Shown here one piece after another: positions 1 through 64,000 of a DNA stretch of 64,000 nucleotides. The notes below the pieces were generated by a model. The model was not told the origin of the DNA. It made no database searches and saw only the letters and a list, made by a program, of their open reading frames with translations. The DNA is from Caecibacter massiliensis. Lineage in GTDB: Bacteria; Bacillota; Negativicutes; Veillonellales; Megasphaeraceae. Every line of letters begins with the position of its first letter. Within the stretch, counting starts at the first letter, position 1. A program made the position numbers and the translations under genes. The stretch is taken from assembly GCA_900095875.1 (NCBI GenBank), contig LT608311.1, positions 310,001 to 374,000 on the forward strand, given 5' to 3'.

Positions 1-924
1 CTTTGCCGTTTTCCGCCGTGGTGACGATCTGGCCCTCCGTGCCGTTGAAAGCAACCGCTTCCTTCAGCGGACTGGTGCCTGTGCCCGTATCCCCGCTGTA
101 GTGCAGGTCGGTCTCAGCTGCCAGGCGCTTCACATCCCCGATGTTTGCGGCATTGTTGTCCGCATTGTAGGTATAGGTCTTGTTGCCCTCCCCATCATCA
201 GTGATTTCCGAAGCCCCGCTGGCCATATGGCTCACCTGAGTATCCACTGGGTTCCCGGCCTCATCCACGGCTTCAAAGGTCACGTGGGTCTTGTCCACCT
301 TTCCGTACTTCATGTCGTACTTCACGGTCCGGTCGTAGGCTTCGTCCACCTTCGTCTTGGATGCGATGTCCTTAATGGTGATGGTCTTGTCCGGATACTT
401 GGGATCATTGGTATGTTCCGTATCCCGGACCGTCAGTGTCAGTTCTCCATTGGTAGCGGTATAACTGCCATCTGTCGTCGGATCTGGATTAGCCACCAGC
501 TGGTAATCCGTGTTCACCAGCTGCCGGTTGTGGATGGCGTCGCTGACCACTTTCAGCTGGTCTTCCGTAGCTGCCCGGCCTCTCACGTATTCCGGATCCG
601 CCACGCTCCACTGCGTATTGGACAGGCCCGTTGCATAGCTGCCTGCAGAGGGATGGTTGTTCTTATTGGTGGTGAGATCCGTATTGCTGAAGGCCCCGAT
701 GGTCAGATTCCCGGCTTTCAGGGTACCGTCAGCATCCAGATTCACATGTTTGGCCAGGCGGACATAGAGCTTGCCGCCCTCGTTCTTCACCCCGATGTTG
801 TTGTCCGTCAGGCTGTTCAGGGCGGCTCCCCCGATGATATCCAGCTGCTCGTTGAGCTTCTTGCTGATGACTTTCGTGGTATCGTTCTGCCCGTCGTCCC
901 CGGCGAATTTCAGGCCGTCCTCCA

Positions 925-1625
925 AGGTAGCGACCGTATGGAGATCTTTTCCATCGGTGCCGTCCTGTCCGTTCTGGTAGACGATCCGGGTAATATCCGT
1001 GCCGTCCACGCCGGGTTTGCCGTTGATGCCGTCTTTCCCCGGCTGGCCTTTTTCGGTGCGGATGAAGGTGGTGGTGATACCGTCCTTCCCATCCTTCCCA
1101 TTGATGCCGATGGTACCGGCCTTGCCGATTTCGCCATCCGCACCGGCTACGCCATCCTTACCTGCATGCCCGACGGTCACGCCGTCAGCAGAGATATTCT
1201 TGTCCATGAGCACGTTAATGGTAGTATTGCCGTCTGTATCCTGTTCTACAGAAGTTATCAGGTTCTTGCCGGAATACTGGTCCAGATTTTTCTTTCCAGC
1301 GCCTGTGATGCTAATAGTACTATTCAGCTTGTTGCCCACCGGATTATCCGTCTTGCCAGCTGCAGGGACATTGGCGCCAAATTTCAGGCCATCATCCAAG
1401 GTAGCTACCGTATGGGTCGTAGTGCCCGGTTCTCCATCTTTCCCATCCTGATAGACAATACGGGTGATGCCGTCGGTACCATTGACGCCGGCTGTGCCAT
1501 TCTTGCCATCGGTACCATTCTTACCGATAGTCCGGATGATAGTGGTCACCGTACCGTTTTTGCCATCTTTACCATTCAGGCCAATCTGGCCGTCCTTGCC
1601 ATCTTTGCCGTTGACCATTACTGTG
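925..1625 (-). repeat. Collagen-like Gly-X-Y stretches in the adhesin stalk
   Basis: Two modules, about 1625-1410 and 1185-925, translate into runs such as GKDGKDGQIGLNGKDGKNG and GQPGKDGINGKPGVDG. Each run leads into ITRIVYQ(D/N)G and then HTVATL(D/E)DGLKF. The modules resemble each other and look like internal duplications. Glycine at every third residue is visible directly; forming a collagen-type triple helix in the trimer is inference. Confidence 0.7.
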
Positions 1626-4048
1626 TCAGCCGTCAGGGCTTTATCCAGCTTGATGGTGATGTTGCCGTTGGCATCGACTTCGGTAGTGAGATTTTCATCA
1701 CTGTAATCATGACCATCTTTCACAACACTGCCCTTAACCGTCACCGTATTTCCCAACTTGGCATTGTAAGGCTTACCGGAATTGGCCGCAAAAGTGAGAC
1801 CTTTATCCACTTCTGCCTTAGAAGCCAGCCCGGAGAGAGTAATGGTCTGCCTGGTAGCCTCCGTACCGTTGGCATCCTGTACAGTAAGGTTCAGATTGCC
1901 ATTGCTATCAACAGTGTACCTGCCATCTGTTCTGGCAGGATTCTGCACCAGACGCATATCCGACTTCATGACTTTGTCCAGGTTAACAGTGACTTTTGAA
2001 TCGTCATTCTTGGTGAGCGTCAGAGTCTTGCCATCGTCTGACACAGTGCCTTCCTTGATGTAATAATCGTGGAGGCCGGAAATGGTTCCTGCCAGTCCAT
2101 TGGTTCCGGAAAGAGCTGCGGACCCACTGCCGTTGTCCGTATAAGTGGCTGTACCACCGGTGATATATTTATCGCCTGTTACGGTGCCTTGTTTAATATC
2201 TTCGGCTACCTGTTGCAGCTGATCTTCCGTAGCGGCACGTCCATGCTGGATTTTGGTGCTGTCCCAATCCTTATTTTCCAGACCGGTAATGTAATACCCA
2301 GGTCCCGGGTTGTCACTCACCGTTCCATCCGGATTGTTTCCGCTCTGCTTGCCAATGACAATACCGCCGGTATATCCGCCTTTGCCGTCAGCATCTCCGC
2401 CTACACGGACACTGGCAAAACGCACATCATCCTCCGTGGCCACGGTGACGTTGTCGCCGCTGCCAGAAATGGTAATGTTCTGGCCCTGCACAAAGTTGAC
2501 TTTCGGACTCGTCGGCGTCACAGCTTTCTGCTTTGTGCCATTGACATCCAGTTCCCAGCCGGCATTGACCGTATCGGATACAGTCTTGAGCTGGTCTTCC
2601 GTAGCCGCCCGGCCGCTGACGATACCATTGCTATCAGGGTTCCAAGTCTTGTTTGACAGGCCCGTGACAAAGGTGCCGTCTTCTGTCTTAGCCTTGTCGC
2701 CATCCATCTTGGTGGTGGTAACACCGGTCTGGTTGCCGATGGTCACGCCGCCGATGGTGCCCTTGCCGGTGCTGCCATCCAGGCTGACCTTGTCGCCAGC
2801 GGTGATGGTGCCTTCCGTGCCGTCAATGGTGACTTTCTTGTCGGCATCGCTGCCCAGGGTGATGCTGTCGTTGAGCTTGACCGTGTTCTTGCCGCCGGCG
2901 GCCGCATCATTGTAGGTGACGGTGATGTTGGAATCGCCGGTGAGTTTGGCTGCTTCCGTAGTATTGTTAGCAATTCCCTGCACATCGCCGATGTTGGCCC
3001 CGTTGGTGAGGGTATCGTACTGGTTGGTGGCAGTATTGATGCCGCTACCCATGTTGGTCACCTGGTTGCCGCCATAGGAAATCTTGTCCCCGTTGATGAC
3101 CACGTTCTTAGTCTCATCCGTGGTGCTGTTGGTGATCTTGATGCCACTGTCGTCCTGGACGGTCTTGCCCGTGGTGACGGAATTCAGATCCTTCAGGTCC
3201 TTGGCCAGTTTCACCGTCAGGGTATCAGTGCCGTTGGAAACCACGCCGATGTTGCCATCGGTGAGTTTCCCTGTTTCCTTCACTCCGCCGTTGATGGTGG
3301 TCTTCTGGTTCAGGGTCCGGGCAAAGCCGTTTTCATCCAGTTTCCCGTCGCTGGTGATATCCCCGGCATAGATCTGGCCGTCATCCAGGGTGGCGATATC
3401 GTGGCGTTTATCCTGAGCATCTTTGTACCCCAGACGGGTGGACTTGGTTTCATGATCAGACGTAGTGATATTCTGACCGTCCGTCAGGGTCTTATCCCCA
3501 TAATGGACGCTGGTGTCCGCCTGGGCCGCTTTGCCGTTATTATCTTTCTTATCAGGATTGCCTGTATAGATCACATCGCCGGTGGTCACGGTAGTAAAGG
3601 TGGGTTTTTCATCCATGAGGATGGAGATGTCGCCGTTTTCGGCAATGCGGGTCGTCAAGTTGGCCGTGCTGTAGTCGTGGCCGCCGGTTTCATCGCTGGC
3701 CTTGATGGCGATGGTATCTCCCAGATTGCGTTTTACTACTTTGTAGCCCTTGTAGTTTTCGCTGGTGTTAGAAGCATCCTTGGTGTTGGTGGTGAAGCTC
3801 AGGCCTTTGGCAATGGTATTGGTATTGTTGGTAATTTGGGTCGTGTTATTGGTAATCTTGGTGATATTGCCGCTCACCGCATCGGATACGATCCGCAGTT
3901 CATCTTCCGTGGCGGCCCGTCCGCTCACATAGGTAGGATTGTTAACGGTCCAGTCTTTGTTGGTCAGGCCCGTTACATAGTCCCCGGCTTCGGCATAGCC
4001 GCTGGTGGGCTGTCCATTCTGAACCGTAGGCAGCACCCCATCAGCGCT

Positions 4049-4051
4049 TTA
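4049..4051 (-). other. In-frame ochre codon inside the adhesin stalk
   Basis: The adhesin frame reads TAGTAKIG, then TAA, then SADGVLPTVQNG in the same frame, with no indel. Downstream sequence keeps adhesin character (VTGLTNKDW, then SGRAATEDEL) to the window edge. Translation from the start would end here after 1,385 codons and lose the rest of the stalk and the membrane anchor. Confidence 0.85.
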
Positions 4052-7000
4052 GCCGATTTTAGCTGTGCCGGCCGTAACCGTATTGAGGCCGGTGAGGTCT
4101 TTATTCAGTTTGAGTTCCAGTTTGCCATTTCCCCCATCCTGGCTGGAAACGACGCCGATGTTGCTGGCAGTGGCCAGATTATCCGGGTTGGTATCTCCGC
4201 CAGTAACGGTAAGTTTCTGGTTCAGTTTCACCGCAGAATCCGTGCCCTGATCGCCGCTGAATTTCAGCCCATCATCCAGGGTAGCGATGAACTGGGTGGA
4301 ACCGTTGGTGATATCCCCGTATTCGAGACGTTTGAATTCATTGGCTTCGTCAGTCGGATATTCCTTGCCGTCCTTCAGATAGGTGATGCCGGAACTGATG
4401 GCATTAAAGATATAGGTAGGAGTATTTCCGGTATTATCGAACAGAGCCACATAGCCGCCCGTATCCTGGCCAACGCCCAGGACTACCTGACGCTGGTCGT
4501 TGGTCCCGTCGTTCTTCACCACGGAAACGGTGGTCCCGTCGATCTTGACGGCTTCTCCCACCGGATAGGTCTCTTTGGAACCCGGAGCCTTCCGGAACTG
4601 GGCCACGCTGTTTACTACCAGACTGCCACCTTTGTGTTCTTCCTGTTCGCCCAGGACCACATCCTTGCTCAGGGCCACGTCATAATTGGCCTGACCGTCG
4701 GTGGTATGCCGCTTCAGTTCCAGGTTGCCGCCTTTGACCAAGGAATCATCAGCGTCAGCTTTATTGTTCCCTACGGAAACGGTGGTGTGTTTCTTTACTA
4801 GTTTGCCCACTTCTTTCAGCTGGGCCAGGTTCACCGCATCCGTATCCTGGGAACCGGCTGCTACCCCGGTGATCTGCCGGGTCAGGGTGCTGCCATTGCC
4901 TACGGCGACAGCATTGGCGCTGGAAACCCATGTAGCAGACGTTTGGGTAGTTTCTTGGCCAGTAGCCGCATCATACCCTTTGGCACCGCTCTGTCGGTCA
5001 GCTACAGCTCCGCTGCCCAGAGCCACACTGTCCACCAGCTTGGCCTGAGCATCCTTGCCGATGGCAGCCGCATTCGCTGCGTCCTGGGCTGTGGTACCGC
5101 CCAAAGCTGCTAGAGAATTTTCTCCTGCAGCAGTGGAGTTTTCCCCGAAAGCCAGGGCATTTTTCCCGCTGGCGGTAGAATCACTGCCAAAAGCGGTGGC
5201 GCTTTCTCCGCTGGCAGCCGTCCGTTCCCCAAAGGCCGTGGCATAGGTGCCGCTGGCTACGGTACCCTGTTTGATATCCTTGCCATTGGTATCCTTGCCG
5301 ATGACTTTATCACCGCCGCCCCAGGCTGTTGCATACTGGCCCGTGGCCTTATTCTTGTTGCCGAACGCTGTAGCGCCGTAATTGCTGGCAACGGTCAAGT
5401 TGCCAAAGGCCGTGGAATTCTGTCCGGAAGCAGTTGCCAGCTGGCCGAAGGCCGTGGAGTTGGCACCAGAAGCAGTAGTGCGTTCGCCAAAAGCGGTAGC
5501 CCGTTTTTCCGTAGCTGTGGTCAGCCAGCCAAAGGCCGTGGAATTGGGACCACTGGCGCTGGTTCTTTCTCCAAAGGCAACAGAGTTGGCACCGTCGGCA
5601 GTATTTCCTACAGCTTCACCCGTAGTATCCGTATTGGAACCACCAAAGGCTGTTGCATAATCACCGTTTGCCTTGGCATACTGGCCAATAACTGTCGCAC
5701 CTTTTCCTTTTGCTGTCGCACCGGTACCGATGGCTACGGCATTTTCGCCCGTTGCCGAGGCACTGACGCCCGCAGCCAGAGCATTATCGCCGGAAGCTCC
5801 CCCATTGTTATAGTTAGTATCTGTATCCGGGGTGACCGATTTGACGCTGTAATCGTGGACGCCGCTGCCACCGGTTCCGCTTCCTCCACCGCTGTTATTG
5901 ACCAGATTGACCACTTGCTTCAGCTGGGCCACGTTGACAGCATCCGTATCTTCTTTCCCGGCGGCTACATTGGTGATCTGCCGGGTCTGCTGAGCATAGT
6001 GGACATTTTTCGATCCATCCCAGACCTCATGTTCAGAATAACCTACGGAAACAGCGGCCAGAGTGGAATTCCACACCGGATTGGAACCGGCATTGTGATT
6101 TTTGTTATTGCTTGCCGGGTCATATCCCCCCTGATTGTTGGCTTCCCGGTCTGCATAGGCTTGGCTGCCCAGGGCTACTGCATCATGGAGGTTCATCTTG
6201 ACCCGGGCGGAATCCCCGATGGCCGCCGAAGCCTGCCCCCCCTGTTCGATGGTGGCATTGTGACCTAGGGCGATGGCACCGCCATTCACTGTATTCGTCG
6301 TACTGGCTCCTACACCCATGGCAATGTCATAGACGGTATCTGCATTGGTATTGGAACCGATGGCGATGGCCCCGATATTCGTCATGCCTGTGGAACCAAC
6401 GTTGTTGCCGGTAGTGGCTTTCGTCCCGATGGCGATGCTTTCCCCAGCCGCGGATTTTGCCTGATGGCCGATGGCAATGGCGCCTTCACTATTATTTCCA
6501 TTGTTCCCGGCGTAGGCCTCATTACCCAAAACAATACCATTCTTCATATGGACAGTCGATTTGGTGCCGATGGCAATGGAATTAGTGGCCCCATTGTTAT
6601 TATCCCCTGTCGTATTGACCGACTTCCCGATGGCGATACTTCCGTCGTGGATGGAGTTACTGTTCAGCCCCAGGGCCAGGGCATTCTTTTCCACCGTATT
6701 GCCATAGCCGATGGCGATGCCGTACTCTCCATCTCCATCATTCGTATTGGCGCCGCTAATGGTATTATGGCCGCCCAGAGCCAGGGCATAGGCCCCGGTC
6801 ACCTTGTTGGTGTCACCGAACACCGCATTATAACTGCCCTTCACGGTATTATTGGACCCCAGTACATGGGTATAAGTTGCTTTCGGCGTGGTACCCCCGT
6901 TCTGCTGCTGGCCGTCCACACTGTTACCGTAGCCGATGGCTGTGCTTTCATCTGCGCGAGCTGTATTATTGACCCCCAACGTAGCCGTGTAATAGCCATT

Positions 7001-8013
7001 GGCATCGTTGGTATGGCCAATAGCAGTACTAGCGTACTTGGCCTTATTATCTTTGCCGATGGCTACGCCCATATAGTCGGTCACGCTGTTTTCCCCAATA
7101 GCCACGCTGTATTCCTTGGCGTAGGACTGGTGACCGATGGCCACTGCGGACCGGCCTTCAGCCGTCACATCGCTGCCCACGGCTACCGCATCGGTGGAAT
7201 CGATGAGACGGTCAACAGTCAAAAAAGAGGTTTTTACATAGTATCCCTTCTGGTCCCTATAATAACTTCCATCTGGATTTTTCACATATTGTGGTTCAGT
7301 AGTAATTTGTCCATCTTTCAAAAAATAATAAGCCGCATCTTGGTCTCGAGTCAATTTTTGATCCTTATCGATATAAAAACTCCCTACCGAATTCAAGACC
7401 TTAGCCTTATTGCCGAGGGCCGTAGAATGGTCCCCTTCGGCTACATTGTCCACACCCACTGCCGTAGCCCCGCTTACATAATAAGACTGGCGGGTTTTAT
7501 CATTCTTATAATAATCAGCGACTTTATTATATACAGATAAGGCATCTCGGTATTGAGCATCCGTACTATAGCCACTTGCTATCGGTTCCTTGGCCCGGAC
7601 ATTATATTCGTCATCCATGTACTGGCCCGGGGTCAGTTTATAGACTTCCACCTGTTTGTCATCATAGGAACCGGTGTTGGGATTATAGACCTTTACGGTA
7701 ATCCATTCCGTATCCAGCTTCTGATACGCATAGGATTCATCCCCGCTGATGGGTTTCTTCGTTTCCGTGGAATGGGTGAATTTCCCCACCCCATTCCGGG
7801 TACCCAGCGCCACATTTTCCGCCTGCTTATCCGACCGTGCATTGCCGGTCTTGGGATCTTTCTGGATGGGAGAGACCTGGTTATCCTTCCCCATAATCAG
7901 GTTTCCCTGGGAATCATAGGTGGCATAGGCATCGCTTCCTTGAGCTGTTGTATTATTCTTGTTCTCGATATTTACCGCCTGGTTAGCAGACGGATTCCCA
8001 CTATTCGTGGCTG

Positions 8014-8206
8014 TCGCTGCCTGAGCCCAGTCCGGAGCAACAAGGAGCGATGTCGTCAGGACAAAAGCTGCCAGGACGGTGGCTTTGCGGGCGCACTCAC
8101 TTCGGCTGCGCGTACCATGAGCCGAATCATGGCTTTTCGCCAGTTCTGATACGACGATATAACAATTCCGTACTTTACTCTAAATGACCTTGTAAATTTT
8201 GTTCAT
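8014..8206 (-). other. Extended signal peptide (ESPR) with an amber codon at residue 9
   Basis: The first residues read MNKIYKVI-stop-SKVRNCYIVVSELAK, matching the extended signal peptide region of type V secretion proteins, where the stop position is normally Trp (consensus MNKIYKVIW). TAG at 8180-8182 is one base from TGG. The same frame continues through basic residues and a hydrophobic core (TVLAAFVLTTSLLVAP) to a likely signal peptidase site after WAQA. Apart from the stop, the export signal is intact. Confidence 0.85.
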
Positions 8207-8640
8207 AAAGCTTCCCACCTTATTTATAAATTTGTGATATAAAATTCTTTATCGTTTACGCTTACAATATATTTGTCATATTATTGTAAAAAAATCATTA
8301 TTATTTTAGACCTCAATCTGAGGTTAGGGTCAAATATCATTTTGTTTGTTTTGTTGATAAACTAAATATAATATAAATATAAAATAATAATGATATAATA
8401 ATCATAATCCATGAATAAGTAGTATTTCAGCAGGACAAATATTCAATATACACTTGTGTTTTTTCTAATAGTCGTATAAATAATAAAAATATACGAACAA
8501 TACTACTACACTATTTTGTTTTAATAATAACTAATAGATATTTAACTCTATCCTCTATGTTTACGTTTTACGTTTAACGTTGTTATAAAATGATATGTTC
8601 TTATAAAAATATTATACATAGATAAATAATTATAATATAC
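8207..8640. promoter_or_regulatory. AT-rich leader/promoter region upstream of the adhesin
   Basis: About 430 bases with no credible gene and far more A+T than its surroundings. It contains runs of TAATA/ATAAT, a near-direct repeat of tttacg/gttta motifs around 8560-8582, and several -10-like boxes on both strands. It separates the leftward adhesin from the rightward DUF1858 gene and probably holds the adhesin promoter. No specific promoter can be singled out. Confidence 0.4.
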
Positions 8641-8731
8641 AATGCACATACACTGTTACGAAATCTACTATCTCTACATCATCATCGTTATAAAAAGTCA
8701 AAATTTTCTCTACTTTCGTTGCATTTACCAC

Positions 8732-8760
8732 CTGTCAAAGGAGATAAAGTATGATATAAT
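8732..8760 (+). promoter_or_regulatory. Candidate sigma-A promoter for the DUF1858 gene
   Basis: A TATAAT box lies at 8755-8760 with a CTGTCA-like -35 at 8732-8737 (17-base spacer). The ribosome site AAGGAGGA lies just upstream of the ATG at 8820. The position fits, but the -35 is weak. Confidence 0.45.
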
Positions 8761-8819
8761 GAATCCAGTCCGGAGTTCTTTCAAAACGTTCGGAATAGAA
8801 TTTTTAAGGAGGAATTCAC

Positions 8820-9029
8820 ATGCCAGTTATTACCAAAGACACAGGTATCATCGAAGCTGTCCAGAAATATCCGCAGATTGTGCAGATATTCCAGGCTTAT
8901 GGTCTCGGATGCATCGGCTGCATGGCCGCTCACTTCGAAACAATCGGCGAAGGTGCCGGCGCACACGGCATTGACGTAGACGCTCTGATTGCAGATCTGA
9001 ACGAATGCATCGCTGACAGCAATAAATAA
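8820..9029 (+). CDS. DUF1858 domain protein (small CxxC protein)
   Basis: A 69-residue protein starting MPVITKDTGIIEAVQKYPQ, covering the whole DUF1858 domain, which is often found alone or fused to hybrid-cluster and redox proteins. It has the typical GLGCIGCMAAHFET segment with a CxxC pair around residues 31-34, and the usual family length. The ribosome site AAGGAGGA gives a clear ATG. It stands alone between the AT-rich region and its own terminator, so it is probably monocistronic. The cysteine pair suggests a redox or metal-linked role, but the family's function is not established and the neighbours give no further clue. Confidence 0.85.
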   Translation: MPVITKDTGIIEAVQKYPQIVQIFQAYGLGCIGCMAAHFETIGEGAGAHGIDVDALIADLNECIADSNK

Positions 9030-9037
9030 GTAAAAAA

Positions 9038-9074
9038 ACGCGGCAGAGGATACGTCCCACGCCGCGTTTTTTTT
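9038..9074 (+). terminator. Rho-independent terminator after the DUF1858 gene
   Basis: Stem acgcggc (9038-9044) pairs with gccgcgt (9061-9067) and is followed by a run of eight T. Confidence 0.85.
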
Positions 9075-9155
9075 CATGTCATGTTATATGGATGTAAATT
9101 GAAAGTATCGATGGAAATAAAAGAAACAAAGCCATTGCTGCTACTGCATCTAAAA

Positions 9156-9192
9156 TCAAAAAACGGACCGTCTTTACAGACAGTCCGTTTTA
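9156..9192 (-). terminator. Terminator after the 27-residue membrane peptide gene
   Basis: Arms aaacggac (9161-9168) and gtccgttt (9183-9190) pair, with an inner gtct/agac extension. An A-run on the plus strand left of the stem gives the T-tail on the minus strand. T residues on the right mean it may also work rightward. Confidence 0.75.
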
Positions 9193-9196
9193 TTGC

Positions 9197-9280
9197 TTAT
9201 TCAAAATAAATAACTGCAGCAGCCAATCCGATAATAACAACCGTTGTCAGCAGTGGCACAGCTTTTTTCAGTGCGTTCAT
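9197..9280 (-). CDS. Small single-span membrane peptide (27 residues)
   Basis: The peptide reads MNALKKAVPLLTTVV followed by IIGLAAAVIYFE: a short basic N-terminus and one hydrophobic helix. The ATG at 9278-9280 is preceded by an AAAGGAGAGG ribosome site, and a strong terminator follows immediately, so the unit looks like a complete tiny gene. A longer in-frame version starting at 9391 lacks a ribosome site and has an unlikely composition. I do not recognise the family. The role could be an inner-membrane micro-subunit or regulatory peptide; the sequence does not decide. Confidence 0.5.
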   Translation of the reverse strand: MNALKKAVPLLTTVVIIGLAAAVIYFE

Positions 9281-9777
9281 GATTACACTTCCTCTCCTTT
9301 GGTTCTCAGGATGTTTTCTGTTTGATACGTTGAAAACGGGGGGCGGAATCCAAAGAAGCTGTCTCCTGTTCTGACAATAGAAACATAGCATTTCTGGGAA
9401 TCAATTCTACAGTACTAGGATACTGATTGATAAATAAGATAACTAAATATATGATTTCTTTCTTTTCATAAATTCATTATAAACCTTAGAAAAAAATTGT
9501 CAATCAGTAATGTAAAGTATGAGTAAACTATATAAAAACAAGACGAGTTATGCTATGCAAGCATGCAATAATCAATTCAGCCCAGTATGCCTGACTTTCA
9601 TCTTCTCCATTACAGCATCATAGATAAAACATTTGTTCTGCTTTTATGATATACTTAATTCGTGCTAGATTTCGCGCGCAATCGTTAACAAAAAATACTT
9701 CTGAGGAGGTGAATACCCTGGGCAGAGAAATGGAAAATGGAGCACGGAAGAATGCCCGGACGGAAGATTTCATAGTT
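9281..9777. other. Intergenic region without a credible gene
   Basis: About 500 AT-rich bases between the small membrane peptide and the aldolase operon. It contains an isolated strong ribosome-site-like AGGAGGTGA near 9703-9711 facing right. The only reading frame near it is a 37-codon GTG frame overlapping the motif and running into the hairpin at 9778-9810, which I do not accept as a gene. Confidence 0.5.
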
Positions 9778-9810
9778 AACAGGCGCTGTCCCATGAAGAC
9801 AGCGCCTGTT
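9778..9810 (-). terminator. Strong hairpin, probable terminator of the acid-sugar operon
   Basis: A perfect 13-base inverted repeat, aacaggcgctgtc (9778-9790) and gacagcgcctgtt (9798-9810), lies 12 bases beyond the aldolase stop codon. The T-tail on the minus strand is poor, so it could act mainly by stabilising the transcript end. Confidence 0.6.
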
Positions 9811-9822
9811 CGTGTACTGTGA

Positions 9823-10668
9823 TTATTTTTTCAACGCACAAATATCCATATACGTCTCTACGACCTGACTCATCGCCGTTTCAGCAGCTTTAGTCATTTT
9901 TTCGAAGCGTGTATTAGGATCCATATGACTGGCGAGGAAATCCCGGGCGGCCTGGATACCTGTCGTCGATACTTCCGTATTCACATTGATTTTGCGGATG
10001 CCCCGTCGGATAGCTTCCTGCAACAACGGTACAGGAATTCCCGAACTGCCATGGAGAACCAGAGGCACCGCAACAGCCTTCCGGATATCATCGAGGCGGT
10101 CCAGATCCAGACTGGGCGTCCCTTTATAAATGCCATGGGCATTCCCGATGGCTATGGCCAGGGCATCGACACCACTTTCTTCTGCATACTGGCGGGCTGC
10201 AGTGACCGTCGTATATCCTGTACCAGGGACGACACTGCCTGTGCCATCTTCTTCATTCATATAGCCTAATTCACCTTCGACACTGACATGGAGATCATGA
10301 GCCAGGCGAACAATGGCCTTCGTATCTTCAATATTGTCAGCCAGCGGTTTTGCTGACGCGTCGAACATGACAGACGTAAATCCTGCCCGTAAGGCACGCA
10401 GGATATTCCGCTGACTCCGGCAATGGTCCAGATGAAGTACTACCGGCAGCCGGGCATCGCGGACATACGACTGTATCAGAGCTGCTGCCGACTCAATCGG
10501 CATATGACTATCATAGGATTCGCCAAACGCAATGATGACGGGAGACTCTTTTTTCTGTGCCGCCTGCCAGACCGCCTGGACGGATTCTACATTATAGACA
10601 TTAAAGGAAGGGACAGCTACATTTTTCTCTACGGCGTAACGCAGCATGTCCCGGAGATTGATAAGCAT
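9823..10668 (-). CDS. Class II (fructose-bisphosphate-type) aldolase
   Basis: A 281-residue metal-dependent aldolase of the FbaA/GatY/KbaY family, which cleaves phosphorylated ketoses to give DHAP. Family zinc and catalytic motifs are visible: HLDHC (around 79-83), GELG (132-135), GNAHG (175-179) and VLHGSSG (204-210). The length is normal and the ATG has an AGGAGC ribosome site. It is the last gene of a four-gene operon, 14 bases after the DUF1537 kinase. With a sugar-acid dehydrogenase and an acid-sugar kinase upstream, it probably cleaves the phosphorylated, oxidised sugar acid rather than glycolytic FBP. The precise substrate is inference. Confidence 0.88.
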   Translation of the reverse strand: MLINLRDMLRYAVEKNVAVPSFNVYNVESVQAVWQAAQKKESPVIIAFGESYDSHMPIESAAALIQSYVRDARLPVVLHLDHCRSQRNILRALRAGFTSVMFDASAKPLADNIEDTKAIVRLAHDLHVSVEGELGYMNEEDGTGSVVPGTGYTTVTAARQYAEESGVDALAIAIGNAHGIYKGTPSLDLDRLDDIRKAVAVPLVLHGSSGIPVPLLQEAIRRGIRKINVNTEVSTTGIQAARDFLASHMDPNTRFEKMTKAAETAMSQVVETYMDICALKK

Positions 10669-10682
10669 AACAGGCTCCTATC

Positions 10683-12113
10683 TCAGGCGTTCATCATGGC
10701 CACGACATCACGCAGGGTAGTCACAGCCCCGACATTGCCCGGAAATACGACATAGCTCATGCCAGGGAATTTGCTTTCCTGTCCTGCTTTCCACGCCGGG
10801 ATACCAGGAGCTACCTGACCGAGAACCAGTGCTTTCTTGATGGACAGGCCCTTGGTTGCCACATCGCTGGACGTAATGCCGCCTTTGGCAATGATGAATT
10901 TCGGCTGTACGGACAGGCGGGTCACGATGCTGACCAGAGCGTCTGAAATCTTGACAGATACGCGGAGAGATTCTTCTTTCGTGTCCATTTTCAGCAATTT
11001 TCGCCCGGTCATGACGGCTGTCGTAATGCCTTTTTTCAGGTTATCTTCCGTCTTATCGATGACGCGCTGGATTTCTGCTTCCAGCTTTTCATCGCTTTCC
11101 AGAACCATGAGATGATTGAATTCGATGAAATCAATATTATCCAGCTCTTTCAATTTTTCCAGCTGCTGGGTCGTCTTTTTGACGTGGGAGCCGATGACGA
11201 TGAGACCGCCATTCGTATTGCCGGCTACGACCAGTTCTTCTTTCGTCAGAAGCGGTTTATCCGACACGCCGCCCAGTACTTTTGTCAGAGCCGCCGCAGA
11301 ACGGAACATGAAATGGCGTCCCGCTTTCATCGCTTTAAGCAATGCCAGGGCAAATACTTTGACATCGATATAGTCGGTGCAGTTGACGATGACTTTGTTG
11401 AAATCATGGACTGCTTCGAGCTGGGCCGCCACTATATCTATGTTGCCGGCCCGCAGGTCTTCCAGAGCAATGCAGGTAACGCTGTCTGCCTTATACGCAC
11501 CGCCCGTTTTTTCTTCGATGTATTCCGGCATGGTCGCCGCCGTATAGCCAAAGGTGCTGTCCTGGGCAAATTCCGTTTCGTTAGCCGGGACCAGATATTC
11601 CCCTTCCTGTACGTAATGAACGTTGCCAATAGTGAAGCGGCCACCTTCTTTAAAGAAGGGCATCAGGACTTCCCCATCAATAACCGGGGCGCCATTGGCT
11701 TCCAGTGTATCCTTGAGGACCTGCGTTTCCAGTGGATAATGGCCGCGCAGCGTAGAATCACTGCGGCTGATGACGATAAAATCCTTACCGGTCTTCTTGG
11801 CAATAGCCGATACCCGCTGTGCTATTGTCTGATGTACTTCTGTCGTGTGCTGGCGGGAGAAAGCCCGGGAGTTAGTCAGTACATAAAATTCCGAATTGGC
11901 TTCGTCAAACCCCTGGGTCAGGGCATCTTCCGTCCATTCCGTATATACGGAAATATCGTGCACTGTCTGTGTTCCCGTAGGATCATCATCGAGAACGACG
12001 ATTTTTTTATGGAATTCCTGTAATTCTTTCAGCAGTTCTTTCGTGATTTCTTCTTCATTTACCTGTACGGCCGGAAGGGTACGGAATACTTCTTCTTTTA
12101 ATACTTTTGCCAT
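10683..12113 (-). CDS. Four-carbon acid sugar kinase family protein (DUF1537)
   Basis: A 476-residue DUF1537 protein. Members such as OtnK/DtnK/DenK phosphorylate threonate- or erythronate-type sugar acids using ATP. The N-terminal signature VLDDDPTGTQTVHD lies near residue 40, and SRSDSTLRGHYPLE and VIGSHV follow. C-terminal KGGITSSD and the late FPGNVGAVTTL belong to the nucleotide-binding half. Its length is at the long end for the family, mainly through an N-terminal extension. The ATG has a GAGGAG site. It lies between the dehydrogenase (23-base gap) and the aldolase (14-base gap), consistent with oxidation, then phosphorylation, then cleavage. The family call is firm; which acid is used is unknown. 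Confidence 0.88.
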   Translation of the reverse strand: MAKVLKEEVFRTLPAVQVNEEEITKELLKELQEFHKKIVVLDDDPTGTQTVHDISVYTEWTEDALTQGFDEANSEFYVLTNSRAFSRQHTTEVHQTIAQRVSAIAKKTGKDFIVISRSDSTLRGHYPLETQVLKDTLEANGAPVIDGEVLMPFFKEGGRFTIGNVHYVQEGEYLVPANETEFAQDSTFGYTAATMPEYIEEKTGGAYKADSVTCIALEDLRAGNIDIVAAQLEAVHDFNKVIVNCTDYIDVKVFALALLKAMKAGRHFMFRSAAALTKVLGGVSDKPLLTKEELVVAGNTNGGLIVIGSHVKKTTQQLEKLKELDNIDFIEFNHLMVLESDEKLEAEIQRVIDKTEDNLKKGITTAVMTGRKLLKMDTKEESLRVSVKISDALVSIVTRLSVQPKFIIAKGGITSSDVATKGLSIKKALVLGQVAPGIPAWKAGQESKFPGMSYVVFPGNVGAVTTLRDVVAMMNA

Positions 12114-12136
12114 GATTGTCTCCTCTTCTGCACGCC

Positions 12137-13033
12137 TTATTTTTCTTCTGTTTTAACGGTAACACCGGAAATCTGTTCATAGAACTGAACGTAACCGGCA
12201 TGATCGTCCATGATGTGGCCAGATTGTTTAAGGCTGAGCTGGATCTGCTGTACGATTCCGGACAGGAAGAGCGGTACCTGCAGATCGCGGGCTGTATTCA
12301 TGACGTTGGTAATATCTTTCAGGTTGACTTTAATTGTACCGCCGGCTTTAAAATCGCGGTTGAACATCTTCGGCGCTTTTGTTTCCAGAACGGTACTGCC
12401 AGCCAGGCCGCAACGGACAGCTTCGAACACTTTTTTCGGGTCAGCGCCGGCTTTCTGGGCCAGTACCAGGGCTTCTGCGACGGCGCAGATATTGACATTG
12501 ACCATAATCTGATTAGCCAGTTTCGTGACAGAACCGCTGCCGGTCGGACCGACGACAATCCAGCTGGAGCCCATGGCTTCGAAAGCATCTTTGATTTTTT
12601 CAGCAGCTTTTTCATCTCCGCCAATCATAAATGCCAGTGTCCCGTTGATGGCGCCTTCTTCGCCGCCACTTACGGGAGCATCGAGGAAGGGGCAGTCCTT
12701 GGCAGCTGCCAGGTCACGGCACTGTTTCGATTCGATGGGAGAAACGGAGCTGCAATCGACGACGACCGTACCTGCATCGACACCGGCCAGAATGCCGTCT
12801 TCTTTCGTAAGGACATCCTGTACGATAGCTGCCGTCGGAAGAATGGTAAATACGGCATCTTTGCCTTTTGCCAGTTCTTTGACCGATGCGGCTGATTTAC
12901 CACCGGCTGCGACGACTTCATCGACCAGTTCCTGTTTCAAGTCGGATACGGTGACATCAATACCGGCTTTCAACATATTCATGACCATCGGTTTCCCCAT
13001 AATTCCCAGACCTACAAACCCTACTTTTAACAT
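12137..13033 (-). CDS. NAD(P)-dependent beta-hydroxyacid dehydrogenase (GarR/LtnD-like)
   Basis: A 298-residue member of the 3-hydroxyisobutyrate/tartronate semialdehyde reductase superfamily. An N-terminal Rossmann motif GFVGLGIMGKP starts at residue 4. The substrate-binding DAPVSGGEEGA lies near 120, and KLANQIMVN near 170 carries the catalytic lysine. I chose the ATG at 13031-13033 because AAGGAGGTC lies directly upstream; a frame eight codons longer lacks one. Next to a DUF1537 kinase it most likely oxidises a four-carbon sugar acid to the 3-keto form, as LtnD does. A reductive GarR role in glycerate metabolism is the alternative. Confidence 0.88.
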   Translation of the reverse strand: MLKVGFVGLGIMGKPMVMNMLKAGIDVTVSDLKQELVDEVVAAGGKSAASVKELAKGKDAVFTILPTAAIVQDVLTKEDGILAGVDAGTVVVDCSSVSPIESKQCRDLAAAKDCPFLDAPVSGGEEGAINGTLAFMIGGDEKAAEKIKDAFEAMGSSWIVVGPTGSGSVTKLANQIMVNVNICAVAEALVLAQKAGADPKKVFEAVRCGLAGSTVLETKAPKMFNRDFKAGGTIKVNLKDITNVMNTARDLQVPLFLSGIVQQIQLSLKQSGHIMDDHAGYVQFYEQISGVTVKTEEK

Positions 13034-13072
13034 AGTAATGACCTCCTTGACCAGCAATATAATAACTAAAAT

Positions 13073-13741
13073 TTAATTGTCTGCTACTGTTTCAGCGGCA
13101 TGCAGAATTTCTCTGGTAACCTGCATATGCTCTTCGAACGCTCTGACTGCACCTGGTTCATCTCCGGTACGCAGATAGGTCAGAATACGTTCATGTTCCC
13201 TGATGGCCTTCGCCATACGGTCGGCATCATGGAGCGAATGGACCGTTGCCTGTTCCTGCTTCGTATGGATCATGTCAGAAACCTGCATCAGGTACGGATT
13301 TTCTGTAAAGGCGACCAGCAGCCGGTGAAACGCTACGTCCGATTCGGAAAATTCATACTGGTGATGTGAATCCGCCGCTTCCTTCGTCTGTTCGATGCAC
13401 CGTTCCAGCTGATGCAATGCTTCCTGCCCTTTTTCAGAGCGGTAATCACGCACGAGTTTTCGTATGCCGAATTCTTCAATAGCCAGGCGGGCCTCGATGA
13501 TTTCTTCAATATCTGCTGAGGAAATAGCTTTGACGCCAAAGCCGCGATTGCTGTAGATTTCGACCAGATTTTCATGCTTCAGGAGTTGTATCGCTTCCCG
13601 TACGGGTGTCCGCGATACTTGCAATTCGTCGGCAATCATCTGTTCAGAATAAATTGTGTCCGGGACAAGAGTTCCCCGGACGATCGATGACTTCAGATAT
13701 TCATAGACCTGTTCCTTTATGGAAATCTTAGTTATCACCAT
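13073..13741 (-). CDS. GntR-family regulator with FCD domain
   Basis: A 222-residue regulator: an N-terminal winged helix-turn-helix (QVYEYLKSSIVRGTL through LQVSRTPVREAIQLL, about 8-55) followed by an all-helical FCD ligand domain ending near 220. The chosen ATG at 13739-13741 follows a perfect AGGAGGTGATTC site; the 21-codon longer form has none. It is the first gene of the operon and 39 bases upstream of the dehydrogenase start, so it probably controls its own operon in response to a sugar acid. FCD regulators commonly sense carboxylates, which fits the enzymes downstream. Confidence 0.88.
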   Translation of the reverse strand: MVITKISIKEQVYEYLKSSIVRGTLVPDTIYSEQMIADELQVSRTPVREAIQLLKHENLVEIYSNRGFGVKAISSADIEEIIEARLAIEEFGIRKLVRDYRSEKGQEALHQLERCIEQTKEAADSHHQYEFSESDVAFHRLLVAFTENPYLMQVSDMIHTKQEQATVHSLHDADRMAKAIREHERILTYLRTGDEPGAVRAFEEHMQVTREILHAAETVADN

Positions 13742-13926
13742 ATGAATCACCTCCTCATCGTCTTTACTTGTATGTAGCATACTACTCTCTTGCATCTGTG
13801 TCAATACTCGTATCCATATATGTTATATAAAATTGTTATTCTCATTGCATAATTCTAAACTTTCAAACATGGGTATGCTAAATTGTCTCCACAAATATAC
13901 CAGAACCTGGTGGCCGTACCGTTGCA

Positions 13927-13958
13927 AAAAGGACTTGTCGTCAGCGACAAGTCCTTTT
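13927..13958 (-). terminator. Rho-independent terminator after ileS
   Basis: A perfect 14-base stem (aaaaggacttgtcg with cgacaagtcctttt) and a TCAG loop, 24 bases past the ileS stop. T-rich sequence on both ends makes it potentially bidirectional. Confidence 0.8.
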
Positions 13959-13982
13959 GTTTCCGGCATTTCCGGAGAAATA

Positions 13983-16781
13983 TTATTCTTTTAATACAGC
14001 GGCGCAGCGGGCACATAATGTCGGGTGATCCGGATCCGAACCGACACTGGCATCATGTTTCCAGCAGCGTTCGCATTTTTCGTGAGACGACGGTTCTACG
14101 ACAACCTTCGTATCTGCATGGTGTTCACCAGCCATAGCATCAGCCGGAGCATCACCTTTTACGAGGTTGACTTCACTGACGATGAGCAGCGTTGCCAGGC
14201 GTTTCTGCCACTGGCTGAGGAAGTCGTAGTCTTCGCCATCGGCATAAATCGTAACGGCTGCATCGAGAGGATGGCCGATCTTATGGTCTTTACGAGCGAC
14301 TTCCAGAGCACGCATGAAGTCGCTGCGATAGGACAGAAGTGTGTTCCACCGTTTTTCCATATCTGCATCGAGATATTCCGGATGTTTTTCCGGCCAGTCC
14401 GTGAGAAGTACGCTTTCTTCTTTGCCTTCTACAGCGGGCATATTCTGCCATACTTCTTCCGTCGTAAAGGACAGGACCGGTGCCAGGATTTTAACCAGCG
14501 TATCGAGGATATGATACATAGCAGTCTGGGCACTGCGGCGGATCTTAGCATCGGCTTTTTCCGTGTAGAGACGGTCTTTGATGATGTCAAGATAGATAGC
14601 ACTCAGATCGACCGTGCAGAAATTGTGAATAGCGTGATACATGACGTGGAACTGGTAGTTTTCATAGGCATCGGTTACCGTTTCCAGTACCTGTTCCATG
14701 CGCATGAGTGCCCACTTATCCAGTTCGGACATGTTTTCATAAGCAACGGCATCGGTTGCCGGATTGTAATCAGCCAGATTGCCCAGGAGATAGCGGAAGG
14801 TATTGCGGATTTTACGATACACATCGGAAAGCTGCTTCAGGATTTTCGGCGAGAGGCGGATATCACCCTGATAGTCAGCTGATGCAACCCAGAGGCGCAT
14901 GACATCGGCACCGTATTTTTCGATGACTTCCTGCGGAGCAACCGTATTGCCCACAGATTTACTCATCTTGCGGCCTTCGCCATCGACGGTAAAGCCATGA
15001 GTCAGGACCTGACGATAAGGAGCGATGCCATTGATGGCAACGGAAGTCAGCAAGGAGCTGTTGAACCAGCCGCGATGCTGGTCAGACCCTTCAAGGTACA
15101 TATCGACAGGATAACCGGAATCGGGGTCATTTTTCATGACGCCCTGATGCGTGCAGCCCGAATCGAACCAGACATCCATCGTGTCTTCTTCCTTGCGGAA
15201 TTCTGTACCGCCGCAGTGCGGGCACTTATAGCCTTCGGGAAGAAGTTCTTTGACATCATGCATCCACCATGTGTTGGAGCCTTCTTCAGCAAACATTTTC
15301 TGCAGGTGAGTGATGGTTTCATCGTTGATGATGTGTTCGCCACAGTCCTTGCAATAGAAGATAGGGATAGGCACGCCCCAGACACGCTGACGGGAAATGC
15401 ACCAATCACCGCGGTCGCGGATCATATTATAGATGCGGTCGTGGCCCCAGGACGGAATCCAGCGGACTTTGTCGATAGCATCGAGTGCTTCCTGACGGAA
15501 TCCATCGACAGAAGCAAACCACTGTTCTGTCGCACGATAAATGATCGGCTGTTTGCAGCGCCAGCAGTGCGGATACTGATGACGGAACGTGCTCTTGGCA
15601 AAGAGGGCATTGATTTCCGCCAGTTTTTTGATGACCGGCACGTTGGAATCAAATACGAACTGGCCTTCAAAGCCGGGAACCTTATCGGTATAACGACCAG
15701 TTCCATCAACTGTGCCCAGCGGCTTCAGGCCCCAGGCAGCATATTTCATGCAGACATTGAAGTCGTCTTCGCCGTGGTCCGGAGCCGTATGGACGAGGCC
15801 GGTGCCGGCTTCCAGCGTGACATGATCACCCAGGATAATCGGCACTTTGCGATCTGCATAGAGCGGATGCTGGAATACGAGGCCTTCCAGCTGTTTCCCT
15901 TTCATGACATCCGGCAGTACTTCGTAGTCTTCTACTTTCCCGGCCTTCATGGTCGGTTCTACCAGATCTTTGGCCATGAGCAGATATTCATCACCAATCC
16001 GGACCCAGACGTAGTCGAATTCTTCGTTGGCGCTGATGGCAACGTTACAGGGAATAGTCCAGGGCGTTGTCGTCCAGATAAGGGCAAATACCTTTTCCGG
16101 ATCGGCACCTTTCGGCATATGGCAATTGAGATCTACCGACTTAAATTTTACATAAATGGAGAAGGATTTATCGTCTTTATATTCAATTTCCGCTTCAGCC
16201 AGTGCCGTTTCACAATGAGGGCACCAGTATACGGTCTTCAGGCCTTTGTAGATATAGCCTTTCTTGGCCATTTCTCCAAATACACCGATCTGGGCGACTT
16301 CGACCGGCTTCTGCAATGTCAGGTACGGATGTTCCCAGTCACCGAGGACGCCAAAACGGATGAAATCTTTACGCTGCATATCGACGTTCTGAAGAGCGTA
16401 TTCACGGCATTTGGCACGCAGGTCGAGCGGTGCGATTTCATGACGATTGAGTCCTGTATCCTTGATGACGGCATGTTCGATAGGCAGGCCGTGTGTATCC
16501 CAGCCGGGAATATATTTCGTATAATGACCAGTCTGGGTCTTGTATTTCAGGATGAAATCTTTCAGGCATTTATTTAACGCATGGCCGATGTGGAGTTTGC
16601 CATTGGCATAGGGAGGGCCATCGTGCAGGATGAACTTCTTGCAGCCTTGTCTCTTCTTCAAGCGTTTTTCATAGATTTTGTTTTCCTGCCAGAATTTGAT
16701 CATATCTGGTTCGCGTTTTGGCAGATTGCCGCGCATAGGGAAATCGGTTTCTGGTAAATGAAGCGTTTTACCGTAATCCAT
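13983..16781 (-). CDS. ileS: Isoleucyl-tRNA synthetase
   Basis: A 932-residue class I synthetase that charges tRNA-Ile in the cytoplasm. The HIGH signature is present as GKLHIGHALNK (near residue 65), and KMSKSVGN (near 600) is the second catalytic signature. Editing-domain sequence (TWDTHGLPIEHAVI, then TTPWTIPCN) lies between. The C-terminal zinc finger is intact (CERCWKH and CARC). The ATG at 16779-16781 follows GAAGGAGGATATATA; longer frames run back into the T-box leader and are not real. Length is normal for the bacterial short-type enzyme. Transcription is controlled by the T-box leader immediately upstream. Confidence 0.97.
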   Translation of the reverse strand: MDYGKTLHLPETDFPMRGNLPKREPDMIKFWQENKIYEKRLKKRQGCKKFILHDGPPYANGKLHIGHALNKCLKDFILKYKTQTGHYTKYIPGWDTHGLPIEHAVIKDTGLNRHEIAPLDLRAKCREYALQNVDMQRKDFIRFGVLGDWEHPYLTLQKPVEVAQIGVFGEMAKKGYIYKGLKTVYWCPHCETALAEAEIEYKDDKSFSIYVKFKSVDLNCHMPKGADPEKVFALIWTTTPWTIPCNVAISANEEFDYVWVRIGDEYLLMAKDLVEPTMKAGKVEDYEVLPDVMKGKQLEGLVFQHPLYADRKVPIILGDHVTLEAGTGLVHTAPDHGEDDFNVCMKYAAWGLKPLGTVDGTGRYTDKVPGFEGQFVFDSNVPVIKKLAEINALFAKSTFRHQYPHCWRCKQPIIYRATEQWFASVDGFRQEALDAIDKVRWIPSWGHDRIYNMIRDRGDWCISRQRVWGVPIPIFYCKDCGEHIINDETITHLQKMFAEEGSNTWWMHDVKELLPEGYKCPHCGGTEFRKEEDTMDVWFDSGCTHQGVMKNDPDSGYPVDMYLEGSDQHRGWFNSSLLTSVAINGIAPYRQVLTHGFTVDGEGRKMSKSVGNTVAPQEVIEKYGADVMRLWVASADYQGDIRLSPKILKQLSDVYRKIRNTFRYLLGNLADYNPATDAVAYENMSELDKWALMRMEQVLETVTDAYENYQFHVMYHAIHNFCTVDLSAIYLDIIKDRLYTEKADAKIRRSAQTAMYHILDTLVKILAPVLSFTTEEVWQNMPAVEGKEESVLLTDWPEKHPEYLDADMEKRWNTLLSYRSDFMRALEVARKDHKIGHPLDAAVTIYADGEDYDFLSQWQKRLATLLIVSEVNLVKGDAPADAMAGEHHADTKVVVEPSSHEKCERCWKHDASVGSDPDHPTLCARCAAVLKE

Positions 16782-16803
16782 TATATATCCTCCTTCAAAA
16801 GTA

Positions 16804-17040
16804 AAAAAATAACGTCTCCATCCCAAAGGGACGAAGACGTAATCACCGTGGTACCACCCTATTGACTGCTGTGCAGCCACTCTCATAGCACGATAACGGC
16901 GCTACCCGTCAGCCGGAACGCGGCTGCGGCTCCCAAGTGATCCGCCTGCAGACTCTCTTTCCCGGGCTCACACTATCCCCGGTTCGCTGTCAAGAAGTAT
17001 CTGCAGACCGTCTTGTTCATTGCTTTTCCATATATCCGAC
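16804..17040 (-). promoter_or_regulatory. T-box leader riboswitch of ileS (Ile specifier)
   Basis: The minus strand carries the conserved T-box sequence AGGGTGGTACCACGG (16846-16860). It is followed by a terminator hairpin (aacgtctccatccc / gggacgaagacgt, 16811-16840) and a T-run before ileS. Upstream lies a Stem I-like region with AGAGAG. A likely specifier codon, ATC (Ile), lies at 16939-16941 just before a CTTGGGAGC segment. Uncharged tRNA-Ile would favour the antiterminator. Confidence 0.88.
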
Positions 17041-17091
17041 ATTTTAATAGGTTGTACCCCGTTTGTCAAGAGGTGAATGTATCATCCCTCT

Positions 17092-20000
17092 TTACTTCAG
17101 TACGAGCGATCCCGGTTCGAGAAGTGCCTGGAGTTCCTGATGCAGCGTTTCGTCAGGGGTAATCCAGTATTGTTCGTTGGTCAGTATGGTCTTGCGGCTT
17201 CCCATGAGATGGAAATAGACCTTGACCGGTCCCGGATATTTTTTCAGGACGGCGGCAATGGTCGAGCTCAGGTCGGTCCGTTCCAGATGGGCCGGGATTT
17301 TAATGAACAATTTCGTCCCTCCCCCCGGCTGCCACATAGCACCGGCATGAACGGCTGCACGGGGACTGGCCACGGGGGCACCTTCCTTCGCTTCTCCTAG
17401 TGGCGCAATACTTTCGGCAATGACCTGAGTACTTTCATCGTTAATATCCGCCCGCCCGGTGATGCGCACAGCCAGATCGGCCGCCGTCAGACTGCCATAA
17501 CGCCCGTACGTCTTGGGAAATACGACGACGCTGACCGTATGGGTATAATCTTCCAGGGTCAGGATGGCCATCGTGTCTTTCCGCTTGGTCAGGACCTGCC
17601 GCCGGGCCGTAATCAGACCGCCAATTTCCATGACCCGTCCGTCGTACTGCTCCTTATGTTCCCCGTACAGGGCCGATAAGGGCGTCAGTTTATCCATGAC
17701 ATCGTGAAAGGCATCGAGGGGATGGCCGGAAAAGTAAAAGCCATCATACTCTTTTTCCATAGCCAGCCGCATTTCGATGGGATATTCCGGTACATCCGGA
17801 TAAGTCAGTGACGATACCTGTTTTTCTTCTTCCATATCAAACAGACCCATCTGCCCTGAATCGCGTTCTTTCTGATAGAGCGAACCAAGGGCCATGGCCT
17901 GGTCGAGAACGGCCATGAGCTGGGACCGGCGCTTGCCAAACGAATCCATTGCCCCGCATTTGATGAGACTTTCCATGGCCCGTTTATTGACCACGTGGAA
18001 ATCAACACGGCTGCAAAAATCTTCCAGTGACTGATAAGGACCGTCCTGCTCCCGCTTATTCACGATTTCCGTGATGGCGTTCTGGCCTACGCTCTTGACG
18101 CCGGAAAGGCCAAAACGGATGCTGTCTCCCTGTACGGAAAACATATAGACGCTGGCATTGACATCGGGGGACAGGACCGGCACACCATGGCGTTTGCATT
18201 CCTGGATATAATAACTGATTTTGCTGATATCATTGATGACACTGGTCATGGTGGCCGCCATGAATTCCGGGCGGTAATGAACTTTCAAATAGGCCGTCTG
18301 CCAGGCAATATAGGCATAGGCAGCCGAATGAGATTTGTTGAAGCCATAGCCGGCAAAATAGACCATGAGGTCGAATACTTTATTGGCAATATCATCAGGG
18401 ATATGATTTTTCTGTGTGCCCGTCAGGAAATTCTTGCGCTGTGCCACCAGAATTTTTTCTTTTTTCTTGCCCATGGCACGGCGCAGGAGGTCGGCCTGTC
18501 CCAGGGTGAATCCGCCCATAGCGGAAGCAATCTGCATGACCTGTTCCTGATACAGGATGACACCGTACGTATCTTTCAGGATGGGTTCCAGCAGTGGATG
18601 GAGATAGGTCACCTTCGTTTCACCGTGACTTCGTTTGATGAAATCCGTTACCATGCCGCTTCCCAGAGGTCCTGGCCGGTACAGGGCCACGGTGGGGATC
18701 ATGTCTTCAAAATGCGTCGGCGCCAGTTCCTTTACCAGGTTGGTTATGCCTTCTGATTCCATCTGGAATACGCCGGCCGTATCTCCTTCGGTGAGCAGTT
18801 TCCCTGTTTCCGGGTCGTCGAGGGGAATGGCATTGATATCGAGATCGATACCGCGGTTAGCCTTGATGAGCTTGATCGTATCGCCGATAACGGTCAGCGT
18901 ACGCAGGCCGAGAAAGTCCATTTTCAGTAGTCCCAGTTCTTCGACGAGGTCTTTATCATACTGGGTTGTCAGATAGTGTTCTTTTGAGAACTGGACCGGT
19001 ACATAGTCATCGACAGGAGCAGCGGAAATGACGACCCCGGCTGCGTGGGTAGACGAATGACGGGGCAGCCCTTCGAGGATTTTCCCATACGTTACGAGCT
19101 GATGCACCTGTTCGTCCGTTTCGTATTCACTGCGGAATTCCTTGCTTTCATCGAGTGCTTTATCGAGGGTAATGCCCAGTTCGGCCGGCACCATTTTGAC
19201 GATGCGGTTTACCTCACTGAGAGGCATATCCATGACCCGACCTACATCGCGCAGGACGGCACGGGCTGCCAGTGTACCAAAGGTGATGATCTGGGCAACA
19301 TGGTCCTGACCGTATTTCTGCGTAACGTAATCGATGACCTTGCTGCGGTTTTCATAGCAGAAATCCATATCGATATCGGGCATGGTGACCCGTTCCGGAT
19401 TAAGGAATCGTTCAAAAAGGAGGTGATATTTGAGCGGATCCAGCCCGGTAATTCCCAGAAGATAGGCTACGACAGAACCGGCAGCTGAACCACGGCCGGG
19501 ACCGACGGGAATGTTATGATCCCTGGCGAACTTGACATAGTCCCAGACGATTAGAAAATACGAGGGAAACCCCATGGTTTCAATGACGCCCAGTTCGTAA
19601 TCGAGCCGTTTCCGCACTTCATCTGTCACGGGATGGTAGCGACCGGGCAATGCCTCTTCACAAAGTTTGCGCAAATAGGACGTATCGGTTTCGCCTTCCG
19701 GTACGGGAAATTTGGGCAGGTGCCGTTCATCGAAAGAAATCGTCACATTACATTTATCGGCAATTTCCAGGGTCGTATCGAGTGCTTCCGGCATATCGGC
19801 AAACAAAGCCGCCATTTCGTCGCCGTCTTTCATGTAAAATTCATCGTTGGAAAAACGGAAATGGCTGGGATCATCCAGCGTAGATCCGGTAGAAATGCAG
19901 AGTTTGACTTCCTGTGCCGGAGCATCGGTTTTGTAAATATAATGATAGTCGTTCGTCGCCACCAGTTTCAAACCGTACTCCCGGGCCCAGTCTTTGAAAA

Positions 20001-20565
20001 CATGGCGCACCAGCTTTTCTTCCGGCAGTCCGTGATTCTGCACTTCCAGATAGAAGTCCTCTTTCCCGAATATGGACACCAGTTCTTCCAGCGCACGCCG
20101 CGCCCCCGCTTCGTTGCGATTGATGAGATCCTGCTGGATCTGGCCTTCAATGCATGCGCTGAGAGCGATGAGTCCCCTATGATAGGTTTTCAGCAAGTCA
20201 TAGTCCACGCGGGGACGGTGATAATTATTTTCCCCGTCGATAAACCCTTTAGATACAATTTTTATTAAATTATGATAGCCTTCATTATTTTTAGCCAGCA
20301 GGATCAGGTGGCAAAGCCGTTCCTTTGCAGGATGGTCCATGCGGCTGCCCCGTGTCATGTAGACTTCACACCCCAGGATAGGTTTGATTCCCTGGGTCAG
20401 CGCTTCTTTGTACAGGTGGATGACGCCGTACATATTGCCATGGTCGGTAATTGCCACGGCCGGCATATCCAGTTCTTTAGCCCGGGAAACCATGTCAGGG
20501 ATGCGGCACATGCCATCAAATAGGCTATACTGTGTATGTACATGGAGATGTACAAAAGGTCTCAT
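17092..20565 (-). CDS. dnaE: DNA polymerase III alpha subunit
   Basis: A 1,157-residue C-family replicative polymerase. The N-terminal PHP domain begins HLHVHTQYSLFDG. The polymerase core contains GPGRGSAAGSVVAY (near 360) and the catalytic PDIDMDF (near 400). Helix-hairpin-helix and OB-fold regions follow (ITGRADIND near 1060), and the protein ends with a short tail. There is no built-in DnaQ exonuclease, as normal for DnaE. The ATG follows AAGGAGATTTT. It stands between the ileS T-box and a TetR gene with its own terminator, so it is probably transcribed alone. Confidence 0.96.
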   Translation of the reverse strand: MRPFVHLHVHTQYSLFDGMCRIPDMVSRAKELDMPAVAITDHGNMYGVIHLYKEALTQGIKPILGCEVYMTRGSRMDHPAKERLCHLILLAKNNEGYHNLIKIVSKGFIDGENNYHRPRVDYDLLKTYHRGLIALSACIEGQIQQDLINRNEAGARRALEELVSIFGKEDFYLEVQNHGLPEEKLVRHVFKDWAREYGLKLVATNDYHYIYKTDAPAQEVKLCISTGSTLDDPSHFRFSNDEFYMKDGDEMAALFADMPEALDTTLEIADKCNVTISFDERHLPKFPVPEGETDTSYLRKLCEEALPGRYHPVTDEVRKRLDYELGVIETMGFPSYFLIVWDYVKFARDHNIPVGPGRGSAAGSVVAYLLGITGLDPLKYHLLFERFLNPERVTMPDIDMDFCYENRSKVIDYVTQKYGQDHVAQIITFGTLAARAVLRDVGRVMDMPLSEVNRIVKMVPAELGITLDKALDESKEFRSEYETDEQVHQLVTYGKILEGLPRHSSTHAAGVVISAAPVDDYVPVQFSKEHYLTTQYDKDLVEELGLLKMDFLGLRTLTVIGDTIKLIKANRGIDLDINAIPLDDPETGKLLTEGDTAGVFQMESEGITNLVKELAPTHFEDMIPTVALYRPGPLGSGMVTDFIKRSHGETKVTYLHPLLEPILKDTYGVILYQEQVMQIASAMGGFTLGQADLLRRAMGKKKEKILVAQRKNFLTGTQKNHIPDDIANKVFDLMVYFAGYGFNKSHSAAYAYIAWQTAYLKVHYRPEFMAATMTSVINDISKISYYIQECKRHGVPVLSPDVNASVYMFSVQGDSIRFGLSGVKSVGQNAITEIVNKREQDGPYQSLEDFCSRVDFHVVNKRAMESLIKCGAMDSFGKRRSQLMAVLDQAMALGSLYQKERDSGQMGLFDMEEEKQVSSLTYPDVPEYPIEMRLAMEKEYDGFYFSGHPLDAFHDVMDKLTPLSALYGEHKEQYDGRVMEIGGLITARRQVLTKRKDTMAILTLEDYTHTVSVVVFPKTYGRYGSLTAADLAVRITGRADINDESTQVIAESIAPLGEAKEGAPVASPRAAVHAGAMWQPGGGTKLFIKIPAHLERTDLSSTIAAVLKKYPGPVKVYFHLMGSRKTILTNEQYWITPDETLHQELQALLEPGSLVLK

Positions 20566-20588
20566 ATCATAAAATCTCCTTTTATCAG

Positions 20589-20610
20589 AAAAAACGCCCG
20601 GCCGGGCGTT
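20589..20610 (-). terminator. Terminator after the TetR regulator gene
   Basis: The palindrome aaaacgcccg/gccgggcgtt begins directly after the TetR stop codon, with the A-run at its left end giving a T-tail on the minus strand. Confidence 0.75.
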
Positions 20611-21219
20611 TTACTCTTTAACGAATGTTTTTAAAATCCGTGGCAGGTATTTTCCACACAGCCAGATATCTTCATGATGATGCCGTGTCTGAGACCATTC
20701 ATAAATCAGGGTGCGGATAATCATAAACAGATACTCCGTCGCTTCTTCTGCCGAAATCGTATCGTCGAATGTGCCAATGCTCTGGGCCACTTTAATGAAA
20801 TTGAGCATATTATTGTAAAAATCGATGGATAAATAGCTGTGTTCCGTATCGTAGATATATTCAAAGGTCCGGTATACATTATAAGCGAAAGCTTCACCGG
20901 CATTGGCCCACAGATCCCCATACATGTCGATTTCCTTGAACAGATGCTGATAGGGTTTCCTGGCCTTCTGCACCACATCCTGCGACAGATTTGGCATGGG
21001 TGTCCGGGCAATGGAAATACATATCTGCAGCAGCAGGTCTTCTTTATTTTTAAAATGATAATATAAAGACCCGATGGGGAGCTTGGCTGCCGTACTGATT
21101 TCTTTCATGGAGGTCTTTTCATAACCGTTGTGAGAAAACAGGTTCTGGGCTACGTTCATAATATACTGGCGATTTGCTTCCGTCTGCAATTGTCGTTTTG
21201 TAATGTGTTTAACTGTCAT
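20611..21219 (-). CDS. TetR/AcrR-family transcriptional regulator
   Basis: A 202-residue protein with an N-terminal TetR DNA-binding domain: NRQYIMNVAQNLFSHNGYE, then TSMKEISTAAKLPIGSLYYHFKNKEDLL (about residues 17-65), with the hallmark LYYHFKNKE. The remaining 135 residues form a helical ligand domain without recognisable specificity. The ATG has a weak GGAAAGGA site. It sits between dnaE and nifJ, all leftward, separated from nifJ by a strong terminator. No transporter lies beside it, so its target cannot be named. Confidence 0.88.
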   Translation of the reverse strand: MTVKHITKRQLQTEANRQYIMNVAQNLFSHNGYEKTSMKEISTAAKLPIGSLYYHFKNKEDLLLQICISIARTPMPNLSQDVVQKARKPYQHLFKEIDMYGDLWANAGEAFAYNVYRTFEYIYDTEHSYLSIDFYNNMLNFIKVAQSIGTFDDTISAEEATEYLFMIIRTLIYEWSQTRHHHEDIWLCGKYLPRILKTFVKE

Positions 21220-21323
21220 AGATATCCTTTCCCGCTCTCCTGATATTTATTTATTATATTCTAGAATCAAATTTCGTGAATTGTCAAGAACTTTTTAAGA
21301 ATATGACTCTATAATCTGATTGC

Positions 21324-21360
21324 AAAAAAACATGCAGCCCTGACGTATCAGGGCTGCATG
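21324..21360 (-). terminator. Rho-independent terminator after nifJ
   Basis: A perfect 13-base stem (catgcagccctga with tcagggctgcatg) and a four-base loop. Seven A on the left side give the minus-strand T-tail. Confidence 0.88.
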
Positions 21361-21385
21361 CCGGGAGCGTATATGCTGCTGCGTA

Positions 21386-24300
21386 TTACTTTCTGTCTGC
21401 CAATTCCTTGTAGGAATCGAGTCGGTCTTTCATATCTTTTTCCGTACGTTCGTAGAACTGTTCCGCCTGTTCCGGGAAGACTTTCTGCAACGATGCATAC
21501 CGTACTTCGCCCAGGAGGAAGTCCTTCAGATCGCCCTTGGGATCTTTCGAATCCAGGGTGAAGCCGTTCTTGCCGGCTGCTTCTACATCCGGGTTATACC
21601 GGTAGAGGTGCCAGTATCCGTTCTGTACGGCTTTCTTTGCTTCTATCTGGCTGAAGCCCATGCCCTTCTTGATGCCGTGGTTGATACACGGTGCATAGGC
21701 GATAATCAGGCTCGGTCCTTTATAGGCTTCGGCTTCCTTGATAGCCTTGATGCACTGGTTCATGTCAGCACCGAGGGCTACCTGGGCAACGTAGACATAG
21801 CCATAGGTCATAGCCATGCGGCCTAAGTCCTTCTTCTTCGTCCGTTTGCCGCCAGCTGCGAATTTCGCAATGGCACTGGTCGGCGTCGCTTTCGACGACT
21901 GGCCGCCTGTATTGGAGTAGACTTCTGTATCCATGACCAGGACATTGACATCTTCATCCTGGGCCAGGACGTGATCCAGGCCGCCGTAGCCGATATCATA
22001 GGCCCAGCCGTCGCCGCCGAAGATCCACTGACTGCGTTTTACCAGATAGTCGCGGCGGTCATAAATCCGTCTGCATACCGGGCAGCTGTCCTTTACCCCT
22101 TCCAGTGCGGCCGTAACCTTGTCGGCCCGTTCCCGTGTACCTTCTGTGTCATCGCGGTGATCATACCAGTCCTGCAGGACCGCTTTCACATCAGCCGGTG
22201 TCTGGTCGTTGGCCAGTACTTCCGCTACGTCCATGGCTACCTTTTCCCGTACCTGGCGGACGCCGAGGTACATGCCCAGGCCGTATTCAGCATTATCTTC
22301 AAAGAGGCTGTTGCCCCATGCCGGGCCGTGGCCGTCGGCATTGGTCGTGTACGGTGTAGACGGTACGCTGTCGGCCCATACGCAGGAGCAGCCCGTCGCG
22401 TTGGCAATCATCATGCGGTCGCCGAAGAGCTGGGTGACCAGTTTGGCATAGGGTGTTTCCCCACAGCCGGCGCAGGCACCGGAGAATTCCAGCAGCGGCT
22501 GTTCGAACTGGCTGCCTTTGACGGTAAACTTGTTCATCGGGTTGGCTTTCCGGCTGACACTCATGGCATAATCCCACAGAGGAGCTTTCTGTTCCTGTGT
22601 GCTGAACGGTTTCATGACCAGGGCCTTTTCTTTTGCCGGGCATACCTGGGCACAGCTGCCACAGCCGAGGCAGTCCATGACGGATACCTGCATGGTAAAG
22701 TGCAGGCCCTGGGCGCCCGTTGCCGGACGGGAGACAAAACCTTCCGGTGCGGCTGCCACTTCTTCGTCCGTTGTCAGGACAGGACGGATAGCGGCATGAG
22801 GACATACCATGGCGCACTGGTTGCACTGCAGGCAGTTTTCTACCTGCCATTCCGGTACATTGATAGCTACGCCGCGTTTTTCATAGGCGGCTGTTCCCTG
22901 CGGGAAGGCGCCGTCTTCCAGACCGAGGAATGCACTGACCGGCAGGCTGTCCCCTTCCTGGGCATTGATCGGCTTCTGCAGTTTCGTGATGAATTCCGGT
23001 ACGTCTTTCTGCGCTTCCGGTGCATCGGTCGCATCGGCCCAGGCTGCAGGGATATCGATCTTCACAATCTGCGATACGCCTTGGTCGATAGCGGCGTTGT
23101 TCATATCGACGACTTTCTGGCCTTTCTTGCCATAGTTGGTGACAACGGCGTCTTTCAGATATTTCACGGCATCTTCAACGGGGATGATATCGGCCAGTTT
23201 GAAGAATGCCGACTGCATGATCATGTTGAACCGGCCGCCCAATCCGATGTCCTGGGCAATCTTGACAGCATTGATCGTGTAGAACTGGATATGTTTCTGT
23301 GCCAGGGTCCGTTTCATCGATGCCGGCAGGTTCTGTTCCAGTTCGGCTGCATCCCAGATGGTGTTCAGCAGGAACGTGCCGCCGTCTTTGATACCGGCCA
23401 GTACGTCGTATTTGTGTACATACGTCTGCTGCGAGCACGATACGAAGTTGGCTTTATTGATCAGATAGGAAGACGTAATCGGTGTCTTGCCAAAGCGCAG
23501 GTGGGATACGGTGATACCGCCGGATTTCTTCGAGTCGTAGGCAAAGTATGCCTGGGCATACATGTTGGTGTGGTTGCCGATGATCTTGACAGCCGACTTG
23601 TTGGCGCCGACCGTACCATCACTGCCGAGGCCCCAGAACTTGCAGGCCGTCGTACCAGCCGGTGTCGTATCGATGTCCTTGGTGACCGGCAGGGACGTAT
23701 TGGTCACGTCGTCTGTAATAGCAACGGTGAAATGGTCTTTCGGCGTATCCTGTTTCAGGTTTTCGAAGACGCTGAGGATATGGGTCGGTGTCGTATCCTT
23801 GCCGCCGAGGCCGGCACGGCCGCCTACGATGAGCGGTGCGTTTTCTACGCCGCTGTAGGCCTGGGTGACATCGAGATAGAGCGGTTCTGCCAGGGAGCCC
23901 TGTTCCTTCGTGCGGTCCAGGACGGCGATCTTCCGGACCGTTTCCGGGATATATTTGAAGAAGTATTTGAGCGAGAACGGGCGATAGAGATGGACCGAAA
24001 GGAGGCCTGTCTTTTCTCCGTGGGCGTTGAGGTAATCCACCGTTTCCTTCGTCGCATCACACAGGGAGCCCATGGCGATGATCATGCGGTCGGCATCAGG
24101 CGCACCGTAGTAGGTGAAGGGGTGGTATTCCCGGCCGGTCAGTTCCGATACTTTTTCCATGTATTCTTCTACGATGTCCGGCAGGGCCTGGTAATAACGG
24201 TTCTGTACTTCCTGCTGCTGGAAGTATATATCGCTGTTTTCCAGGGAGCCTTTCAGCGTCGGATGGTCCGGGGACGAGCCGCGGTCGCGGAATTTCTTCA

Positions 24301-24901
24301 AGGCATCCTGGTCTACGAGTTTTGCCAGGTCGTCGTAATCCCAGGCTTCGATTTTCTGGATTTCATGGGATGTACGGAAGCCGTCGAAGAAGTTGAGGAA
24401 CGGCACGCTGCCTTTGATAGCCGAAAGATGAGCAACAGCAGCCAGGTCCATGACTTCCTGTACGCTGGCTTCTGCGAGCATGGCAAAGCCGGTCTGACGG
24501 CAGGCCATGACATCGCGCTGGTCACCGAAGATAGACATGGTATTGGTGGCCAGAGCACGTGCTGCGACGTGGAAGACGCCCGGCAGGAGTTCGCCGGCAA
24601 TCTTGTACATATTGGGAATCATAAGCAGCAGGCCCTGGGAAGCCGTATAAGTCGTGGTCAGGGCACCGGACACGAGAGACCCGTGTACAGCACCGGCAGC
24701 GCCGCCTTCGGCCTGCATTTCCTGGATTTTAACAACCTGGCCGAACATGTTCTTGACGCCCTGGGTTGCCCATTCATCCATTTTTTCTGCCATAGTCGAG
24801 CTCGGCGTAATCGGATAAATAGCTGCTACATCGGTAAATACATAGGACACATAGGCGGCAGCCGTGTTGCCGTCCATGGTCATCATTTTCTTACCCATCA
24901 T
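21386..24901 (-). CDS. nifJ: Pyruvate:ferredoxin (flavodoxin) oxidoreductase
   Basis: A 1,171-residue single-chain PFOR that oxidises pyruvate with CoA to acetyl-CoA and CO2, reducing ferredoxin or flavodoxin. This is the core of anaerobic pyruvate fermentation. All domains are visible in order: pyrimidine-binding domain I (AIYPITPSSTMAEK), the gamma-like middle region, two [4Fe-4S] motifs (CLQCNQCAMVCP and CLGCGSCAQVCP, about 690-755), the extra cluster cysteines (GACAGCGETPYAKL), and the TPP-binding GDGWAYDIGYGGLDHVLA. The start is the ATG at 24899-24901 (MMGKKMM). The ribosome site is a weak TGGGGG, and the next codon is also ATG. It is a monocistronic unit with its own terminator and a palindrome-rich leader. 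Confidence 0.97.
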   Translation of the reverse strand: MMGKKMMTMDGNTAAAYVSYVFTDVAAIYPITPSSTMAEKMDEWATQGVKNMFGQVVKIQEMQAEGGAAGAVHGSLVSGALTTTYTASQGLLLMIPNMYKIAGELLPGVFHVAARALATNTMSIFGDQRDVMACRQTGFAMLAEASVQEVMDLAAVAHLSAIKGSVPFLNFFDGFRTSHEIQKIEAWDYDDLAKLVDQDALKKFRDRGSSPDHPTLKGSLENSDIYFQQQEVQNRYYQALPDIVEEYMEKVSELTGREYHPFTYYGAPDADRMIIAMGSLCDATKETVDYLNAHGEKTGLLSVHLYRPFSLKYFFKYIPETVRKIAVLDRTKEQGSLAEPLYLDVTQAYSGVENAPLIVGGRAGLGGKDTTPTHILSVFENLKQDTPKDHFTVAITDDVTNTSLPVTKDIDTTPAGTTACKFWGLGSDGTVGANKSAVKIIGNHTNMYAQAYFAYDSKKSGGITVSHLRFGKTPITSSYLINKANFVSCSQQTYVHKYDVLAGIKDGGTFLLNTIWDAAELEQNLPASMKRTLAQKHIQFYTINAVKIAQDIGLGGRFNMIMQSAFFKLADIIPVEDAVKYLKDAVVTNYGKKGQKVVDMNNAAIDQGVSQIVKIDIPAAWADATDAPEAQKDVPEFITKLQKPINAQEGDSLPVSAFLGLEDGAFPQGTAAYEKRGVAINVPEWQVENCLQCNQCAMVCPHAAIRPVLTTDEEVAAAPEGFVSRPATGAQGLHFTMQVSVMDCLGCGSCAQVCPAKEKALVMKPFSTQEQKAPLWDYAMSVSRKANPMNKFTVKGSQFEQPLLEFSGACAGCGETPYAKLVTQLFGDRMMIANATGCSCVWADSVPSTPYTTNADGHGPAWGNSLFEDNAEYGLGMYLGVRQVREKVAMDVAEVLANDQTPADVKAVLQDWYDHRDDTEGTRERADKVTAALEGVKDSCPVCRRIYDRRDYLVKRSQWIFGGDGWAYDIGYGGLDHVLAQDEDVNVLVMDTEVYSNTGGQSSKATPTSAIAKFAAGGKRTKKKDLGRMAMTYGYVYVAQVALGADMNQCIKAIKEAEAYKGPSLIIAYAPCINHGIKKGMGFSQIEAKKAVQNGYWHLYRYNPDVEAAGKNGFTLDSKDPKGDLKDFLLGEVRYASLQKVFPEQAEQFYERTEKDMKDRLDSYKELADRK

Positions 24902-25021
24902 AAAAACCCCCATTCTCAAATCACTAATAAATGTAGAACTTGGTTCAAGTATAGTATATCCACTGGGAAAGTTCAATATAAAGGTTTGTACCTTGCACAA
25001 TAGATATCGCATTGCAACACC

Positions 25022-25095
25022 TATGCATACTGGTTATATATGCATATAGCTAATTTATATAGTTAAACGTTTAAAATACCGGTATACCGGTATTT
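25022..25095. promoter_or_regulatory. Palindrome cluster upstream of nifJ
   Basis: Between nifJ and the brnQ terminator lie two copies of the palindromic octamer TATGCATA (25022-25029 and 25039-25046), a 12-base palindrome ttaaacgtttaa (25063-25074), and a perfect 22-base palindrome centred on accggtataccggt (25074-25095). They lie 120-195 bases upstream of the nifJ start, where operators would be expected. No known regulator motif is recognised. Confidence 0.45.
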
Positions 25096-25138
25096 CTCGT
25101 GTAGGGATACATAAAAAACATACAAGCTCTTAAAAGCC

Positions 25139-25179
25139 AAAAAACGGTCACATTAAGCCAAACGTGCTTAATGTGACCG
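25139..25179 (-). terminator. Rho-independent terminator after brnQ
   Basis: A 14-base perfect stem (cggtcacattaagc with gcttaatgtgaccg), with an A-run on its left side serving as the T-tail on the minus strand. Confidence 0.85.
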
Positions 25180-25234
25180 CTCATGTGTCGAGTTGGAGGT
25201 TTGTGTTTTCTATAGGATTTAAAATGTAAGCTCA

Positions 25235-26572
25235 TCACCCATGCAGGTCTTCTGCGACATCGACAGACCCTGTCACTTTTTCTGGAAGGATAAACGACAA
25301 GGCAATGGCGACGCCACCCGGCACGATCCATCCCAGTCCACTCGTACCCAGGGGCAGATACGAAAGCATCTGGCCGGCCATTTCCAGATGGGCAAACTGA
25401 TGGAGAATGTCAATGACGGCACAGACAGCCGCCGCTGCGACAGCCAGACGCATGCCAATACGGGAAAGGCTGATAAATTTATTGACGATAATCAGAAGGA
25501 CGACCGTAATCGCCATAGGATACACAAACAGCAGGAGCGGCAATGTCACCTGAATAATCTGGTTCAGCCCCAGATTGGCTGCTGCAAAGCTGAATAGTGT
25601 AATAATCGTGACATACGCCTTATAAGATAACCGGGGAAACTCGCTGGCAAAAAATTCTGACACAGCGGCAATGAGGCCGACCGACGTAGTAAAACAAGTA
25701 ATGGCGACCATGACCGCCAGGAACCAGACGCCTACAGGGCCGAACACGCTGTAGGAAGCCTGGGTCAGCACATACGCCCCAAGGTTGACTGCCGGATTCT
25801 GATACACCGATTCCGGAATAGGAAAATGATTTCCCAGAAGCCCCAGCCCCAGATAAAGGGCCGCCATAAGGATAGCAACCGAAGCTCCTGCCGCCCACAC
25901 ACTGATATAATATTCACGCTGGGAGGAAAATCCCATCTGACGCAGTGTCTGCAGGGCAATGATACAAAAAGCAAAAGCAGCAATCGTATCGACTGTATTA
26001 TACCCTTCTATAAAACCACTGCCAAAAGCAGAAATGGCATAATTTCCGGCCGGTGCGGTCAGTTCTGTCGTCGTAAAAGCAGAAAGGCCCAGCACAAAGA
26101 GCGCAACAATCATAACGGCAAAGAGAGGCGTCAGTATCTTGCCAATGCGGGAGAGAAGTTTTGATGGCGTAATAGAAAGCCACCAGGCCAGAGCAAAATA
26201 CAATGCCGTATATACCGCCAGCTGCAGCGTGCCATCACCGGCCAGAGGCAGAATGCCCACAGAAAAAGAGGTAGCTGCCGTACGGGGAATAGCCATCAGT
26301 GGTCCGATAGCCAGATAAATGAGAGTCAGCAACACCAGGGAAAACAATGGAGATATCTTTTTATTCATTTCCGCACGGAAACCGCCGGGGTTGAACGTCC
26401 CCATGATGAGGGACACGACGGGCATGCCGACACCGGAAATAATAAACCCGATAATTGCCGGCCAGAATAAAGGCCCGGCCTGAAATCCAAGGGACGGGGG
26501 GAATATCAGATTACCTGCCCCAAAGGTCATGCCAAAAATCAGCAGACCAATCTGCATACCTTTTTTTACCAT
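25235..26572 (-). CDS. brnQ: Branched-chain amino acid:cation symporter (LIVCS family)
   Basis: A 445-residue inner-membrane protein of the BrnQ family, importing leucine, isoleucine and valine with Na+ or H+. It starts MVKKGMQIGLLIFGMTFGAGNLIFPPSLGFQAG, the family's signature first helix; about twelve hydrophobic segments follow over a normal length. The ATG is preceded by AGGAGCTATTATAA. It ends with a short acidic tail (SVDVAEDLHG) and has its own terminator 56 bases downstream. The gene is alone; it faces away from the amidohydrolase across a 480-base intergenic region. Confidence 0.95.
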   Translation of the reverse strand: MVKKGMQIGLLIFGMTFGAGNLIFPPSLGFQAGPLFWPAIIGFIISGVGMPVVSLIMGTFNPGGFRAEMNKKISPLFSLVLLTLIYLAIGPLMAIPRTAATSFSVGILPLAGDGTLQLAVYTALYFALAWWLSITPSKLLSRIGKILTPLFAVMIVALFVLGLSAFTTTELTAPAGNYAISAFGSGFIEGYNTVDTIAAFAFCIIALQTLRQMGFSSQREYYISVWAAGASVAILMAALYLGLGLLGNHFPIPESVYQNPAVNLGAYVLTQASYSVFGPVGVWFLAVMVAITCFTTSVGLIAAVSEFFASEFPRLSYKAYVTIITLFSFAAANLGLNQIIQVTLPLLLFVYPMAITVVLLIIVNKFISLSRIGMRLAVAAAAVCAVIDILHQFAHLEMAGQMLSYLPLGTSGLGWIVPGGVAIALSFILPEKVTGSVDVAEDLHG

Positions 26573-27021
26573 TTTATAATAGCTCCTTCATGAATTTACC
26601 GAAAAACGTTACAAATTACGACACACTCAGTATATACCGTAAATTGTAAACAGGAAAATAGTCGATTTTTATCATAATCTATTTATAATTTCTATACTTT
26701 AAAATAAACCGGCTATTATTTGGCACATCAATAATGCCACGATGAAAAAAGGAGAAAACGGAAAAAATCAAAGAATTAAGACAATCGGTTATTTCCATTT
26801 TTCTCATGGTATTTTCTATATGTATTTTTTATATCCAATATGCGTTTTCATAATACATATTAGTATCCTGACACGGGACAATTCGCCTGTACGGGCAAAT
26901 TTCCGATGCCGATTCTCTCTTCTGGCTCAGCCTCTCTTCCATAGCATCGACTGTTTGTCCGGAAAAATTCACATGCAGTCTGCAGAATCAGCAGGGCAAA
27001 ACAGATGCTTTATGATATAAT
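26573..27021. promoter_or_regulatory. Divergent intergenic region with promoter for the amidohydrolase
   Basis: About 480 bases between leftward brnQ and the rightward amidohydrolase gene. An extended -10 box, TGATATAAT, lies at 27013-27021. Transcription from it would start near 27028, so the first in-frame ATG (27035) would leave almost no leader and the ATG at 27056 is the better start. A 92-codon frame at 26742-27020 lacks a ribosome site and is not accepted. Confidence 0.5.
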
Positions 27022-27055
27022 GGTTTGAAAAGACATGAGAAAGAAGTTGAATAGG

Positions 27056-27874
27056 ATGAAAATAATTGACGCCCATTTCCATTTTGCTGATTTTCCCGGT
27101 TTTAATGAACTGGCCATCGCCGCCGGTCATGAAAACACGGCAGAACATCTGGAAAAAGAATACAAACGCCTGGGCATCATCTGCGGTATCGTCATGGGTA
27201 ATAAAACGTTGTCATTAGAGGGACATCACTATCCGTCCTTTATGCGTTATTGCATCGGTCTGGACCGCTTTGCCATTGAAGAAGATCACGAAAGACAGTT
27301 ATCGCTCGTTGAAGCACACCTGAAACGCTCCGACTGTGTCGGCCTTAAACTGTATCCGGGATATAACCACTTTTATGTCTATGATAAAAAAATGGACCCG
27401 TTTTTTGCACTGGCTGCCAAATACCATAAACCCGTCGCAATCCACACGGGCCTCACGGCGACAAATGACGCTCTTTTAAAATACAGCCATCCCTTTACAC
27501 TGGACGAGGCGGCTGTCCGTCATCCCGATGTACAGCTCGTCATGTGCCACATCGGCAATCCGCTGCTGGAAAGTGCCATTGCCGTATTGGAAAAGAACCA
27601 GAACGTCGCCGTCGATCTTTCCGGCCTTCTGGAAGGACGAATCGGCGATATGGACCGTTTCCTGAAGGAAAATCACTGGTACATCGATACGCTCAAAGGC
27701 TGGCTCGTCTATCTTCATGCCTGGGACCGCGTACTTTTCGGTACAGACTGGCCCCTGCCCAACCTGGATGAATACATCACCCTTACCAAAGCCATCGTAC
27801 CGGAACCGTACTGGGAAAACGTATTCTGGAAAAATGCCGCCCGTATCTATCATCTCGAACAATTCATCGACTGA
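27056..27874 (+). CDS. Amidohydrolase-family metal-dependent hydrolase (Amidohydro_2)
   Basis: A 272-residue TIM-barrel hydrolase of the COG2159/Amidohydro_2 type. Metal and active-site motifs appear in order: DAHFHF at the N-terminus, GLKLYPGY near 105, VAIHTG near 130, MCHIGNP near 168 and the late FGTDWPLP with the conserved Asp. I chose the ATG at 27056 (MKIIDAHFHF), the usual family start, with an AGAAAGAAG ribosome site. An ATG 21 bases upstream lies too close to the promoter. It is monocistronic with a terminator. The substrate is not predictable; the family includes hydrolases and decarboxylases. Confidence 0.85.
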   Translation: MKIIDAHFHFADFPGFNELAIAAGHENTAEHLEKEYKRLGIICGIVMGNKTLSLEGHHYPSFMRYCIGLDRFAIEEDHERQLSLVEAHLKRSDCVGLKLYPGYNHFYVYDKKMDPFFALAAKYHKPVAIHTGLTATNDALLKYSHPFTLDEAAVRHPDVQLVMCHIGNPLLESAIAVLEKNQNVAVDLSGLLEGRIGDMDRFLKENHWYIDTLKGWLVYLHAWDRVLFGTDWPLPNLDEYITLTKAIVPEPYWENVFWKNAARIYHLEQFID

Positions 27875-27904
27875 TAACTACCTGTTGTACTCACCCCATA
27901 AAAA

Positions 27905-27945
27905 AGGGCATAGCATGACGGTTTCTGCCATCACGCTATGTCCTT
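27905..27945 (+). terminator. Hairpin between the convergent amidohydrolase and transketolase genes
   Basis: The arms agggcatagc and gctatgtcct pair around an inner tgacgg/ccatca extension. A-rich sequence on the left and T-rich sequence on the right allow it to serve both converging units. Confidence 0.65.
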
Positions 27946-27975
27946 TCATATATCTATCCGTGTATCTGTTCGTTC

Positions 27976-28896
27976 TTATAAGCTCTTTGCAGCCTTTACA
28001 ATATCGTCAGCGGTAAGACCATATTTCTTGAGCAGGTCTGCGGAAGATCCCGATTCGCCAAACGTATCCTGGATGCCGACAAAGGCTTGTTTTGTCGGGC
28101 AGTTTCTGGCCAGAGTTTCTGCAACGGCCGAACCGAGACCACCCATGACGGTCGCTTCTTCTGCCGTAACGACTTTGCCTGTCTTCCTGGCTACATCAAT
28201 GATAAGCTGTTCATCGAGCGGTTTAATCGTATGGATATTGACAACTGCCGCCTGGATGCCTTCCTTAGCCAATGTTTCTGCCGCTTCCAGCGCCTTGCCA
28301 ACCATGATGCCCGTTGCAATGATGGCTACATCGCTGCCATCGCGCAGGACTTCACCTTTTCCCCACTGGAATTTGTAATCATCACCGTGGATGTCATCGA
28401 CGGCAGCACGGCCGAGGCGGATATATACAGGACCGACGTATTCTACAGCGGCTTTGACTGCTTCTTCCGCTTCTTTGGCATCGGCCGGATTGATGACCGT
28501 CATGTTCGGCAGCGTCCGCATGAGGGAAATATCCTCTATGGCCTGATGGGTACCGCCATCTTCCCCGACAGTAAGACCGGCATGGGTAGCACAGATTTTA
28601 ACGTTCAGATTCGGGTAGCAGATGGAATTGCGGATGATTTCAAATGCCCGGCCCGTAGCAAATACTGCAAAGGTACTGGCAATAGGAATCCGGCCGGCGG
28701 CAGCAAATCCAGCAGCCGTCCCCATCAGATCCTGTTCGGAAATCCCCATATCAAAATACCGTTCCGGAGCAACGGTCTTAAAATTATTCGATTTTGTCGC
28801 AGCGCCCAAATCGGCTTCCAGGACGACGACTTTCGGGTTTTTGTAGATTTCAGTCTTGAGAATATTGCCATATGCGGCACGAGTAGCTGTCCCCAT
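27976..28896 (-). CDS. Transketolase, C-terminal subunit (split enzyme)
   Basis: A 306-residue protein equal to the pyrimidine-binding and C-terminal domains of transketolase, which moves two-carbon units between sugar phosphates. It starts MGTATRAAYGNIL and contains the catalytic-Glu region (DMGISEQDLMGTAAG near 60), THAGLTVGEDGGTHQ near 105, and a C-terminal domain beginning near 190. Its start codon overlaps the stop of the N-terminal subunit gene as TAATG, indicating translational coupling and equal production of the two halves. Split transketolases are common in anaerobes and archaea. It closes the transcription unit. Confidence 0.93.
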   Translation of the reverse strand: MGTATRAAYGNILKTEIYKNPKVVVLEADLGAATKSNNFKTVAPERYFDMGISEQDLMGTAAGFAAAGRIPIASTFAVFATGRAFEIIRNSICYPNLNVKICATHAGLTVGEDGGTHQAIEDISLMRTLPNMTVINPADAKEAEEAVKAAVEYVGPVYIRLGRAAVDDIHGDDYKFQWGKGEVLRDGSDVAIIATGIMVGKALEAAETLAKEGIQAAVVNIHTIKPLDEQLIIDVARKTGKVVTAEEATVMGGLGSAVAETLARNCPTKQAFVGIQDTFGESGSSADLLKKYGLTADDIVKAAKSL

Positions 28897-29714
28897 TATG
28901 CTTCGCCTCCCAGTTCGTTTAATGCCTGCGCACACTGTTCCTGATTCGGAGCCTTACCGTGCCAGCCAACCTGATTTTCCATGAACGATACGCCTTTGCC
29001 CTTAATGGTTTCGGCAATGATTGCCGTCGGACGGCCTTTCGTTTCTTTTGCCAGGGTAATAGCAGCCCGGATGGAATCATAGTCATGGCCGTCAATAGCG
29101 ATGACATTCCAGCCGAATGCACGGAATTTGGCATCAATCGGATTGACATTCATGACTTCATCGTTGCTGCCATCGATCTGCAGCCCGTTGTGGTTGACGA
29201 AGAGTGTCAGATTGTCCAGCTTATACTGGGCCGAAGACATGGCGGCTTCCCAGATCATACCTTCCTGGATTTCCCCGTCGCCACACATGACATAGACGCG
29301 CCAGTCCGCCTGGTCCAGTTTGGCTGTCAGAGCCATGCCATTAGCTGCAGAAAGGCCCTGTCCCAAAGAACCGGTAGACATATCTACGCCGGGAGTATGT
29401 TTCATATCAGGATGCCCCTGGAGCATGGCGCCGCACTTGCGCAGATGCCACAGTTCTTCTTCCGGGAAATATCCCCGTTCTACCAGTGTCCCATATAAGG
29501 CAGGTGCACAATGGCCTTCTGAAAGGACAAACCGATCCCGGTCTGCCATTTTCGGATTTTTAGGATCGATGTGCATGACTTCGAAATAGAGGACCTGTAA
29601 CATATCTGTAATAGAAAGAGATCCGCCGGGATGACCCGAGCCGGCTTCTGTCAGCATCTTGACGATGTTTTTGCGCACATGGCACGCATGCTGCGCCAGT
29701 TCTTCATTTTTCAT
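28896..29714 (-). CDS. Transketolase, N-terminal subunit (split enzyme)
   Basis: A 272-residue thiamine-diphosphate-binding half of transketolase. GSGHPGGSLSITD near residue 21 and the TPP motif GDGEIQEGMIWEAAMS near 145 are intact, followed by FVNHNGLQIDG and IDGHDYDSI. It pairs with the C-terminal subunit directly downstream (TAATG overlap). The ATG has a GGAGAG ribosome site. It lies 105 bases after the last glucitol-type PTS gene on the same strand, so the pair may belong to a polyol utilisation operon feeding the pentose phosphate pool. That link is inference from position. Confidence 0.93.
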   Translation of the reverse strand: MKNEELAQHACHVRKNIVKMLTEAGSGHPGGSLSITDMLQVLYFEVMHIDPKNPKMADRDRFVLSEGHCAPALYGTLVERGYFPEEELWHLRKCGAMLQGHPDMKHTPGVDMSTGSLGQGLSAANGMALTAKLDQADWRVYVMCGDGEIQEGMIWEAAMSSAQYKLDNLTLFVNHNGLQIDGSNDEVMNVNPIDAKFRAFGWNVIAIDGHDYDSIRAAITLAKETKGRPTAIIAETIKGKGVSFMENQVGWHGKAPNQEQCAQALNELGGEA

Positions 29715-29819
29715 ATGAATTACTCTCCTATCGTAAATATAATAGTAGCTGTATATATTATTCTATCATCAAACGGCTATCAGGGCTAGTATAAATCATT
29801 GTTTTATCTATACTGTCCA

Positions 29820-30188
29820 TCAATGGATTTCCAATATGACGCCGTCCTGGAAATCATCGTCTTCGGGAGCTTCATCTCCCCCAAGCATGATACAGCCCGG
29901 CCGGTCAGGCACATCCGAAGCTTTGAAACAAAGCGTGCAGTGTCCCAGTTCTTCCATAGTCTGATTGACGCTGTCCCCTACGGCGGTCACATCATATACT
30001 TTTTCTCCCAAAAGGACCGTATCGCCCGGCCCGATAGGTGCCAGCAGTTTTTGTGACTGGTGCAGGACGGCTATTTCTGCCAGTTCTGCCGGTACGGTTT
30101 CATCGAAAAGAATGATGAATGGCACATCTTCTTTTAAAAAGTGAAGCGCATCACTGCCGACACGCGTTATAACGCTGTGGTATTTCAA
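29820..30188 (-). CDS. srlB: PTS glucitol/sorbitol-type IIA component
   Basis: A 122-residue IIA protein of the Gut family, the cytoplasmic phosphocarrier taking phosphate from HPr and passing it to IIB. The sequence covers the family domain: MKYHSVITRVGSDAL, LAEIAVLHQSQK around 36-47 with the likely phosphorylated His, and IGPGDTVLLGEKVYDVTAVGD. The start is TTG at 30186-30188 with a strong AGGGAGGAAC site. It follows the IIB gene by 70 bases, completing a IIC-IIB-IIA set. The sugar may be glucitol or another polyol. Confidence 0.88.
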   Translation of the reverse strand: MKYHSVITRVGSDALHFLKEDVPFIILFDETVPAELAEIAVLHQSQKLLAPIGPGDTVLLGEKVYDVTAVGDSVNQTMEELGHCTLCFKASDVPDRPGCIMLGGDEAPEDDDFQDGVILEIH

Positions 30189-30258
30189 GTAAGTTCCTCC
30201 CTGGTATGAATATCTTAGTCCTGTAAAACAGACATTTCATTATAGCCCACTTCAGAAT

Positions 30259-31254
30259 CTAATACAAGCCGATACTGGCTGCATAAGCAATCAGAACGGA
30301 AAGCGGGCCCGTAATGACCCGTGAATAAAGAACAGCCGGCACCCCCAGTTCAATCGTGTCGGGATCGGCTTCTCCCAGACTGAGGCCGACGGGCACAAAA
30401 TCTGCCCCTACCTGGGCATCAATGGCAAACAATGCTGGCAGTGCATATTGCACGGGGATGTTGCCCAGTGCGATCTGAGCCCCGACGAGTGTCCCCACCA
30501 CCTGGGCAATGACGGCACCGGGTCCAAGAATCGGGGAAATAAAAGGGATGGCACAGATAAAGGAAATGACCAGCATCCCCGGCAGGGTACCGGCAACGGG
30601 GGAAATCGTATTGGCAATGACCGTTCCGATTCCGCTGGCATTGATGATGCCCAGGATCATGCTGACAAAGGCCATGAACGGCAGGATATTTTTGATGACC
30701 ACATCGATGGTTTCCCTGCCGGCAGCGTAAAATTTATTGACAATCTGACCGATGCTGATTCCGATACGGGTGATGATATTCCGCTTCTGACCTGCCCGGG
30801 CCGCATCAATTTTCCGCTTCAGATCTTCTCTCTTGTGGACGGCATCGACATCTTCCGTACGGAGCAGGGCCGCCTGAACCGACGATTCATCGGCATAATC
30901 CAGATTTGTTTCCTTGACATCCGATACATACAGTTCCGGTGTCATGAATCGTGCCAATGCTCCTGATTTTCCGACAGGAAGGACATTGATAGTCAGGATA
31001 TTTTTGCGGGGATAGACACCGCATCTCGCCGTGCCACCGCAGTCGATGACGACGGCCAGTATTTCACTTTCCGGTATGGCATGGGAAAATCCATCTACGG
31101 CTTCGCCACCACACATATCGGCAATTTTGACAGCCAGAGGATGAATCCCTCCCCCGGTAATGCTGACGATTTTATGCTTTTCTTCTGTCGGTACCAGCGT
31201 CAGCGGGCCTCCCCAGCCGCCACTGCCACGGCGTACAATGACTGGTTTATACAT
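30259..31254 (-). CDS. srlE: PTS glucitol/sorbitol-type IIB/IIBC component
   Basis: A 331-residue component equivalent to SrlE. The N-terminal IIB domain begins MYKPVIVRRGSGGWGG and has the phosphocysteine region DCGGTARCGVYP near 85-97. A linker follows, then a membrane half (NKFYAAGRETIDVVIKNILPFMAFVSM onward) with several helices. I took the ATG at 31252-31254 with a CAGGAGG site; an upstream frame has none. It overlaps the IIC gene by eight bases, so the two are translationally coupled. Confidence 0.92.
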   Translation of the reverse strand: MYKPVIVRRGSGGWGGPLTLVPTEEKHKIVSITGGGIHPLAVKIADMCGGEAVDGFSHAIPESEILAVVIDCGGTARCGVYPRKNILTINVLPVGKSGALARFMTPELYVSDVKETNLDYADESSVQAALLRTEDVDAVHKREDLKRKIDAARAGQKRNIITRIGISIGQIVNKFYAAGRETIDVVIKNILPFMAFVSMILGIINASGIGTVIANTISPVAGTLPGMLVISFICAIPFISPILGPGAVIAQVVGTLVGAQIALGNIPVQYALPALFAIDAQVGADFVPVGLSLGEADPDTIELGVPAVLYSRVITGPLSVLIAYAASIGLY

Positions 31255-31795
31255 GATCTGCCTCCTGTGTTTTCCGTCGTCCATCGCGTGCTTTCAAATA
31301 CAGGTATATCTTTTCCGTAATCAGGCCGCGCAAAAAGATGATGATAATCCCGACCAGAAAATAGCGCACGGCCAGTTCGCCCAATTCATAGCCCAGGGCC
31401 TGTACACCGGCGGCAATCCCCATATAGACAAACAGTTCGCTGCCATTTGCGTGAGGAAACAGTCCTGTCACCGGATGAACAAAACTGACAGCCGCATCAT
31501 AAAAGGCCGGTTTATACTTTTCTTCAACAAATTGCCCGAAGGTAAAACACATAGGACTGCCCATAAAGATAATAGCCAGGACCGGGACGACGGTATAACG
31601 GGTCAGCGTATATTTTGTCGCCTTTTTGGCCACGTGATAAAACCGTTCCTCCCCGATAATCTTGATTAATGAATTAACGGCCGTCATGAGGACGATGATC
31701 AACGGAATAATACCTGTGACAAAAGCCGTAAACGTGTCTCCGCCCGCCTTAAAAAGAGCCATAAATCCATTAGCTATAGCTGCTATCGTTTCCAC
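31247..31795 (-). CDS. srlA: PTS glucitol/sorbitol-type IIC component
   Basis: A 182-residue integral membrane component equivalent to SrlA, forming the sugar channel with the SrlE membrane half. It shows family sequence such as GIIPLIIVLMTAVNSLIK, MGSPMCFTFGQFVEEKYKP and SFVHPVTGLFPHANGSELFVY. The start is GTG at 31793-31795, directly abutting the TGA stop of the SorC gene (TGAGTG), so translation is probably coupled to the regulator. It is the second gene of the operon. Confidence 0.92.
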   Translation of the reverse strand: METIAAIANGFMALFKAGGDTFTAFVTGIIPLIIVLMTAVNSLIKIIGEERFYHVAKKATKYTLTRYTVVPVLAIIFMGSPMCFTFGQFVEEKYKPAFYDAAVSFVHPVTGLFPHANGSELFVYMGIAAGVQALGYELGELAVRYFLVGIIIIFLRGLITEKIYLYLKARDGRRKTQEADHV

Positions 31796-32779
31796 TCACT
31801 GTTCCTCCTCTTCATGTATGAATGCTGCTATTCCTCTGGCGCAGGATTCATCGGTAATCAGTACATTTATAAATCCGCCACGCAACGCTCCCAGTACGGC
31901 TTTTATCTTGCTCCTGCCGCCGGCAATGGCAATGCGCCGTGGTACGTGCTTCAAATCCTGCAGCTGCAGTCCGGCCACTCGTTCATTATATGATTCATAC
32001 GGTGCCGTCTGTCCATCCTGGTCGAAATACTGCAGAGAAATATCCCCTACGGCACCAGCAGCAGAAAACGCTTCCAGTGTATGGATATCTACATAATTCA
32101 GGCGTACTGCCGTAGACCGGCTGCTATCCAGAGTGCCGATACCAAAAACGGCGGCTTCCAGGCGGTCGTATAAATCAAATACGGGACGCACGGCCCTTTC
32201 TTTGCGGAACCCGGCCAGAACTGCCGGATCAGTAAAGATAGCCGGCGAATAGAGCTGCAGCCGCTCCCCGCCAAAACGCCGTGCGAATTCACCCGTGAGA
32301 AAATTGGCATGGGTTTCACTCCCTTCGCCGATACCTCCCACCAGGGGAACAAAGGTACAATGGACCGGTTCCAAATTCCCGCACTCTGCTTTTATCGTCT
32401 GCAGCAGTGTCCATCCCATAGAAATCCCAACGTAATCGCCGTTGTGCAGCACCCGTGCCAGATAGGATAAAGCCGCACTTCCCAGGGCGCTGCAGCCAAC
32501 TTCCGCTCCGCTCTGTGCTGGACTGTCACAAACCACGATGGCTTCTTTCAGGGAAAAAGCCTCTTCGAGCTGCCGTTCCAGTTGTCCATAGGCCGTAGCA
32601 TCGGGATTGACTATTTCAATGCGTACAATGCCCAGTTCCCGTCCTGATTTCAGCATCCGCGATACCGATGGCCGGGATACGCCGAAGATGTCACAAATTT
32701 CCTGCTGACTCTTTTCCTGGCGGTAATACAAATCACAACATTTATATATCAGACGTGGATCATCTACTAACTTTTTCAT
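31796..32779 (-). CDS. SorC-family sugar-binding transcriptional regulator
   Basis: A 327-residue regulator. The N-terminal helix-turn-helix (KSQQEICDIFGVSRPSVSRML, about 23-43) is followed by the SorC sugar-phosphate-binding domain with YVGISMGWTLLQTI and ends with a very acidic tail. It heads the polyol PTS operon and abuts the IIC gene, so it is most likely the local regulator responding to the imported polyol phosphate. The start has only a distant AAAGG site, but upstream frames offer no better one. Confidence 0.9.
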   Translation of the reverse strand: MKKLVDDPRLIYKCCDLYYRQEKSQQEICDIFGVSRPSVSRMLKSGRELGIVRIEIVNPDATAYGQLERQLEEAFSLKEAIVVCDSPAQSGAEVGCSALGSAALSYLARVLHNGDYVGISMGWTLLQTIKAECGNLEPVHCTFVPLVGGIGEGSETHANFLTGEFARRFGGERLQLYSPAIFTDPAVLAGFRKERAVRPVFDLYDRLEAAVFGIGTLDSSRSTAVRLNYVDIHTLEAFSAAGAVGDISLQYFDQDGQTAPYESYNERVAGLQLQDLKHVPRRIAIAGGRSKIKAVLGALRGGFINVLITDESCARGIAAFIHEEEEQ

Positions 32780-32938
32780 TTGTTCAATACCTTTCCAAAT
32801 GTAAACGAAACAACTATATTATACGGATAAACGCCCGGCCTGTCCAGTCTTTTTTTCTTCCCCTCTTGTCAGCAGTCGTCATGAAAGGTATAGTAAATAA
32901 AGAACAAGAATACTAATTTTTTTGTGAAAGGACACACC

Positions 32939-33760
32939 ATGTTACCTTATACGCTTATGACTTGTGATATGGATGGCACCCTTCTCAGTGATGATGCCAC
33001 CATCTGTACGCGCAATATCCAGACAATACGCCGGGCTATCGGGGAGGGGCTTCATTTCGTTCCCTGTACAGGCCGGGGTTTTGAATCGTTGAATCACATC
33101 CAGGAAACACTGGGCATATATCAAAAGCCAGGTGAATATGTCATTTCCTATAACGGAGCCCTTATTACGGAAAACAGTCATAATGACATTCTCTATGAAG
33201 ACGGGCTTCCCTGGGATATTGCCAGCGCTCTTTACGACTTTGGCGTAGCTCACCATATCACCATGCATATCTACCCCTATGGCAAGGTATATTTGTATAA
33301 TTACGTTCCCTTTGAACGGGCATTCCTCGAAGGGCGCATGCCCAACATAGAAACATTTGAACCATCCCTCGATTTTCTCAAAGGGCAGACAGTCTATAAA
33401 ATCGTCTATATGGATCCGGATCTTCCGACACTCAACCGATACCGACAGCAGCTCGGCTCTCTCCTCGACGACGTGACAGTCAGCTACTCCAGTGACCGGT
33501 ACATCGAATTCAACCATAAAAACGTCACGAAAGGAACGGCCCTGCGGAAACTGGCAGGACTGCTTCATATTCCCATCAGCCAGACGCTGGCTATTGGCGA
33601 TAATATCAACGACACGGAAATGCTGAAAGCCGCGTCTTTCAGCGTCGGCGTCCACAATCTGAACGAAGCCATCCGGCCGTACTGCAACGTCGTCACAGAA
33701 GCTACCAATAACGAAGGTGCCGTCGCAGAAGCCATCGAACGATTTATTTTGAAACAATAG
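32939..33760 (+). CDS. Cof-type HAD-IIB family phosphatase
   Basis: A 273-residue haloacid dehalogenase-type hydrolase. Motif I is CDMDGTLLSDD (residue 9 on), motif II PCTGRGF near 40, and motif IV GDNINDTEMLKAA near 220. A C2b cap lies between, typical of Cof/YidA sugar-phosphate phosphatases. The chosen ATG at 32939 has a GAAAGGA site; a form five codons longer is less well placed. It is monocistronic and faces right, opposite to its neighbours. The substrate, probably a sugar phosphate, cannot be specified. Confidence 0.9.
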   Translation: MLPYTLMTCDMDGTLLSDDATICTRNIQTIRRAIGEGLHFVPCTGRGFESLNHIQETLGIYQKPGEYVISYNGALITENSHNDILYEDGLPWDIASALYDFGVAHHITMHIYPYGKVYLYNYVPFERAFLEGRMPNIETFEPSLDFLKGQTVYKIVYMDPDLPTLNRYRQQLGSLLDDVTVSYSSDRYIEFNHKNVTKGTALRKLAGLLHIPISQTLAIGDNINDTEMLKAASFSVGVHNLNEAIRPYCNVVTEATNNEGAVAEAIERFILKQ

Positions 33761-33763
33761 CAA

Positions 33764-33813
33764 AAACGGAGCTTACCATGAAAAAAGTACCATCATGGCA
33801 AGCTCCGTTTTTT
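33764..33813 (+). terminator. Shared terminator between the HAD gene and nhaC
   Basis: A long interrupted stem (aaaacggagctt with aagctccgtttt, extended by ccatga/tcatgg) lies between two converging genes, with A- and T-runs at the ends, so it probably acts in both directions. Confidence 0.8.
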
Positions 33814-33853
33814 GTTCGAATTTTCTATATACATTATCATTGCAGGTCAAGGA

Positions 33854-35137
33854 TCATTTCCACTGTCTCCAGCTCCACAGAGGCTGAAGATACAGATAGA
33901 CCGCAGCAGCCAGACTGGATACGGGAGCCGATACAGCTGCCAGTGGTACCGCTGCGGCTATGCACCAGGGAATGAGGGCTGCACTGACAATGACCGTATC
34001 TTCCAAAGCCAGCATCATGTCTTCCTTATCCTGTACCAGGTCCTGACAGATTTGCTCAGTCAGGATGACGGCCAGCGTCTGGGCGCAGGAAACCATACTG
34101 ATAAAAAAGGACACAATCCAGATGCATCCAAAGGGATTGAGCCATTTTTTCAGCACCATCACACCGTGCCGGATTCCCAGGAGCAGTCCCGTACGTTCAA
34201 ACAAACCGGCGTAGGTTGCCGACAGGCCAATAATGGCAATGGAAGGAAGCATCGACAATACGCCACCACCGTCGAGAAGCGCCGCCAGTGCCGGTTCGGG
34301 ACAACGATATCCCGTAAGGAGCATAGGGAGGAGATCAGCCACCGCCATATGCTGGAGCGTCACGGTCAGGACAAAGGCGACGAAAATACTTAGTCCCATC
34401 GTTTTGCGCACATCCATCTGCAACAGAGAACACACAATAATCAGTATCGCCGGTATGAGCGTCAGCCAGTGCAGCTGGAACGATGAAGAAAATAAATGCC
34501 ATACGTCCAGCCCCATCCCTGCACTGCTTCCGGAATGCCATCCTGCCAGTCCATAGATGACGCAGGACAGGACAAACGGTATTATAGCACGGCGTGCCAT
34601 GAGCACGAGATTATGAAAGAAGTCCGTATGCGTCACGGCAGCTACCAAAAGGGCACTCGTCGAAAGGGGCGAACAGCGGTCGCCAAAAAAAGCCCCGCTC
34701 ATGATGGCGCCCCCGGTCCATACCGGACTGGCTCCCAGGAAATTGGCTACAGACATACAGATGACCCCCATGGTAGCGGCCGTGCCAAATGCCGTCCCGG
34801 TGAGACAGGAAATACAGCAGTTCAGCACAAAGGTCATGACGAAGAACACTTCCGGCCGGATCATATTTCCTGCCAGCGATACAATCATGGGAATCGTGCC
34901 ACCGGCCCGCCAGACCGTCGTCAGCATGCCAATCAGTACCATAACCATCAGAATGGTACTGACCGTTTTCAAGCCGCGTAAGGAATTTTGCCACAACTCT
35001 CCGGCAGGGATATGACGCCATAGGCCATAGGAAAAAAAGAATATATATCCTGCCGCCAGTGCCCAGACAACAGAAAAATGAAATATTACACAAAAAATCA
35101 GGGATACTACAAATAGTCCCAGTACCAGCCACGCCAC
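33854..35137 (-). CDS. nhaC: NhaC-family Na+/H+ antiporter
   Basis: A 427-residue inner-membrane antiporter with about eleven hydrophobic segments. Family features include GTAFGTAATMGVICMSVAN, PVWTGGAIMSGAFFGDRCSPLSTSA and THTDFFHNL. NhaC proteins exchange Na+ for H+, sometimes with malate or lactate. The likely start is GTG at 35135-35137, eight bases after AGAAGG; a GTG nine bases upstream sits on the ribosome site itself. It is directly downstream of the LRAT-domain gene with a 34-base gap, so the two are probably co-transcribed. Confidence 0.85.
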   Translation of the reverse strand: MAWLVLGLFVVSLIFCVIFHFSVVWALAAGYIFFFSYGLWRHIPAGELWQNSLRGLKTVSTILMVMVLIGMLTTVWRAGGTIPMIVSLAGNMIRPEVFFVMTFVLNCCISCLTGTAFGTAATMGVICMSVANFLGASPVWTGGAIMSGAFFGDRCSPLSTSALLVAAVTHTDFFHNLVLMARRAIIPFVLSCVIYGLAGWHSGSSAGMGLDVWHLFSSSFQLHWLTLIPAILIIVCSLLQMDVRKTMGLSIFVAFVLTVTLQHMAVADLLPMLLTGYRCPEPALAALLDGGGVLSMLPSIAIIGLSATYAGLFERTGLLLGIRHGVMVLKKWLNPFGCIWIVSFFISMVSCAQTLAVILTEQICQDLVQDKEDMMLALEDTVIVSAALIPWCIAAAVPLAAVSAPVSSLAAAVYLYLQPLWSWRQWK

Positions 35138-35171
35138 GTAAAACACCTTCTTCAGTAAAATCCCCCACGCC

Positions 35172-35750
35172 TCATGAACCTGATTTTTCTGAATCGCGTC
35201 GCAGCTTATCCAGGACCTGGGCTTTTAAATCCTGCACAGCTTCTTTCAGCCACGTCTCACGCTGTGTTTCATCACCCAGACATTCCAGCGCTTTTGGAAT
35301 GGCCTTGCCAAAAAGGATCTGTTCCGTCTGATAACTGCGGTACACGCCGAGCTTGCAGGCATTGGCAAAATGTTCGCAATTATGAAACAGCAGGTCATAT
35401 TTTTTATTGCCAATACAGGCCCTGGCAAAGGCAATGGTTTCAGGGACCGGGCAAAGTTGTTCCTGTTCTTTCTCCGTATACTGCCGCACTTCAATGATGC
35501 CACCCTGACGAAACTCTTCCAGAGAAGTCGCCCTGATTTCCGTGTCCCACCAGTCAATGGGATTATAGTCATCATCTCCGGCAAAAGCGATGACTTCCTC
35601 ATCGCTGACATAAATCCCGTGATGATAATACAATCCGCCCAGCCGGCGTACGCGTATATGATCTCCCTGCCGGGGAATCTGTATTTCCCAATGCTCCGGT
35701 GATCCATCATCGGTGAGCAGTGATACAATCGAATTCAAATCAATAGCCAT
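35172..35750 (-). CDS. LRAT-domain (NlpC/P60-fold) protein
   Basis: A 192-residue protein with the lecithin:retinol acyltransferase fold. GDHIRVRRLGGLYYHHGIYV holds the catalytic His region near 30-50, and FHNCEHFANACKLG near 125 holds the catalytic Cys of the NCEHF signature. The fold is a circularly permuted papain-like hydrolase/acyltransferase. There is no signal peptide or membrane helix, so it is probably cytoplasmic. It precedes nhaC in the same direction. The substrate, perhaps a lipid or thioester, is unknown. Confidence 0.85.
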   Translation of the reverse strand: MAIDLNSIVSLLTDDGSPEHWEIQIPRQGDHIRVRRLGGLYYHHGIYVSDEEVIAFAGDDDYNPIDWWDTEIRATSLEEFRQGGIIEVRQYTEKEQEQLCPVPETIAFARACIGNKKYDLLFHNCEHFANACKLGVYRSYQTEQILFGKAIPKALECLGDETQRETWLKEAVQDLKAQVLDKLRRDSEKSGS

Positions 35751-35791
35751 AATGCCGTCTCCCTGCGTTTATGTTTTCTGGCATTATTCTA

Positions 35792-36170
35792 CTATGATTT
35801 GTCCATTTTTCCAACTGTCTTTTTCACAGCTTCTGCCGGATTGGTAAGCCCGGGAACGGCCCCGGCAGAAACGGCCCAGATATATATACTGGCCACCGTA
35901 CCATAAGGGGAATACCGTTTCTGATACCGGCAGAACAGGTCTTTGGTGATGTTCCGGTGCCGGTATATCATGCGCAGGCCCCGTAATATGGCAAGGTCCC
36001 CATAGTTCAGCACATCGGTCCGCTCCAGGCAATGGATGAGCAGCATTTCCGCCGTCCACTGGCCGATACCCGGCAGCTGGCAAAGAGTCTGGCAAAACAG
36101 GTTATCCGGCATAGCTGATATGGTCTCTGCCCGGATCCGCCCTGACACGAATTCACGGGATATTCCCTGT
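35792..36170 (-). pseudogene. alkA: DNA-3-methyladenine glycosylase II, C-terminal fragment of split alkA
   Basis: This part encodes QGISREFVSGRIRAETI through the helix-hairpin-helix LPGIGQWTAEMLLIHCLE and the catalytic-Asp region NYGDLAILRGL, down to the natural end GKMDKS. The N-terminal part lies 6.47 kb away at 42620-42934 on the same strand. The shared 11-base repeat is read in the same phase on both sides. Joining at the repeat gives a continuous 223-residue protein, IQGI followed by SREFV. As it stands the fragment has no start or ribosome site and is not expected to be made. Confidence 0.9.
36160..36170. repeat. 11-base direct repeat, left boundary of the alkA insertion
   Basis: The sequence atattccctgt matches the right copy perfectly and lies in the alkA coding frame. 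With the preceding alkA bases it forms ggga-tat-tccc, a short dyad such as recombinase core sites often have. Confidence 0.8.
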
Positions 36171-36365
36171 GTATGCTAAAAAGCAATAAAATTGTCTCAC
36201 ATTTTATCAATAGTGACAAAACTGGCTATAATCAACATACTATAAATCATTGTATTAATCACGATTGCCTACATTTAACCACATTTAACCAGTTATTTTT
36301 GACGATTTTTTGACGGCAGGAACGATAAAGGGCACACCATCCATTACGGACAGTGTGCCTTCTTT
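36171..36365. other. Left end of the insertion: repeats and a hairpin, no gene
   Basis: No gene fits here. A tandem repeat catttaac-ca-catttaac lies near 36272-36290, followed by ttttgacgattttttgacgg, a near-duplicated tttgacg motif. Such short tandem arms resemble recombinase arm sites next to an attachment site. A hairpin (gggcacac / gtgtgcct, about 36330-36357) with a following T-run could terminate transcription from either direction. Confidence 0.45.
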
Positions 36366-37658
36366 TTAGTCTCCCAGTTTGAGTACAGCTTTCTTTGCAA
36401 TCCCACGCATCTTGACTTTCCTGGTATCAATCTGCATCCGCTTTTCTTCTGCACTCATCTTTGGATTATCCTGTATGTCACGTATTTCCTTATTAAGCTT
36501 TGATACGGTTTTCATTGCCGTGCGCACCTGCGCTAATTCCGTTGGTACTTTTGCGCCTTTCTTACCTTTCTGGAATGCATAGCTATCACTCCGTTTGTAA
36601 TCGATTTCCATCTGGTCCGACAAATCATACAGCCGGTCTACATATTCCGACCGCTGACTATCGTCGTTTCTGACAAAACTGCCAATGACGGGTAATTCAT
36701 ACCAATATTTAGCGGGTTCAGTCGGGCGGTCCTTACCGCGCAATGATTCAATTGGCTTATCCAATGTTTTGGCCAACGTACGTCCCATACTGATAAACCA
36801 TACGGAAGAATGATGTACTTAATAGTTGCCCATATAGCCCGTTTCGGATTTTCCTTGAACGTACGGATGAATTTATCAATACCCTGAATAGAAGCGTTTA
36901 AAAATGGGATGTAGCGGTTAATTTTTTCCCTACACTGCCATGTCGTGAGAAGTTGATAGATACTTCCCTTGCGGCATACCCGGCTTCTTTGTCCGTTGCG
37001 CCTTTCTTTCTGGCTTTCAGAAATTCCCCTGCCCGGGTGCCCTGTTCAATCAATTCGCCGACGTTATTGTATTTGTGTGCTGTAGCACTCAGGAACCACA
37101 TGGCCTGTCTAATACCAAACGGGTACTTTTTGATATTCTTCCGTAACTTTTTCTTGAAATCCTGCGCCCCCGGATATCATTGCGGATATATGTATCCATC
37201 GGTACGCCCTGCGCATAAAAATCAGCTTTAAACTGCTTGTCATGAGTCAGTTTCCACATCCCCCGGAAGCTGTCAACCAATGGAGTAAATCCATATTTAC
37301 TATTTATGCCAGCCGTTACGGTATCACGAATGAAGTTTCTCATCATGAAGCTTGGCGTATTTGTTGCGCCAAAACGAAGTGCATCCGTAAATTTGCCAAA
37401 TAGGTTTGACATAAATGCTGCGCTATTGGTATCCATCTGCGTAATGGATTCATACAGTTCCGGCGTTGTCCGGTACACTACTTTTTTGCCGGCCTTAATT
37501 ACCGTAAATGCACATCTCTGTCTATCGGCCCCGGTAAGAGTTGGGTCGCGAACAATGCCATTGCCCAGCCCGCCATGGTCTACCGCACATTGAACCATGA
37601 TTTTAGCCACATTATTCCGTTCACATTTGCTAATCAGGACCGTTGTCATGTTAATCAT
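36366..37658 (-). pseudogene. Frameshifted C-terminal region (LPD38-like) of the large polyvalent protein
   Basis: Successive frames encode one continuous homologous stretch. NPVDSMINMTTVLISKCERN through FMMRNFIRDTVTAGINSKYGF is followed by AMWFLSATAHKYNN and AAREVSINFSRHGS. NRYIPFLNASIQGIDKFI comes next, and finally MGRTLAKTLDKP through YWYELPVIGSFVRNDD. From memory this matches the LPD38-type C-terminus of phage polyvalent proteins. Moving between segments requires a frame change near 37668, 37168, 36920 (next to a run of six A) and 36810. The product cannot be made as a single chain. Confidence 0.7.
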
Positions 37659-40600
37659 GGAGTCAACCGGATTGATGACAGGCCGGCTACTACCACCAGA
37701 TAGAGATTTGATACCAGATGTCTGATTGATGAATCCCCTGCCCGTATTTTATTCTTGATTGCACCTTTATATACCTTATTAAGCGCCTTGAGGTTTGCAA
37801 CGCGGTTATCTCCATCAAGCAACATGAATGCTCGGGCAGATGCCACGCTATTGCACATAAGGGCACGTTTATGCGGGTCTTTTTCGTCCGCAATCTTTGC
37901 TCCTGTTTCCAGTTCCAGGGCTTTAGTCAACTGCCCGATCGGGTCAGTTTCATCAACCATCTTCGCATACAGGTGAAGCAGTCTCTTTTTCATCTGCTCT
38001 TTCCATGTAAGTTGAGAATCTGGCTTCCCGTTGCTGATACCAGCGGCGGCAGACAATAACGGATTCTGCCGTACTCTCTGGTCCTGCAACGCAAGGACTT
38101 TTTCGACACCAGCTTTTTCTTTAGGCATACCGTCAAGAGCTTTCTCGAATAAGTCGTAATACTGGGGATACGTTTCTTTAGCACGTCCGTTATCAAGGAA
38201 ATAGAGCCGGCCAAAATTCCGTACGCCTTCTTGTCTTGCCTGGGAATGGCTGATATCAGTCGGAACTTTGCTCTTGTACTTCTTGGCGTTACGTTGTTCC
38301 ATTTGACGGTCTTCAATGATATCTTTGGTCAGTTCTATATTGGCCCCCTTGATTTCTCCAATGCTGTCAATGTGAAGCGCAATGGCAGAGCCGATATCAC
38401 CAACGTCAAAACTTCCGGGAACAAATCCGGCCCGTTGGCGTGCGTCATAGTGGTATTTGGCCGGCGATTTTTCTCCTACCTTCGACTTGGTATAGATAGG
38501 CACAATTTTACGGGCTTCCGTAAGAATATCATTCAAGGTAACCGCGGTATTTTCTGCATCCTGTTCCGCCTTTTCTCTGGCTTCCTCTGCGGCATCTTTG
38601 GGCTTAGTAACGGAATATCGGCGTCCACTGTTCTGTCCGTTCGCATTCCGTTCCCAGACTTCGCCGGATTCAATCTTGCGGAATACGTTATGTACGTTCT
38701 CTGCTCCCGTGAGTATTGTCTTCATCTTCATGGCAAAATTCTTGATTTTCTGGAACAATTTGCCCCATGCTGTTCCGCGTCCGTGCTTGCGTGCTTCTAC
38801 CCATTCGGCGTACTTGTCGGCGCGCTTTTCGGCGTCCGAGATAGCCTTCTTAATAGCGGCCTTTTCACGGTCCGTCAAGACGGCGCCTTCTGCGAGGTGA
38901 TAGGCTTCGTGGAACCCTGTACCTTCACGGCTCCCTTGTGCCAGTGCCATGTAGGCGTCTTTCCCGTGTACTTCGGCGTACCCTTCGACAACGACGTTGC
39001 CGTTATCGTCGATATGGTGGTCTTTCTTCGCCTGCGCCAGCTCTTTGTCCGTCAAAAGGATTTCATTCTTCAAGTCAACGACGATATGGGACCCGTTCGG
39101 CATGGTGAAAGTCATGCGTTCGCCTTCGTCCTTGATTTCTTTGGCGTTCGGGAACGCTTCCTTGATTTCCGCCTTCAAGCCTTCCTTGGGGCGGATAAGC
39201 TGGGCATTTTCTTCTCGTACTGAATATTTCTTTCCTTTTTCCGCTTCCTGGGGTATAATTGATGTAGAAGAAGTACCAGTTTCTCTGCTACGACGAGTAA
39301 GCGTAGGCGTAGCAGTAGTAGCCGTAGAAGAGTCGTAACCCTCGCTACGAGCACTAACTGGTGCTTCTTTTTTGTCTTCCCAGCCAGTTAAAAGCCAGGA
39401 ATTAGCTTTTTCAGTTTTAGAGCTTAATATAGCTGTATATCCATCATAATGTATTTTAAGCCTATATTCCCCGTTGCTACCATTGGCATGTTGAATTTCC
39501 GTATCTGTGCCCTTAGCGATAACTTCCACTAATTTGTTGAGAGTGTCTATACCGGAACCATTCTCAGAATCTCGTTTTGCTTTTATATGAGCAATGCCAT
39601 ACCCCTTTTTAAATTTACTTTCTTTGCCAGGGGTGCCATATATAAAATCAATATCACCCACATCGTCGCGATGCATGGCGGCTTTTACATCTCGCTTCGT
39701 TTGCAAAACGACAGCCATTGCCTTTTTCCCGTGAGCTATTTCTTCTTGTACGTCACTTTGGGGACCTTCTTCGGCATGGGTACTTTCCGCGTCTTTACTT
39801 TCAGTTTGCTGAGGTTCGGTGTCGACATTGTGATTTTCGGTGTTTTCTTCATTGGCTTCTCCTTTCCGTACTTTATGTTGTTTTTGCCCTTTATCATATT
39901 CAGGCGTTTTTATTGATTCAGGTTGCGAGCGGTTTGCATCAATGGCCGGATGGCCCTTGTCGGTTTCATGTACTGCCTGTTCGTCTACTTCTGGTCTGTT
40001 TTCTGTTTTTCCTGCGCTTTCTTCTTTTCGTTCGCTTCCATTAATGCCAGCATTCGTTTCAGTACCTGCGGACGTACCCGGCAGTACCCCGTCGGCCATT
40101 CTTCCACTGGCCGTGTCCGTCTGATTTCCTTCACTTCTTCCGGTGTCAAATAACGATTGTACTCCATTGTTTTCAACCTTCCCTTCGGCAATGTTGATGA
40201 CTTCTTCCATGGTCGGGTTTTCCGATGCGATCAATGCGCTTTGGTCCGGATGCCCCTGCAATTCGATTTCATTGCACATTTCATTGAAGAACGCTGTAAT
40301 CGTTTTTCCACTGCGTTTGTTCCTGTCAATGAACTGCAATACGTCATTGATACTGTCCTGGTTTTCGCTTTCCGATATCAGTGACGTTTCTTCTAAATAG
40401 AATTTTACAGGTTTATTCTGCTCCCGTAAACCGATAAGCGTCTTGGCTGAGCCGGAAATTACGTCAGATAGCGGATAAGAATAGAACAGCCCTTTCCCCA
40501 TTCCGTCATTCAGCATAGCGACCTTCGGGGCAACGGTCAGCATAGCGTTCATGACGTTACGGATATTATTGTCCGTCGATTCACTCATCTTGGTAAGCAG

Positions 40601-41095
40601 ATAGTCGTCACCATATGCCTTGGCAAATACTGCGTTCTTGACGCGGGTAATGCCGGCCTGACTGATTTTGCCGGTCTTAGTATACAGTGTATTCAGTTCT
40701 TCCGGGCTGGCAACGTCTTTCAATACAGAGTTTACGAACTTCCGGTTGCTTTCCTGCGTGAGGTCACCGCTGTCAGATGCCAGTTGCAGTGTTGACTGCT
40801 TGATTCTGTCGGCGTCTTTCTTTGCAGTTTCTCCTGCGCTCATCTGCGAACCGCCGGCCTTGCTGTTGATGATATCCTGCACTGGTGCATCATCTGCTAC
40901 CTGACGGACGAGTACCGGGTTCTTAACACCGTCAATCGTTGCCGGGTCGATTCCCAGAGACTTGGCATTCTGTTTAAGGAAGTCTTTATATGCTTTAATC
41001 TGTTTCGGCTTCCCTTTGTATACGGATTTAAGCGCCATGGTACGGCCATTACCATTCAGGACACCGCCTTGGCTGTTGATGACAGGTGCGCCCAT
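37655..41095 (-). pseudogene. Large polyvalent protein fragment: ParB/DdrB-like, BECR nuclease-like and metalloprotease-like domains
   Basis: An open frame of 1,146 codons. Residues 1-275 resemble a DdrB-like ParB domain lacking its beginning (VLNGNGRTMALKSVY, PVLVRQVADD). A low-complexity acidic linker spans about 310-450. Residues about 458-577 resemble a barnase/colicin E5-type (BECR) nuclease domain (GDIDFIYGTPG, KKGYGIAHIKAKR, SWLLTGWEDKK). Residues 628-816 hold a metalloprotease-like segment with HEAYH at 729-733. The frame ends out of register with the LPD38-like region downstream. Such proteins are thought to be injected with phage or plasmid DNA. Domain names are from memory; there is no clear start codon. 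Confidence 0.65.
38648..39213. repeat. 566-base direct repeat, copy 1 (metalloprotease-like segment)
   Basis: Matches 41173-41738 with a constant offset of 2,525 bases, no visible indel and only scattered base differences. It encodes about 189 residues containing FHEAYHLAEG and KKDHHIDDNGNVVVEGYAEV. Confidence 0.85.
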
Positions 41096-42630
41096 ATTGG
41101 CGTTGTTGGACGCTCCCAGGGCAGACGTTTACGATTAAGACTATACTTGCCAGTCTGGCCATTGGTTGGTGTCCGTTCCCAGACTTCGCCGGATTCAATC
41201 TTACGGAATACGTTATGTACGGTTTCTGCTCCCGTGAGTATTGTCTTCATCTTCATGGCAAAATCCTTGATTTTCTGGAACAATTTGCCCCATGCTGTTC
41301 CGCGTCCGCGCTTACGGGCTTCTACCCATTCGGCGTACTTGTCGGCGCGCTTTTCGGCGTCCGGGATAGCCTTCTTGATAGCGGCCTTTTCACGGTCCGT
41401 CAAGACGGCGCCTTCTGCGAGGTGATAGGCTTCGTGGAACCCTGTACCTTCACGGCTCCCTTGTGCCAGTGCCATGTAGGCGTCTTTCCCGTGTACTTCG
41501 GCGTACCCTTCGACAACGACGTTGCCGTTATCGTCGATATGGTGGTCTTTCTTCGCCTGCGCCAGCTCTTTGTCCGTCAAAAGGATTTCATTCTTCAAGT
41601 CAACGACGATATGGGACCCGTTCGGCATGGTGAAAGTCATGCGTTCGCCTTCGTCCTTGATTTCTTTGGCGTTCGGGAACGCTTCCTTGATCTCCGCCTT
41701 CAAGCCTTCCTTGGAGCGGATAAGCTGGGCATTTTCTTTAGCAGACTGTGCTACCTTCTCATTCCCTTTCGACAATTTATCAAGGGCGTAGCCATACGCT
41801 TGTTTACCGCCATCACTTAATTGATTGCGCAACTCGTCTGGCTTGTTCCATTTTTCTGCCTTTTGAGGTATAATTGAGGTAGAAAAAGGTTCCCGCATGG
41901 CCGGAATGCCGTCGCTTTTATTAGCGGCTTGCGCCGGATATACAGGGGGTCTTTTTTTATTTTCTTCATCATTCAGAATGTGATTGTAATATTTATTCCC
42001 GTTTGCATCGGTAAAAATAGTAACTATTACATTTTCCCGTTTTCCACCTACAATAGCATGCGTCATTAAGTAAGTATATTGTTTTGCCTCTCGCTTGTCT
42101 TTTACATTAGGCTGGGATGCAACCTCATTAGCATTTTCTATTAACTGTGGCAAATATTTTATAAGCAATAACTTGTTTTCTTTTGCGCTTGTAGAAACGG
42201 CTTTGCTTATCCCCTTGCCGGTAAAGTCAATAGAATCATCCTTTAACTCAACATTCCCCAATATAGAATTATGTACAGAAGTACCTTGTAAATGTTCTTT
42301 GTAATAAGCCTTGGCTTTTGCCCTTAATTCTTTCAAACCTTCATATTTGCCAAATTCATCACCAGTAACAACAACGTCGTCCTTTGGGGCGGCTTTTTTT
42401 GTTTCTGCTTGTGCGAGGACTGGGGATTTGTCTTTTGACAACGCGTCGTCAATGACTCCTTGCGCCGCCTGTTTCAGGTCTTCTCTGTCACATACGACTT
42501 CTTTTGTTGCAACGTCTACATAGCATTTAGTACCTTCTATGCGTCTGGCTTCTGAGTTGCTGATTGTTTCCCCGTTGAATTTTGCAGATGAAATATTGCC
42601 GGATTTGTACCGGGTAAGTTCAATCCCTAA
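41056..42630 (-). pseudogene. Second polyvalent protein fragment: LPD3-like and metalloprotease-like domains
   Basis: The open frame crosses the right insertion boundary, so its first residues are alkA DNA read in another phase. The genuine element part begins near GIELTRYKSGNISSAKFNG, with its own N-terminus missing. An LPD3-like stretch follows (SIDFTGKGISKAV, YLPQLIENANE, KYYNHILND; about 42235-41960). Then comes a near-identical copy of the metalloprotease-like segment, with HEAYH at 41422-41436. The frame ends after a scrambled tail (ERPTTPIWAHL) that overlaps the next fragment by 40 bases in another frame. It looks like the product of deletion and duplication in one ancestral gene. Confidence 0.65.
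41173..41738. repeat. 566-base direct repeat, copy 2 (metalloprotease-like segment)
   Basis: The partner of 38648-39213 in the same orientation. Protein differences are few (for example ISDAEK/IPDAEK, KHGRG/KRGRG, ENVH/ETVH), which indicates a fairly recent duplication or recombination between related polyvalent genes. Confidence 0.85.
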
Positions 42631-42934
42631 ATATTCCCTGTATATAATCAATTTTCCGGAATGTTGTTCCACATGCCTGCAGGTCTTCTTTCGAAAAACG
42701 CAGCACATGTTCCGGCGTCACTGGGTAACATACATCCTGGAAGCGCTGCCATATCGTATCAGCCGCTTTTGTAGAAATCTGCTGTCCCAGAATGGCATTT
42801 ACCAATGCCTGGAACAAATCGGGAATGACCGGCCGGCGTACATATCCCAGCTGATGGATGACGGCAGCCAGCTTCTTATCCTTTTTTGCAGAGATAAGCA
42901 ATTTCCCTTTCTCCATAGGGAAAGTACCTGTCAT
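42620..42934 (-). pseudogene. alkA: DNA-3-methyladenine glycosylase II, N-terminal fragment of split alkA
   Basis: This encodes MTGTFPMEKGKLLISAKKD and the family motif NAILGQQISTKAADTIW, through TTFRKIDYIQGI. It then enters the insertion and stops three codons later (FRD, then TGA). The start codon overlaps the ogt stop as ATGA, so the original gene was coupled to ogt. The helix-hairpin-helix and catalytic Asp are on the other fragment, so this 104-residue product should be inactive. Confidence 0.9.
42631..42641. repeat. 11-base direct repeat, right boundary of the alkA insertion
   Basis: The second copy of atattccctgt, read in the same alkA phase (codons for I-Q-G-I). Flanking bases differ from the left copy on both sides, as expected for an attachment core or target duplication. 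Confidence 0.8.
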
Positions 42935-43437
42935 CCATGTCTATTCTCCTTCTCCAGCTGCAGCAGATATTTTTTTGTTTCCAGCCCTGCCGCATAACCG
43001 GTCAGACTGCCATCAGCTCCGATGATACGGTGACACGGAATGAGAATCAGAATGGGATTACGGTGATTGGCCATTCCTACGGCCCGGCTTGCTTTGGGAT
43101 TCCCTGCCATTTTGGCAATTTCGCCATAGGTCCGTGTCTGGCCATACGGAATCTGGCATAAGGCATTCCATACGCGCTGCTGGAAGGGAGTACCTGACGG
43201 CGCCAGCGGCACATCAAAAGACCGCTGGCGGCCAGCAAAATATTCCTGTAATTCTTCACGGCATTGCCGGATGAACCGATTCTCTACCGTCTTATCTTCC
43301 ATTCCTGCCGGCCTTTCTTCTGCAGAAATCCGTTCTACAGCCGTATCCGAAGCGGTGATTTTCAGAATGCCTATGGGGGATGTCATATAACCATATATCT
43401 TATTTCCCTTGTTTTCCTGTATCATAGATGTATTCAT
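42931..43437 (-). CDS. ogt: Methylated-DNA--protein-cysteine methyltransferase
   Basis: A 168-residue suicide repair enzyme that moves a methyl group from O6-methylguanine to its own Cys. The active-site motif ILIPCHRIIGADGSLTGYAAG is intact near residues 130-150, preceded by the DNA-binding helix YGEIAKMAGNPKASRAVGMA. The ATG follows a GAGGTGGAATT site. It is divergent from adaA and followed with ATGA overlap by the interrupted alkA, so the original unit was an alkylation-damage operon. It is probably controlled from the shared adaA-ogt intergenic region. Confidence 0.95.
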   Translation of the reverse strand: MNTSMIQENKGNKIYGYMTSPIGILKITASDTAVERISAEERPAGMEDKTVENRFIRQCREELQEYFAGRQRSFDVPLAPSGTPFQQRVWNALCQIPYGQTRTYGEIAKMAGNPKASRAVGMANHRNPILILIPCHRIIGADGSLTGYAAGLETKKYLLQLEKENRHG

Positions 43438-43522
43438 AATTCCACCTCATTTCACATAAAATAGAATACACTTTATTTTATCGAAAAACGAAGCTGCTAT
43501 CTTCTCAAAAATGGATTTCTAA

Positions 43523-43576
43523 TTTACAATGACAATGTAAAAAACAGGTTGGCAAGGCCTGGCTATTTTATATAAT
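43523..43576 (+). promoter_or_regulatory. adaA promoter with adjacent dyad
   Basis: A TTGGCA -35 (43549-43554) and TATAAT -10 (43571-43576), 16 bases apart, point at adaA. Just upstream lies a dyad with arms TTTACA (43523-43528) and TGTAAA (43536-43541), a plausible operator for this divergent region. Its partner protein is unknown. Confidence 0.6.
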
Positions 43577-43599
43577 AGAACCAGGAAGTGGATAAAACC

Positions 43600-44145
43600 A
43601 TGAACGCAGAAGAAAAGTGGCAGGCGGTCTGCCGCTGTGATGTAAACTACGATGGAATATTCTGGTACGGTGTGAAAAGTACAGGTATTTTCTGTAACCC
43701 GTCCTGTAAATCCCGCCGCCCCAAAAAAGATAATATCGTTTATTTTGATTCTCCCCGGGAAGCCATAGATGCGGGCTACCGGGTCTGCAAACGGTGCCAT
43801 CCCGACCTGCAGTCCTATGACCCAAACCGGCTTCTGATCCGCCACATAAAAGAAATATTAGATCATAACGCCTGCAACCCGCAGAAACTGCAGGAAGCAC
43901 TGAGACAGATTCCTATGACGTCCCATCATTTCAATCAGCTGTTCAAGGACCATTATGGTCAGACTCCCCATGCATACATCTTGAACAGGCGTCTGGAAAA
44001 AGCAGCCTCTATGCTGAAAGCCAGCAGTCAATCGGTGTTGGATATCGCCATGGCTGCTGGTTTTGGTAGTATATCTTCGTTTTATGCGTCATTCCGACGG
44101 GTTTACGGCGTGTCACCGGCCCGGTACAGGGAACTAAATCTATAA
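43600..44145 (+). CDS. adaA: AdaA-like methylphosphotriester-DNA methyltransferase and AraC-type activator
   Basis: A 181-residue protein with two domains. The N-terminal Ada zinc domain carries four cysteines: GIFCNPSCKSRRP, the first of these being the methyl acceptor, and RVCKRCHPD. The C-terminal AraC helix-turn-helix pair ends in GFGSISSFYASFRRVYGVSPARYR. It has no O6-methylguanine methyltransferase domain, which is the separate ogt opposite, the AdaA/AdaB arrangement of Firmicutes. The ATG at 43600 has an AGGAAG site; a GTG four codons earlier overlaps it. Once methylated it should activate itself and ogt-alkA. Confidence 0.93.
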   Translation: MNAEEKWQAVCRCDVNYDGIFWYGVKSTGIFCNPSCKSRRPKKDNIVYFDSPREAIDAGYRVCKRCHPDLQSYDPNRLLIRHIKEILDHNACNPQKLQEALRQIPMTSHHFNQLFKDHYGQTPHAYILNRRLEKAASMLKASSQSVLDIAMAAGFGSISSFYASFRRVYGVSPARYRELNL

Positions 44146-44176
44146 CGTATCGGGTGGCGCTGTTGGCACAGTTTTT

Positions 44177-44707
44177 TTATTTATGGAGACGATGATAAGA
44201 AGCATCAAAGTATTTCCCGGCCCGGATGTCATCGGTCATTCCCGGATAGGGAGCTTCTGAAATGACATCTTCATTATCCTGACCGGCTTTACCGATATAA
44301 GTAATTTTGGCAAATTCCGGGACCAGATACTTAGGATACGTTTCATACTTTTCCCGTGATTCTTCCATCAGGGGAATATGTTCATTCTGGAAGCAGACCG
44401 TGATATCCGGATGTTCCTGAACCCATTTCGGGAAAAAGATAGTGCCATGCATACGATATTCATCAGGCATGAAGTCAAGGGCTACGTCAGTACCTGTCGG
44501 TTCCGTCCAGGTTACTTTAAAGACTCCATCCGTCAGTTTTACAATGTTTGCTTCCTGATTCCTGACCCAGCGTCCTGCAACCATGCCTCCATGGATACGG
44601 TAATCGACCGTATGGTCATTTTTGGCATACCATTCGTATTCCCAGCCATTATCGTATGTATAGATAAAATGCGTCCCCAAGAAGTCTTCTAATTCTTTGA
44701 ATTTCAT
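44177..44707 (-). CDS. padC: Phenolic acid decarboxylase
   Basis: A 176-residue cytoplasmic enzyme that decarboxylates p-coumaric, ferulic or caffeic acid to vinyl phenols. Family sequence is clear across its length: [59 protein letters not shown] and [11 protein letters not shown]. The ATG at 44705-44707 has a GGAGGGCG site; the longer frame upstream runs into the operator region. The gene is divergent from a PadR-type regulator across a region with two PadR boxes, the classical phenolic-acid stress arrangement. Confidence 0.95.
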
Positions 44708-44723
44708 AATCGCCCTCCAAATC

Positions 44724-44739
44724 ATGTAAATAATGACAT
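44724..44739. promoter_or_regulatory. PadR box 1
   Basis: A perfect ATGT-N8-ACAT dyad, 17 bases upstream of the padC start codon, matching the published PadR operator form from memory. Repressor binding here would block padC transcription or early elongation. Confidence 0.75.
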
Positions 44740-44777
44740 ATTTTTGACACGTTTTATTGTACATCTCTTCTCTATTT

Positions 44778-44793
44778 ATGTCAATTATTACAT
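44778..44793. promoter_or_regulatory. PadR box 2
   Basis: A second perfect ATGT-N8-ACAT dyad, 54 bases from the first and in the middle of the padC-padR interval. It could serve both padC repression and padR autoregulation. Confidence 0.75.
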
Positions 44794-44825
44794 GTTTTAA
44801 ATTTCATGATTTTTGTCAGAAAATA

Positions 44826-44834
44826 TGCTATACT
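44826..44834 (+). promoter_or_regulatory. Extended -10 promoter of padR
   Basis: An extended -10 element, TGC-TATACT, ends 31 bases before the padR ATG and is followed by a GGAAGGAAG ribosome site. A -35 at correct spacing is weak. Confidence 0.5.
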
Positions 44835-44865
44835 GAGACAAAACACATAGGGAAGGAAGAGTTTT

Positions 44866-45411
44866 ATGGCCCAAAAAAATATCTTAAAATACATCATCCT
44901 AGGCCTGCTAAATCACAAAGAACTGGCCGGTTACGACCTGAAAAAACTTTTTGAAGGCGAAGTAGGCGACTTCTGGTCCTCCAACCACAGCCAGATTTAC
45001 CCGGAACTGCGGCGTATGGAAGAAAAGGGACTCATTACCAGCCACAGCGAAACGATCGGCACGAAACTGGAAAAAAAATACTACCGCATCACCCCGGCCG
45101 GGCAGGAAATCCTTTCCGCCTGGATGCACGAACCCCTGAGCAGCCTTGTCCCCAGCCGCGATGAATTCACGATGAAACTCTACCTCATCGATGATCCCCG
45201 GGACCCGCTTCTCGCCCAGCTTTTCCGGGAAGAAATTGCCCGTCATCAGAAAAAGTACGACTATCTGCGTTCCCGCTGGGAAGCCCTGTTCCGCACACAG
45301 GAAGACCGGCTAAAGCATTTCGGCCATTCCCTCATCCTGGAACAGGCTATCGAACGGGAAAGGCAGCGGCTGCAATGGCTTGTTGATACAAAAAGAAATA
45401 TGATACAATAA
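44866..45411 (+). CDS. padR: PadR-family transcriptional repressor
   Basis: A 181-residue regulator. The N-terminal winged helix is typical (ILKYIILGLLNHKELAGYDL, SSNHSQIYPELRRMEEKGLI, KKYYRITPAGQEIL), and a C-terminal helical dimerisation domain contains several Arg-rich helices. The ATG follows a GGAAGGAAG site. It lies divergent from padC with two PadR-type boxes between them, so it is almost certainly the phenolic-acid-responsive repressor of padC. The downstream BetT-type gene starts about 70 bases later and is probably separate. Confidence 0.93.
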   Translation: MAQKNILKYIILGLLNHKELAGYDLKKLFEGEVGDFWSSNHSQIYPELRRMEEKGLITSHSETIGTKLEKKYYRITPAGQEILSAWMHEPLSSLVPSRDEFTMKLYLIDDPRDPLLAQLFREEIARHQKKYDYLRSRWEALFRTQEDRLKHFGHSLILEQAIERERQRLQWLVDTKRNMIQ

Positions 45412-45483
45412 AGTTAATATATTTAATATCTTATATTGTTTATAGACTCTTCTTGATCAATTATGTTGAAAGGTGGTTTGTTA

Positions 45484-47502
45484 GTGAAATTTCCAAAAAA
45501 TAACTTACAACCAAGCATTGTCTTTCCCAGTATTTTGTTCATTGGAATCGTCGTCATAAGCTGTATCTTTTTCCCCATTCGGACAGATACAGTTTTAAGC
45601 AGCATAAAAGAATATATATTCAGTTCCTGCAGTTGGGTGTACATCCTTTGTGTCGCCTTTTTCTTTCTTTTCCTGGTCATCTTGTGCCTTGGAAAACTCG
45701 GTGATATCCGCTTGGGAAACGAAGATGAAGAACCGGAATTTTCTTTTTTTCCTGGTTATGCATGTTGTTTTCGGCCGGCATGGGCATTGGTTTGATGTTC
45801 TTCGGCGTAGCCGAACCGATTGTCCACTTATCAGCTCCTTTGCACGGGTCAGCCTCTCCCCTGGTACAAACGAAAGAAGCCATGTTGAACACTCTTTTTC
45901 ACTGGGGTATCCATGCCTGGGCTATTTATGGTATCATCGGTCTTGCCCTGGCCTATTTTGGATTCCGATATCAGCTTCCCGTAACCCTGCGTTCCGGTTT
46001 TTATCCCCCTTCTTAAAAATAAATTGAATGGTTTCTGGGGCAATTTGATTGATATCGTCGCCCTCTGTGCAACTATCTTTGGCCTGACGACGACGCTGGG
46101 CTTCGGAGCCATGCAGCTCAACGCTGGTCTGAGTGCTGTCGGCATTTTCTCAACACCATCTTTTTCCCACATTATTCTCTTGATTGTCATCGCCGTCGGT
46201 CTTGCCATCTTGTCAGCCATTTCTGGCGTAAGTAAGGGCATCCGCTACATGAGCCAGGGAAATCTGATTCTGGCCATCTCCCTTCTGTTATTCATTCTCG
46301 TCGCCGGCCCGACTGTATATATTTTATCTTCCTTTACGGAAAACGTGGGATACTATCTGACCCACATCATCGAATTATCTTTCCGTACATTTGCCTACGA
46401 AAGCACAAAAGAGGAATGGTTTACTAACTGGACCATCACCTATTGGGCATGGTGGATTTCCTGGGCACCATTCGTCGGTCTCTTTATCGCTAAGATTTCC
46501 AAAGGACGCACGATACGCGAATTTGTTGTCTGTGTTCTTTTAGTACCGACCCTTTTCAATATCTTCTGGATGACTGTATTTGGCAACGGGGCTATCTGGG
46601 TTGATGCACAAACCGGCGGCATACTGACCAATGCAGCCGCTGAAACAGAAAAACTCTTGTTCCTGTTTCTGGACCAATTCCCCTTCGCTCTGGTCACATC
46701 CCTGATTGCGTTACTGGTCATTGCCATTTTTTTCATCACTTCAGCCAATTCAGGAATCTTTGTCATCAACAGTATCGCCTCACAAGGAAAAAATACCTTT
46801 CCCAAATGGCAGACGGTCTTATGGGGCTCCTTGCTGGCACTACTATCCATCGGTCTGCTCTATTCCGGTGGCCTCCAGGCCTTACAGACGATGACCGTCA
46901 TCATTGCCCTTCCTTTTGCCATCATCATGATCCTGATGGTTTTCTGTTTATTACGCGGTTTGATGATCGATAACGCCTATTTCAGCAGGAAATTGTCTGA
47001 AAGCACGGTTTATTGGGACGGCTCTCATTGGCAGGACTGTCTGAAAAAAATCATATCCGTAGGAACGCTGGATGATTTTCAACGTTTTCTGAACCAAACC
47101 GTAGATCCAGCTTTCAAAGAACTGCGCCAGGAATTCTTACGCAACGGCATTTCCGTCCAGATTCAGGTGTGTAATGATAGTCATCAGGCATATCGTGAGC
47201 TAGTTGTCGAAAGTGGGAGCCTCCGCAATTTTATATACGGTATCCGCTATCGGGCCAATGATGTGTCAGATACAGTCGTTGGCTCCCTGTCCTTCCCGAC
47301 CATAACGGAAGAAGAAAATTACGAGCCTATTTGTTATTTTGCTGACGGACGCCGTGGATACAGCATTAAATATATGCAGAAAGATGAATTGATCACAGAC
47401 GTTCTCCGTCAATATGAACGCTATGTCAAAATGTTGGCAACAGGCAAACACGACCTGTATTTGTCTGATAAAGTACATCCAAAACAAGGAGAAAAACGAT
47501 GA
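45484..47502 (+). pseudogene. BCCT-family (BetT-like) osmolyte transporter with two frameshifts
   Basis: A betaine/choline/carnitine transporter in three frames. The N-terminal part runs to GNEDEEPEFSFF. The frame then changes within a T7 run near 45746-45752 to continue as WLCMLFSAGMGIGLMFFGVAEP. It changes back at a C5 run near 46006-46010, where PVTLRSGFYP continues as LLKNKLNGFWGNL. From 46024 the frame is open to the end. One missing T and one extra C would explain both shifts. The last 150 residues form a BetT-type cytoplasmic C-terminal domain. The likely start is GTG 45484 with an AAAGGTGG site. It may be a pseudogene, phase-variable, or misread at two homopolymers. Confidence 0.8.
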
Positions 47503-48872
47503 ACCGATGGAATAATCTAATCGATTTAAAAGGCGACTCGGCCTCGATAGAAATCATCAATCAGCGCATTCTGGCTGACGCAACCATAGAAGGCACAAAC
47601 TTGGTTGTCTTAGTCATGGCCATCATGATTGCCTGTATCGGCCTGAACATGAATAGCGTTGCCGTCATCATCGGGGCCATGCTCATTTCCCCCCTGATGG
47701 GTGGTATCGTAGCAACAGGCTATGGCATGGCAACATACGACGTCCCCTTTATCCGCAATTCCCTGATTAAATTATCTTTCCAGGTAGGCCTTGCCGTATT
47801 AACAGCCTCAATTTATTTTCTCATTTCACCTTTGACCACTCCTACAGATGAAATGCTGGCACGGACCACTCCCACGATTTGGGATGTTCTCGTAGCCTTA
47901 TGCGGTGGAATTGCTGGTGCCGTCGGAAATACACGGAAAGAAAAAAGCAATGTCATCCCCGGTGTCGCCATTGCTACGGCACTGATGCCGCCTCTCTGCA
48001 CGGCTGGATATGGTTTTGCTTCAGGAAACTATACATTTTTTCTAGGAGCCTTGTATCTATTTTTCATCAATGCCTTTTTCATTGCCTTGTCTTCGTTCTT
48101 GGTATTTAAGATTCTGAAAGTCCCGCCTCACGGCAATGTCGCTGAAGCTCATTTTCGCAAACAGCGTCTCATTTTAGTTATCCTCGGCCTATTAATTACG
48201 ATTCCAAGCATCTATATGGCTCATCTAACGGTAAAAGATGCGCTCCAGGAAGTCCAGGTCAAATCTTTTATAGAAACAAACATGAATTTTGAAAAAACTA
48301 GTGTCGTTTCTTACACACTAAAAGATAAGACCTTGACAATTGATCTTGTCGGGGCTGTCCTGACGGAAGAACAAATAGACCAGCTTAAATCGAACATAAA
48401 TAACTATCCACGTCTTCAAGACATATCTCTTTCTATTATCCAGGGAAACAGGAATCTGAACGCTGAGGAAGTACAGCGATTGATCAATTCACGTATAGAA
48501 AAACAAGGCAAAGCCGAAAAAGAAGCTTCGTACAAGATGCTGACCAGTAAATATTACCCAGCTTACGAACGTGCTGCAGCAGACCAGCAGGTCATCCAGA
48601 TTCTAAACAGCCAGGCTCCTTTATTATTCCCGGAAATCCAGTCTGTCCGGGGTGGCACGCTAACAGCCTTGCATCGAGATAACGATACGAAAGACGGTAC
48701 ATTTGGCTACGACCGTTTCATGGCCGAAGTTACCGTCAGAACTCCCCTTAGTGCCGATGACGCGCTGCGTCTGCATGATTGGATCAAAGGTCAGGTAAAC
48801 ATGCCTGTCATTCTGAATGTCCAGACCAGCAATGCTCCCAGCGAATACTATGGCAACGGGATTCAATGGTAA
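47499..48872 (+). CDS. DUF389 / TIGR00271 membrane protein
   Basis: A 457-residue protein. A conserved DUF389 membrane domain (MIACIGLNMNSVAVIIGAMLISPLMGG, GGIAGAVGNTRKEKSNVIPGVAIATALMPPLCTAGYG; about residues 40-230) is followed by a soluble C-terminal region of about 220 residues. Five or six hydrophobic segments are visible. Its ATG overlaps the BetT stop codon as ATGA, with an AAGGAGAA ribosome site, so the two are translationally coupled and perhaps functionally linked in osmotic or membrane stress. The family's biochemical function is not established. A hairpin terminator follows. Confidence 0.88.
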   Translation: MNRWNNLIDLKGDSASIEIINQRILADATIEGTNLVVLVMAIMIACIGLNMNSVAVIIGAMLISPLMGGIVATGYGMATYDVPFIRNSLIKLSFQVGLAVLTASIYFLISPLTTPTDEMLARTTPTIWDVLVALCGGIAGAVGNTRKEKSNVIPGVAIATALMPPLCTAGYGFASGNYTFFLGALYLFFINAFFIALSSFLVFKILKVPPHGNVAEAHFRKQRLILVILGLLITIPSIYMAHLTVKDALQEVQVKSFIETNMNFEKTSVVSYTLKDKTLTIDLVGAVLTEEQIDQLKSNINNYPRLQDISLSIIQGNRNLNAEEVQRLINSRIEKQGKAEKEASYKMLTSKYYPAYERAAADQQVIQILNSQAPLLFPEIQSVRGGTLTALHRDNDTKDGTFGYDRFMAEVTVRTPLSADDALRLHDWIKGQVNMPVILNVQTSNAPSEYYGNGIQW

Positions 48873-48904
48873 AATCAAAACTGCTTTAAGCAGCTGAAAA
48901 GTAT

Positions 48905-48960
48905 ACCGACCCCCAATGTTAGACCAAAACTCTAACGATTAGGGGGCCGGTTTTATTATT
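48905..48960 (+). terminator. Long inverted repeat after the DUF389 gene
   Basis: The arms accgaccccc and gggggccggt, with inner gttaga/tctaac, form a 47-base hairpin followed by ttttattatt, so it can terminate the operon. The termini also resemble IS3-type ends placed back to back, which would make it a tiny non-autonomous repeat. Confidence 0.6.
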
Positions 48961-49073
48961 TAATTTTATTCTGGCTTGATAGCAGATGAATCTATCTTCA
49001 AATTTTCTGTAATCGCTTGAAAAAATCAGTACTCTAAAGAGCTATCTCTGAGATGTTGCCAAAAAAGGTAAGG

Positions 49074-49205
49074 TCAAATATCGAGTCCCGAACATACTTC
49101 CTGATCCAGTACCTGTAACAGGCCGATGTAGTCTTCTTTGATGTGGCGGTAGATGTCCTGTGCCGTTTCTTCATTACGTTGGATTATCGCCTCAATCGTG
49201 CGACA
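49074..49205 (-). pseudogene. Possible remnant of a GntR/FCD-type regulator C-terminus
   Basis: Just downstream of mutM on the same strand, an open stretch reads TIEAIIQRNEETAQDIYRH followed by IKEDYIGLLQVLDQE. This resembles the last helices of an FCD ligand domain (the pattern AI..RDEE.A....H). It lacks a start codon, a DNA-binding domain and a ribosome site. If correctly read it is a leftover of a deleted regulator; the match is short and from memory. Confidence 0.35.
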
Positions 49206-49210
49206 AGCCC

Positions 49211-50035
49211 CTACGTTTGACACTTCGGGCAGTAGTGGGTACCGCGGCCGTTCAGTTTCGTGTATTCGATAGTCGTGCCGCAGACCGTACACGGCATGCC
49301 TTCCCGGCCGTAGACGCGAAGGTTGTCCTGGTTCTGTCCTTCTTTGCCATTGCCACTGATAAAGTTGCGGATTGTCGTGCCACCGTGTTCCAGGCCTTCC
49401 CGGAGGACGGCGACGATGGCTTCATGAAGACGGACCGCTTCTTTTTTCGTGACTTTATCGCTATGACGCATGGGCCGGATGCCCGCCCGGAACAGGGCTT
49501 CATCTACGTAAATATTACCAAGTCCGGCTATCTTCGATTGATCCATGAGGACCGTTTTGACAGGCCGGCTGGTCTGTTTTAACAGGCCGTACAGGTATGC
49601 TTCTGTAAATTCGGTACTAATCGCGTCCGGCCCCAGACTGTCATAGCCTTTAATGCCCGTCGGTCCTTGGGATGGAACGAGCCAGAGACAGCCGAGCGTA
49701 CGGATATCCCGGTATAACAGCCATCCCTGGCTGAGAGTAAACGTGATATGGACAGCCCGGCCGGCATACTTACCGGGATGGTCTTCATAGAGCAGACTAC
49801 CCGTCATGCGCATATGGGCCAGAAACGACCAGGGGCCGCTACAGTGGATAAATAGATACTTTCCCTTACGACTCACGCCTTCAATGGTCTGTCCTGTTAA
49901 AGCAGTGGCAAAGCGGTCCGCCGTCGTGTTCCGAATGAGACGTGGCAAATCCGTCTCTACCTGAGTAATCATCTTCCCTCTGATATGGTCATCGATGAAA
50001 CCTCGTATCGTTTCTACTTCCGGCAATTCAGGCAT
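49211..50035 (-). CDS. mutM: Formamidopyrimidine-DNA glycosylase
   Basis: A 274-residue base-excision repair enzyme that removes 8-oxoguanine and formamidopyrimidines and nicks the strand. It starts MPELPEVETIRG, giving the catalytic N-terminal Pro after Met removal and the conserved Glu. The conserved Lys region SRKGKYLF is near 57, and the helix-two-turn-helix contains AGLGNIYVDEALF. The C-terminal zinc finger is complete (CTVCGTTIEYT and THYCPKCQ). It follows polA with a ten-base gap, a common polA-mutM pairing that suggests one operon. Confidence 0.96.
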   Translation of the reverse strand: MPELPEVETIRGFIDDHIRGKMITQVETDLPRLIRNTTADRFATALTGQTIEGVSRKGKYLFIHCSGPWSFLAHMRMTGSLLYEDHPGKYAGRAVHITFTLSQGWLLYRDIRTLGCLWLVPSQGPTGIKGYDSLGPDAISTEFTEAYLYGLLKQTSRPVKTVLMDQSKIAGLGNIYVDEALFRAGIRPMRHSDKVTKKEAVRLHEAIVAVLREGLEHGGTTIRNFISGNGKEGQNQDNLRVYGREGMPCTVCGTTIEYTKLNGRGTHYCPKCQT

Positions 50036-50045
50036 ATAGGTTCAC

Positions 50046-52628
50046 CTACTTTGCTTCTTCCCAGTTAGAACCACTGTGGATATCGACTACGAGGGGGACA
50101 GACAGTTCGACGATGTTTTCCATCGTGTCTTTCAGCAGTCGTTCTACTTCTGCTTTTTCCGCCTCTGGCACTTCCAGAACCAGTTCGTCGTGAACCTGTA
50201 CCAGAATCCGGCTCTTAAGCTGGCGCTGTTCCAATTTATCCTGTACGGCATTCATAGCCAGCTTTATGATATCGGCAGCACTTCCCTGGATAGGCGTATT
50301 CATAGCCGTCCGTTCGGCAAAAGAACGGCGGGTAAAATTCTTGCTGTTGATTTCCGGCAGTGCCCGGATGCGTCCGAACATGGTATGAGTCATACCGCTT
50401 TCCCGGGCTTCGGAGACCAGTTTTTCCATATATCCATGGACACAGTTGTAGCGGGCAAAATAGGATTCAATATATTCTTTGGCCTGCTTGCGGGAGATGG
50501 AAATATTGCGGGCCAGGCCAAAGTCGCTGATTCCATAGATGATGCCGAAGTTGACAGCTTTAGCATGAGATCGCTGTTCCGATGTTACATCATCAAGAGG
50601 AATGCCAAACACTTCCGATGCCGTCCGCCGGTGGATATCCTGTCCCTTTTTAAAACCGTCTATCATCGTCGGATCCTGTGACAAATGAGCCAGCAGGCGC
50701 AGTTCAATCTGCGAATAATCGCCAGAGACGATGTAGTCATATCCTTCTCCCGGTATGAACAGGGACCGTATTTTCCGCCCCTGTTCCGTGCGGATGGGAA
50801 TATTCTGGAGATTGGGATCGGAACTGCTAAGGCGTCCCGTCGCCGTGACCATCTGGTTAAAGGACGTATAAATCCGGCCTGTTTCCCGGGAAATAAGAGG
50901 TTCCAATCCTTCGAGATACGTGGAAATCAGCTTCTTTAACGCCCGGAATTGTAAAATCTTATCAATCATGGGATGCTTGTCCCGGAGTTCTTCCAGTACG
51001 GAAGAATCGGTTGAATATCCCGTCTTCGTCTTTTTAATGACCGGAAGCTGCAGCTTTTCGAACAGAATCTGCCCCAGTTGCTTGGGGGAATTGATATTAA
51101 ACACTTCGCCCGCATCGTCATAAATAGACTGTTCCAGTTCATCAGCTTTCAGTGACAGTTCCCGTTCCATTTCCTGCAGGCGCGTTTCATCGACAGCAAA
51201 GCCATTCATTTCCATGACAGCCAGCGTATGGATGAGCGGTTCTTCGATGGATTGATATAACTCATCCAGCTTAAATTCTTCCAGAGACTGTTTTTCTTTT
51301 GGCCAGAGAGCATACACAAATGCAGCTCCTTCATCACAGCGCACCGTATTCGGTGCTTCCGGATTTTCAGCCAGCGGCACGGCAAACTTTTCCGATAAAT
51401 AGGTCAGGCCATACGCAGTCCGCGTCGGATCAAGCAAATATGCCGCCAGAGTGACATCGGCCAGGGGAAGTTTTTTCCCCGTGGCAGCCCATACGGTTTT
51501 CGAAAGCCTCTTGCCATCCGATGTAATGACCAGGCTTGCTTTTGAAAGAGCAGCCAGCCATTTAGCAGCGTCTTCACTGGGAATCTGCAGGATGCCATCA
51601 GCTGTTGCCAGAGACAGGTAGGTCACATGAGGCACGGGAAGTGCCGCATCATACAGGGCTTCCACGGCTACAGTCATGCCGGAAAGCTTTTCCGGCTGCC
51701 ATTGGGAAGGATCGAGATATGACAGCGTCACCGCGTCCGCCTTAGGAGCAATATGGGAAAACCGGTCAAACGAAGCAAACCGTTCTAGAAGATTCTTGAA
51801 TCCGAGCTGACGGAACAGACTAGCCACATCTTCTTCCCTCGGCTGTGGTACAAAATCATCCAGGGAATAGGTCAATGGCACATCACAGCGGATGGTAGCC
51901 AACTGTTTGGAAAGAAACGCCGAGTCCTTATTCATGCTCAGCTTTTCTTTCAGCTTTTTGCCGCTTACATCGTCGATATGATCATAGACGCCTTCTACAC
52001 TGTGAAACTGGGAAATCAGCTTTAATGCCGTTTTTTCTCCTACGCCGGGCACGCCGGGGATATTATCTGCCGTATCTCCCATAAGTGCCTTCATATCGAT
52101 GACCTGAGCCGGCGTATAGCCATATTCTTCTTCCATGACCTGCGGCGTCACGGCCAGCATATTGGTGATTCCTTTTTTCGTCAGATGAACAGTCACACAG
52201 TCATCGACAAGCTGCAGTGCGTCACGGTCCCCTGTGACGACGGCAATATCGAGATTCTCTTTTTCCAGTCCCCGTGCCAGTGTGCCGATGATGTCGTCCC
52301 CTTCATATCCTTCCTGCTCCAGAATACATATTCCAAGGCACTGGAGCACTTCGCGGATCAGGGCAAACTGTGGGCGCAGTTCATCGGGAGCCGGTTTCCG
52401 CGTCCCTTTGTACTCGCTGTACAATTCATTGCGGAAAGTATGTTTATCCTTATCGAATGCTACGGCTACATATTTCGGGTCCAGTTGTTCATACAGCTTC
52501 AAAAGCATGTTCAAAAAGCCATAGACGGCATTTGTATAGTTCCCCTGACTGTCTGTCAGTACGGGAATCGCATAAAATGCACGGTATAGCAGGCTGTTTC
52601 CATCGATGATGGCAATTTTATCTTTCAT
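50046..52628 (-). CDS. polA: DNA polymerase I
   Basis: An 860-residue A-family polymerase for repair and Okazaki fragment processing. The 5'-3' exonuclease domain begins MKDKIAIIDGNSLLYRAFYAIP and contains GYEGDDIIGTLAR and MGDTADNIPGVPGVGEKTA. The polymerase domain has SGDYSQIELRLLAHLS, RSHAKAVNFGIIYG and VQVHDELVLEVP. The middle 3'-5' exonuclease region (about 290-430) lacks the usual Asp-x-Glu metal site, reading MTVAVEALYDA, so proofreading is probably absent, as in other Gram-positive Pol I enzymes. The ATG has an AGAGGTT site. Confidence 0.96.
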   Translation of the reverse strand: MKDKIAIIDGNSLLYRAFYAIPVLTDSQGNYTNAVYGFLNMLLKLYEQLDPKYVAVAFDKDKHTFRNELYSEYKGTRKPAPDELRPQFALIREVLQCLGICILEQEGYEGDDIIGTLARGLEKENLDIAVVTGDRDALQLVDDCVTVHLTKKGITNMLAVTPQVMEEEYGYTPAQVIDMKALMGDTADNIPGVPGVGEKTALKLISQFHSVEGVYDHIDDVSGKKLKEKLSMNKDSAFLSKQLATIRCDVPLTYSLDDFVPQPREEDVASLFRQLGFKNLLERFASFDRFSHIAPKADAVTLSYLDPSQWQPEKLSGMTVAVEALYDAALPVPHVTYLSLATADGILQIPSEDAAKWLAALSKASLVITSDGKRLSKTVWAATGKKLPLADVTLAAYLLDPTRTAYGLTYLSEKFAVPLAENPEAPNTVRCDEGAAFVYALWPKEKQSLEEFKLDELYQSIEEPLIHTLAVMEMNGFAVDETRLQEMERELSLKADELEQSIYDDAGEVFNINSPKQLGQILFEKLQLPVIKKTKTGYSTDSSVLEELRDKHPMIDKILQFRALKKLISTYLEGLEPLISRETGRIYTSFNQMVTATGRLSSSDPNLQNIPIRTEQGRKIRSLFIPGEGYDYIVSGDYSQIELRLLAHLSQDPTMIDGFKKGQDIHRRTASEVFGIPLDDVTSEQRSHAKAVNFGIIYGISDFGLARNISISRKQAKEYIESYFARYNCVHGYMEKLVSEARESGMTHTMFGRIRALPEINSKNFTRRSFAERTAMNTPIQGSAADIIKLAMNAVQDKLEQRQLKSRILVQVHDELVLEVPEAEKAEVERLLKDTMENIVELSVPLVVDIHSGSNWEEAK

Positions 52629-52658
52629 ACTAACCTCTATCCTCTGCGTAAGCGTCCC

Positions 52659-53042
52659 CTAACGGTGGCGCAGCAGCGTTTTTACAATCTGATACACTAA
52701 GATGATGACCGCACCTCCCAGCAGATACGGCAATGCCAGTATCAAGAAGCCCAGTGCGCTGATGATAATAGCCAGGACACAGAAAATGATAAAGCCGATG
52801 GCCAGCTTGATACGCAGGGGCAGGCCGTGAGTCATATAAATATGGACATTGGACTGACTTTCTTCCTGTTCCTTTTTTTCTTCATAGACAGTGCCGTCTT
52901 CGTTAATGGTCTGTCCTTTGAAATTATCACGTTCGTCATCAGACAAGACAGAAGCTCCGCGGTTTTCTACCTCTGCCTGGTGGCAGCGTTCGCAAAGTCC
53001 GTCCGGATAGACTGCTTCATTATCACAATAGCGGCATTTCAT
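52659..53042 (-). CDS. Zinc-ribbon membrane protein of unknown function
   Basis: A 127-residue protein. Two CxxC pairs form an N-terminal zinc ribbon (MKCRYCDNEAV and GLCERCHQAEV), followed by an acidic Gln/Glu-rich linker and two adjacent hydrophobic helices (LAIGFIIFCVLAIIISALGF and LILALPYLLGGAVIILVYQI), ending RHR. The ATG at 53040-53042 has a perfect AGGAGGA site. It lies between smpB and polA in the same direction. No function is recognised. Confidence 0.7.
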   Translation of the reverse strand: MKCRYCDNEAVYPDGLCERCHQAEVENRGASVLSDDERDNFKGQTINEDGTVYEEKKEQEESQSNVHIYMTHGLPLRIKLAIGFIIFCVLAIIISALGFLILALPYLLGGAVIILVYQIVKTLLRHR

Positions 53043-53056
53043 GGTATTCCTCCTCA

Positions 53057-53524
53057 TCAGCGCCGTTCTTTCATGCGCCGTTCTATATCGCGTTTTGCTT
53101 CTTTTTCGGCCAGGGCCTGACGCTTATCATACAGTTTTTTACCACTGACCAGGGCCACTGTTACCTTTACCTTTCCCTTTTTGAAATACAGGTTCAGCGG
53201 AATCAGAGTATACCCCTTTTCTTTTGTCTTGCCAAACAATTTCAGTATTTCATACTTATGCATGAGAAGACGCCGTGTCCGCAGGGGATCATGATTAAAC
53301 CGGTTCCCCTGTTCATACGGACTGATATGCATTCCCAGCAGGAGTAATTCCCCATGCTCAATGCGGCAGAAACTATCCTTCAGGTTTGCCTTTCCCTGAC
53401 GCAGGGACTTAACTTCCGTCCCTGTCAGGGCAATACCGGCTTCGTACGTTTCATGTATAAAATAATCATGACGGGCCTTGCGGTTTTCCGCAATATATTT
53501 TACCCCGCTCGTTCCTTTTGCCAA
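53057..53524 (-). CDS. smpB: tmRNA-binding protein SmpB
   Basis: A 155-residue partner of tmRNA in ribosome rescue. Family landmarks are complete: [60 protein letters not shown] and RLLMHKYEI. The basic C-terminal tail ([23 protein letters not shown]) inserts into the decoding centre. The start codon is TTG at 53522-53524 with a GAGGAA site seven bases upstream. It follows rnr by 12 bases, the common rnr-smpB pairing; no tmRNA gene is seen beside it. Confidence 0.96.
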
Positions 53525-53536
53525 CGCGTGGTTCCT

Positions 53537-55864
53537 CTACTTTCTGCCCGTCTTGCGGCCTTTGCGGGCTTTCTTCTTCTTTGTCTTGCGGCCGCTCTTC
53601 TTTACTCTGCTGTTTTTCTTGTTTTTCTTTCCCTTTTTATCTTTCTTGCCCGGTTTATGACCGGCATCATTCATCCAGTCCCGTTTCGTCGTTTCCTTAC
53701 TGCGATGATGTCTCTTTTCCATACTGGCCGCCATGCGCTGCTGCAAATCTTCCAGTGAATCGACCCGGCCCGGTACAAAATCGATTTCACACCGGTCGGT
53801 ATTCACTTTTGCCAGAGTAACTTCTATGGAATCGCCCAGACGGTACACATGACCTCCGAGACGGCCGCGCATCGTATAGGACGCTTCATCGAATTCATAA
53901 TCGTCATCAGTCAGCAGCGATATATGAATCAATCCTTCAATACCATTTTCCAGACCGACAAACAACCCGAATGACGTAATACCCGTTATGTGGGCATCGA
54001 AGGCTTCACCGACAAAAGGCACCATGTATTCTGCCTTTTTGAGGTCATCCGTCTCCCGTTCCGCTTCCACAGCGACCCGTTCCCGCGTACTGGCCTGGTC
54101 AGCGGCCTGTGTATGGAAAGACAGGGATAGACTGGCTTCTTTTTCTGTCAGCTTCCCTTCGCTCTGGAACTGGCGGATGAGGCGGTGCACCATCAGGTCC
54201 GGGTACCGCCGGATAGGTGACGTGAAATGAGTGTAACATTTCGAGGCCAGGCCGAAATGACCGGCATTGACCGTCGAATAACGCGCCTGCTGCATGGAGC
54301 GCAGGGCAATCGTCTGCACGACCGCTTCAGCATCGGTACCCTTCGATTTTTCGATGAGCTGCTGGAAATCGGCCGGTTTCACCTCATCGGCATCGGGTAC
54401 AGGCAGGTCAAAACTGGAAAGGACGGTCCGCATCATTTCCAGCCGTTCCGGTTCCGGTATTTCATGGATACGGTACACACTGGGATTGCCACTGTCACGA
54501 AGATAGGACGCAACGGTTTCATTGGCAATCAGCATACTTTCTTCGACAATCTGTTCGGCAATGGAACGGTCCCGGCGTTCCAACCGCAGTGGTTTGCCAT
54601 CGGGATCGAGTATGACTTTGTATTCCGGGAAATCAAAATCAATAGCCCCGCGGCGCAGGCGCATGGCTTTTAAAATATCTGATAATTCCCGAAGCTCCCG
54701 GAGCATCGGCATAAAAGGCCGCAGATCATCGGGAACGATGCCTTCGAGGAGTGCTTTTTTTACTTCGTGATAATTGCAGCGCCGTTTAACCTGGATGACA
54801 GCCGGACCGATGTCGGCATGGACGACCTGTCCCTGGGAATCGATTTCCATGACGCAGGTCATGGAATAGCGGTCCTGGCCGGCATTGAGACTGCAGATGC
54901 CATTGGAAAGTACGGTCGGCAGCATGGGAATGACCCGGTCTACGAGATAGACACTAGTACCGCGGTTGTACGCTTCCTGGTCTATCGCCGACTGGGGCCG
55001 GACATACCAGCTGACATCAGCAATATAGACGCCCAGACGGTAATTCCCGTTGGGAAGGCGGACGACATCGATGGCATCGTCGAGGTCCTTGGCATCTTCG
55101 CTATCTATGGTAATCAGATTCCGGTCCCGGTAATCCCGTCTGTCCGCTGTCGGTACGACCGTCTGATTGATGGCTTCGGCTTCTTTCTTGACGGCTTCCG
55201 GAAAATCAAAAGGCAGTCCGTGCCGGGCCATAATGACCTTGATATCCAGGTCTTTATCTCCGTCATATCCCAGGACTTCCGCAATTTCACCTTCCGCTTT
55301 CCGGTTTTCTTCGGGCCAGCGGGTAATCCTGACCAGCACTCTGGCGCTGCTTCTCGCATTCAGAGTCTTATCCAGAGGGACATAAATGTCTTCCCGCAGC
55401 CGTTCATCGTCGGGGATGACAAACCCACAGTTCTGCTGCCGGTCATAGGTCCCGACGACGGTCGTATTGGCCCGTTCGATAATGCGGATGATTTCCCCTT
55501 CCTGCCTGTGTCCGCGGCTGCTCTGCAACAGCCGGACCTGCACTTTATCATTATTCATGGCCGTATGACGGTTCGATTCGGTGATGTAAACATCTTCTTT
55601 CAGGTCATTAGTGATGACGAACCCGAAATTTTTCGTATATCCTTTATAAATACCTGTAATTTCCGCACTTTTTTGTGCTGCCAGGTACCGCTCGCCAGCG
55701 ATTCTCATAAGCACACCACTCCTTGCCAGTTCATCAAAAACCGTAAACAGCTGTGCCAGTTGTCCGCCTTTCAAATCCAGTTGCTCGGCACAATCTTCAA
55801 CAGTGGCACCTTCTTCAGTCTTACTACATATATTTATTATATCATGAGCGAGTTGTTTATCCAT
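53537..55864 (-). CDS. rnr: Ribonuclease R
   Basis: A 775-residue processive 3'-5' exoribonuclease of the RNase II family. The order is an N-terminal winged helix, cold-shock domains, the RNB catalytic domain with RNLITIDSEDAKDLDDAIDV near 260-280 carrying the metal-binding Asp residues, an S1 domain (AHITGITSFGLFVGLENGIEGLIH), and an unusually lysine/arginine-rich tail. The start is the ATG at 55862-55864 (MDKQLAHDII) after GGAGAAGATA; a longer frame has no ribosome site. It follows secG and precedes smpB, a standard Firmicutes order. Confidence 0.95.
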   Translation of the reverse strand: MDKQLAHDIINICSKTEEGATVEDCAEQLDLKGGQLAQLFTVFDELARSGVLMRIAGERYLAAQKSAEITGIYKGYTKNFGFVITNDLKEDVYITESNRHTAMNNDKVQVRLLQSSRGHRQEGEIIRIIERANTTVVGTYDRQQNCGFVIPDDERLREDIYVPLDKTLNARSSARVLVRITRWPEENRKAEGEIAEVLGYDGDKDLDIKVIMARHGLPFDFPEAVKKEAEAINQTVVPTADRRDYRDRNLITIDSEDAKDLDDAIDVVRLPNGNYRLGVYIADVSWYVRPQSAIDQEAYNRGTSVYLVDRVIPMLPTVLSNGICSLNAGQDRYSMTCVMEIDSQGQVVHADIGPAVIQVKRRCNYHEVKKALLEGIVPDDLRPFMPMLRELRELSDILKAMRLRRGAIDFDFPEYKVILDPDGKPLRLERRDRSIAEQIVEESMLIANETVASYLRDSGNPSVYRIHEIPEPERLEMMRTVLSSFDLPVPDADEVKPADFQQLIEKSKGTDAEAVVQTIALRSMQQARYSTVNAGHFGLASKCYTHFTSPIRRYPDLMVHRLIRQFQSEGKLTEKEASLSLSFHTQAADQASTRERVAVEAERETDDLKKAEYMVPFVGEAFDAHITGITSFGLFVGLENGIEGLIHISLLTDDDYEFDEASYTMRGRLGGHVYRLGDSIEVTLAKVNTDRCEIDFVPGRVDSLEDLQQRMAASMEKRHHRSKETTKRDWMNDAGHKPGKKDKKGKKNKKNSRVKKSGRKTKKKKARKGRKTGRK

Positions 55865-55938
55865 TATCTTCTCCAGTAAAAAGGGAATGATGATACAAAA
55901 TTTCCGTATTGCGTCATCGTGAAGGATCATCGTGTGTA

Positions 55939-55970
55939 GAAAAAAGAGGCTGCCCGGTAAGACAGCCTCT
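55939..55970 (-). terminator. Rho-independent terminator between secG and rnr
   Basis: Stem agaggctg (55945-55952) pairs with cagcctct (55963-55970). An A-run on the plus strand to its left gives a minus-strand T-tail. It probably ends or attenuates the upstream sigH-secG transcript before rnr. Confidence 0.75.
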
Positions 55971-56047
55971 GTTACGTTTGAAGTTTAAAGCAAAGGAAAA
56001 CCTGCGTGAGACACATCCGTCATCACGCCGCTTCTCCTGTATCCGGC

Positions 56048-56284
56048 TCAATATGTGTTCAGCAGTCTTCCCAGAACAAGGGTAAAAATCGTAAAGGCAA
56101 CTGACAAGATAATCGTAAGCTTGGACAATAACGCATCCATACCACGGGCTCTGCTGCCAAATAAGTCTTCAGCACCACCGCCAAAGCCGGCACCCATCCC
56201 CTGTGTCTTACTTTTCTGAGCGACAACGACACCGATAATCAGCAATGCCAAAATGACTACTATAATTTCTAATGCGGTAATCAC
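56048..56284 (-). CDS. secG: Protein translocase subunit SecG
   Basis: A 78-residue inner-membrane subunit of the SecYEG channel with two hydrophobic helices (ALEIIVVILALLIIGVVVAQ and LTIILSVAFTIFTLVLGRLL) flanking the Gly-rich loop QGMGAGFGGGAEDLFGSRARG typical of SecG. The start is GTG at 56282-56284 with AGGAGG seven bases upstream; a longer ATG version overlaps the ribosome site. It lies between sigH and rnr, as in many Firmicutes. Confidence 0.93.
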   Translation of the reverse strand: MITALEIIVVILALLIIGVVVAQKSKTQGMGAGFGGGAEDLFGSRARGMDALLSKLTIILSVAFTIFTLVLGRLLNTY

Positions 56285-56328
56285 AATAATCCTCCTCACA
56301 TAACACACTTAACGGTACTATTGTACAC

Positions 56329-57021
56329 TCATTTCTCTTTTCTATCAATAGGTTCTTTCCCATTATTTTCCTTATCCCGCATTTCCAGATACCGTTCCAG
56401 TTTCCGTTTGACCCGTTGCAACGCATTATCAATGGATTTGACATGGCGGTGAAGCTCCTGGGACATTTCATTATACGACTTGCCTTCCAGATAGGCAATC
56501 AGCACCTGCCATTCCAGATCACTCAGGACTTCGTTCATTTTCAGTTCAATATCTGCAAAATTTTCCCGGCTGATAATGAGTTCTTCCGGATCTGAAACGG
56601 GAGCTGCCGAAACGACATCCATCAGTGTCCGTTCCGACTCATCTGTGTAAATCGGTTTATTCAGGGATACATACGAATTGAGGGGAATATGTTTCTGCCG
56701 CGTCGCCGTCTTGATAGCTGTTATAATCTGCCTTGTCACGCAGAGGTCGGCAAAGGCCCGGAACGACGCCTGTTTATCGCCGCGGAAATCGCGGGTTGCC
56801 TTATACAGGCCAATCATGCCTTCCTGAATAATATCTTCTTTATCTGCTCCGATGAGGAAATACGAGCGTGCCTTGGCTTTTACAAAATTTCTGTACTTGT
56901 GGACAATATAATCGGTCGCCCCGGCATCATGCTCTTCCTGTGCCATGCGGACAATTTCTTCATCAGTCAGATCTTTGAATCTGTCCATTTTTTTCATCAT
57001 CGCTTGTTTCATTGACCGCAT
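56329..57021 (-). CDS. sigH: RNA polymerase sigma-H family factor
   Basis: A 230-residue sigma-70 family factor of the SigH/Spo0H type. Region 2 is clear (IVHKYRNFVKAKARSYFLIGADKEDIIQEGMIGLYKATRDFRGD), as is the region 4 helix-turn-helix (LEGKSYNEMSQELHRHVKSIDNALQRVKRKLE). It ends with a lysine-rich tail. It sits after rlmB and the NYN protein, as in Bacillus. In non-sporulating relatives the role may be competence or stress; that is inference. Confidence 0.93.
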   Translation of the reverse strand: MRSMKQAMMKKMDRFKDLTDEEIVRMAQEEHDAGATDYIVHKYRNFVKAKARSYFLIGADKEDIIQEGMIGLYKATRDFRGDKQASFRAFADLCVTRQIITAIKTATRQKHIPLNSYVSLNKPIYTDESERTLMDVVSAAPVSDPEELIISRENFADIELKMNEVLSDLEWQVLIAYLEGKSYNEMSQELHRHVKSIDNALQRVKRKLERYLEMRDKENNGKEPIDRKEK

Positions 57022-57033
57022 GTACCTGCTTTC

Positions 57034-57561
57034 TTATTTTGATCTGCGGATTTTCTCCAGTTTTTCGAGGACATCACCGTTCTTTACATGATATACGACT
57101 TCGTTGCGGCTGCTGCCCTCTGTGAGAACATTCGTATGCTCATATTGCTTCATTTCCTGCCGGCTGCGCTGTACATCTTCTGCCAGTTCCCGCGCAGTCA
57201 CGCGGTAAGCGCCAGTGCCAAGGATCTGGTTCTGTTCCGGACCATCGGACGTCGCAACGTAAATACTGCGTCGTTCATTCCGGTGTTCATAGACCAGTTT
57301 TTCAATACGGCTGTCCGCCGTTTCTTCCTTGTCCGTAAAAATGATCTCACAATCGCGGCCCAGTTTCATGCTCTTTTCTGGCTCTTCCGTATACATGGCA
57401 TCAAAGACAAGTACCAGCATATATCCCTTGGATTTGCCATAACTGGCCAGTATGTCGATCAGTTTTTCCCTGGCATGTTCCAGCGATTCCCGGGCCAGGG
57501 GCTGTAAAGACGACCAGGCAAAAATAATGTTATATCCATCTACTACCAATAAATCTTTCAT
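57034..57561 (-). CDS. NYN-domain ribonuclease-like protein (YacP/Rae1 family)
   Basis: A 175-residue NYN (PIN-like) protein. It begins MKDLLVVDGYNIIFAW with the metal-binding Asp, continues VLVFDAMY and RIEKLVYEH, and has ATSDGPEQNQILGTGAYRV near 105-123 holding further acidic residues. YacP of Bacillus (Rae1) is a ribosome-associated endoribonuclease, so mRNA cleavage is the likely role. It overlaps rlmB by four bases (ATGA), showing translational coupling within the cysS-mrnC-rlmB-yacP-sigH run. Confidence 0.9.
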   Translation of the reverse strand: MKDLLVVDGYNIIFAWSSLQPLARESLEHAREKLIDILASYGKSKGYMLVLVFDAMYTEEPEKSMKLGRDCEIIFTDKEETADSRIEKLVYEHRNERRSIYVATSDGPEQNQILGTGAYRVTARELAEDVQRSRQEMKQYEHTNVLTEGSSRNEVVYHVKNGDVLEKLEKIRRSK

Positions 57562-58310
57562 GGCTGCGTCACCACCTGCCGCTGCCGCACGGCTTCATAT
57601 ATGAGCAAAGCCGCCGCCACAGACGCGTTAAGAGAGTTGACATGACCGAACATGGGAATCTGTACCAGCACATCACACGTTTCTTTGACCAGCCGCGACA
57701 TGCCTCTGCCTTCACTGCCGATGACCAGTACAATGGGCTCCGTCAATGAGCTGTGGAAATAATCCACCGTGCCATCCATATCGGCACCGATAATCCAGAA
57801 GCCCCGCTTTTTCAGCTTCTTCAGGAGCTGCGTGGTGTTTCCAACTGGTACGATAGGCATGTATTCGATAGCACCGGCACTCGTTTTTCCCACCGTTTCA
57901 TTCAGGGGAGCACTGCGCCGCTTCGGTACCAAGACGGCATGGACACCAGCACATTCGGCAGTCCGGATGATAGCCCCCAGATTATGGACATCTTCGATGC
58001 CATCGAGTAGCACCAGAAAGGGAACTTCTTCTTTCGCTTCAACATCGGCCAGTACATCGGTCAGATCAGCAAAGTCAATGGCCGCTGCCATAGCTACGAC
58101 GCCCTGATGGCGTTCATCCGGAGCCAGGCGGTGCAATACTTTCGGAGGAACGTTTTCGATGAGAATCCCCCGTTCACCAGCCAGCTCCCGGATGCGTTCC
58201 AGAGCCGGTGCCTGATTGCCTGCCGCCAGATAGATTTTTGAAATAGACCGGCCTGCCCGCAGCGCCTCTGTCACGCTGTTGCGGCCGATAATCATACTTT
58301 CCTTACTCAT
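57558..58310 (-). CDS. rlmB: 23S rRNA (guanosine-2'-O-)-methyltransferase RlmB
   Basis: A 250-residue SPOUT/TrmH-family methyltransferase modifying the 23S rRNA P-loop region. The N-terminal substrate-binding domain starts IIGRNSVTEALRAGRSI. The trefoil-knot domain contains DGIEDVHNLGAIIRTAECAGVHAV, VIGSEGRGMSRLVKETCD and the final IPMFGHVNSLNASVAAALLIYEAVRQ. The ATG has an AGGAGATACT site. It overlaps the NYN gene by four bases and follows mrnC by 12. The MrnC-RlmB pairing is conserved in Firmicutes. Confidence 0.95.
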   Translation of the reverse strand: MSKESMIIGRNSVTEALRAGRSISKIYLAAGNQAPALERIRELAGERGILIENVPPKVLHRLAPDERHQGVVAMAAAIDFADLTDVLADVEAKEEVPFLVLLDGIEDVHNLGAIIRTAECAGVHAVLVPKRRSAPLNETVGKTSAGAIEYMPIVPVGNTTQLLKKLKKRGFWIIGADMDGTVDYFHSSLTEPIVLVIGSEGRGMSRLVKETCDVLVQIPMFGHVNSLNASVAAALLIYEAVRQRQVVTQP

Positions 58311-58322
58311 AGTATCTCCTCA

Positions 58323-58799
58323 TCAGGGATGTGCCATGCGGCAATACTCCTGTGTATGTGTATAGATCTGTTCCATGACGGCCTGCAGCCGTTCCTTCTG
58401 GTCAGACAGGACCAGGAACCCGACGAGTGCTTCCAAAGCCGTGCTGTCATGATATTCCGCAACAGAAGCACTTTTCGGTGTCTGGGAATAGGCATTACGT
58501 GCCCGCTGACAGACGGCCTGCTCCTCTTCATTCAGGTTTTCTTTTATCTGACGGTATATGATGGCCTGCACTTTGGCTGACACGAACTCGGCTGCCAGTG
58601 TATGCAGTACCTGCACGTTGGGTATCCCCGTCCCGACGAGATGACGACGCATATATAATGCATAGTAGGCATCACCAACAAAAGCCAGGGAAATGGGGTC
58701 CAGCTGCGCCGGTTCTGCTTCGGGGACATCCAGACGGACTCCTGAAGCAAAAGCGGCGTAAGATTTCTTTTTTAATGCCTGCAGTTGTCTGAATTTCAC
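58323..58799 (-). CDS. mrnC: Mini-ribonuclease III
   Basis: A 158-residue RNase III-type catalytic domain without a double-stranded RNA-binding domain, the MrnC form that matures 23S rRNA ends. Signature regions are PISLAFVGDAYYALYMRRHL near 35 and the second acidic motif EYHDSTALEALVGFLVLSD near 112. Its ATG overlaps the cysS stop (ATGA), so translation is coupled to the synthetase, the usual gene order in this phylum. Confidence 0.95.
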   Translation of the reverse strand: MKFRQLQALKKKSYAAFASGVRLDVPEAEPAQLDPISLAFVGDAYYALYMRRHLVGTGIPNVQVLHTLAAEFVSAKVQAIIYRQIKENLNEEEQAVCQRARNAYSQTPKSASVAEYHDSTALEALVGFLVLSDQKERLQAVMEQIYTHTQEYCRMAHP

Positions 58800-60241
58800 T
58801 TTTTCCAGCGCGCTCCCTGAGGAGAATCTTCTACGGTAATACCCAGAGCCGCCAGCTTATCGCGGATAGCATCGGCCAGAGCATACTGTTTCTGGGCCCG
58901 GCATTCCTGACGGACTTCCAAGATGAGGTCCATGAGGTCGTTGTAGTCCTTATTGCTGGCTTCGCCTTTATTGCCATTCCAGCGGTCTTCCAAAATACCG
59001 AGGATGTCGGTCATAGTCTTAAAAATCCGTTTGACTTCAGAAACGACGGACGAATCGACAGGAACGTTCTTATTGAGGACCGCATCTTTATAAATATTGA
59101 CTTTGCGGGCCAGTTCAAACATGGCTGCGCTGGCAAGAGCGGTGTTGAAATCGTCGCACATAGCTTCTTCAAAGTCTTCTTCAATCTTTTTCGCATCGGC
59201 CAGAAGCTGGGCTGATGTATCCGATTTAGCACCGGCGGGCATAGCCAGCAATTCCAGAACGTTGTCAATCGATGTGCCCAGGCGTTCCAGGCTGCGGGTC
59301 ATTTCTTCCAATCGTTCGTCGCTGAAATCAAGCGGGCTGCGGTAATGGTTGGAAATGAGGAAATACCGCAGGGCATCGGGACTGTAATGTTCCAGTACGT
59401 CTTTGACGAGGAAGAAATTATTCAGAGATTTACTCATCTTTTCAGAGTTGATGGTAATGAACCCGTTGTGCAGCCAGTATTTGACCATCGGTTTCTTGCC
59501 TGTATACGCTTCTGACTGGGCGATTTCATTTTCATGATGGGGGAAGATCAGATCGCTTCCGCCGCCGTGGAAATCAAAGGTATCGCCAAGATATTTGTTG
59601 CTCATGGCCGAGCATTCGATATGCCAGCCCGGACGTCCCGGTCCCCACGGGCTGTCCCACGAAGGTTCACCCGGCTTTGCTCCCTTCCAGAGAGCAAAAT
59701 CCATAGGATTATGTTTGCGGTCATCGACTTCAATACGGGCGCCAGCCATCATGTCGTCGAGGCTGCGGCCGCTCAATTTGCCATAATCGGCAAATTTTTC
59801 TACGCTGTAATATACATCGTGGTCAATGACATAGGCATATCCTTTATCGATCAGGGTCTGTACCATATGGATGATTTCCGGCATGTGTTCCGAAACGCGG
59901 GGATATTTGTCGGCCCGACGGATGTGGAGCTTATCCATGACGTCGAAGTAGGAAGCGATATACCGGTTGGAAATCGTATCCCATGTAACACCTTCCCCAT
60001 TGGCGGCGTTAATGATTTTATCATCGACATCGGTAAAGTTCTGGATGTGTGTGACTTCATAGCCCAGATGTTCCAGATAGCGTTTGATGACATCCCATGT
60101 AACGAACGGGCGGGCATTGCCCATATGAGAATGATTGTACGGCGTAATCCCGCAGACGTACATCTTGACCTGTCCCGGCGTTACTGGCACAAACGTTTCT
60201 TTACGGCGTGTGAGTGTATTGTAAACTTTTAATTCTCTCAT
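58796..60241 (-). CDS. cysS: Cysteinyl-tRNA synthetase
   Basis: A 481-residue class I synthetase that charges tRNA-Cys. Zinc and signature motifs are present: KMYVCGITPYNHSHMGNARPFV (HIGH equivalent HMGN), WHIECSAMSNKYLG, FPHHENEIAQSEA, and KMSKSLNNF near 265. The length is normal. The ATG follows AGGAGGTTTATT. Transcription passes through a T-box leader upstream, and the coding region is followed by coupled mrnC. Confidence 0.97.
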   Translation of the reverse strand: MRELKVYNTLTRRKETFVPVTPGQVKMYVCGITPYNHSHMGNARPFVTWDVIKRYLEHLGYEVTHIQNFTDVDDKIINAANGEGVTWDTISNRYIASYFDVMDKLHIRRADKYPRVSEHMPEIIHMVQTLIDKGYAYVIDHDVYYSVEKFADYGKLSGRSLDDMMAGARIEVDDRKHNPMDFALWKGAKPGEPSWDSPWGPGRPGWHIECSAMSNKYLGDTFDFHGGGSDLIFPHHENEIAQSEAYTGKKPMVKYWLHNGFITINSEKMSKSLNNFFLVKDVLEHYSPDALRYFLISNHYRSPLDFSDERLEEMTRSLERLGTSIDNVLELLAMPAGAKSDTSAQLLADAKKIEEDFEEAMCDDFNTALASAAMFELARKVNIYKDAVLNKNVPVDSSVVSEVKRIFKTMTDILGILEDRWNGNKGEASNKDYNDLMDLILEVRQECRAQKQYALADAIRDKLAALGITVEDSPQGARWKK

Positions 60242-60259
60242 AATAAACCTCCTTCAGGT

Positions 60260-60480
60260 AAATAAAAAGACCGCCGTCCCCTGACAGAGACGGTGGCCCG
60301 TGGTTCCACTCTGCTTTATGGCAAACACCATAATCTCGACTACAGGTAACGGCTGTCTCCGGACCGGAATACTGTCATTTCATCCGGCCTGCTCCCAAAG
60401 GCAACTCTGCAATTTCATCTGCTGGCCCGGCTCTCAGCAGCTGCCGGACTTCTCTGTAGCGTTCCCTTGCAGATCATTTT
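60260..60480 (-). promoter_or_regulatory. T-box leader riboswitch of cysS (Cys specifier)
   Basis: The minus strand shows the T-box core GAGTGGAACCACGGGC near 60296-60312, then a terminator hairpin (ccaccgtc / gacggcgg) with a T-run just before cysS. The likely specifier is TGC (Cys) at 60401-60403, followed by CTTTGGGAGC, the same arrangement as the ATC specifier in the ileS leader. Confidence 0.85.
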
Positions 60481-60572
60481 GATCATCGCATTTCTAAATT
60501 GATATTAATTATTAAATATACTGTATTGTATATTACATGATACTCAATATTTTCTATTCTGTCAAGAACATT

Positions 60573-61013
60573 TTATGTATCGGTCATATCCGGGCGGTCC
60601 CATGTATCGACGGGCGTCTCCTCTTCATCTTCCTCCTCGCCTGCCAGCATTTCATCCATCTGAAAAGCCAGCTGGCAGAAATAAGGATAGTACGGCGAAG
60701 TACGGCCTGCTTCCAGTCCCCGGTATGTTTCCCGGCAGGGATATTCTTCCAGGAGCCGTTCATACGGTGGCAGAGGAATGCCGAATACGGGGGAAAATTC
60801 CCGGTCCTCTACGTCATCGAGAATGCTGGTTCCGGCCACACGGAACGTATATATGTCATTCAGATTTGTACAATGAATATACGTATACCTCCCGTTTCCC
60901 TCGGAAAGTTCTATTTCTCCATCCAGCACCAGACGGCCGGCAATCATGCGGGCCGCCCGGTTGCGGCTGAGTACTTCCCACCGGGAAGAAGGCGTCTTGT
61001 CAGACGTATCCAT
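60573..61013 (-). CDS. Hypothetical acidic protein between gltX and cysS
   Basis: A 146-residue soluble protein with no signal peptide or membrane helix. It starts MDTSDKTPSSRWEVLSRNRAARM and contains GRLVLDGEIELSEGNGRYTYIH, a beta-rich stretch, then FGIPLPPYERLLEEYP. It ends with a strongly acidic tail (GEEEDEEETPVD). I do not recognise a family. It starts 21 bases after gltX, so it is co-transcribed with it, and it occupies the slot that cysE fills in Bacillus. The ATG at 61011-61013 has a modest GGTGA site. Confidence 0.7.
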   Translation of the reverse strand: MDTSDKTPSSRWEVLSRNRAARMIAGRLVLDGEIELSEGNGRYTYIHCTNLNDIYTFRVAGTSILDDVEDREFSPVFGIPLPPYERLLEEYPCRETYRGLEAGRTSPYYPYFCQLAFQMDEMLAGEEEDEEETPVDTWDRPDMTDT

Positions 61014-61034
61014 CAACGTTCACCATCCCGGCAT

Positions 61035-62498
61035 TCAGTCAGCTATGAGGCCGCTGGCATTGAGCCGGCTGATGACTTTGTCCCGTCCCATGAGGGCGAC
61101 GATGACGTTCAGGTCCGGCCCGTGCATGACGCCTGTAACAGCTACGCGGATAGGCATATAGACGAATTTACCCTTTACTTTCAGGCCTTTCTGGATTTTT
61201 TTGAACAGGGGCTGTACCGTTTCCGCCGTCACTTCGTCGAGAGCTTCCAGTTCATCGCGGAACATTTTGAGAACAGCCGGAGCCGTTTCTTCTTTGAGGA
61301 CAGCAGCTGTTTCTTCGTTTTCCGGCTGGTAGTCTTCCGTGAAGAATACTTTGGCCGCATCGACAATCTGGGCGCCGTACTGGACGTGTTCGCGCATGGC
61401 AGAGCACATTTGTTTCAGCCAGGCCCGTTCATCATCGGAAGGCTGATCCGATGCATAGCCTGCTTTCTGCAAATGAGGCAGGCAGATTTCCAGCAGCTGG
61501 TCTTCATCCAGTTCTTTCATGTAATGGAAATTGATCCAGTTCAATTTTTCAATATCGAAGACAGCGGGATTCTTCGCTACCCGGTCCAGGCTGAACTGCT
61601 GGCAGAGTTCTTCCATGGAGAAAATTTCCTGATCGCTGTCAGGCGTCCATCCCAGAAGAGCCAGGAAATTGTCAATAGCCTGGGGCAGGTATCCCAGGTC
61701 GCGATACTGCTGGACGCTGGTTGCGCCGTGGCGTTTGCTCATTTTCTTCTTATCTTTGCCCAGGATAAGCGATACATGGGCAAAGGTCGGTACGGGAAAG
61801 CCCAGTGCTTTATAGAGGACGAGCTGGCGCGGTGTATTGGACAGATGTTCTTCCGCACGGATGACATGGGTAATATGCATGAGAGCATCATCCATGACGA
61901 CACAATAATTATATACAGGAATTCCGTCTGATTTGACAATGACAAAATCGCCTACTTTATTGGAGTCAAAAGCGACATGTCCCCGTACGAGATCGTCGAA
62001 TTCGAGAGTTTCATTCTTCGGGGTCTTGACTCGGATGACATAAGGCCGGCCTTCTTTCAGGTACTGCTGCACCTGTTCCGGCGACAGATGGGAACACTTG
62101 CCGGAATAAACCGGTGTTTCTCCCTTTGCCATCTGTGCTTCTTTTTCGGCTTCCAGTTCTTCGGGAGTACAGAAACAATAGTATGCTTTACCTTCTGCTA
62201 GTAATTTATCGGTATATTTTTTGTAGATATCCAGGCGTTCCATCTGACGGTACGGTCCGTCCGGGCCGCCTACATCAATACCTTCATCCCAGTTGATACC
62301 CAGCCAGCGCAGTGCTTCCTTGATATTTTCTTCCGATTCACGGGTAGAACGCTTCTGGTCCGTATCTTCAATGCGGACGACAAAGGTACCGCCGGTATGT
62401 TTGGCTTCCAGGTAATTGAAAAGAGCCGAGCGGGCACCGCCAATATGGAACGGGCCAGTCGGGCTGGGTGCAAAACGTACGCGTACTGTATTAGACAT
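61035..62498 (-). CDS. gltX: Glutamyl-tRNA synthetase
   Basis: A 487-residue class I synthetase. RFAPSPTGPFHIGGARSALFNYL holds the HIGH-type motif near residue 8, and LGKDKKKMSKRHGATSV holds KMSKR near 250. The anticodon-binding C-terminal domain ends PDLNVIVALMGRDKVISRL. Where tRNA-Gln is charged indirectly it may also mischarge that tRNA, which this window cannot show. The ATG follows AGGAGGAGTTTGTT. The gene lies between ispDF (28-base gap) and the acidic hypothetical gene. Confidence 0.97.
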   Translation of the reverse strand: MSNTVRVRFAPSPTGPFHIGGARSALFNYLEAKHTGGTFVVRIEDTDQKRSTRESEENIKEALRWLGINWDEGIDVGGPDGPYRQMERLDIYKKYTDKLLAEGKAYYCFCTPEELEAEKEAQMAKGETPVYSGKCSHLSPEQVQQYLKEGRPYVIRVKTPKNETLEFDDLVRGHVAFDSNKVGDFVIVKSDGIPVYNYCVVMDDALMHITHVIRAEEHLSNTPRQLVLYKALGFPVPTFAHVSLILGKDKKKMSKRHGATSVQQYRDLGYLPQAIDNFLALLGWTPDSDQEIFSMEELCQQFSLDRVAKNPAVFDIEKLNWINFHYMKELDEDQLLEICLPHLQKAGYASDQPSDDERAWLKQMCSAMREHVQYGAQIVDAAKVFFTEDYQPENEETAAVLKEETAPAVLKMFRDELEALDEVTAETVQPLFKKIQKGLKVKGKFVYMPIRVAVTGVMHGPDLNVIVALMGRDKVISRLNASGLIAD

Positions 62499-62526
62499 AA
62501 CAAACTCCTCCTACTATCTATTACTA

Positions 62527-63714
62527 TTAATTTCTGTATTTAATAACCATGGCAGCGGCCTGGGCGGCCATGCCTTCCTGCCGGCCTACAAAACCCAGGT
62601 GTTCTGTCGTAGTCGCTTTGACACAGACGGCAGACGGATCAATCTGCAGGGCATCTGCCAGATTGGCTGTCATCTGAGCCACATATGGCTTGATTTTCGG
62701 CTGCTGGGCCAGGAGCGTCACATCGACGTTAATGACGCGGCAGCTGTTCTCTATTAGTATCTGCCGTACTTTACGCAGTAAAATAAGGCTGGAAATATTC
62801 TTAAATGCCGCATCCGTATCGGGAAAATACGTACCGATGTCTTTCAGCCCTGCCGCTCCCAGGAGCGCATCCATGACGGCATGGACGAGTACATCCGCAT
62901 CAGAATGGCCATCCAGTCCTTTTTCATAGGGAATCTCCACGCCGCCCAGAATCAGTTTCCTTCCTGATACGAGCGGATGGACATCATAGCCGCTGCCGAC
63001 ACGGTGCTCTGACGGTCCGGTCATGTAAAATTCAAGGACCGGCACATCGTCCATCGTAGTCACTTTATGATTCCGTTCATCCCCCTGGAGAATAACAACC
63101 TTTTCCCCCATTGCCTCTGCCAGTGAGGCATCGTCTGTCCCCGTCAGGTGATGCTCTTTGGCGTACCGGTGGGCTTCCAGCAGTGTCTGGCGCCGGAAGA
63201 TCTGAGGCGTTTGTACAGCAATCAGGCGGCTCCGGTCCAGTGTGCGGACACGCTGCATCCCCCAGGCTCCAGCTTCTTCCCGTTCCTTGACCGTATCTTT
63301 GACAGGAATAGCATATACAGCTACATTTGCTTTTTCCATAACCGGCACGGCATTATCAAACCACTCCGGACCGGCCATGGGGCGTGACCCATCGTGGACC
63401 ATAATGATATCGGCTGACTCATCTGCTGCCACGAGGCCATTATAAACAGAATCTTCCCGTTCCGCTCCTCCCAGAGCAAAACGGACCGGTACAGACGGAT
63501 GCAGGCCGGCAACCATATCTTCTATATCCCTCCGGTCCCGTTCCGCTACTACAATGACGACTTCACTGACACAGGCTGCAGCAAAAACGTGCTGCAGCGT
63601 ATGAGTCAGTACAGGTTTTCCACACAAAGGAAAAAACAGCTTATTGCGCTCATAGCCAAAACGCCGGCCTGAACCGGCCGCTACTATGATGACAGATACT
63701 TTCAAACCTTTCAC
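62527..63714 (-). CDS. ispDF: Bifunctional IspD/IspF, MEP isoprenoid pathway
   Basis: A 395-residue fusion. The N-terminal IspD cytidylyltransferase (VSVIIVAAGSGRRFGYERNKLFF, MVHDGSRPM, GTDDASLAEAMG) spans about 1-230. The C-terminal IspF cyclodiphosphate synthase (RVGSGYDVHPLVSGRKLILGGVEIP, GLDGHSDADVLVHAVMDALLGAAGLKDIG, VNVDVTLLAQQPKI) spans about 237-395. These catalyse steps three and five of the MEP route. The GTG start directly abuts the TAG stop of the PIN/TRAM gene; an internal TTG six bases later is possible. Confidence 0.96.
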   Translation of the reverse strand: MKGLKVSVIIVAAGSGRRFGYERNKLFFPLCGKPVLTHTLQHVFAAACVSEVVIVVAERDRRDIEDMVAGLHPSVPVRFALGGAEREDSVYNGLVAADESADIIMVHDGSRPMAGPEWFDNAVPVMEKANVAVYAIPVKDTVKEREEAGAWGMQRVRTLDRSRLIAVQTPQIFRRQTLLEAHRYAKEHHLTGTDDASLAEAMGEKVVILQGDERNHKVTTMDDVPVLEFYMTGPSEHRVGSGYDVHPLVSGRKLILGGVEIPYEKGLDGHSDADVLVHAVMDALLGAAGLKDIGTYFPDTDAAFKNISSLILLRKVRQILIENSCRVINVDVTLLAQQPKIKPYVAQMTANLADALQIDPSAVCVKATTTEHLGFVGRQEGMAAQAAAMVIKYRN

Positions 63715-64000
63715 CTACTCGTGTTCGACTTTTACAAATATCATACGCCCTGCCGAAGTCTGCAAAACAGAAGTAACTACGACGGGGACGGTAGAACCAA
63801 TATATTTCTGGCCATTTTCGACGACAATCATAGTACCATCGTCGAGGTACCCTACACCCTGATTATTTTCTTTACCGGCCTTGACAACCAGTACTTCCAT
63901 ATGCTCTCCCGGAATCCGGGCCGGCTTCAGTGCATTGGCCAGATCATTGATATTCAGGACAACGACACCCTGCAGCGCCGCTACCTTATTCAGATTATAG
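63715..64000 (-). CDS. PIN/TRAM domain protein (YacL family), C-terminal part, cut by the window edge
   Basis: The last 94 residues of a YacL-type protein: the end of the PIN domain ([23 protein letters not shown]) and a C-terminal TRAM domain ([36 protein letters not shown], then FVKVEHE). The N-terminal membrane helices and most of the PIN nuclease domain lie outside the window. It ends TAG immediately before the ispDF GTG, the conserved yacL-ispD-ispF-gltX order of Firmicutes. Confidence 0.9.

Follow-up and report, generated by a model that had tools for sequence, protein, structure and literature searches.

One gene for DNA-alkylation repair, alkA, is interrupted in Caecibacter massiliensis by an insert that carries the same 11 bp at both borders, and the question this locus raises is whether the insert can leave again and restore the gene, or whether it is the relic of a phage that can no longer move. 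Regulatory (active-lysogeny) prophages are found in comK, mutL and hlb, and the first-pass annotation of the 64,000-bp stretch analysed here (the window) had likened the insert to them. Instead, we find it highly probable that a temperate prophage of approximately 60 kb entered alkA and that a later loss of approximately 55 kb left its attL and a scrambled gene fragment. The interrupted gene and its repair neighbours are the following.

35792-36159, minus strand: 3' part of alkA, in frame with the 5' part once joined (223-aa joined frame).
42642-42934, minus strand: 5' part of alkA (N-terminal half of HhH-GPD; Pfam PF00730, joined frame), as far as the att core.
42931-43437, minus strand: ogt, upstream partner of alkA (Pfam PF01035, PF02870).
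43588-44145, plus strand: adaA-like activator (Ada Zn-binding and AraC HTH domains, Pfam).

Exactly two copies of ATATTCCCTGT occur in the window, both on the plus strand (36160-36170 and 42631-42641), as the first-pass annotation had claimed for the borders of the insert. Their period of 6,471 bp gives the insert size, and shuffled controls held 0.03 copies on average, with two copies in 0 of 100. The flanks plus one repeat copy form a single open frame of 223 residues, MTGTF...TTFRKIDYIQGI-SREFVSGRIRAETI...KMDKS, which bears out the claim that joining restores a full-length AlkA, and both alkA halves are thus still open. The Pfam domains likewise agree with the proposed ogt-alkA context next to an adaA activator: ogt lies directly upstream of alkA (ogt stop at 42931, alkA start at 42934) and the gene with Ada_Zn_binding and AraC HTH domains is the divergent neighbour. 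Cells with the insert were said to lack this AlkA, and it is indeed lost, though a Tag-family 3-methyladenine glycosylase remains in the genome.

The insert consists largely of a broken gene for a large phage polyvalent protein. Over eight blocks and 4,964 bp it is 95% identical to locus L019 of the viral record IMGVR_UViG_2841216226_000006 (G015), in which a polyvalent gene of 3,278 codons (stop at base 1) and a tyrosine integrase gene (stop at base 59,656) enclose head, portal, terminase, endolysin and regulator genes. This identity assigns the insert to the G015 prophage group, and it is very probably the decayed end of a prophage of approximately 60 kb.

36366-42637, minus strand: rearranged, frameshifted remnant of the polyvalent protein gene (blastn blocks of 89-98% to L019; Pfam LPD3, ddrB-ParB, PBECR1).
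36366-36788, minus strand: broken ORF of 140 aa, C-terminal end of the polyvalent protein (96% to L049, same record as L019).
36898-37101, minus strand: broken ORF of 67 aa from the polyvalent gene, within block 36802-37748.
37089-37658, minus strand: broken ORF of 189 aa from the polyvalent gene, within the same block.
37655-41095, minus strand: broken ORF of 1,146 aa with ddrB-ParB and PBECR1 domains (ORF list, Pfam).
38640-39246, minus strand: second copy of a duplicated polyvalent-gene segment, 98.1% identical to 41172-41738 over 567 bp.
41172-41738, minus strand: first copy of that segment (98.1% identity to the second copy; blocks against L019).
41056-42708, minus strand: chimeric ORF that starts in alkA sequence and runs into a polyvalent fragment with LPD3 (ORF list, Pfam).

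Compared with that of L019, the block order places a duplication junction at 41127/41172. Measured against one frame of 3,278 codons, two segments of approximately 475 and 388 bp are missing from the remnant, which also carries three single-base indels. The domains, which in the relative belong to one gene of 3,278 codons, are like those of the phage polyvalent proteins treated in the available part of PMC5512222; unlike them, the gene here is split into at least five ORFs, the long ones left being 1,146 and 550 aa. The insert no longer has the structural genes, and with neither an integrase gene nor an integrase-side arm it is a remnant and not a prophage.

At its left border, inside alkA, the insert resembles a site-specific attachment end of the attL type.

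36160-36170, plus strand: left-hand ATATTCCCTGT, interpreted as the att core of the prophage end distal to the integrase; the arm-like motif is 136 bp away.
36171-36365, plus strand: distal attachment arm, from the att core to the end of the polyvalent gene; it holds the conserved motif, and the stop of the gene, at 36366, is equivalent to base 1 of G015.
36296-36315, plus strand: tandem arm-like motif TTTTTGACGATTTTTTGACG, from a pattern search of 61 genomes.

The motif pattern TTTTTGACGAWTTTTTGACG has 11 matches in the 61 genomes and the reversed pattern has none; four of the matches lie at an integrase stop and the remaining seven beside host-type genes. The core was sought in five prophage pairs, leaving out the motifs at G031 and G006-C1, for which no partner locus was available, and in four pairs a direct repeat of 15-18 bp is common to both prophage ends. 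None of these four repeats was reached in 500 shuffles each, whereas the best repeat of the fifth pair, G051, is 9 bp long and was equalled in 318 of 500. Counted from the distal motif, the repeats of the four other prophages start at -127, -128, -129 and -135, and that of the window at -136; an arm-like motif with a core at the right distance is present at the left end only. On the integrase side, TTTTTG[AC]CG follows within approximately 25 nt of the integrase stop in 17 of 19 related loci, the exceptions being L087, with the variant TTTTGGCCG, and L089, with no ORF under the filter used. The G015 record ends at its genes, so its att core cannot be compared.

The right border is of another kind.

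42631-42641, plus strand: right copy of ATATTCCCTGT, with ATATTCC common to the phage gene and the core, and CTGT from the alkA side.

This border falls inside the polyvalent gene, which is joined to the alkA-side core at the 7-mer ATATTCC, and this end of the insert lacks the tandem arm-like motif. Here L019 reads AAATATTCCGG, L020 AAATACTCCGG and the window AAATATTCCCTGT; AAATATTCC is followed by GG in L019 and by CTGT in the window. Because ATATTCC also stands in the L019 phage gene at this point, only the CTGT of the right-hand copy is diagnostic of alkA. We interpret the 11-bp repeat most readily as a vestige of attL and attR; on its left side the att core may once have extended beyond these 11 bp. 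Homology of at least 7 nt arose in 122 of 200,000 random joints. The two measured internal deletion junctions have a microhomology of 0 and 1 nt, which points to an origin different from that of the right-border joint.

These borders and the insert content suggest the following course. A temperate phage of approximately 60 kb, close to G015, would have entered the att core in alkA (at least ATATTCCCTGT) through its tyrosine integrase, so that alkA would once have held a full prophage with an integrase arm at attR. A later loss of approximately 55 kb, starting in the middle of the polyvalent gene, taking in the integrase gene and ending at the attR core, would have joined two ATATTCC 7-mers and left attL with a scrambled piece of the polyvalent gene that now continues into the alkA-side core; the events would have followed in this order.

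An intact prophage at alkA was not seen in the genomes searched. The first-pass annotation had advised looking in relatives for an uninterrupted alkA or a larger prophage at this site, and neither was found with one genome per species. Among 15 genomes of the genus searched at the DNA level (best 20 or fewer candidates each), the insert turned up only in its own, and its last gene was present in 1 of 17 family genomes, again its own; G006 has a related polyvalent gene at another location (74%). AlkA itself is rare in the family (3 of 17 genomes at E 1e-20, own included), the others being G007 with 43% identity and G018 with 39% and three stops. AlkA relatives are encoded on 492 stretches in genome_contigs, and the 80 kept, at 45-58% identity, are too distant to show the insertion site. 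The viral collections contained no match to the 24-nt pattern of the left junction, and the element had no blastn match at E 1e-5 among 50,697 phage records. For its last gene, genome_contigs yielded no relative and viral_contigs three, G015 among them; the G015 integrase matched only itself in viral_contigs. A second prophage at G000:C2:2.63 Mb, with its integrase at 21.9 kb and suspected to run across the contig start, was ruled out from the ORFs of the stretches examined. In the literature, nothing was found on TTTTTGACG with an integrase, nor was TTTTTGAC found in work on arm-type sites. By title and abstract start, no report of prophage insertion in alkA was found, which could well be in print elsewhere, and none that combines CRISPR, a prophage and alkA.

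As to what drove the loss, the same genome has a type I-F locus encoding Cas1f, Cas2-3f, Cas8f, Cas5f, Cas7f (first 245 residues) and Cas6f. At five or fewer mismatches, 17 of the 86 spacers read match G015, 16 of the 17 with a 5'-CC PAM, and the matches fall in the part missing from the remnant. No spacer matches the remnant (over all spacers, the best match has 10 mismatches to it and the best to the window has 9); random placement of 16 distinct protospacers gives such an absence with P = 0.16, which is not significant. Frequent infection alone may explain why one fifth of the spacers is directed against a single phage group, and the spacers could have been acquired with no prophage resident. 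In Pectobacterium atrosepticum, according to the available part of PMC3630108, I-F self-targeting was followed by a 40,227-bp deletion in the island HAI2 between TTGGCAC 7-mers, and class II mutants retained attL and attR and could still excise. The deletion of approximately 55 kb at a 7-nt microhomology resembles these published cases, as far as that part describes them, in the type I-F system, the internal loss of tens of kb and the 7-nt repeat joint; unlike them, it is a natural relic of an unobserved event, and it reaches attR and leaves one arm. Cas2-3 degradation upon self-targeting, followed by alternative end joining, is a possible driver. That self-targeting produced or selected the deletion is a tentative proposal, to which we give a little less than an even chance; that the cell's own system carved the prophage down to a CRISPR-invisible stub, fixing the loss of alkA, is more tentative still.

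Prophage decay is common, and the same remnant could have arisen neutrally, through spontaneous microhomology recombination, with the spacers as unrelated infection records that need no resident target. Such an account differs from the one above in its driver only. The smaller internal lesions, which reveal further decay events, speak for it; the up to 16 CC-PAM spacers against a G015-like prophage and the apparently complete I-F system speak against it, as escape would have been needed if system and prophage ever coexisted. We grant it slightly under half of our belief.

If a piece of phage DNA had entered alkA illegitimately, with no site-specific integration, the 7-nt microhomology joint on the right would be explained, but the left border sits where the att core sits in four other prophages and both sides carry a copy of host sequence, which makes this course improbable. 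The regulatory element first proposed, with cued excision that restores alkA, fares worse. Its in-frame direct repeats, the full gene given by the joined flanks and a target within a stress-response operon are what it would show, and like active-lysogeny prophages (for example the hlb prophage Sa3mw, in the available part of PMC6597384) it is a phage insertion in a host coding gene with a short gene-restoring core. Unlike them, the alkA insert has neither recombination machinery nor a second arm: it lacks an integrase, its right end is a point inside its own scrambled phage gene, and at E 1e-30 none of the four Phage_integrase genes of the host belongs to the G015 clade, so that neither an own nor a helper recombinase able to excise it was found. 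We consider this role very unlikely. The first-pass annotation had itself held that an insertion with no empty-site relative would be a dead scar, and by that measure the element is one. As no such relative was found, its failure to excise is inferred and not observed. A helper-dependent 6.5-kb satellite element that uses a phage integrase in trans could have one attachment-type end with an arm-like motif and persisting long ORFs, but a single attachment arm, a content made up of one scrambled phage-gene fragment, a last gene in 0 of 16 other family genomes and no second copy in the own genome (sole other match, 117 bp at 74%) leave it hardly credible.

The favoured prophage scar is like defective (cryptic) prophage remnants in that an attL-type end is kept, integrase and structural genes are lost and the remaining gene is frameshifted; it is unlike them in that the host gene is still disrupted and the missing phage part is matched by spacers of the same genome. 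A testable reading as a prophage scar takes the place of an attractive but unsupported repair-gene switch, and the loss of this AlkA would be permanent. The arm-like motif beside this integrase clade is a simple handle to locate exact prophage ends in this bacterial order. With a 7-nt breakpoint and 17 spacers against the missing phage in one genome, the scar may be what laboratory I-F self-targeting deletions look like in nature. If the CRISPR system did carve the stub, anti-phage immunity would have been paid for by the permanent loss of a DNA-repair gene.

The window (310001-374000 on contig 2 of a 2.65-Mb genome) contains the 11-bp sequence ATATTCCCTGT at two positions only, 36160-36170 and 42631-42641, and shuffled windows contain a mean of 0.03 copies. 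Joining the flanks with one repeat copy gives a single 223-residue alkA frame, with ogt as its upstream neighbour (4-bp overlap) and an adjoining AdaA-like regulator in divergent orientation. This confirms the border repeats, the restorable alkA and the repair-operon setting described in the first-pass annotation. The 6,471-bp insert between the repeats is single-copy in the genome, with one extra match of 117 bp at 74%.

The insert is very probably a prophage remnant. It carries LPD3, ddrB-ParB and PBECR1 domains (Pfam), as do phage large polyvalent proteins, and has a close relative in viral_contigs, IMGVR_UViG_2841216226_000006 (record G015, 59,656 bp), whose locus L019 aligns with it over 4,964 bp at 95%, divided among eight blocks. 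In G015, base 1 is the end of a polyvalent gene of 3,278 codons and the final base is the end of a tyrosine integrase; between them PHROGs identifies genes for head, portal, terminase, endolysin and regulators, and a tenth protein tested had no PHROGs match. The insert keeps 4,389 of the 59,656 G015 positions, all inside the first 6,464.

The left border, corresponding to the prophage end away from the integrase, looks like a true attachment end. A tandem motif, TTTTTGACGATTTTTTGACG, is located at 36296, with the repeat (36160) on one side of it and the stop codon of the polyvalent gene (36366) on the other. The motif turned up 11 times, in 7 of 61 genomes of the order that were scanned, against no hits for a reversed control pattern; four copies are at an integrase stop codon and seven beside host-type genes, and distal and integrase-end motifs are paired in G019, G001 and G006. 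Both ends were compared in five prophages (500 shuffles each), four of which have a direct repeat of 15-18 bp common to both ends (0/500 shuffles each), starting at -127, -128, -129 and -135 relative to the distal motif; the fifth, in G051, had no clear end repeat. The window repeat starts at -136. TTTTTG[AC]CG is found within about 25 nt past the stop in 17 of the 19 loci (L074-L092) whose integrases are relatives of the G015 enzyme, with a weaker variant in L087 and no ORF obtained for L089. Judged by position and conservation, the motif is a putative integrase arm-binding site. In G019 (L063/L070) and G031 (L068) this arm-like motif is found immediately 3' of rpsD, and in G019 the end of rpsD is rebuilt by an 18-bp repeat present at either end of the prophage; in G005 (L066/L077) a prophage with a same-clade integrase and a 17-bp end repeat lies just upstream of glnS.

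The right border is no true attachment end. The match to the phage gene stops at 42637, inside that gene, and the sequences there (L019, AAATATTCCGG; L020, AAATACTCCGG; window, AAATATTCCCTGT) indicate that the phage gene is joined to the alkA-side att core via ATATTCC; homology of at least 7 nt occurred in 122 of 200,000 random phage-to-alkA joints. Since ATATTCC is common to gene and core, the original core may have been longer than the 11 bp now visible. Absent are the integrase, its arm and ~55 kb (a figure that presupposes a G015-like ancestor), which would have been lost in a fusion through ATATTCC. Relative to L019 the insert has also lost about 475 and 388 bp in two deletions and carries three single-base indels, and the single G015 frame is now at least five ORFs. 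The two measured internal deletion junctions have 0 and 1 nt of homology, unlike the right border. Three further inter-block gaps, filled with unrelated sequence, may be module differences between phages. A segment of the insert is duplicated (38640-39246 and 41172-41738; junction in the polyvalent gene at 41127-41172), the copies being 98.1% alike over 567 bp and each about 90% to L019.

A 19.7-kb query from G015 gave four matches of 32-35 nt in the host genome, which holds:

G000:C2:2197152-2211028 (L097, L098; 2.197-2.211 Mb), type I-F CRISPR-Cas locus with two arrays

The locus encodes Cas1f, Cas2-3f, Cas8f, Cas5f, Cas7f (by its first 245 residues) and Cas6f, with 28-nt repeats and, in the 30 kb read, 86 spacers (3 before the cas genes, 83 after). 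At ≤5 mismatches, 17 of the 86 match G015 (4 exactly, 16 distinct protospacers) and 7 match G016. The type I-F PAM, 5'-CC, lies beside 16 of the 17 G015 matches; PMC3630108 gives it as protospacer-GG, on the opposite strand. In the main array of 83 spacers, the first to match G015 is the 5th and the last the 69th, which suggests repeated phage encounters. The best of the 86 spacers has 9 mismatches to the window and 10 to the remnant. All 16 protospacers fall in the lost part of G015 (8.7-52.9 kb), an outcome with a 16% probability by chance, and so consistent with CRISPR pruning but no proof of it. Alternative end joining acts on 1-9-bp microhomologies and has been suggested for large deletions following I-F self-attack (review, PMC6990116), and the primary study reports a 40,227-bp I-F self-targeting deletion ending at TTGGCAC 7-mers (PMC3630108), a joint of the same form as our right border. 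We regard CRISPR as a plausible, if tentative, driver of the deletion.

The first-pass annotation proposed a regulatory prophage whose excision at the 11-bp repeats would restore alkA, a switch that is not borne out. With no recombinase and one arm only, the element is probably unable to excise, and a search at E 1e-30 placed none of the genome's four Phage_integrase genes in the G015 clade. Rare excision by slippage between the repeats is conceivable. In G001 (L064/L071; C118:34412 and C131:1463) a related-clade prophage splits an ABC transporter substrate-binding gene mid-frame at a 15-bp core that is in frame once joined; as its integrase is present, unlike in the window, it is the better gene-restoring candidate.

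Cells with the element lack this AlkA, as the annotation had expected. No AlkD-type protein (PF08713) was found in the genome; a Tag-family 3-methyladenine glycosylase (PF03352, E 3e-67) is encoded intact at another site, so the loss would be partly buffered. AlkA is rare in the family (3/17 genomes at E 1e-20, own included), and a homologue in its other genus (L035, G018:C31:8458-9009) contains three stops, which may mean that alkA is in decay in that genus as well. The alkA insert is a real, well-explained prophage scar, not a switch, with an unusually legible history, and TTTTTG[AC]CG after integrase genes may serve generally to mark the exact ends of prophages in this order.
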